Virus record (IMG/VR): IMGVR_UViG_3300043137_000363
Coordinates: 1 to 26,565 of that record
DNA: 26,565 nt
From: a virus
Reading direction: 5' to 3' (one strand)
Part shown: piece after piece, positions 1 to 26,565 of the stretch
Layout of the letters: each line of letters begins with the position of its first letter
How positions within the stretch are numbered: the stretch's first letter is position 1
Position numbers and translations under genes: made by a program
Notes under the pieces: model-generated
What the model saw: only the letters and a program-made list of their open reading frames with translations
What the model was told of the DNA's origin: nothing
Database searches by the model: none

Positions 1-86
1 AACATATCGTTTGAAATCTTATCTAAAGTACAAAATTCTAGTTCTAATAAAACTGAATGAGTAGAGCGAAAGCGATACGAAATTCA

Positions 87-105
87 AGTGCGAAGTATTC
101 GCACT
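87..105 (-). other. stem-loop downstream of the gp26 unit
   Basis: A perfect 8-bp inverted repeat (AGTGCGAA / TTCGCACT, 3-nt loop) lies 20 bases beyond the stop of the small minus-strand gene. It is placed where a terminator would be, but no U-run follows on the minus strand, so it may only be a 3' stabilising hairpin. Nothing else is seen in bases 1-124. Confidence 0.35.
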
Positions 106-124
106 ATCCACCTAAGACAAATGA

Positions 125-346
125 CTATCTACGAGCAATACCTTTTTTGCCATACAGAGTTTCTGTATGCTCTTTGATTGCTTCACTGAGCACTAATCTT
201 TCAAGATATGTCATGTTCCAAATCTCATTCGCGCTTAAATTAGCCCATACTGACAGGGTTGATATTTCCTTGATCAAGGCTCTTGATTCGGCTTCGATGC
301 TGTCGATAAAAAGTCTAATCTTTCTTTTATCGACGCCTAGTGTCAA
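125..346 (-). CDS. small protein after gp26, possible gp51-position hub-assembly protein
   Basis: The product is 73 residues, mostly helical, with a WxMTYLERxxLSEAIKEH segment near residues 43-60. Its start is a TTG overlapping the TGA stop of the upstream hub gene (TTGA), which suggests translational coupling; no ATG occurs before Met45. In T4, gene 26 is followed by gene 51 (baseplate hub assembly), so position suggests a gp51-like role. T4 gp51 is about 250 residues, however, and I cannot show homology. A W-x-x-ER helix like this is common in small phage tail and hub accessory proteins. The gene looks real because of the coupling and the compact reading frame; its function is inferred from position only. 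Confidence 0.55.
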   Translation of the reverse strand: MTLGVDKRKIRLFIDSIEAESRALIKEISTLSVWANLSANEIWNMTYLERLVLSEAIKEHTETLYGKKGIARR

Positions 347-1236
347 GAGCCGTTGGCGAAAAAACTTGTTGGATCAAACAGCATGTCTGTTGTAAAGTCT
401 TCACCACAGTGCTCGCACTTGATCTTTAGTGTTCTGGTAATACCATATTCACCAAAGCGTTTCAATTCTTGATCCAACCGGTCTGCAGATGCTCTGTCTA
501 AGTTTTTAACCCAATCTTCAATGTGTGCAGCATTGGTCACTTCAAGTCCTTCGGGTAAAGTAACACTGGTGATGCTTTGTGCTAAAATTTCCTGACTTAG
601 AGTTACCAATTGGTCGTAGCCTCTATTTGCAATGTCAGCTTTTTGATCAATTGTGATTTTTTCATTGGCTTCTGCTGCTTGCAATTGACGCATGCTTGTA
701 AATTGTACACGCAACAATTTGCTTTGTGCTTCAAGTGTATAAGGCTTGAGCATAACTCGCACACCTGAAGCCAGCATAACATTGCCAACGTCATTGGGAA
801 TTTCTCTCAATGTTGCCAACACCCCGCCTAGACCCACTGTAACATGTTGACTACGACCATCGCTTTCTAAGCAGTTATGATTGACGTTCAAGCTCATGTC
901 GTCGCCATAGCTGGTCATACGCATAGCAACCAAAATTGCATCAATGTCAGGAGCCGGGATTTCATTTACATTGGCAATGTCTGGACATACTGATGCAATC
1001 ACTTGTTTTAGTGCTTCGCCGTTGAGTAGCGCATCTGGATTTTTCAATGCAAGTTCATCTTTTGCAGTCATTGGGTAAATGGCCAACTCATTAGTGTCAG
1101 ATACCTTGGGTGCAACACTGTAAAACTTTCCCTTTGACGGGAGTTCCAAATACGTACCGGGCCTACGATAGTACTGAGCCAATGGGTTAGGTGCTGCTGC
1201 AACAATTGGTCTTTTTAGCGGGTTTGAGTTATCCAT
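343..1236 (-). CDS. 26: baseplate hub subunit, T4 gp26 family
   Basis: A 297-residue protein matching the T4 baseplate protein family that contains gp26, which acts in assembly of the central baseplate hub. Visible signatures are the N-terminal LxxYYRRPGTYLELPSKGKFY segment (about residues 18-40), the TAKDELALKNPDALLNGEAL block (about 57-76), and a C-terminal CEHCG pair followed by LFDPTSFF before the end. The Cys pair, with the HNC near residue 120, could bind zinc. It is longer than T4 gp26 (208 residues). The start ATG has AAGGA 8 bases upstream, and a minus-strand CATAAATA late-promoter candidate lies at 1286-1293. The stop overlaps the next gene's TTG start. The tape measure gene diverges from it. 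Confidence 0.8.
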   Translation of the reverse strand: MDNSNPLKRPIVAAAPNPLAQYYRRPGTYLELPSKGKFYSVAPKVSDTNELAIYPMTAKDELALKNPDALLNGEALKQVIASVCPDIANVNEIPAPDIDAILVAMRMTSYGDDMSLNVNHNCLESDGRSQHVTVGLGGVLATLREIPNDVGNVMLASGVRVMLKPYTLEAQSKLLRVQFTSMRQLQAAEANEKITIDQKADIANRGYDQLVTLSQEILAQSITSVTLPEGLEVTNAAHIEDWVKNLDRASADRLDQELKRFGEYGITRTLKIKCEHCGEDFTTDMLFDPTSFFANGS

Positions 1237-1252
1237 GTGTTTAATCCTTAAC

Positions 1253-1260
1253 GGTAAATA
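1253..1260 (+). promoter_or_regulatory. T4-type late promoter candidate GGTAAATA (tape measure)
   Basis: CGGTAAATAG lies 69 bases before the tape measure start. It shares CGGTAAATA with the sites at 24384-24391 (minus) and 25748-25755 (plus). T4-like late promoters need only a -10-type TATAAATA element read by a gp55-type sigma factor. The assignment rests on repeated occurrence directly upstream of genes. Confidence 0.55.
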
Positions 1261-1265
1261 GGTTC

Positions 1266-1275
1266 ATAGGCCTAT
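1266..1275. repeat. palindrome ATAGGCCTAT between opposed late promoters
   Basis: A perfect 10-base palindrome lies near the middle of the gap between the plus (1253-1260) and minus (1286-1293) late-promoter candidates, in the short stretch where the two 5' leaders would overlap. AAATAGG at 1257-1263 can also pair with CCTATTT at 1271-1277. Confidence 0.4.
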
Positions 1276-1285
1276 TTCATAATCA

Positions 1286-1293
1286 TATTTATG
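1286..1293 (-). promoter_or_regulatory. T4-type late promoter candidate CATAAATA (gp26)
   Basis: The minus strand reads CATAAATAT, one base from the T4 late consensus TATAAATA, 50 bases before the gp26 start codon. It would give a leader of roughly 40 bases that carries the AAGGA ribosome site. Confidence 0.6.
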
Positions 1294-1328
1294 TCCCACT
1301 TTAACGCCTACAGGACCGGAATTTATAA

Positions 1329-4280
1329 ATGTCTGAACAAGCACTAATTGACGCTTTAGAAAAATTAACCGACAAGATAGACGAAATGTCTGGTAATCTT
1401 GGTCGCGGAACCAAGGCTAGGACGTCTCAAGTGCCAGGTAAGTCTGGCAGCAACGCAAAAACACCAGAAGAAAAAAACGCTGCTAAAAGCATGGATGCCC
1501 TAGACAAGATGGCACGAGCTGGAATTAAGACACAAAAGGAAAGTAATAAAGCCAACGAAGAACAAACTGATTCGGTCAAAGAACTGGCCAAAGCCCAAGG
1601 AAAGGCCACTGAAGAACAGAGAAAACTTGAGCGCAGCATGGAGCGTGCCAAAGAAGGATTCACTTCTTTTGGTAAGTCGTTGTTTAACGAAAAGACTAAC
1701 GTTGCAGATGCACTTGGCTCGTTAGGTGGAACTTTAGCTAAAAGCACTGGTGTAATTGGACGATCGTTTGGTGGCATGGCCACTGGTATTGGTCTAGCAC
1801 TTGGACTAATGCAAAATTTTGCAGACGCAGCTAGAGATTTAGGCACGTTTGCTGACCTTGGTGCATTCCAAATTGGATCAGTTCGTCAAGCTAAGGTACT
1901 AAGCGGACTTGGCGATAGTTTTATCAAGGTCATTGAACAAAGTAATGGTACATTTAAGGGACTGGGCAGTACATCGCAACAAGCGGTTGAAAATTTAAGT
2001 AACCTTTCTCGCAGTTTCCGATATGGTAGCAGTTACTTAAATTCTGCAATGAAAAAATCTCTTGGCACTGATTTAGTCAAGAGTGTTGATAAAGCTGCAT
2101 ACGCTATTGCTGCAATGGGATTAAGCCAAGAAGAGCAAGCAAACTTAGAAGCATCAGTTCTGTCAACAACAATGATGACTGCTAAGAATGAAGATGATGC
2201 TAAGAAAAAGTTTGTAGAAGGCATGTTGGCAACTAGTACATCTGCTCGCGGATTAAGCGATACATTTGGTATGAGTGCTAAGAAAATTATTTTGGCCATG
2301 GCTGAATTTAGAGGATCACAGGCCGGTAAATTTGCGGCGCTAGAAGGAAACGCAGGCGCCGATGCCATATATGCTGTATTAAAAGAGAAATTCCCTTCGT
2401 TGTCAAGTGATCCTACTAAAATGGCCAACATTGCCGCGGCGTATGCTGAAGGAAATATGGCCAAGGTGTATTCAAACTTGGAACAGGGCAATGACGGTCA
2501 ATTAGCAACACAATTATTTGATATGTTTCAAGGTACCATTGGTAAAGATGGTAAGTTAGACGAAAAGAAGCTTAATGCAAATGTGGAACAGAAACGATCC
2601 ACAATGGAAACAATGTACGCTTCTAGAAAAGATTTACAAGGCTATGGTGGTGACGCTGACAAATATGCACAGTCGGCAATTGAATTAAAATCGTTCTTTA
2701 AAGATCGTGATATTGCACAGTCTGTAAAGCCTAGAGATGAAGCTGCCAAGTCAAAGATTAATACTTCTGAATTAGAAAACATTAAGTCAATGAATTCATT
2801 GACTGCTGCACTGGAAAGTTTGCGTGGAACATTAGTTGGAATATCAGCTGCCATACTTGGACTAACAGGGGCAATTGGCGGTATTGCACTAGCAGGCGGT
2901 CTAGGCGCACTTACTGGAGCCACTGGCGGCATTGGTAAAGCTGCTTCAGCAGCAGGCGGAATGGTCATGAGCGGAATGGATTGGATGACTAACAAGTATC
3001 AGTCCGTAACGGGAAAATATGGGCCTCCTGTACCTGATGGCCTTAAAAAGCCAAGCTTCATGGACAAAATGTCAGACAGAGCCAAGCAATCAGGTGTAGG
3101 CGGTAAAATTGGCGAGCTTGGCAGTAAGATTGGAGAAAAAGCGTCGGGTGCAATGGGCGGCTTTGCAGATTTCTTGGGCAAGCTAGGAGATGACAAAACA
3201 ATAAAAGGTGCAGGAACTCTTGCATTACTGGGTGGTGCATTGGCCATGGCAGCACATGGATTTGATACATTTGGTAAAGTAACGTGGGAAGGAATGCTTA
3301 AAGGAACTATTGCCATTGGCGGATTGATTGTTCTTGCACGTGGCATTGGAGAAGCATCAACTGGCATGCTTAAAGGAGCTGCTGCAATTGCATTGCTTGG
3401 CGCCACAATGTGGGTTGCAGGTAAAGGGTTCAGCACTTTCAATGATTTAAATTGGGAAAGTATGTTAAAAGGCGTAGTTGCTTTAGGCGCATTCAGTGTT
3501 GCTGCAATACTAATGGGCACAGCTTTGCCAGCTATTGCATTGGGTGCAGTTGCAATCGGCGCATTAGGGCTAGCAGTTGGTGTACTTGGTGTTGGAATGA
3601 TTCCAGCAGCGTATGCAACAAACTTATTTTCTGAAGCAATTGTCAAACTTGGTGAAGTATCTGGTGGCAATCTAATTGCAATTGGTGCCGGATTGGCTGC
3701 AATTGGCGCTGGCGCTGTAGTATTTGCAGCCGGCATGGCTGTAGCTTCCGCTGGCAGTATATTAACTGGCATTATGAGCATATTTGGTGCAAAAAGTCCG
3801 CTTGACAGAATTAAAGAGTTCGTACCAATGGCTGATAAGATCAGTTTAGTCGGCGCTGGAATACAAGCATTTGGAGCAGGTGTAGCATCAATTGCATCCA
3901 GTGTTGCCAGTGTTAACACTGACATATTAACAACTCTCAAAGACAAACTACTGGAGTTTGCTGCTGCTGGTTCATCAGATGAGATTAAATTAACTGCCGA
4001 ATACTTGTCATCGATTGGTACTTCACTGGGAACTATTGCAAATATTGGCGACATTAGATTGCCAAGTACGTCAAGTATGAGTGTTCCTACAGTGTCAACT
4101 GACATTAGCAGTTCATTAAGCCCAGGGGAAAGTATAGTCAATGACAAGGCAAGCTCGTCATTGACACCGGAAGCTATTTCCCAATTAATGGGATATTTGT
4201 CGAGTATGCAAAACGATTTAGCAGCGATCCGTGGCAACACAAAAACGGATTCGTTCTCTGCACCGGTTAGACTAAGTTAA
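1329..4280 (+). CDS. probable tail tape measure protein
   Basis: A 983-residue protein. The N-terminal ~110 residues are charged and helical (Lys/Glu-rich, coiled-coil-like). A mixed helical domain follows to about residue 500. Long Gly/Ala/Ile/Leu-rich hydrophobic stretches come next, from about 505 to 850 (for example the GISAAILGLTGAIGGIALAG segment). A Ser/Thr-rich tail ends the protein. This layout is typical of tape measure proteins, which set tail length and help DNA entry through the host membrane. It is much longer than T4 gp29 (590 residues). No lysozyme or peptidase motif was seen. The ATG has only a modest CGGA/AGGA ribosome site. It lies between the hub gene and the portal gene, a tail-head junction of the cluster. 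The large membrane-active profile could also suit an ejected internal protein. Confidence 0.62.
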   Translation: MSEQALIDALEKLTDKIDEMSGNLGRGTKARTSQVPGKSGSNAKTPEEKNAAKSMDALDKMARAGIKTQKESNKANEEQTDSVKELAKAQGKATEEQRKLERSMERAKEGFTSFGKSLFNEKTNVADALGSLGGTLAKSTGVIGRSFGGMATGIGLALGLMQNFADAARDLGTFADLGAFQIGSVRQAKVLSGLGDSFIKVIEQSNGTFKGLGSTSQQAVENLSNLSRSFRYGSSYLNSAMKKSLGTDLVKSVDKAAYAIAAMGLSQEEQANLEASVLSTTMMTAKNEDDAKKKFVEGMLATSTSARGLSDTFGMSAKKIILAMAEFRGSQAGKFAALEGNAGADAIYAVLKEKFPSLSSDPTKMANIAAAYAEGNMAKVYSNLEQGNDGQLATQLFDMFQGTIGKDGKLDEKKLNANVEQKRSTMETMYASRKDLQGYGGDADKYAQSAIELKSFFKDRDIAQSVKPRDEAAKSKINTSELENIKSMNSLTAALESLRGTLVGISAAILGLTGAIGGIALAGGLGALTGATGGIGKAASAAGGMVMSGMDWMTNKYQSVTGKYGPPVPDGLKKPSFMDKMSDRAKQSGVGGKIGELGSKIGEKASGAMGGFADFLGKLGDDKTIKGAGTLALLGGALAMAAHGFDTFGKVTWEGMLKGTIAIGGLIVLARGIGEASTGMLKGAAAIALLGATMWVAGKGFSTFNDLNWESMLKGVVALGAFSVAAILMGTALPAIALGAVAIGALGLAVGVLGVGMIPAAYATNLFSEAIVKLGEVSGGNLIAIGAGLAAIGAGAVVFAAGMAVASAGSILTGIMSIFGAKSPLDRIKEFVPMADKISLVGAGIQAFGAGVASIASSVASVNTDILTTLKDKLLEFAAAGSSDEIKLTAEYLSSIGTSLGTIANIGDIRLPSTSSMSVPTVSTDISSSLSPGESIVNDKASSSLTPEAISQLMGYLSSMQNDLAAIRGNTKTDSFSAPVRLS

Positions 4281-4301
4281 AAACACAAGGTAAGTAAACA
4301 C

Positions 4302-5984
4302 ATGGCATCATGGCGAAAACACTTTAAAATCTGGGAACCAGAAACCGAGCTCAAAGGCAACGGCCGCGGAGCATCTTCTGGATCATCAGCAAAATTTGCT
4401 TCTTGGCTACAAGAAGTGTACACTGGACAACCAAACAGAGTTGAACGGTACGTTCAGTACGATCAAATGGACCAAGACAGCGAAATTAATGCTGCTCTTG
4501 ATACTATTGCAGAATTCTGTACACAATCAGAACCTGACACAAATCTACCTTTCCGTGTTATGTGGAAAGATGATCCAACAGAAAGCGAAAGCAAAATTGT
4601 ACAGGAAAGTCTAAAAAAGTGGTGTGCCATCAACAAGCTTGGCCAGCGTATTTTTAAAACTTTTAGAAATTCAATCAAGTACGGCGATCACTTCTTCTTG
4701 AGAGATCCAGAAACATTTGAGTTGTATTGGATTAATCCAACTGATGTCAAGAGAGCAGTTATCAACGAAGCCGAAGGGCGTGTAATTGAGCAGTATGTTA
4801 TTGCAAACATTCACCCAAATCTTGCATCTAAGGTAGCAACTAAGCCTATTGATAACGTGCAAACGTTGGCTTCTCAAACCAATGCTGGCGCAGGATTATA
4901 CAGCAATCCCAGTACAAATTCTAAATCAGGATCTCAGATTGGTGAAGTGGCAATTGATGCAGAACATGTATTGCACTTGACATTAAACGAAGGACTTGAT
5001 GCTAGTTGGCCATTTGGCGCAAGTATTCTTGATAGTGTATTCAAGATTTACAAGCAAAAAGAGCTATTAGAAGACGCTATCATCATCTATCGTGTACAAC
5101 GTGCGCCAGAACGCAGAGTATTCTATATTGATACAGGTAACTTGCCAAGTCACCAGGCCATGGCATTCGTTGAACGTGTTAAAAACGAAATTCACCAAAG
5201 ACGTATCCCAACTCGTGCAGGTGGTGGCACCTCACTTGATGCCAGTTACAATCCATTGAGTATCATGGAAGACTTTTTCTTTGCGCAAACTGCTGACGGT
5301 CGTGGATCAAAAGTTGAAGTATTGCCAGGCGGAACCGGACTTGGTGAAATTGATGACTTGAAGTTCTTTACCAACAAGTTGCTTCGTGGTTTGCGTATTC
5401 CAAGCAGTTACTTGCCAACTGGTCCAGATGACACTGCTGTTCAGTTCACAGACGGACGTATGGGCACAGCACTTATTCAAGAGTTCCGTTTCAATCGTTA
5501 CTGCCGTAGACTACAAGGTTTAGTTGCTCCGTATCTGGACAAAGAATTTAAAACTTTCATGAAGCACCGTGGTGTTAACATTGATAGTTCAAGCTTTGAC
5601 ATTGATCTGCTTGAGCCACAAAACTTCTCTGGTTATCGTGAAATTGAAATTAACAATGCACGTGCCGCAGTGTTTACACAGCTTGCTGAAATTCCATACT
5701 TGGCACATCGTTTCAAACTACAGAAATTCTTAGGTCTAACCGACGACGAGATTTTGGATAACGAACGTCAATGGAAAGAAGAAAACACTGGCGAGGAAGC
5801 TGCTGGAGATATGGAAGGCGCAGATTTCAGTGCTGCTGGACTCAAAGGCCCAGGTGAAAGCGACTTAGAATTGTCAGCAGGCATTGGTGCAGAGTTAGCT
5901 CCAGCCGAAGGAGAATTAGGTGCCGAAGAAGCTCCTGCTGCTCCTGCTGCCCCAGGCACTCCACCTGCTGCCCCTCCAGCATAA
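4302..5984 (+). CDS. 20: portal vertex protein gp20
   Basis: A 560-residue homologue of T4 gp20 (524 residues), the dodecameric portal that initiates head assembly, takes part in DNA packaging and joins the neck. Diagnostic blocks are DQDSEINAALDTIAEFCTQ (near 60-80), KELLEDAIIIYRVQRAPERR (about 250-270), FYIDTGNLP, the MEDFFF...GRGSKVEVLPGG segment (about 322-345) and QFTDGRMG (about 383-390). The core ends near residue 500. An acidic then Ala/Pro-rich tail of about 50 residues follows (ending GTPPAAPPA), absent from T4 and probably flexible. AAGG precedes the start by 11 bases. The gene follows the tape measure by 21 bases and is followed by a small head-cluster gene. Confidence 0.95.
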   Translation: MASWRKHFKIWEPETELKGNGRGASSGSSAKFASWLQEVYTGQPNRVERYVQYDQMDQDSEINAALDTIAEFCTQSEPDTNLPFRVMWKDDPTESESKIVQESLKKWCAINKLGQRIFKTFRNSIKYGDHFFLRDPETFELYWINPTDVKRAVINEAEGRVIEQYVIANIHPNLASKVATKPIDNVQTLASQTNAGAGLYSNPSTNSKSGSQIGEVAIDAEHVLHLTLNEGLDASWPFGASILDSVFKIYKQKELLEDAIIIYRVQRAPERRVFYIDTGNLPSHQAMAFVERVKNEIHQRRIPTRAGGGTSLDASYNPLSIMEDFFFAQTADGRGSKVEVLPGGTGLGEIDDLKFFTNKLLRGLRIPSSYLPTGPDDTAVQFTDGRMGTALIQEFRFNRYCRRLQGLVAPYLDKEFKTFMKHRGVNIDSSSFDIDLLEPQNFSGYREIEINNARAAVFTQLAEIPYLAHRFKLQKFLGLTDDEILDNERQWKEENTGEEAAGDMEGADFSAAGLKGPGESDLELSAGIGAELAPAEGELGAEEAPAAPAAPGTPPAAPPA

Positions 5985-6008
5985 TTATAAAATTGAATAA
6001 GTAATGTT

Positions 6009-6215
6009 ATGAGATTTAATGATTTAATTAACCAGCAAAATGAAATCGAAGAGGAAATTGATCCTGAAGTAGCTTTCTACGGCGACATGCGTAGAAAGCG
6101 TTTAACTCTTGAGCATGTAAATAGATTACGAAAAGTAAGAGATTTACGTGATTACGAAAACAAGCAAAGACTTGTATTTGTAAAAAAGATGTACGCAAGA
6201 CCTCCTGCTGTATAA
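6009..6215 (+). CDS. small conserved head-cluster protein between gp20 and core
   Basis: A 68-residue basic/acidic helical protein. The N-terminus is acidic (NEIEEEIDPE); the middle carries a basic helix with LTLEHVNRLRKVRDLRDYE, then VFVKKMYARPP at the end. T4-like phages often carry small ORFs between gene 20 and the prohead core genes (67/68), so a minor head or core role is likely. I do not recognise a named family with certainty. Its ribosome site is weak (no clear GGAG before the ATG), suggesting translation by read-through from gp20, which ends 24 bases upstream. A strong terminator follows almost at once, so it is the last gene of the tape measure-portal unit. Confidence 0.72.
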   Translation: MRFNDLINQQNEIEEEIDPEVAFYGDMRRKRLTLEHVNRLRKVRDLRDYENKQRLVFVKKMYARPPAV

Positions 6216-6218
6216 AAT

Positions 6219-6246
6219 AAAATCCGCACTTGATGCGGATTTTTTT
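6219..6246 (+). terminator. intrinsic terminator after portal unit
   Basis: AAAATCCGCA pairs with TGCGGATTTT around a 5-nt loop, followed by a run of seven T (6240-6246). It is a complete rho-independent terminator. It splits the head cluster between the portal unit and the core/protease/capsid unit. Confidence 0.88.
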
Positions 6247-6261
6247 CATTAACGTTAGTTA

Positions 6262-6276
6262 AAAAACGCGGTTTTT
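6262..6276 (+). other. short AT-rich hairpin in the 6247-6369 gap
   Basis: AAAAAC/GTTTTT around GCG forms a small hairpin 16 bases after the terminator; it may be a weak backup stop. Apart from this and an 8-base palindrome (TAACGTTA, 6250-6257), I see no consensus promoter in the 154-base gap, although the capsid unit needs one or depends on read-through. Confidence 0.3.
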
Positions 6277-6369
6277 CTACCATTTCCGTACTATTTCTCT
6301 GCGCCTTCTGTAAGTAGTTATTGGTAAAGCACAATTCTAATGTGCCCCTTAGCGCAAGGAGACAAAAAA

Positions 6370-7062
6370 ATGAGTAAAACAGTTCTTGAACAAGCATTGG
6401 ACCACCTTCTTAATAAAGAAGAGGGCAAAGCCTCTGCATTGTTACATGATTACTATGTTGGCATTGGCCGCCAAGTCTATGAAGACATCATGGCCGATGA
6501 TATTAACTTCGAAGACGAAGATTTGAATGCAGTTACAGACGCAGTTGAAGAAGTTGAATCTGATCTAACTGAAGAAGGCGACGAAGAGCTTGCTCCAGAA
6601 ATGGGCGACGAAGAAGCTACAGCTGATTTAGGTGCCGATATGGGTGCTGAAGAAGCAATGCCAGTTGATGCTGACTCTGCTGACGTAGCAGATGCAATGA
6701 TGGACGTTGAGTCTGCATTGGCAAAATTAAAAGCAGAATTTGAAGAAATGGTTTCAGGCGAAGAAGTTGAAGCGTCTGACGAATTTGCAGCTGGTGAAGA
6801 AACTGGTGAAGAAATGCCAGAAAGCATCGAAGAATCAGCAGAATTAACAAAAGTTAGTAATCCAGACAACGGCGACAAAGCTGATCAAAAGCGTAGTCCA
6901 GTTGCCGGTAAGAACCCAGTTGGTGCCCGCCCAGCAGTAAGCTTTGGCGCAGGCGCAGCAGAAGGTACAGTTAGCGGTACACGTCCAGCTAGTGCTCCAA
7001 AAGCACAAGACATGGGTGGTACAACTAAGCCAGCTTTCTCTAAAGTTTCTAACAAGGGTTAA
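6370..7062 (+). CDS. acidic prohead core protein (gp67/gp68-like)
   Basis: A 230-residue protein. The ATG at 6370 is chosen because AAGGAG lies 8 bases upstream (6356-6361), whereas an in-frame ATG ten codons earlier lacks a ribosome site. A short helical N-terminus (LEQALDHLLNKEEGKASALL, then YEDIMADD) resembles small T4-like prohead core proteins. It is followed by a very acidic Glu/Asp/Ala-rich region (about residues 40-160) and a Gly/Pro/Ser/Lys low-complexity tail. Position immediately before gp21, with a gap of 5 bases, matches the T4 order 20-67-68-21-22-23. The protein likely fills the scaffold core and is degraded by gp21 during maturation. Its identity as 67 or 68 cannot be settled from the sequence. 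Confidence 0.7.
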   Translation: MSKTVLEQALDHLLNKEEGKASALLHDYYVGIGRQVYEDIMADDINFEDEDLNAVTDAVEEVESDLTEEGDEELAPEMGDEEATADLGADMGAEEAMPVDADSADVADAMMDVESALAKLKAEFEEMVSGEEVEASDEFAAGEETGEEMPESIEESAELTKVSNPDNGDKADQKRSPVAGKNPVGARPAVSFGAGAAEGTVSGTRPASAPKAQDMGGTTKPAFSKVSNKG

Positions 7063-7067
7063 TCATT

Positions 7068-7700
7068 ATGAACCTACAGCCACTACGTGAAAATTTAAGC
7101 TTTGATCAAGCACAAATGGTGATTGAGTCTAAAGAAACTTCCGGTGGCGGTAAGGATCTCTACATGAAAGGAATTTTCATTCAAGGCGGTAAAGAAAACC
7201 ATAATGGTCGTACTTACGGTGTAAATGAAATTTCCCGTGCTGTAGAGAGCATTCGTACACGATTAGATAGTGGTTTCTCAGTGCTAGGCGAAGCCGACCA
7301 TCCTGATGATCTACAAGTAAACATTGACCGAGTAAGTCACATGGTTACTGAGATGTGGATGGACGGCGCAAACGGTTTTGGTAAGTTAAAACTTATTCCA
7401 ACCCCTATGGGAAACATTATCAAAACATTACTTCAAAGTGGTGTTAAGTTAGGTGTTAGCAGTCGCGGATCCGGAAACGTAAATGAATCTGGACACGTTA
7501 GCGATTTTGAAATCGTGACTGTTGACGTTGTAGCACAACCTAGTGCTCCAGATGCCTATCCTACAGCAATTTATGAACGAGTAATGGGCAGTCGTAGACG
7601 TGCCGCTCTAATGGATACGGCCTATGCGGCGACCTACGATAGGTCCGCACAAAAGCACTTGGAAAACGAAGTGCGTAGATTCATTCAGAATCTAAAATAA
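7068..7700 (+). CDS. 21: prohead core protease gp21
   Basis: A 210-residue protein, almost exactly the length of T4 gp21 (212), a serine protease with the herpesvirus assemblin-like fold that digests the scaffold and trims capsid proteins before packaging. Visible motifs are NHNGRTYG (residues 44-51), the GEADHP block with His78 as the likely catalytic histidine, LKLIPTPMG, and GVSSRGSG with Ser131 or Ser132 as the likely nucleophile. DFEIVTVDVVAQPSAPDA (146-163) follows. The AAGGG ribosome site is inside the end of the previous gene. gp22 follows after 16 bases, the standard T4 order. Confidence 0.95.
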   Translation: MNLQPLRENLSFDQAQMVIESKETSGGGKDLYMKGIFIQGGKENHNGRTYGVNEISRAVESIRTRLDSGFSVLGEADHPDDLQVNIDRVSHMVTEMWMDGANGFGKLKLIPTPMGNIIKTLLQSGVKLGVSSRGSGNVNESGHVSDFEIVTVDVVAQPSAPDAYPTAIYERVMGSRRRAALMDTAYAATYDRSAQKHLENEVRRFIQNLK

Positions 7701-7716
7701 GTCTGAGGAGATTACT

Positions 7717-8829
7717 ATGAGTAAGTTTACAGAAATGCTCGGTCAAGTAGTTCTTTCCGAAGAGGTGCGCGATAATATCAACACCGCTTGGGAAAAACAC
7801 TTAGCCGAAAGTCGTGAAGAAGTAACAGCCGAACTACGTGAAGAGTTCGCTACACGTTACGGTCACGACAAGGGCCAACTTATCGAAGCAATGGATAAGT
7901 TAATGCAGGATACAATCACTGCAGGTGCAACAGAATTAAAAGCACTACGTGAAGAAGCAGTAGCACAGCGTACAAAATATGCTACTAAGATCAAAGAAGA
8001 TGCTGCTATGTTACAAAAACTTGTAACAGAAACTCTTGCAAAAGAAATTGGCGAACTTCGTGCAGATCGTACTGCATCTAAGGTAGCAATTAGTCAACTT
8101 GAAGAATTTGCTTTACGCAAATTAACAGGTGAACTAAGTGAATTGCACGAAGACCACAAGAAACTAGTTAATGCTCGCGTTAAATTAGTAGCCGAAGGTC
8201 GCAAAGCAATCAACGAAACAAAGTCAGCTTTTGTTAAGAAAGCAAGCGAAAAGGTCAATGCCTTAGTAACTGAATCTTTCAAGAAAGAAATGACACAATT
8301 AAAAACAGATATCCGTGAAGCTAAGGAAAACAATTTTGGTCGTAAGATCATGGAAGCGTTTGCTACAGAATTCATGGCAAGTAAGTTCGCAGATGGCACA
8401 GCCGTTAGCCAACTTAACCGTCAGATTATCGAAATTCAAAATCAACTATCAGAGGCTAACAAAACACTAACACAAAAAGAACAAGTTATTAGCGAGTCGC
8501 TTCGTCGTCAGCGCATTGCGGAAGATCAAGCACAGCGAGTTCGCGTAATGCAAGAACTATGCTCACCATTGTCTAAAGACAAGCGTGGCATCATGGAAGA
8601 GCTATTAGAAAGCACAGATACGTCTAAGCTAAAAGATGCGTTCCAGAAATACTTGCCATCCGTCCTAAACGAAGAAGTTCGTCGTGAGAAGAAACAATTA
8701 GTTGAAGGACAACAATCGCAGAAGACTGTGATTACTGGTAACAAATCAGCACAAGCTGATACAGTTGCCCCAGCCGAAGCAGATGAAACTATTCAACAAC
8801 TTCGTAAACTCGCTGGTATTAAGAATTAA
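7717..8829 (+). CDS. 22: prohead scaffold core protein gp22
   Basis: A 370-residue, almost wholly helical Lys/Glu/Ala-rich coiled-coil protein between the protease and major capsid genes, as in T4. gp22 is the main internal scaffold of the prohead and is cleaved by gp21 to peptides. The N-terminus (MSKFTEMLGQVVLSEEVRDN) and the C-terminal ETIQQLRKLAGIKN are typical of aquatic T4-like scaffolds. A linker rich in Gln/Thr/Ala precedes the C-terminal helix. It is longer than T4 gp22 (269). GAGGAG lies 6 bases before the ATG. Several [L/I]-x-E sites that gp21 could cut are present. Confidence 0.9.
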   Translation: MSKFTEMLGQVVLSEEVRDNINTAWEKHLAESREEVTAELREEFATRYGHDKGQLIEAMDKLMQDTITAGATELKALREEAVAQRTKYATKIKEDAAMLQKLVTETLAKEIGELRADRTASKVAISQLEEFALRKLTGELSELHEDHKKLVNARVKLVAEGRKAINETKSAFVKKASEKVNALVTESFKKEMTQLKTDIREAKENNFGRKIMEAFATEFMASKFADGTAVSQLNRQIIEIQNQLSEANKTLTQKEQVISESLRRQRIAEDQAQRVRVMQELCSPLSKDKRGIMEELLESTDTSKLKDAFQKYLPSVLNEEVRREKKQLVEGQQSQKTVITGNKSAQADTVAPAEADETIQQLRKLAGIKN

Positions 8830-8844
8830 TTAGGAGACATAAAA

Positions 8845-10050
8845 ATGTCACAAGCTCTATTTGAAGCTAAAAATTGGTCTGCTACTAAGGAAGCCTTGGT
8901 AGAAGGTCTAAGTGGTCAACGTAAGACTACAATGGAAGTGTGTTTAGAAAACACAAAGCGTTATTTGACAGAAACAGCCACTGCTGGTGGTACAGCTTCT
9001 GGTAACATCAGCGTTCTTAACAAGGTTATTTTGCCTGTTATCCGTCGTGTTATGCCTACAACTATCGCTAACGAATTAGTTGGTGTTCAGCCAATGCAAG
9101 GCCCAGTTTCTCAGATCCATACACTACGTGTACGTTATGCTGAAGCTGCTGCTGAACGCACTGGTGGTGCTGCTGGTGATGTTATCGGTGGCGCAGTTGC
9201 TGCTGGCGACGAAGCTTTAAGCCCGTTCAAAATTGCTCAACAATACTCCGGTTCTGCCGCTGGTGTTGGTGCTTCTACATCTGCTCTTGAAGGTCAAGGC
9301 GGTAAGAAAATGAACATCCAGATCTTGAAAGAGACTGTTGAAGCTAAGAGCCGTAAGTTGTCTGCACGTTGGACATTTGAAGCTGCTCAAGACGCACAAG
9401 CCATTCACGGTGTTGACGTTGAAGCAGAAATCATGGCTGCACTTGCACAAGAAATCACTGCTGAAATCGACCAAGAAGTTATCGGTTCTTTGATTAACTT
9501 GGCTGGTACTGCTTATGGTACATACGACCAAGGCGCTGTTTCTGGTCAAGCCAACTTCGTTGGTGACCAACACGCTGCTCTTGCAGTATTGATCAACCGT
9601 GCTGCTAACGACATCGCTAGCCGTACACGTCGTGGTGCTGGTAACTACATCGTAGTTTCCCCAACAGCATTGACAATCCTTCAATCTGCTACTACAAGCG
9701 CATTTGCTCGTACAACAGAAGGTACATTCGAAGCTCCAACAAACACAAAGTTCGTTGGTACATTGAACAGTTCAGTTCGCGTTTATGTTAACCATTACGC
9801 TGGTGATGCTTCTCCAGTGCTAATCGGTTACAAAGGTGCCAACGAAATGGACGCTCCAGCATTCTACTGCCCATACATTCCATTGATGAGCTCTGGTGTT
9901 GTTCTTGACCCAGCAACTTTCGAACCAACAGTGTCCTTCATGACACGTTACGGTTATGTTGAGTTGTCAAACACAGCGTCTTCTTTAGGTAACGCTGCTG
10001 ACTACGTTAACACTATCGCAATCGACAGTGCTAACCTAAGCTTCATCTAA
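8845..10050 (+). CDS. 23: major capsid protein gp23
   Basis: A 401-residue homologue of T4 gp23 (521 residues), the hexamer-forming shell protein. Recognisable blocks are VLPVIRRVMPTTIANELVGVQPM-type sequence (about 57-78), the ARWTFEAAQDAQAIHGVDVE region (about 172-191), GAGNYIVVSP (about 265) and CPYIPL (about 350). The shorter length points to loss of insertion domains. A candidate gp21 processing site is LTE at 41-43, just before the Thr/Ala/Gly linker; T4 gp23 is cut after Glu65. AGGAG precedes the ATG by 8 bases. Codon use is skewed toward C-ending codons relative to neighbours such as the tape measure, as expected for a very highly expressed gene. A strong terminator follows. Confidence 0.96.
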   Translation: MSQALFEAKNWSATKEALVEGLSGQRKTTMEVCLENTKRYLTETATAGGTASGNISVLNKVILPVIRRVMPTTIANELVGVQPMQGPVSQIHTLRVRYAEAAAERTGGAAGDVIGGAVAAGDEALSPFKIAQQYSGSAAGVGASTSALEGQGGKKMNIQILKETVEAKSRKLSARWTFEAAQDAQAIHGVDVEAEIMAALAQEITAEIDQEVIGSLINLAGTAYGTYDQGAVSGQANFVGDQHAALAVLINRAANDIASRTRRGAGNYIVVSPTALTILQSATTSAFARTTEGTFEAPTNTKFVGTLNSSVRVYVNHYAGDASPVLIGYKGANEMDAPAFYCPYIPLMSSGVVLDPATFEPTVSFMTRYGYVELSNTASSLGNAADYVNTIAIDSANLSFI

Positions 10051-10074
10051 TCTACCAAGGTTAGTTTAGTTTAC

Positions 10075-10099
10075 GAAAAGGGCCCTTAGGGCCCTTTTC
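10075..10099 (+). terminator. strong terminator after major capsid gene
   Basis: GAAAAGGGCCC pairs with GGGCCCTTTTC around a 3-nt loop, 25 bases after the gp23 stop: an 11-bp stem ending in T-rich sequence. The symmetric A/T ends mean it may work in both directions. Confidence 0.9.
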
Positions 10100-10116
10100 T
10101 ATTGGGTAAGTAATCT

Positions 10117-10347
10117 ATGTTTACAAGTATGCAAGTCCGTCTAGAACGTGCTGGCCATTGCCAGAAGTGTGAATTTTATAAAAGAAGTACAAAACAATGC
10201 AAACAGTGCGGTTGTTTAGTCAATCTAAAAGTTACAATAGCAGACACATCCTGTCCAATTGGAAAGTGGAAAGAAGCAGAGACTGGTAACGACTTTGTAT
10301 CAGAAGTATCCGGTAAGCTTCGGTCCTTCTTTAAATCAAAATCTTGA
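10117..10347 (+). CDS. small Cys-rich protein, probable zinc-binding
   Basis: A 76-residue protein with the cysteine spacing C-x2-C-x8-C-x2-C-x-C and a later C in SCPIGKW. The order AGHCQKCEFY ... QCKQCGC ... CPIGKWK resembles a short family of phage proteins often found with T4-like structural genes, likely a treble-clef or zinc-ribbon fold. The function of that family is not known to me. It follows the capsid terminator by 17 bases and has only a weak GGG ribosome site. Its last codons form the left arm of the hairpin that overlaps the next gene's leader. It may be expressed by read-through from gp23. Confidence 0.75.
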   Translation: MFTSMQVRLERAGHCQKCEFYKRSTKQCKQCGCLVNLKVTIADTSCPIGKWKEAETGNDFVSEVSGKLRSFFKSKS

Positions 10348-10379
10348 TCCTCAGGTAAATAGTTTTATAGGAGGGTTAA
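10344..10379 (+). promoter_or_regulatory. hairpin hiding the holin ribosome site, late promoter in loop
   Basis: TTGATCCTC (10344-10352) can pair with GAGGGTTAA (10371-10379): nine pairs including two G-U. The right arm contains most of the AGGAGG ribosome site (10369-10374) of the gene starting at 10381. The loop holds GGTAAATA at 10354-10361. RNA begun at that promoter would lack the left arm and leave the site open. The arrangement parallels the perfect version at 25738-25770. Confidence 0.6.
10354..10361 (+). promoter_or_regulatory. T4-type late promoter candidate GGTAAATA (holin)
   Basis: AGGTAAATAG lies 19 bases before the start codon, so a start about 6 bases downstream would give a very short leader that just includes AGGAGG. 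It matches the other GGTAAATA sites in this window. Confidence 0.65.
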
Positions 10380-10380
10380 T

Positions 10381-10827
10381 ATGCCAAAATTAGATGATTA
10401 TGACGACAGCGAAGCCAACGCACCATTGAGTTCAGGTGCGCAGAAAAGTATCGATGCTAAAATTGCATCCGGCGGTTGGAGTTCGGCTGACGAAGCCGCA
10501 AAAACAAAAGCTGTAGCAGATGCTGCTGCACAAGTTGCAGTACAAGGTGCTACAAATACATTAGAAACCAATGACAAATTTGGCGACTTTATTAATTCAA
10601 AATGGCGCCCAATGATGGCATTCATTTACATGATCACTTGTGCAACAGACTTTGTAATCTTTCCAGTGTTATGGTCAGTGTTACAAACAGTACAAGGCGG
10701 CCAAGTTACTAGCCAATGGAGCCCATTAACATTACAAGGTGCAGGATTGTATCACATTGCAATGGGTGCAGTTCTAGGATTGGCAGCATACGGTAGAAGT
10801 CAAGAAAAGATTGCTGGTAAAGCTTAA
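10381..10827 (+). CDS. candidate holin, 3TM-holin-like
   Basis: A 148-residue protein with a soluble acidic/Ala-rich N-terminal half (1-75) and two clear hydrophobic segments: MMAFIYMITCATDFVIFPVLW (about 78-98) and LYHIAMGAVLGLAAYG (about 125-140). The pattern W-RP before the first segment, a Pro inside its end, and GRSQEK after the last resembles the 3TM holin family first described for gene transfer agents. Holins open the inner membrane to start lysis. T4's own holin (t) is unrelated. No endolysin is adjacent, so the lysis role rests on the family pattern. AGGAGG lies 6 bases before the ATG, inside a predicted sequestering hairpin. The stop overlaps the next start (TAATG). Confidence 0.62.
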   Translation: MPKLDDYDDSEANAPLSSGAQKSIDAKIASGGWSSADEAAKTKAVADAAAQVAVQGATNTLETNDKFGDFINSKWRPMMAFIYMITCATDFVIFPVLWSVLQTVQGGQVTSQWSPLTLQGAGLYHIAMGAVLGLAAYGRSQEKIAGKA

Positions 10828-11972
10828 TGTCAATTAAAACTAATCACTCGCTTGAATCATTGACACCAGATTCTGGTGTATTGAAAATTGAAGCATCTGG
10901 GGCAGTTGCGCTTCCAGTAGGCCCTTCTGCTGATAGGCCAGTGGTTAGTGCAGCTGGATATATTCGTTTTGCATCTGACATTACAACACCAGAATATTAT
11001 GACGGTGAAGTATGGCAAACAGTTTCTAATAAAGAGTATGTTGATAGTCGTGTTGGTAATGCAGGCTCATCATTGAGTGATGTAATTGCCAACTTGGGAT
11101 TAGACGACTTAGTTGATGTTGATGTAACAAATAAAACAAACGGCCAGGTATTGGCATACGACTTAACGCTTGGCCAATTTACTCCGCAAACGCAGGGACT
11201 GTTTGTTACAACTAAAACATTTGTTGCTGACGGAGTAACATCTGCGTTTGACTTGCAACTAAATGCAAGCTCGGCGCAGAATCTTGTTGTCAGTGTCAAT
11301 GGTATTCAGCAAGAACCTTTTTATAGTTTCAATTTAATTGAAAATCATATTGTGTCATTTGATGAGGTACCTGAATCAGGTGACCGAATTCAAGTTAAAG
11401 TTTTAAAAAGTAATGCTACAACAGATCGCCCAAGACCTCGCATTTCGGCGGTGAGTTATAGCCAAATTGATAAGTACACTACAATTACTATTGTAGCAAC
11501 GGACCTTACATATGGTACCGGAGCCAAAATTGGCGGACAATCTATTACACGTATTGACTATCCAACTGCAAATACCTTACAGTTGATGATAGAAACCAGT
11601 AACATTGTTGGACCACTATGGTCATCATGTCAGGATTTAACACTAGTTGATACTAGTGGAAACGAGTTTGTCTTTACAAACTTAATAAACGTTGGTACTT
11701 CCAAACCTTATTGGACAGATTCAAATTCCTACATAGGAAGTTTTTCCGGTGGTGACACCATTAATTTTGCACTTGGCGTAAATAACGCAACGAGCATTAC
11801 ATTAAGCCCTGCTTATGCAGGCGAGACTGCTATTACCTGGTTATCAGTTAGCGGCTCTAGTATTGTAGGAACTGCCCCTCAGAACAGTAGTCCTAGTCGA
11901 TACGAAATTCAAGTTACAGCTAGTAACAGTAGCGTTGATATAACGAAAAACTACTGGTTGCTGGTTATCTAA
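10827..11972 (+). CDS. fibre-associated virion protein with Ig-like C-terminus
   Basis: A 381-residue protein starting at an ATG that overlaps the holin stop (TAATG). The N-terminal ~75 residues resemble fibre attachment regions (PVGPSADRPVVSAAGYIRFAS, then an EYYDGEVWQTVSNKEYVDSR block). Residues about 128-195 are a module with VSVNGIQQEPFYSF and a VSFDEVPESGDRIQVKVL end. The same module type closes the next protein (residues ~1380-1455). The C-terminal ~180 residues look like two beta-sandwich Ig-like domains: an IPT-like part near 210-290, and a final NNATSITLSP...ITWLSVSGSSIVGTAP part like putative Ig domains. It probably decorates or connects the tail fibre; the exact place is unknown. 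Confidence 0.65.
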   Translation: MSIKTNHSLESLTPDSGVLKIEASGAVALPVGPSADRPVVSAAGYIRFASDITTPEYYDGEVWQTVSNKEYVDSRVGNAGSSLSDVIANLGLDDLVDVDVTNKTNGQVLAYDLTLGQFTPQTQGLFVTTKTFVADGVTSAFDLQLNASSAQNLVVSVNGIQQEPFYSFNLIENHIVSFDEVPESGDRIQVKVLKSNATTDRPRPRISAVSYSQIDKYTTITIVATDLTYGTGAKIGGQSITRIDYPTANTLQLMIETSNIVGPLWSSCQDLTLVDTSGNEFVFTNLINVGTSKPYWTDSNSYIGSFSGGDTINFALGVNNATSITLSPAYAGETAITWLSVSGSSIVGTAPQNSSPSRYEIQVTASNSSVDITKNYWLLVI

Positions 11973-12022
11973 GCGTCTTCTAATGTTGGTTTGACACCAT
12001 ACTTAAAACAGTCAAAAAAACA

Positions 12023-12042
12023 AAAGCTTCAATAGAAGCTTT
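12023..12042 (+). other. stem-loop in the leader of the giant fibre gene
   Basis: AAAGCTTC / GAAGCTTT around the loop AATA is a perfect 8-bp stem, 17 bases before the start codon and just before the AAGAGG ribosome site. On the plus strand no U-run follows, so it is not a good plus-strand terminator. An A-run lies upstream, so read on the minus strand it would look like a terminator, but no minus-strand gene reaches it. A processing or mRNA-stability element is more likely. Confidence 0.5.
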
Positions 12043-12059
12043 CAAAAGAGGAAAAATAA

Positions 12060-15000
12060 ATGCCTATTATTAAAGCAAGATCGAGTTCGATTATCAACTC
12101 AGTCGACCTTCGTGGTACCCCAACGGCTGCAACAGCCGCTCCAGGTACTGCTACAACACAAATTGCGTCTACTGGCTTCGTAAGCACAGCAGTTAGCGAC
12201 TTGATTAACTCAGCACCAGCCGTATTAGATACGCTGTCTGAATTAGCCGCAGCCATTAGCAATGATGCCAGTTTTGCTGCTACTATTACCACTGCCTTAG
12301 CTGGCAAAGTTGCCAAATCTGGCGACACAATGACTGGTTTCTTGACACTTAGTGCAGATCCAGCTGCTGATCTTCACGCTGCTACAAAAGGTTATGTTGA
12401 CGGTTTAATTAACGCCCAAATGATCTATAGTACAGATGATGTGCTAGAAGGTTCATTGAATTTATACTACCACACAGCCGCAGTTCGTAGTGACATCGGT
12501 CTAGCAAGTGACAACCAATCAGTTCTTAGCTATAGCTCGGCAACTGGTCAATTCACTTACACTCACCCAACAAGTGATGGTATCTTAGAAGGTCAAACTA
12601 ACAAGTACTACCACACATCAGCAGTTCGTGGCGACATCAGCCTAAATAGCGATGACAATGCAATTTTATCTTACAGCAATGTAATTGGTGAGTTCACATT
12701 TACAACACCAGACACAGACAAGATTGTTGAAGGTTCTATTAACCAGTACTTTACTACAGCTCGCGCTCGTAATAGTATCAGCAATGGTTCTAACATCAAC
12801 TATGATGCCGCAACTGGTATTATCAGTACACAAGCCGCAGTTTGGAGCGTTAACGGCCAGACTGGCGCTGTTACTTTAACAACAGACGACGTTACTCAAG
12901 GTTCTACAAACTTGTATTTCACTAATGCATTGGCTCAAGGTGCAATTAGCTTAACTACAAACGACAACACAATCTTGACATACGCAAACGGTGCGTTCAC
13001 ATTCAACAAGCCAAACACTGACAAAGTTGCCGAAGGCACTAATAACTTGTACCACACAACAGGTCGCGCTCGCGCTTCTATCAGTGTTGCAGGTTGGTCA
13101 AACCTAAGCTATGACGCTAACAGCGGTGTTATCACTGTTACTGCTCCAACTACAGATGATGTAGCTGAAGGTTCTACAAACAAGTACTACACAGCAGGTC
13201 GTGTTCGCAATGAATTCAGTGCAACTGACGCAGGTGGTGATGGTTCTTTTGCATATGACTCAACAACTGGTGTATTCACATACACAGGTCCAAGTGCCGC
13301 AGAAGCTCGCGCTCACTTCAGTGCCACAACAAACACTGGTGCTCAATATGATCCAGCAACTGGCGTATTCAGCCTAAGTGCTATTCCAAACGCAAGTTTG
13401 TCAAATAGTGATGTAACAATCAATAATCAAACTGTTGCATTGGGTGGTAGTACAACATTAGACACAGACGACATTGGTGAAGGTTCTACAAATGAGTACT
13501 TTACACAAGGTCGTGCTCGTAGTGCAATCAGCTTGACAAGTAACAAGGCCAGCGTTTTAGATTATGACGCTACAACTGGTGCATTTACATTCAACTTGGC
13601 TAACCAAACTACAGACGACATTGCTGAAGGTGCTACAAACTTGTATTACCAAACAGCACGTACACGTAGTGACGTAAGTGCAATTGATGCAGGTGGCGAT
13701 GGTTCATTCACATACAATCAAGGTACTGGTGAATTCACATACACAGGTCCAAGTGCTTTAGAAACTCGTGCTCACTTCAGTGCCACAACAGCTACTGGTG
13801 TAACATACAACAGCACAAGTGGTGTTATTGCATTGTCTGCTATTCCAAACGCAAGTTTGACAAACAGTGATGTTACTGTTAACGGTCAAACTGTTGCATT
13901 AGGTGGTAGTACAACTTTAGACACTGACGACATTGGTGAAGGCGCTAATAACTTATATTACACACAAGCTCGTTTCGACTCGGCTTTTGCTGCCAAAGAC
14001 ACTGATGACTTAACAGAAGGTTCAAACCTATACTACACACAAGCACGTTTTGACACAGCTTTGGCTGCTAAAGACACAAGTGATGTAGCTGAAGATGCAA
14101 ACGCAACAGCAACAAGTGGTACACAATACTTCACACAAAGTCGCGCTCGCGCTACTTTAAGTGGTGGTACTGGTGTAACATATAACAGCACAAGTGGTGT
14201 TATTTCTATTGGTCAAGCAGTTGGTACAACTGACAACGTTACTTTCAACAATATGACTGTTGCTGGTGACTTGACAGTACAAGGTACATTAACAGCTATT
14301 CAATCAAACACTGTTGAAATTGCTGACATTAACTTGACATTGGCCAAAGGTGCCGCTAACGCAGCCGTAGCCAACAACGCTGGTTTAACTATCGACGGTG
14401 CAAATGCAACTATCACTTACCTAAGTGGTTCAGACAGCTGGAACTTCAACAAAGATGTTAACATCAATGGTGGTTTAAGTGTAACGACTTCATTGTCTGC
14501 TCCTGTATTCAATGGTGACTTGGTTGGTAACGTAACTGGTAACGTAACTGGTGCCTTAACTGGTAATGCAGACACAGCTACAGCATTGCAAACAGCTCGT
14601 ACAATTCAAGGCGTAGCTTTTGATGGTACAGGTAACATCACAGTTGTTACAGCCGGTACTGGTGTAACAGTAACAGGTACAGCGGTTGCAATTGGCCAAG
14701 CAGTTGGTACAAGCGACAGCGTTACTTTTGCTGGTGTAACTGCCGCTACATTCACAGGTGACTTAACTGGTAATGTAACAGGTAATGTAACAGGACAAGT
14801 AAGCAGTATTGCTAACCACGATACAAGCGATTTAGCCGAAGATCCAAGTGCTACTGTAACAAGTGGTACAATGTATTTCACAGAAGGTCGTGCTCGTAAC
14901 GTAGTAAGTGCTAACACAAACAGCGGTGTAACATACAACAGCACAACTGGTGTTATTGCATTGTCTGCTATTCCAAACGCAAGTTTGACAAACAGCTCAT

Positions 15001-16481
15001 TGACAGTTAACGGTACTACAATTAGTTTAGGTGGAACTGGTTCTTTCAGCACAGCAAGTGTCAGCGAAGATCCAAGTGCTACTACAACTAGCGGTACAAT
15101 GTACTTCACTGAAGGCCGTGCTCGCAGTGCAATCAGCTTGACAACAAGCGATACAACTGTATTAGACTATGATGCAGTAACTGGTGCATTCACATTCAAC
15201 TTATCTGGTTTAGATACCAGCGAAGTTGCTGAAGATCCAGCAGCAACAACAGGCAGTGGTACAATGTACTTTACAAACACTCGTGCTCGCAACGCAGTAA
15301 GTGCAAGCGACTTGGGTGGTGATGGTAGCTTCAGCTACGATCCAACAACTGGTACATTTGAATACACAGGTCCAAGTGCCGCAGAAGCTCGCGCTCACAT
15401 CAGTGCAACAACAGCTTCTGGTGTAACATACAATAGTACAAGTGGTGTTATTGCATTGGCTGCTATTCCAAACAGCTCATTGACAAACGATAGCGTAACA
15501 GTTAACGGTCAATCAGTTGCATTGGGTGGTAGTACAACTTTAGACACTGACGATATTGGTGAAGGTGCTACAAATGAGTACTTTACACAAGCTCGTGCTC
15601 GTAACGCTGTTAGCTTAACAACAAGTGATCCAAGCGTTTTATCTTATAATGCTTCAACTGGTGCCTTTACATTCAGCTTGGCTGGTATTGACACTGACGA
15701 AGTACAAGAGTTGCCAAATGCAATCAACCAATACTTCACAACAGCTCGTGCTCGTGCTAGCGTAAGTAACGGTTCTAACATCAACTATGATGCCGCAACT
15801 GGTGTTATCAGCACATTGGCTGCTGTACACAGTGTTAACGGTCAAACTGGTGTTGCAGTATTAGACACAGACGATGTCAGCGATGTAGGAGCTACTAACA
15901 AGTACTTCACGCAGGCAGCGGCTCGTGGCGCTATTGCATTGACAACTGATAATCCTGCTATCCTAGACTACGCTCCAGGTACAGGCGACTTTACATTTGT
16001 AACTCCAACAACTGACGCTATTGCTGAAGGTGCTACTAACCAGTATCACACTACAGCTAGAGTAGATGCTCGTATTGCAGCCGCAAGTGTTTTAGACTTG
16101 GCCGACGTTACTTTAGATGCAAACAACTCTTTAAGCGATGGTTACTCTTTGGTTTACAATGCGGCATTACAAGCATTTGTTGCACAGAACGTTACTGTTA
16201 CAGTAACAACAATGAACTTCACAGGTGATGGTACAACAACAAGTTTCAATACTCAGTTGCCAGTTAACACTATCAATGACGTTCAAGTGTTTATTAACGG
16301 TTTGATTCAAGCCCCAACATACTCTTTCACAATTAACACAGTTAATGACGAAACAAGTATCGTGTTTGACGCCGCTCCAGAAGCCAACGATTTCATTATG
16401 GTTCGTTTAACACCAACTGCACAGTTAAGTGCTGGTGGTATCTTGAACGAAAGTAGTTCAATCGACGGTGGTACATACTAA
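12060..16481 (+). CDS. giant repetitive tail fibre protein
   Basis: A 1473-residue fibre, the largest gene of the window. The N-terminal region (1-120) includes TATTQIASTGFVSTAVSDL and an ATKGYVDGL motif, both common in phage fibre shafts. From about residue 125 to 1342 I count 18 variants of a unit of the form T[D/S]D-x-x-EG-xTN-x-YFT-x-x-RARxxIS. Intervening blocks are of the type DGSFTYNxxTGxFTYTGPS and TYNSTSGVIALSAIPNASLTN. Near 740-870 a different module appears (GDLTVQGTLTAIQSNTVEIAD, then VTGNVTGALTGNADTATALQ). A C-terminal NGLIQAPTYSF module and the end SSIDGGTY follow. It likely forms a long trimeric adsorption fibre. AAAGAGG precedes the ATG; a strong terminator follows. Confidence 0.85.
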   Translation: MPIIKARSSSIINSVDLRGTPTAATAAPGTATTQIASTGFVSTAVSDLINSAPAVLDTLSELAAAISNDASFAATITTALAGKVAKSGDTMTGFLTLSADPAADLHAATKGYVDGLINAQMIYSTDDVLEGSLNLYYHTAAVRSDIGLASDNQSVLSYSSATGQFTYTHPTSDGILEGQTNKYYHTSAVRGDISLNSDDNAILSYSNVIGEFTFTTPDTDKIVEGSINQYFTTARARNSISNGSNINYDAATGIISTQAAVWSVNGQTGAVTLTTDDVTQGSTNLYFTNALAQGAISLTTNDNTILTYANGAFTFNKPNTDKVAEGTNNLYHTTGRARASISVAGWSNLSYDANSGVITVTAPTTDDVAEGSTNKYYTAGRVRNEFSATDAGGDGSFAYDSTTGVFTYTGPSAAEARAHFSATTNTGAQYDPATGVFSLSAIPNASLSNSDVTINNQTVALGGSTTLDTDDIGEGSTNEYFTQGRARSAISLTSNKASVLDYDATTGAFTFNLANQTTDDIAEGATNLYYQTARTRSDVSAIDAGGDGSFTYNQGTGEFTYTGPSALETRAHFSATTATGVTYNSTSGVIALSAIPNASLTNSDVTVNGQTVALGGSTTLDTDDIGEGANNLYYTQARFDSAFAAKDTDDLTEGSNLYYTQARFDTALAAKDTSDVAEDANATATSGTQYFTQSRARATLSGGTGVTYNSTSGVISIGQAVGTTDNVTFNNMTVAGDLTVQGTLTAIQSNTVEIADINLTLAKGAANAAVANNAGLTIDGANATITYLSGSDSWNFNKDVNINGGLSVTTSLSAPVFNGDLVGNVTGNVTGALTGNADTATALQTARTIQGVAFDGTGNITVVTAGTGVTVTGTAVAIGQAVGTSDSVTFAGVTAATFTGDLTGNVTGNVTGQVSSIANHDTSDLAEDPSATVTSGTMYFTEGRARNVVSANTNSGVTYNSTTGVIALSAIPNASLTNSSLTVNGTTISLGGTGSFSTASVSEDPSATTTSGTMYFTEGRARSAISLTTSDTTVLDYDAVTGAFTFNLSGLDTSEVAEDPAATTGSGTMYFTNTRARNAVSASDLGGDGSFSYDPTTGTFEYTGPSAAEARAHISATTASGVTYNSTSGVIALAAIPNSSLTNDSVTVNGQSVALGGSTTLDTDDIGEGATNEYFTQARARNAVSLTTSDPSVLSYNASTGAFTFSLAGIDTDEVQELPNAINQYFTTARARASVSNGSNINYDAATGVISTLAAVHSVNGQTGVAVLDTDDVSDVGATNKYFTQAAARGAIALTTDNPAILDYAPGTGDFTFVTPTTDAIAEGATNQYHTTARVDARIAAASVLDLADVTLDANNSLSDGYSLVYNAALQAFVAQNVTVTVTTMNFTGDGTTTSFNTQLPVNTINDVQVFINGLIQAPTYSFTINTVNDETSIVFDAAPEANDFIMVRLTPTAQLSAGGILNESSSIDGGTY
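12432..16085 (+). repeat. 18-copy fibre repeat array
   Basis: Eighteen degenerate copies of the EG-xTN-x-YFT-x-x-RAR unit lie within the giant fibre gene, spaced irregularly by other fibre blocks. DNA identity between some blocks is very high. The 71-base segments at 13797-13867 and 14925-14995 differ at one base, and 13438-13530 and 15519-15611 are close copies. Such repeats allow copy-number change by recombination. Confidence 0.85.
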
Positions 16482-16508
16482 TCTTAAAGAAATTTAAGTT
16501 TATGTAGT

Positions 16509-16535
16509 GAAAAGGGGCAGAAATGCCCCTTTTCT
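16509..16535 (+). terminator. terminator after the giant fibre gene
   Basis: GAAAAGGGGCA pairs with TGCCCCTTTTC around a GAAA tetraloop and is followed by TTTTCT. It is a perfect 11-bp stem, 27 bases after the stop codon. Confidence 0.92.
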
Positions 16536-16569
16536 TTTCTATTATAGAAGACTCCTCACTGGCACTTTA

Positions 16570-16577
16570 TATAAATA
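16570..16577 (+). promoter_or_regulatory. consensus T4 late promoter TATAAATA
   Basis: An exact TATAAATA lies between the fibre terminator and the next fibre gene, 33 bases before the ATG. It is the only perfect T4 consensus in the window and supports the late-promoter reading of the xxTAAATA sites. Confidence 0.75.
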
Positions 16578-16610
16578 AGTCAACGTTTACTACGTATATA
16601 TCAAGTCAAA

Positions 16611-17111
16611 ATGCCAATTTTTCGCGGAAAAGAGATAGTCAGTTCTAATTCAGACAGTAAAGACAGCGTCAGGGTTGCCACACGATCTAACTTATTGCTG
16701 ACTGATATGGTGTTATCCGTTGATGAGATTGACTTGGTTCATCGCGATCGAGTATTATTAGCTGGGCAAACTAATGCTGCACAAAATGGAATTTACATTT
16801 GGAACATTTTTACTAAAAAACTAGTTAGAGCACCTGATGCAGATTCTATGTATGAAGTATCTGGGGGCATGCGAGTATTTGTTGAAGAAGGTACAACAAA
16901 TTCCCAGACAAATTGGACATTAACAACACCAGGTGCAATAACTTTGGGTGTAACTGATTTGTCTTTTGCACGTGAAAACCGCGTGGGTAATTTTGATCAA
17001 ACTGGTACACATGGCTCTCCAACCAAAACAAATGTGATAACTCTTGACGAATCTGGGCAAATTACTACCATAACAACCGTGGATATTGCCATAGACGGCG
17101 GCGAATTTTAA
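16611..17111 (+). CDS. short tail fibre / attachment-domain protein
   Basis: A 166-residue protein matching a common phage fibre N-terminal domain: VRVATRSNL, then MVLSVDEIDLVHRDRVLLAGQTNAAQNGIYIW (two blocks, about 21-62), LVRAPDADSMYEVSGGMRVFVEEGTTNSQTNW and LGVTDLSFARE. In other phages this domain usually begins a much longer fibre; here it is a free-standing gene ending TTVDIAIDGGEF. The IDGG-aromatic end also closes the 1473-residue fibre (SSIDGGTY). It may act as an adaptor joining fibres to the baseplate. No clear Shine-Dalgarno precedes the ATG, which is unusual here, although a consensus late promoter lies 33 bases upstream. Confidence 0.75.
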   Translation: MPIFRGKEIVSSNSDSKDSVRVATRSNLLLTDMVLSVDEIDLVHRDRVLLAGQTNAAQNGIYIWNIFTKKLVRAPDADSMYEVSGGMRVFVEEGTTNSQTNWTLTTPGAITLGVTDLSFARENRVGNFDQTGTHGSPTKTNVITLDESGQITTITTVDIAIDGGEF

Positions 17112-17141
17112 GCGTATATACACTCAGTACTATGTCGATTT

Positions 17142-17149
17142 GCTAAATA
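17142..17149 (+). promoter_or_regulatory. T4-type late promoter candidate GCTAAATA
   Basis: TGCTAAATAG lies 61 bases before the S74 fibre start and 30 bases after the previous stop. It differs from the other late sites only in the first two positions. Confidence 0.5.
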
Positions 17150-17195
17150 GCTTTGGAATGGCAGGAACCGATCACCCTGCTTAACACATCCAAGG

Positions 17196-17207
17196 GAGTA
17201 TATACTC
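17196..17207 (+). promoter_or_regulatory. palindrome GAGTATATACTC next to ribosome site
   Basis: A perfect 12-base palindrome lies between the AAGGGAG ribosome site (17192-17198, overlapping its GAG) and the ATG at 17211. Without folding, the spacing is 12 bases, which is long. The core GTATATAC also occurs at 17114-17121, before the late promoter, so the two could pair in read-through RNA. Confidence 0.4.
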
Positions 17208-17210
17208 AAA

Positions 17211-19628
17211 ATGGCCAATCAAATTATTTTAAAGCGTAGTTCTACGCCGAGCAAAGTTCCAACAACTGCTCAATTAGCATTAGGTGAACTTGCTATCAAC
17301 ACGTATGATGGTAAGATTTATGTAAAGAAAGACAACGGTGTTGCTACTGTTGTTGAAATCGGTGGTGTAACTTCGGTTAACACATTAACCGGTGATGTTG
17401 TACTATCAACATCTGATGTTGCTGAAGGTTCTAATCAATACTTCACAACAAGTCGTGCCCGTGGCGCAATGAGCGCTGGCACAGGTATCAGCTATAACAG
17501 CGGTACCGGTGTTATCAGCACTGCCCAAAGCATTACAACAAGTGCAAGCCCAACATTTGCTGGTTTAACATTAACTGGTAACATGGGAATCACTGGTAGT
17601 ATTGTTCCTAGTTCGGACATTATGTACGACTTGGGTAGCCCAACTGCACAGTGGAAAGATATCTACGTTGGTCCAGGTTCTTTGTACGTTAACGGTAGTA
17701 AAGTTCTACAAGACGACACAGGTACAATTACTTTCAGTGCTGACCAAGACCAAAACATCCGTATCAAAACAACTGGTAACGGTATTTTACAATTAGGTTC
17801 AAGCACAACAACATTGCAAGTTGACAGCACAATGCAAATTACTGCTGGCAAGCGTATTACATCTAGTGATGGCGTTAAAGTTCAGTTCGGCGATGATCTT
17901 GAAATGAACAGCAACAAGATTATTGGTGTTGGCGCTCCAAGTGCAAGTACAGATGCTGCAACAAAGGGTTATGTTGATACAGCCATTGGTGCAGTAAGCA
18001 CTTCTAGTATTGCTCAAGGTAACAGTAACATTTCTGTAGTTGATACAGGTACTGGTACAGTTACAGTTACAGTTGATGGTTCTACTGCATTGACAGTTGA
18101 TGCATCCGGTGTTGTAGTTGCTGGTAACTTCACAGTTAGCGGTACAACAACAAGTGTTAACTCAAACACAATCAGCTTGGCTGACAACATCATCACTTTG
18201 AACAGTGATGCAACAGGCGCACCAACACAAAACGCAGGCTTAGAAATTGAACGTGGCGACGAAGCCAACACACAAATTCGTTGGAACGAAGGTTCTGACA
18301 AGTGGACATTCACTAACGATGGCGCAGTGTACCACCCAGTGGCTGTAAATACTGACGACTTAGCAGAAGGTACATCCAATATATACTTCACACAAGCTCG
18401 TGCAAGAACAAGTTTAAGTGTTTCCGGCGGTTCAGGTATTAGCTACAACAGTTTAACTGGTGTGTTTAACCTTAGCGGTATCCCAAATTCAAGTTTAACT
18501 AACTCCAGCGTAACAATTGGTTCAACTTCTGTTAACTTAGGTGCAACAGCAGCAACAGTAGCTGGCTTGACATTGACAAGTCCAGTTATCAATGGTGCAA
18601 CAGTAGGCGGCCACATTGTACCAACAACTGACATTGTTTATGACTTAGGTAGCGAAACTAAACGTTTCCGCGACTTATACCTAAGTGGTAACACAATTAA
18701 ATTAGGTGAAGCAACAATTTCCGCAGCTGGCGGCGGCTTATCATTGGGCACTGGTACAGTTGTTACAAAGGATGCAAATAGTAATTTTACTGCTGGTACA
18801 ATTACTGCGGCACTAGCTGGCAATGCTTCTACAGCAACAGCTTTACAAACAGCTCGTACTATTAACGGTGCAAGCTTCAATGGTACTGCTAACATTACTT
18901 TCAGTACAGATGCTACCGCTGAAGGTTCAACAAACTTGTACTTTACAACTGCTCGCGCACGTGGTGCATTAAGCGCATCTGGTGCAGGTGTAAGCTATAA
19001 CAGCACAACTGGCGTAATCAGCTATGTTGATCCTACAACGTCTAACGTTTCTGAAGGTACACGTTTATACTTTACAGATGCTCGTGCAATTGCTGCTAAT
19101 ACTTCTGCTATTGCAACTGCCAAGTCAGAAGCAATCAGTGCAGCCTCAAGTGATGCAACTACTAAAGCCAATGCTGCTAAGCCAGTAGCTGGTACAGGTA
19201 TTAGCGTTTCTGGTGTAACAGTTACTAACACATTGTCTACAAGCGGTGGTTCAATTGGTGGCGGAATTTCTGTATCAGGTGCAATTACTGCTACTGGTGA
19301 AATTACAGCTTACTACTCAGACGTTAACTTGAAGAAGGATATTGTAGAAATTACAGATCCAATCGCCAAGGTAATGGCTTTGCGTGGTGTAACATACCGT
19401 CCTAACCAAACAGCGTTGGACTTAGGTATTACTGACAAAGAAGAAGTTGGTGTTATTGCTCAAGAAGTTGAAGCAGTATTGCCACAGTTGGTATGCCCAT
19501 CAGCGTTTGAAGGTTACAAGACTGTTAAGTATGAAAAGTTAACAGCGTTATTGCTAGAAGCAGTAAAAGCACAACAGACACAAATTGAAGCTTTAACAGC
19601 CCAAGTTGCTAAGTTGAGCGGACAATAA
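17211..19628 (+). CDS. tail fibre with C-terminal S74 self-cleaving chaperone
   Basis: An 805-residue fibre. The N-terminus (NQIILKRSSTPSKVPTTAQLALGELAINTYDGKIYVK) is a widespread fibre start. Four copies of the EG-xN-x-YFT-x-x-RAR unit occur at about residues 67-90, 380-405, 565-590 and 610-633. A module with TTTSVNSNTISLADNIITLN and NAGLEIERGDEANTQIRWNE lies about residues 315-375, and ATKGYVD near 250. The last ~103 residues are a Peptidase_S74 intramolecular chaperone. SDVNLKK at Ser703 matches the S-D-x3-K cleavage motif, followed by GVIAQEVEAVLPQLV and a terminal coiled coil. After trimerisation the chaperone cuts itself off. It probably forms the host-recognition fibre tip. Confidence 0.9.
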   Translation: MANQIILKRSSTPSKVPTTAQLALGELAINTYDGKIYVKKDNGVATVVEIGGVTSVNTLTGDVVLSTSDVAEGSNQYFTTSRARGAMSAGTGISYNSGTGVISTAQSITTSASPTFAGLTLTGNMGITGSIVPSSDIMYDLGSPTAQWKDIYVGPGSLYVNGSKVLQDDTGTITFSADQDQNIRIKTTGNGILQLGSSTTTLQVDSTMQITAGKRITSSDGVKVQFGDDLEMNSNKIIGVGAPSASTDAATKGYVDTAIGAVSTSSIAQGNSNISVVDTGTGTVTVTVDGSTALTVDASGVVVAGNFTVSGTTTSVNSNTISLADNIITLNSDATGAPTQNAGLEIERGDEANTQIRWNEGSDKWTFTNDGAVYHPVAVNTDDLAEGTSNIYFTQARARTSLSVSGGSGISYNSLTGVFNLSGIPNSSLTNSSVTIGSTSVNLGATAATVAGLTLTSPVINGATVGGHIVPTTDIVYDLGSETKRFRDLYLSGNTIKLGEATISAAGGGLSLGTGTVVTKDANSNFTAGTITAALAGNASTATALQTARTINGASFNGTANITFSTDATAEGSTNLYFTTARARGALSASGAGVSYNSTTGVISYVDPTTSNVSEGTRLYFTDARAIAANTSAIATAKSEAISAASSDATTKANAAKPVAGTGISVSGVTVTNTLSTSGGSIGGGISVSGAITATGEITAYYSDVNLKKDIVEITDPIAKVMALRGVTYRPNQTALDLGITDKEEVGVIAQEVEAVLPQLVCPSAFEGYKTVKYEKLTALLLEAVKAQQTQIEALTAQVAKLSGQ
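17409..19112 (+). repeat. four copies of the fibre repeat unit
   Basis: Four dispersed copies of the same T-x-D-x-x-EG-N-x-YFT-x-x-RAR unit as in the upstream giant fibre gene indicate a shared origin by module exchange or duplication. Confidence 0.75.
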
Positions 19629-19655
19629 TCCGGAAACTAGAGGAGGATACACAAA

Positions 19656-19838
19656 ATGGCAATTCTTCCAGCAACTGGATCAGCAATTACTTTTGGTAAC
19701 GTTAAAAGAGGTTACTCAAACACAACTGGCTCGAACGTAAGTTTACGCGGCACATTGGGTGGATACTTAGGTATTGGCTCGGGTTCTGTTAGTTTAAGTT
19801 CGACATTTGGTGGACGCACAACACCATATAACACTTAA
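19656..19838 (+). CDS. small Gly/Ser-rich fibre-module protein
   Basis: A 60-residue protein: SAITFGNVKRGYSNTTGSNV, then LRGTLGGYLGIGSGSVSLSS and TFGGRTTPYNT. The ITFGNV...VSLSSTFGGRTTPYNT pattern looks like a short repeated virion motif found inside larger phage structural proteins; here it is a stand-alone gene. AGGAGG (19641-19646) lies 9 bases before the ATG, one of the strongest ribosome sites here, so it is likely made in high amounts. It follows the S74 fibre by 27 bases and is closed by a terminator. It may be a fibre tip or capping protein; this is inference. Confidence 0.7.
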   Translation: MAILPATGSAITFGNVKRGYSNTTGSNVSLRGTLGGYLGIGSGSVSLSSTFGGRTTPYNT

Positions 19839-19854
19839 TTTCGATTAAGTATCC

Positions 19855-19883
19855 AAGAAAAGAGCTTCGGCTCTTTTCTTTTG
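19855..19883 (+). terminator. terminator after fibre unit
   Basis: AAGAAAAGAGC pairs with GCTCTTTTCTT around a TTCG tetraloop and is followed by more T. It is a perfect 11-bp stem. Confidence 0.92.
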
Positions 19884-19937
19884 GTTAAATTTTAGTACAA
19901 GCAGTTGATACATAGTGTATATCAACCAGGAGTATGT

Positions 19938-20444
19938 ATGTCACTTACACAAAACGAAATTTTAGCCAATACACGATCAGTATTAAATCAAGTCCCATTC
20001 CGCACAACATTTGAACGAGAAAACTTTGTATTTGGATCAGCATCGGGTCCTAGACTGTTAGTAGCACTATGCCAAGACATTGAATTCTTAAATAATGAAT
20101 ATGGTAATGCACTCAATGAAATGGCCAAAGCTTCTATTCTAGAAGAAATGAACTTGATAAATGCCAAGATTGCAGAACTTCAAGTAGAAATTGGAGCAGA
20201 CGTTCGTCAAGCAATTGAAGATGCAGAATCTCAATATTGGGTAGAAGAACTTGCCCGCAAAGCAGCAATTGAAGCATTATGCCAATCCGTAACATTTGAA
20301 AACATGAGCCAAATGTTAAAGCTTCCGTCTGAGTTGTATGAAGAAACAATCACAAAATGCCAAACATTTTTAAACGTTATCAACAAAACAACACGTCTTG
20401 CTGAACGCAAAGCAAACATTAATAATGGCGCTGGAAACGAATAA
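19938..20444 (+). CDS. helical protein of unknown function before glycosyltransferase
   Basis: A 168-residue protein beginning MSLTQNEILANTRSVLNQ. The ATG at 19938 is chosen because AGGAG (19928-19932) lies 5 bases before it. An ATG at 19934 is out of frame, and an upstream TTG would include the ribosome site. The protein is mostly helical with coiled-coil potential (about 55-105) and contains YWVEELARKAAIEALCQ and LPSELYEETI. I do not recognise its family. The stop overlaps the glycosyltransferase start (TAATG), so the two are probably co-translated and may act together. TTG...CAA and ATAC/GTAT arms (19905-19925) could form a small hairpin before the ribosome site. No late promoter was found in its leader. 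Confidence 0.7.
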   Translation: MSLTQNEILANTRSVLNQVPFRTTFERENFVFGSASGPRLLVALCQDIEFLNNEYGNALNEMAKASILEEMNLINAKIAELQVEIGADVRQAIEDAESQYWVEELARKAAIEALCQSVTFENMSQMLKLPSELYEETITKCQTFLNVINKTTRLAERKANINNGAGNE

Positions 20445-21097
20445 TGTTTAAGAAATCTACAACAACCCTCTTTGACAAAGTTCCTGCACTAAGTGAGCAG
20501 GTTGTTGTATGTGTACCAACAAACGGGTTGGTGCATGCATTATTTTCTTATTGCCTAATCAATGCAATTCGGTACACTGAATTACACGGTGTACCAGTTG
20601 TACTTGAAATGGATGCTGGCACAGTGTTAAGTAATCAACGACAAGTGTTATCTGATTCTGCACTTGCAATGCAAGCAGATCACATTATGTGGCTTGACAG
20701 CGATATGACATTTCCTGAAGATGTGATTATCCGATTACTGGAGCACAAGAAAAATGTAGTATGCGCAACTTACTCAAAACGAGTGGAACCGTTTCATTCA
20801 ACTGCATTTTACAATATTGATCCAGTTGAACCAGTTGATACTGAAGGCAATGGACTAGTTGCTGTCAAGTATTCGGGAATGGGGTGCATGCTTGTTAAAG
20901 CAAGTGTAGTTGATCAAATGCCAAGTCCGCACTATCCGTTAAAGTGGCATGCTCCTAGTTCAACATGGCACGGCGAGGATATGGGATTTTGTGATTTGTT
21001 AGCAGATAACAGTATTAAAATATTTTGCGACTTGGATCTTAGTCGGGAGATTGGCCATTTAGGTCAACGAGAATATCGATTGAATCAGGCAAACTGA
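20444..21097 (+). CDS. GT-A type glycosyltransferase
   Basis: A 217-residue small glycosyltransferase of the GT-A/GT2-like type. The N-terminal strand is VVVCVPTNGLVHALF (about 20-34). SNQRQVLSDSALAMQADHIMWLDSD (about 63-87) holds the nucleotide-sugar site, and DSD at 85-87 is the metal-binding DxD motif. A second acidic site appears in WHGEDMGFCDLL, and the late HLG supplies a His ligand typical of this fold. Phages use such enzymes to modify their own virion proteins, host surface glycans or DNA. Its place after the fibre genes suggests fibre or capsid glycosylation, but the target is unknown. It is coupled to the gene before by a 1-base overlap. Its 3' end overlaps the convergent minus-strand gene by 59 bases, and the stop is a tandem TGA TAA. 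Confidence 0.82.
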   Translation: MFKKSTTTLFDKVPALSEQVVVCVPTNGLVHALFSYCLINAIRYTELHGVPVVLEMDAGTVLSNQRQVLSDSALAMQADHIMWLDSDMTFPEDVIIRLLEHKKNVVCATYSKRVEPFHSTAFYNIDPVEPVDTEGNGLVAVKYSGMGCMLVKASVVDQMPSPHYPLKWHAPSSTWHGEDMGFCDLLADNSIKIFCDLDLSREIGHLGQREYRLNQAN

Positions 21098-21470
21098 TAA
21101 AAAACGCACACCATTGATTTAGCTTTTTTAAGTTGACTCCTGCTGAAATTTCAAATTCGGGGTAGTCAGACGATTGCAGTATGTGCCGCATAAGAGCACC
21201 GTCTATTACAGTGCTCATTACTAAATTCTGTCTTAGACTAGTGTCAACGATTGCACTATTGAGCAATGGATGCTGCCATTCTTCGTCAAGGATCAGTTTA
21301 CGTAATTCCAAATACCATCGTTCTGTGTAACAAACTGATTCCTTGTAAAGCTTATTGAGTAATGGATTGTTTAACCACGGTCTCCAACAATGTTGATAAT
21401 TTATTTGATGGTGTGGCCCATCATATAGTTGCTTTGGTGAAATTGTTGTATTTTTAATCAGCCGGAGCAT
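21039..21470 (-). CDS. unknown protein, last gene of the gp14-gp15 unit
   Basis: A 143-residue protein, rich in Trp/Tyr/His near the N-terminus (QLYDGPHHQINYQHCWRPWL) with helical segments TERWYLELRKLILDEEWQHPLL and MSTVIDGALMRHILQSS. I do not recognise it. The ATG overlaps the end of the Nudix gene by 17 bases in another frame, suggesting coupling. The 3' end overlaps the convergent glycosyltransferase by 59 bases, leaving no room for a terminator between the units. It is supported as a real gene by its tight tiling with the upstream gene and its amino-acid composition. Confidence 0.6.
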   Translation of the reverse strand: MLRLIKNTTISPKQLYDGPHHQINYQHCWRPWLNNPLLNKLYKESVCYTERWYLELRKLILDEEWQHPLLNSAIVDTSLRQNLVMSTVIDGALMRHILQSSDYPEFEISAGVNLKKLNQWCAFFISLPDSIDILVDLNGQSPD

Positions 21471-21885
21471 TACTCAATAAACCTTCCAACGCTTCTCTAA
21501 ATCCTCGGCTGTTAAACATTTTAGCAGTATTTCTATGCAACGGCTGCGGCCAATGCCACATGTCAACCCAGCAATAGCCAGCAGACTCGCTATTAATACT
21601 CGGCACAAATTCGTCTTCGCATAATATCAAATAGCTAACATGTCTAAAGCCTTTGTCCTTGGTAATAAATGTATACACATGACTCATTGCAATAGTGTTA
21701 GGTACACCAGGGTAGCCAAGCTCTTCGCATAGTTCGCGTTTGAGTCCTTCAAGGTCGCCTTCTTCGTGTTCAAGCTTGCCACCCCATATTCCCCAACACA
21801 TACTATGCGTTTCTTCGGGACTACGCAATTGCATCATTGCTCTTCCAGTATTTTTACTAACAATTAATGCGCCTACTGCTCTCAT
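21454..21885 (-). CDS. Nudix hydrolase
   Basis: A 143-residue Nudix-fold pyrophosphohydrolase. The full Nudix box GX5EX7REUXEEXGU is present: Gly36, Glu42, Arg50-Glu51, Glu54-Glu55, Gly57-Tyr58. A GTG nine codons upstream would extend it into the end of gp15. The ATG at 21885 is preferred because the protein then begins MRAVGALIVS, the usual first strand, and starts 8 bases after the gp15 stop. Members cleave nucleoside diphosphates linked to another moiety (NTPs, NDP-sugars, NADH, RNA caps, oxidised nucleotides). T4 itself has NudE. The substrate cannot be read from the sequence. Its place within a neck gene unit is unusual. Confidence 0.9.
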   Translation of the reverse strand: MRAVGALIVSKNTGRAMMQLRSPEETHSMCWGIWGGKLEHEEGDLEGLKRELCEELGYPGVPNTIAMSHVYTFITKDKGFRHVSYLILCEDEFVPSINSESAGYCWVDMWHWPQPLHRNTAKMFNSRGFREALEGLLSNAPAD

Positions 21886-21893
21886 ACTACTAG

Positions 21894-23240
21894 TTAGTTG
21901 ACAATACGCCACCAGCCTTGATCAAATATTCCTTCGACTGCCAATACCCACTCTGTTCCTGTAAAGTACAGTTTTTTCATGGTATTTGCATTTGTTGTAT
22001 ATGCACTGGTATTGGCTGCACTTGCGTCAAAGCTAACAATCCAGTCACTGCCATTGTATTCAATAATATCATTTTCATCAGCAACCACAGTGCCCCAGAA
22101 CCCATTTTGAACTGGTGAGTTGGTCAACAAGTATCGTTGTCCAATGGCAGCACCTGGAATGTTTCCGTTGCCAGGATGACTTCTTTCTGGATCAATGATT
22201 CCATTGATCATTGTGATAGTATCATTTGGTAATGTTGATGTATCTAAATTATAGCTCAGTACGTTTTGATTATTTTCCACAGCTGAAACTTTTAAAATAA
22301 TTTCGTTGGTATCAACTGAACTTCCCAGCTTCAATCTAATTTCTGTAATGCCATTGTTGATTCCGCCAAATTTACTAAAGTGTTCTGTCCAGCTCAATTC
22401 GCCCCCGGCACTGCTCAGTGGATCAATGGATTGATTTGTATTGGTTAACAGTTGAATGTAATCTTCAGTGACCTTAATGTGTCTATCTTCAAACGTGATC
22501 CAGCGGCGGTCTTGGAATCCGCTGTTGATAATAATATCGTCAATGAATCCAAAATCTGCACCTACATTATTTAAAATGCTATGAATTAGAACTTGGCGCT
22601 TTACCTTGGCAGGTGGTGTTAAGAAAATTGGCAATGTAAAAATTAAACTTGCAACGTCAATGATGTCGTCGGTGCCTTGCGGAATACTACGTGCTGTCCA
22701 TGTTATATTGATAAGTTCAACCACTGCCAAACTTGTCCAGTCATACGGATTCTGGCTGCTTTGTAAGTTTACACTTGGATTAAACAGCAACAAAATTTGT
22801 TCTAGCAACTGTAGTTTTTGCTCAGTATTACTGGTCCAAATGTCCACGTTAATTGTTAAGTCGTACGGGATTGGGCTATGTCTATCTAAGCTATAAGTTT
22901 CTCCAACCTGATCTTGATACGAACCTGCTTCTGAATCATATGCCTTTTCATAAACCTGAACTGAATCTTGAAACGTTGGGCTGATTCTTCTTTCTGCATT
23001 TGGCAATAGTTCAGCAATATAGCAACTGATTGCCGGCACGCTGTTTATTGTGTTTTCACTATTTTTACGAAGAATGTGTTGACTCATGCGAGTAGTGTCG
23101 CCGTAACGAACTGGCACTTGATGATAGTAATCATTGCCGCTGGCATCCTTGCCCATCTGGACAGAAAATCCACCAAACAGTCTCATGAACTGTAGTAGCC
23201 AACGTCTTATCTGTTGGTCATAAAAATATTGTTGACTCAT
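21894..23240 (-). CDS. 15: tail sheath stabiliser gp15 with long C-terminal extension
   Basis: A 448-residue protein. Residues 1 to ~235 match T4-like gp15, which caps the finished tail and joins it to the head. The start is SQQYFYDQQIRRWLLQFMRLF, followed by VPVRYGDTTRMSQHILR. Then come PIPYDLTINVDIWTSNTEQKLQLLEQILLLFNP and IDVASLIFTLPIFLTPP. T4 gp15 is 272 residues; here ~200 more follow. The extension carries a TFEDRHIKVTEDYIQLL linker, a beta-rich region, and a final domain with GQRYLLTNSP, GFWGTVVADENDIIEYNGSDW and LYFTGTEWVL...WWRIVN. That last part resembles virion-surface DUF2793-like domains. The start overlaps the gp14 stop (TAATG). Confidence 0.82.
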   Translation of the reverse strand: MSQQYFYDQQIRRWLLQFMRLFGGFSVQMGKDASGNDYYHQVPVRYGDTTRMSQHILRKNSENTINSVPAISCYIAELLPNAERRISPTFQDSVQVYEKAYDSEAGSYQDQVGETYSLDRHSPIPYDLTINVDIWTSNTEQKLQLLEQILLLFNPSVNLQSSQNPYDWTSLAVVELINITWTARSIPQGTDDIIDVASLIFTLPIFLTPPAKVKRQVLIHSILNNVGADFGFIDDIIINSGFQDRRWITFEDRHIKVTEDYIQLLTNTNQSIDPLSSAGGELSWTEHFSKFGGINNGITEIRLKLGSSVDTNEIILKVSAVENNQNVLSYNLDTSTLPNDTITMINGIIDPERSHPGNGNIPGAAIGQRYLLTNSPVQNGFWGTVVADENDIIEYNGSDWIVSFDASAANTSAYTTNANTMKKLYFTGTEWVLAVEGIFDQGWWRIVN

Positions 23241-24343
23241 TAATTATCTGCCTTTGGTTTTGTAAACACCTTACTCAATGATTGACGCTGATCAATTGTA
23301 GACTTCGTGGTACTCAAATTATTTGTACCTGTAGTTTGTGTGTTATTGATAAACCCACCTGCGTTCACTGTTGCTTCTTTCCATCCAACTTGATTTAAAT
23401 TATCCATTACTCTATGCCACTTGGTTCCGCGATATACAAATAATCGTTCCGGAGTAAAGTCCATTCTGATAAACAAGTCATTTTGACTAGGCGAAGTTGG
23501 GAAGCTTAATCCATTTGCAATACCTGATGTATCTCCGTGTGTTGCTGAGTACTCGGTGGTGTTGACAGTGATATCAGCTACACCGCTACCATCGAATCCT
23601 GAGATAACTGGAACAAAAGTTGCGCCATTGATCTCAGGATTGTTATAACCAGCAGCTGGTGTAACAACTTCAGCTGATGCAAGTACAGCATTGGAAATTT
23701 GAATTTCTTTCTGGTATGTGCTTAGAGCATTTTTCAAACTGTCCTCATCTTCTGGGTCACCTAAGATACTACGATACTCTTGCGCATCGTTGATAGGAGC
23801 AACTTTGATGCGCCATAAGTGAGGCCACCAGGTTGGACCAAATCCTTCAGCAGCACGACTTGCATCTTGTACAGCATAAAATTTGTTAATGCTTTTTGCA
23901 GTAGCATCCAACAGTAAGTCGTCATTCAAATGGGGCAATTCAATAACATCACCTGCCATCAGCTTACGCCCTAAACGTTCTACCATTTCATTTGTGTGGA
24001 ATGTGATAAACAACGTATCAGCATTTAAGAATAATCCAAATTGACTTAGGTCAAAGTCTTGATCGCTAACATTATATGTGCCACGAAGCTCAAATACACT
24101 GGTGTCATAAACACGGTCACGGTTCTCTAAGAACAGCAAGTCCTGAATGTCCATTTCATTTATTTCACCCTTAGCAGCCAGATTGGGCTTTGCTGGGTCC
24201 GAACCGTCTTCGACAGCCGCAGGTCCAAGATACTTGTGGACCAGTATTGTGGTACCACCAGCACTTACTGCTTCACGAATGACTCGATCCTGATAGTAAA
24301 AGTCATTGGTTTTGGCGTTTTTCCAAAGTGATATTTTAGGCAT
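23240..24343 (-). CDS. 14: neck protein gp14
   Basis: A 367-residue homologue of T4 gp14 (256 residues), which with gp13 forms the collar joining the packaged head to the tail. Diagnostic blocks are WKNAKTNDFYYQDRVIREAV (about 7-26), DLLFLENRDRVYDTSVFELRG (about 68-88) and DFDLSQFGLFLNADTLFITFH. Next come VERLGRKLMAGDVIELPHL (about 121-139), FYAVQDASRAAEGFGPTWWPHLWRIK and LSTYQKEIQISN. The C-terminal ~130 residues include an inserted Gly/Thr-rich region with FIRMDFTPERLFVYRGTKWHRV and a Gln/Thr/Ser-rich end. GAGGG lies upstream of the ATG, and a minus-strand GGTAAATA late site is at 24384-24391. First gene of the minus unit gp14-gp15-Nudix-unknown. Confidence 0.88.
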   Translation of the reverse strand: MPKISLWKNAKTNDFYYQDRVIREAVSAGGTTILVHKYLGPAAVEDGSDPAKPNLAAKGEINEMDIQDLLFLENRDRVYDTSVFELRGTYNVSDQDFDLSQFGLFLNADTLFITFHTNEMVERLGRKLMAGDVIELPHLNDDLLLDATAKSINKFYAVQDASRAAEGFGPTWWPHLWRIKVAPINDAQEYRSILGDPEDEDSLKNALSTYQKEIQISNAVLASAEVVTPAAGYNNPEINGATFVPVISGFDGSGVADITVNTTEYSATHGDTSGIANGLSFPTSPSQNDLFIRMDFTPERLFVYRGTKWHRVMDNLNQVGWKEATVNAGGFINNTQTTGTNNLSTTKSTIDQRQSLSKVFTKPKADN

Positions 24344-24352
24344 AATTCCCTC

Positions 24353-24399
24353 AGGACCATATTAGGTCCTATTTTTGTTGTAGTATTTACCGTATAGGA
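24353..24399 (-). promoter_or_regulatory. alternative hairpins in the gp14 leader
   Basis: AGGACC (24353-24358) and GGTCCT (24365-24370) form a 6-bp hairpin just before the gp14 ribosome site. TCCTAT (24367-24372), which overlaps it, can instead pair with ATAGGA (24394-24399) on the other side of the late promoter. RNA begun at the promoter can form only the first; read-through RNA could form either. Confidence 0.4.
24384..24391 (-). promoter_or_regulatory. T4-type late promoter candidate GGTAAATA (gp14)
   Basis: The minus strand reads ACGGTAAATAC, 40 bases before the gp14 ATG. It is identical in its core to the sites at 1253 and 25748. Confidence 0.65.
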
Positions 24400-24404
24400 T
24401 CTAC

Positions 24405-24433
24405 TTGACAGACCCGCGCAGATAAGTTATAAT
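24405..24433 (+). promoter_or_regulatory. perfect sigma70 promoter TTGACA-N17-TATAAT
   Basis: The -35 TTGACA (24405-24410) and -10 TATAAT (24428-24433) both match the full bacterial sigma70 consensus with ideal 17-base spacing. The start point would be near 24440, giving a ~26-base leader with GGAG (24455-24458) before the ATG at 24466. In T4-like phages, strong sigma70 promoters drive early genes. Confidence 0.88.
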
Positions 24434-24465
24434 AGTCGAATACGCACACAAACTGGAGTAAAAAT

Positions 24466-25728
24466 ATGGCTACAGCAACCAAAAAACCTGCAATGAAATT
24501 GCCAGCTAAGAAAAAGACGCTAGCCCGTCCCACACGCACTGGTAAAAAAACAGCAACAACAATGAAAGTTGATGCACAAGGCGGTATCAAACTAAGTGCC
24601 ATTCCAGTAACTGACATCAAGTACATGGGCGATGAACCAGATTGGTCCAATCAGGATTCTTACAACGATTCCGATCGTCGCTCACACATGGCCCGTAGCT
24701 TCAACTGGTACAATTACTCATGTGATCGTAAACAGGCTCGTAGCTTCTTTGAAGACTATTGCAGTACTGTTGAAGAATTCAAGACATACAAACTAAAGTT
24801 CAAGCGTTTACCCGACACTGCGTTTGAGCTAACCACTGGTTGGTTGAGTCGCATGATTCTAGCCGGCTTCAAGATCCGCGAAGGTGAAGACCGTATCATT
24901 ATTGAACAAGTTGCCAAATTGGAAAAGCGACTGCTTGAGGAAAAAGAAGAAGTAGCGGTTGTCAAGCCTGGCGAAATTGTAATCAAGAAAGAAACTATCC
25001 AGGATCGACTTGCTGAAAAGTTCAGCGAAGCCGTGGGCGAAATCGAAGGCGCCATCGACGAGTTTGTAACCGACGGTAAAGAATACTCAACATTTAAATT
25101 GCTGAGTGCGCAAAATATTGCAGTGCAGTACGCAACTAAAATTCCCGACATCATCCAACCTCGCATCGACGAAATGAACGAGTTGCTCGAAGGTAAAGAT
25201 GCTCAGTTGCTGGAAGCATACAAGTTCATGGGCAAGCGTGAAGTTAAAGCTCTTATTAAGTTTTACGAAACTGTCATCAATGATGCAATGGCTTATAAGA
25301 CAAGCAAAATTGCAACTCGAGCCAAGCCAAAACGCAAGCCAGTTCCGCCTGAGCGTACAGTACGAGGTCTCAAGTATCTTAAAGAATTTGCAGAGCTGGG
25401 ACTTAAGAGTATCAACCCAACAGAAATTTTGGGTATGAGCGAACTGTGGACTTACAACACTAAAACTCGTAAAATTGGACGCTTTGTTGTTGCAATGCAC
25501 GGTGACATGGTAGTGGGCCAACTTGGTGTTAAGGGCAGTGCCATCATTGGCTTTGACGAAATCAAGAGTGTTACAAAAACACTGCGAAAGCCAGCAGAAA
25601 AGCTAGCAGAGTTTAAGACACTTGGTAAGCCACAGCTTCGCAAGTTTATGGACACTATTAAAAGCGTAGAAGTCAAACTAAAAGGACGTATCAGTCCAGA
25701 AACGATCCTGCTTCGTGCTATTAAGTAA
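24466..25728 (+). CDS. unknown protein with basic N-terminal tail, probably early expressed
   Basis: A 420-residue protein. Residues 1-35 are Lys/Arg/Thr/Ala-rich (KKPAMKLPAKKKTLARPTRTGKK in pieces), resembling a nucleic-acid binding tail. A conserved-looking block follows: IKYMGDEPDW, then MARSFNWYNYSCDRKQARSFFEDY (about 76-99, given in part). After it come helical charged segments (130-215), a coiled middle, and a second basic stretch RAKPKRKPVPPERTVRGLKYL (about 285-305). A beta-rich part follows (ELWTYNTKTRKIGRF). I recall no function for this family. It sits alone between gp14 (divergent) and gp13, behind a perfect sigma70 promoter, so early expression within a late cluster is likely. 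A nucleic-acid binding or host-takeover role is possible but unproven. Confidence 0.72.
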   Translation: MATATKKPAMKLPAKKKTLARPTRTGKKTATTMKVDAQGGIKLSAIPVTDIKYMGDEPDWSNQDSYNDSDRRSHMARSFNWYNYSCDRKQARSFFEDYCSTVEEFKTYKLKFKRLPDTAFELTTGWLSRMILAGFKIREGEDRIIIEQVAKLEKRLLEEKEEVAVVKPGEIVIKKETIQDRLAEKFSEAVGEIEGAIDEFVTDGKEYSTFKLLSAQNIAVQYATKIPDIIQPRIDEMNELLEGKDAQLLEAYKFMGKREVKALIKFYETVINDAMAYKTSKIATRAKPKRKPVPPERTVRGLKYLKEFAELGLKSINPTEILGMSELWTYNTKTRKIGRFVVAMHGDMVVGQLGVKGSAIIGFDEIKSVTKTLRKPAEKLAEFKTLGKPQLRKFMDTIKSVEVKLKGRISPETILLRAIK

Positions 25729-25737
25729 GTTTTAATC

Positions 25738-25770
25738 AAGTGTCTCCGGTAAATACTACTGGAGACACTT
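25738..25770 (+). promoter_or_regulatory. perfect inverted repeat hiding the gp13 ribosome site, late promoter in loop
   Basis: AAGTGTCTCC (25738-25747) and GGAGACACTT (25761-25770) are perfectly complementary over 10 bp around a 13-base loop, GGTAAATACTACT. The right arm contains the gp13 ribosome site GGAGA and abuts the ATG at 25771. The loop begins with the late-promoter candidate. RNA reading in from upstream would fold and block translation; RNA begun at the late promoter lacks the left arm. No U-run follows, so it is not a terminator. The same logic is established for T4 gene e and a few other T4 genes. Confidence 0.82.
25748..25755 (+). promoter_or_regulatory. T4-type late promoter candidate GGTAAATA (gp13)
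   Basis: CCGGTAAATAC lies 15 bases before the gp13 ATG. A start about 6 bases downstream would give a leader of about 10 bases that just includes GGAGA. Confidence 0.7.
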
Positions 25771-26523
25771 ATGGCAGACAACAAAACAACAAATCGTGCA
25801 AAAACAATAAAGTACATTGAACTTAGCCTCGGCGGAGGCATGGTCGATGTTGAACTTGACAAAGAGCACTACGATATGGCTATCGATAAAGCTGTAGCAA
25901 AGTATCGTCAACGTAGCAGTCGTGCAGTTGAGGAAAGCTTTATGGTGTTAACATTGACACCAAACGAAAGCAATTATACTTTACCTGATGAAGTAATTGA
26001 AGTACGTGCAATTTACCGCCAAAATGCAGGCGGTGTTGGCTCAACTGGCACAAGTTTTGAACCGTTTGAAGCTGGTTACTTAAACATGTACATGTTAAAT
26101 GCGTCTGCTGCCGGCGGCCTGGCAACATTTGAATTATGGATGGGACAACGAGAGCTGCTAGGTAAAATGTTTGGCACTTATGTTATCTACACATGGTCCA
26201 ATACCAGCAAGCGACTTAATTTACATCGACACATCAAAGGTGACGAAGCAGTAATCATCCATACGTATAATTATCGTCCAGACGAATCATTGCTGTCTGA
26301 TACCAGTTGTGCGCCTTGGATTAAAGATTATGCATCTGCTGTGGCAAAAATGACACTTGGTCAAGCTCGTAGCAAGTTTGCACAGTTAGCTGGCCCACAA
26401 GGTGGTGTGTCGTTAAACGGTAACGACTTGATTGCACAAGCCCAAGCTGAAATGGAAAAGTTAGAGGAAGATCTAAAAACATATGCTGACGGTGGAACAC
26501 CTCTAGGCTTTATCTTTGGATAA
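25771..26523 (+). CDS. 13: neck protein gp13
   Basis: A 250-residue homologue of T4 gp13 (309 residues), the collar protein that with gp14 completes the packaged head for tail joining. Visible signatures are IELSLGGGMVDVELDKEHYDMAIDKAVAKY (about 16-45, in part), the LTLTPNESNYTLPDEVIEVRAIYR block (about 59-83, in part) and LNLHRHIKGDEAVIIHTY (about 149-166). After these comes APWIKDYASAVAKMTLGQARSKF (in part), then AQAEMEKLEEDLKTY and the end GTPLGFIFG. In T4, genes 13 and 14 are adjacent and co-directional; here gp14 is on the other strand with the basic unknown gene between. Translation is probably held for late RNA by the hairpin just upstream. Confidence 0.88.
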   Translation: MADNKTTNRAKTIKYIELSLGGGMVDVELDKEHYDMAIDKAVAKYRQRSSRAVEESFMVLTLTPNESNYTLPDEVIEVRAIYRQNAGGVGSTGTSFEPFEAGYLNMYMLNASAAGGLATFELWMGQRELLGKMFGTYVIYTWSNTSKRLNLHRHIKGDEAVIIHTYNYRPDESLLSDTSCAPWIKDYASAVAKMTLGQARSKFAQLAGPQGGVSLNGNDLIAQAQAEMEKLEEDLKTYADGGTPLGFIFG

Positions 26524-26526
26524 TAG

Positions 26527-26565
26527 ATGAAGATTGCAGATTTACAATTAGACGAAATAGAACGC
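26527..26565 (+). CDS. start of a further gene, cut by window end
   Basis: The open frame MKIADLQLDEIER begins 3 bases after the gp13 stop and runs off the window. GGA at 26518-26520 could serve as a weak ribosome site. It is too short to identify and does not resemble the usual start of a T4 gene 14, which is in any case found on the minus strand here. Confidence 0.5.
   Translation, partial: MKIADLQLDEIER

Follow-up and report, generated by a model that had tools for sequence, protein, structure and literature searches.

A candidate start-site-dependent hairpin switch at the neck gene gp13 of jumbo phages of the T4 superfamily

On longer early transcripts of phage T4, the Shine-Dalgarno sequence (SD) and/or the AUG of genes e, soc, 49, and I-TevI is held in a helix, and the late promoters of e lie in the sequence encoding the 5' strand of that helix, so that late RNA escapes it (PMC3014915). 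A published list of genes with a sequestered ribosome-binding site (RBS) includes soc, e, 39, 25, and 26 along with endonuclease genes (PMC2988022). I-TevI, I-TevII, I-TevIII, segB, and mobE of phage Aeh1 have their late promoter inside an RBS-sequestering hairpin and lie within early or middle transcription units; the read-through argument has already been made in a review of these T4-family endonuclease switches (PMC2988022). In phages CBB and GAP32, an ATAAATA motif has been reported upstream of structural genes, and the part of that report available to us does not mention leader hairpins for it (PMC5259590).

We analyzed a 26.6-kb virus record (26,565 nt, hereafter the window) from a jumbo phage of the T4 superfamily, whose portal, protease, capsid, sheath-stabilizer, and neck proteins have matches in T4-type families. 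By its architecture, the leader of its gp13-like neck gene would belong with the e and I-TevI type of switch. As in T4 e, the start region is predicted to be sequestered only in RNA begun upstream, and the late promoter lies in the hairpin, here as judged from computation and motif position. The target differs, being a jumbo phage neck gene with a predicted late start at the SD itself. In the homing endonuclease switches it is the inserted gene that is regulated, whereas here it would be a virion gene preceded by a presumed early gene that only some relatives carry. Like CBB and GAP32, the window has a putative late promoter core before structural genes, in a group with a gp55-like sigma factor (PMC5259590). 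A reading made earlier from the sequence only had named the timing mechanism as known for T4 e and a few other T4 genes, and the published accounts bear this out (PMC3014915, PMC2988022). It had also noted no known case at a neck gene. We found no report of one in the literature examined, but a structural gene as target is not new in kind, given that T4 genes 25 and 26 are already listed (PMC2988022).

The gp13 leader and its promoters

The features of the locus, in window coordinates, are as follows.

23240 to 24343, minus strand: divergent virion structural gene (phrog_11591)
24384 to 24389, minus strand: TAAATA of the divergent structural gene (GGTAAATACTA), its extended motif identical to that of the gp13 element
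24405 to 24433, plus strand: consensus sigma70 promoter TTGACA-17-TATAAT, 12/12 match, predicted early start at ~24440
24466 to 25728, plus strand: phrog_11903 gene, 420 aa, presumed early, upstream of gp13
25738 to 25747, plus strand: left (5') arm of the hairpin, AAGTGTCTCC, predicted only in RNA begun upstream and covarying with the right arm
25748 to 25760, plus strand: late-promoter-like element between the arms, GGTAAATACTACT
25750 to 25755, plus strand: TAAATA, putative gp55-type late promoter core, resembling T4 TATAAATA
25761 to 25770, plus strand: right (3') arm, GGAGACACTT, holding the SD GGAG (25761-25764)
25771 to 26523, plus strand: gp13-like neck/head-tail adaptor gene, 250 aa (phrog_211, E 5e-38)

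The neck protein of PA5oct is 43% identical to the window gp13. The phrog_11903 protein had no matches in Pfam, NCBIfam, or PDB sequences, and the 2.2-kb region had no matching record at the DNA level in the phages collection. In most relatives that lack phrog_11903, the phrog_11591 gene directly adjoins gp13.

The perfect 10-bp inverted repeat at 25738-25770, with the SD in its right arm and the gp13 ATG immediately following at 25771, was confirmed in the sequence. The flanking GGT/ACT bases pair too (one pair being G.U) and RNAfold adds a 14th pair (GGTA/TACT, up to four extra pairs), giving an RNA stem of 13 to 14 pairs with the loop AAUAC. TAAATA therefore lies partly within the stem; the proposal of a late promoter inside the hairpin stands, but not its placement wholly in the loop. 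Perfect 10-bp inverted repeats are common in the window, with seven distinct places compared with 0.8 expected in shuffles, and the argument for a switch thus stands on position and covariation. The further ones, at 302, 6072, 6219, 10075, 16509, and 19855, have loops of 3 to 13 and are possibly terminators.

Alone, the hairpin folds at -21.0 kcal/mol (RNAfold), and the surrounding 101 nt fold at -27.7 compared with -15.7 for shuffles (z -4.3; 0 of 200 shuffles). Stem pair probabilities are 0.8 to 1.0 even within a 1,461-nt read-through RNA, and each SD base has a computed unpaired probability of 0.00 in read-through RNAs of 101 to 1,461 nt, in agreement with the suggestion that the read-through leader is shut. 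The companion suggestion of an open late leader fared well in short RNAs, since the SD bases are unpaired at 0.77 to 1.0 in RNA begun at 25760-25762 and 39 to 91 nt long, and only in part in computed late RNAs of ~190 nt, where two of the five SD bases (GA) pair with downstream sequence. No Rfam covariance model matched at E ≤ 1 in 25500-26000.

The sigma70 promoter noted earlier is exact at all 12 positions and precedes the co-directional phrog_11903 gene, which is probably transcribed early. At 71 loci both phrog_11903 and the divergent gene could be placed, and 62 of these have a sigma70 promoter with 0 to 2 mismatches before phrog_11903 (shuffled mean, 4.3 mismatches); for most of the loci L325-L333, no good sigma70 promoter was found in the 170 nt preceding this gene. 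No intrinsic terminator or terminator-like site was found on the plus strand between phrog_11903 and gp13 (25728-25771). The leader of the divergent structural gene has its own hairpin, AGGACC/GGTCCT at 24353-24370, which on the plus strand is followed by ATTTTTG and is terminator-like.

TAAATA is not over-represented in the window as a whole (13 seen, 20.5 expected). In the related genomes G002 (27 vs 7) and G001 (22 vs 11), coding-direction copies are enriched upstream of genes. A gp55-type late sigma factor is present in 8/8 large relatives tested, a count that does not include the window, which is a fragment. The late 5' end would fall near 25761, at the SD itself, if the T4 promoter spacing applies here, as we assume.

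Covariation and start-site opening cost

Compensatory changes in the arms, which the sequence-only reading had proposed to look for in aligned leaders of relatives, were found. Across 32 gp13 leaders, 93.9% of cells are paired compared with 37 to 42% in slid controls, both partners have changed in 34 cells (a count that none of 500 shuffles reached), and five hairpin pairs show double changes; kinship inflates such counts, and the slid controls retain it. The inner pairs are frequently G.U, with half of the leaders carrying G.U at one inner pair, which points to RNA. TAAATA is invariant in A1 and lies inside the hairpin throughout the close clade, and its position would leave the late RNA without most or all of the left arm. 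Other lineages pair differently. The L051/L054 group has a left arm complementary to the region of the start codon (ATTGCCAT ... ATGGCAAT), and the left arm and promoter core overlap in RaK2-like phages, where the SD is paired all the same.

For each leader we computed dd, the extra cost of opening the start region in the read-through RNA compared with the late RNA, and ranked it among all TAAATA leaders obtained from a simple open reading frame scan of the window and of each genome. The gp13 leader had the highest dd in the window (20.3 kcal/mol) and in G001 (18.8), G002 (13.9), and GAP32 (19.8), where the hairpin is likewise strong. In PA5oct it was not top-ranked. T4 served as positive control, with I-TevII located by annotation and e by its 164-aa frame; e ranked first (14.7 kcal/mol, a lower cost than that of the window gp13) and I-TevII second. 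Leaders at rank ≤1/60 numbered 6 in G002 (2.2 expected), 7 in GAP32 (2.7), 2 in G001 (1.6), and 2 in PA5oct (2.9). The genome-wide excess is therefore weak, amounting to a few genes per genome and no general rule.

Several other leaders scored highly. That of GAP32_373, an HNH endonuclease gene (L137:18799; GAP32 record 278,799), is a strong promoter-in-hairpin leader (17.0 kcal/mol) resembling the T4 endonuclease switches, and those of GAP32_315 and GAP32_032 have high scores too. The strongest in PA5oct belongs to EST35_0209 (L148:14990), a hypothetical gene lying amid structural ones (GTGTCTCCG ... CGGAGAC). Near position 116455 of T4, divergent late promoters lie between a 208-aa and a 249-aa gene, presumably 26 and 51 judging from size and location; these promoters form an inverted repeat, which makes both start sites costlier to open. 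Inspection by eye suggested a second switch in the window, at a 148-aa holin-like gene (10356), which the computation did not support: mean opening cost was 4.7 compared with 3.75 in shuffles, and 2 of 24 distinct leaders from the window and relatives reached rank ≤2/40 (1.8 expected).

Direction of the upstream gene

We collected 139 distinct gp13 leaders that have TAAATA at most 55 nt away and sorted them by the strand of the next upstream gene; one was left unclassed. The strand was assigned from homology to phrog_11903 or phrog_11591, from the annotation of the record, or, failing these, from the longest open frame. With a threshold set after the data were seen, dd was at least 8 in 71 of 84 co-directional leaders compared with 2 of 54 divergent ones (Fisher 5e-23), and median dd was 14.3 and 1.9, respectively. 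After clustering of gp13 at 60, 70, and 80% identity, the association had p = 0.038, 0.005, and 2e-6, and is thus modest at 60%. Six of seven tree contrasts agreed by the threshold; in the seventh (L355 vs 47) the two sides are nearly tied, the co-directional one being slightly higher. One close comparison involves L028, which has no phrog_11903 between its two late genes and only a weak hairpin (5.4). Contig 3300021429_000775 (L257 and L019 both denote it), with a gp13 83% identical to the L028 one, has a strong hairpin (19.6), and close relatives such as L019 carry both phrog_11903 and the hairpin. No phrog_11903 was found in the GAP32 and XaC1 records, and RaK2-like phages have other small genes upstream of gp13.

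In the divergent leaders (most of L335-L412), TAAATA usually stands 11 nt before the ATG, a spacing that suggests leaderless or nearly leaderless late mRNA; dd for these reflects a different leader shape, and normally spaced divergent leaders score low too. The 13 of 84 co-directional leaders without a strong hairpin include PA5oct (6.7), the L078/L415 group (2 to 4), and several single loci. In L460, an open frame in antisense orientation, in which an HNH-like motif was recognized by eye, lies between phrog_11903 and gp13 (1023-1856, minus strand). The right arm and promoter there match those of L465 and the left arm is gone, which may be a mechanical loss by gene insertion rather than relaxed selection. 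The sequence-only reading would have been refuted by relatives that keep gp13 without the repeat. Part of the family does consist of such relatives, chiefly at loci that lack the co-directional early gene, these 13 leaders being the exceptions.

These data bear on three other explanations. The hairpin could end the early phrog_11903 transcript, as an intrinsic terminator or a 3' barrier, and overlap the gp13 start by chance; it begins 9 nt past the stop codon of the upstream gene, and U runs follow the stem in some relatives (GAP32, XaC1, and 121Q). In the window, however, no U-run follows, so that the locus lacks the combination of GC-rich stem and U-run, and at least five T among the 8 nt that follow the stem occur in only 2 of the 71 strong-hairpin leaders. 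The left arm pairs with the start codon in one lineage, and the SD or AUG lies in the 3' arm in 71 of 71, partly by construction because leaders were picked by start-site opening cost. We consider a terminator unlikely. Still less probable is a hairpin that reduces gp13 translation from all transcripts as dosage tuning, or that senses a ligand or protein, with escape by late RNA incidental. The partial re-pairing of the SD in late RNA of ~190 nt would fit such a role, but TAAATA within the hairpin across the close clade predicts late RNA without most or all of the left arm, no Rfam family matched, and dependence on the upstream gene is not predicted by it. A role at the DNA level, as an operator or a structural part of the late promoter, with which the rough symmetry of the repeat about a core invariant in A1 would agree, is very improbable, since the arms change together while the core stays constant, the common inner G.U pairs would be mismatches in DNA, and divergent relatives without the repeat still keep TAAATA.

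A proposed switch insulating gp13 from early read-through

Our analyses support the sequence-only reading, and we favor, with a probability of roughly 0.83, a translational switch dependent on the start site, in which the hairpin insulates gp13 against early read-through. This view draws on the hairpin, the covariation, the predicted sequestration and release, the conservation of both promoters, and the dependence on the upstream gene, all of them computed. RNA polymerase would transcribe phrog_11903 from the sigma70 promoter (24405-24433) and, with no terminator found in between, proceed into gp13. In this read-through RNA, 25738-25770 would fold and hide the SD, and gp13 would probably be silent. 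Later, gp55-type RNA polymerase would start near 25761, from the TAAATA within the hairpin; the late RNA would lack the left arm, its SD would be mostly free, and gp13 would be translated.

We also lean slightly toward the broader view that such RNA insulators arise and decay repeatedly as phrog_11903, with its sigma70 promoter, gains or loses its place upstream of gp13 in the jumbo phage late module. Read-through would be the selection, and lineages would reach different pairings, with the SD, with the start codon, or with the promoter within an arm, by the same logic.

Reviews of T4 have argued from a handful of cases that hairpins silence late genes on early read-through transcripts. The gp13 gene alone supplies many leaders with and without a co-directional upstream gene, and presence of the hairpin tracks this arrangement for the most part, so that the read-through argument becomes open to comparative testing. 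As proposed, the switch would also operate in jumbo phages, namely those of the RaK2, GAP32, and related groups, which include cultured phages.
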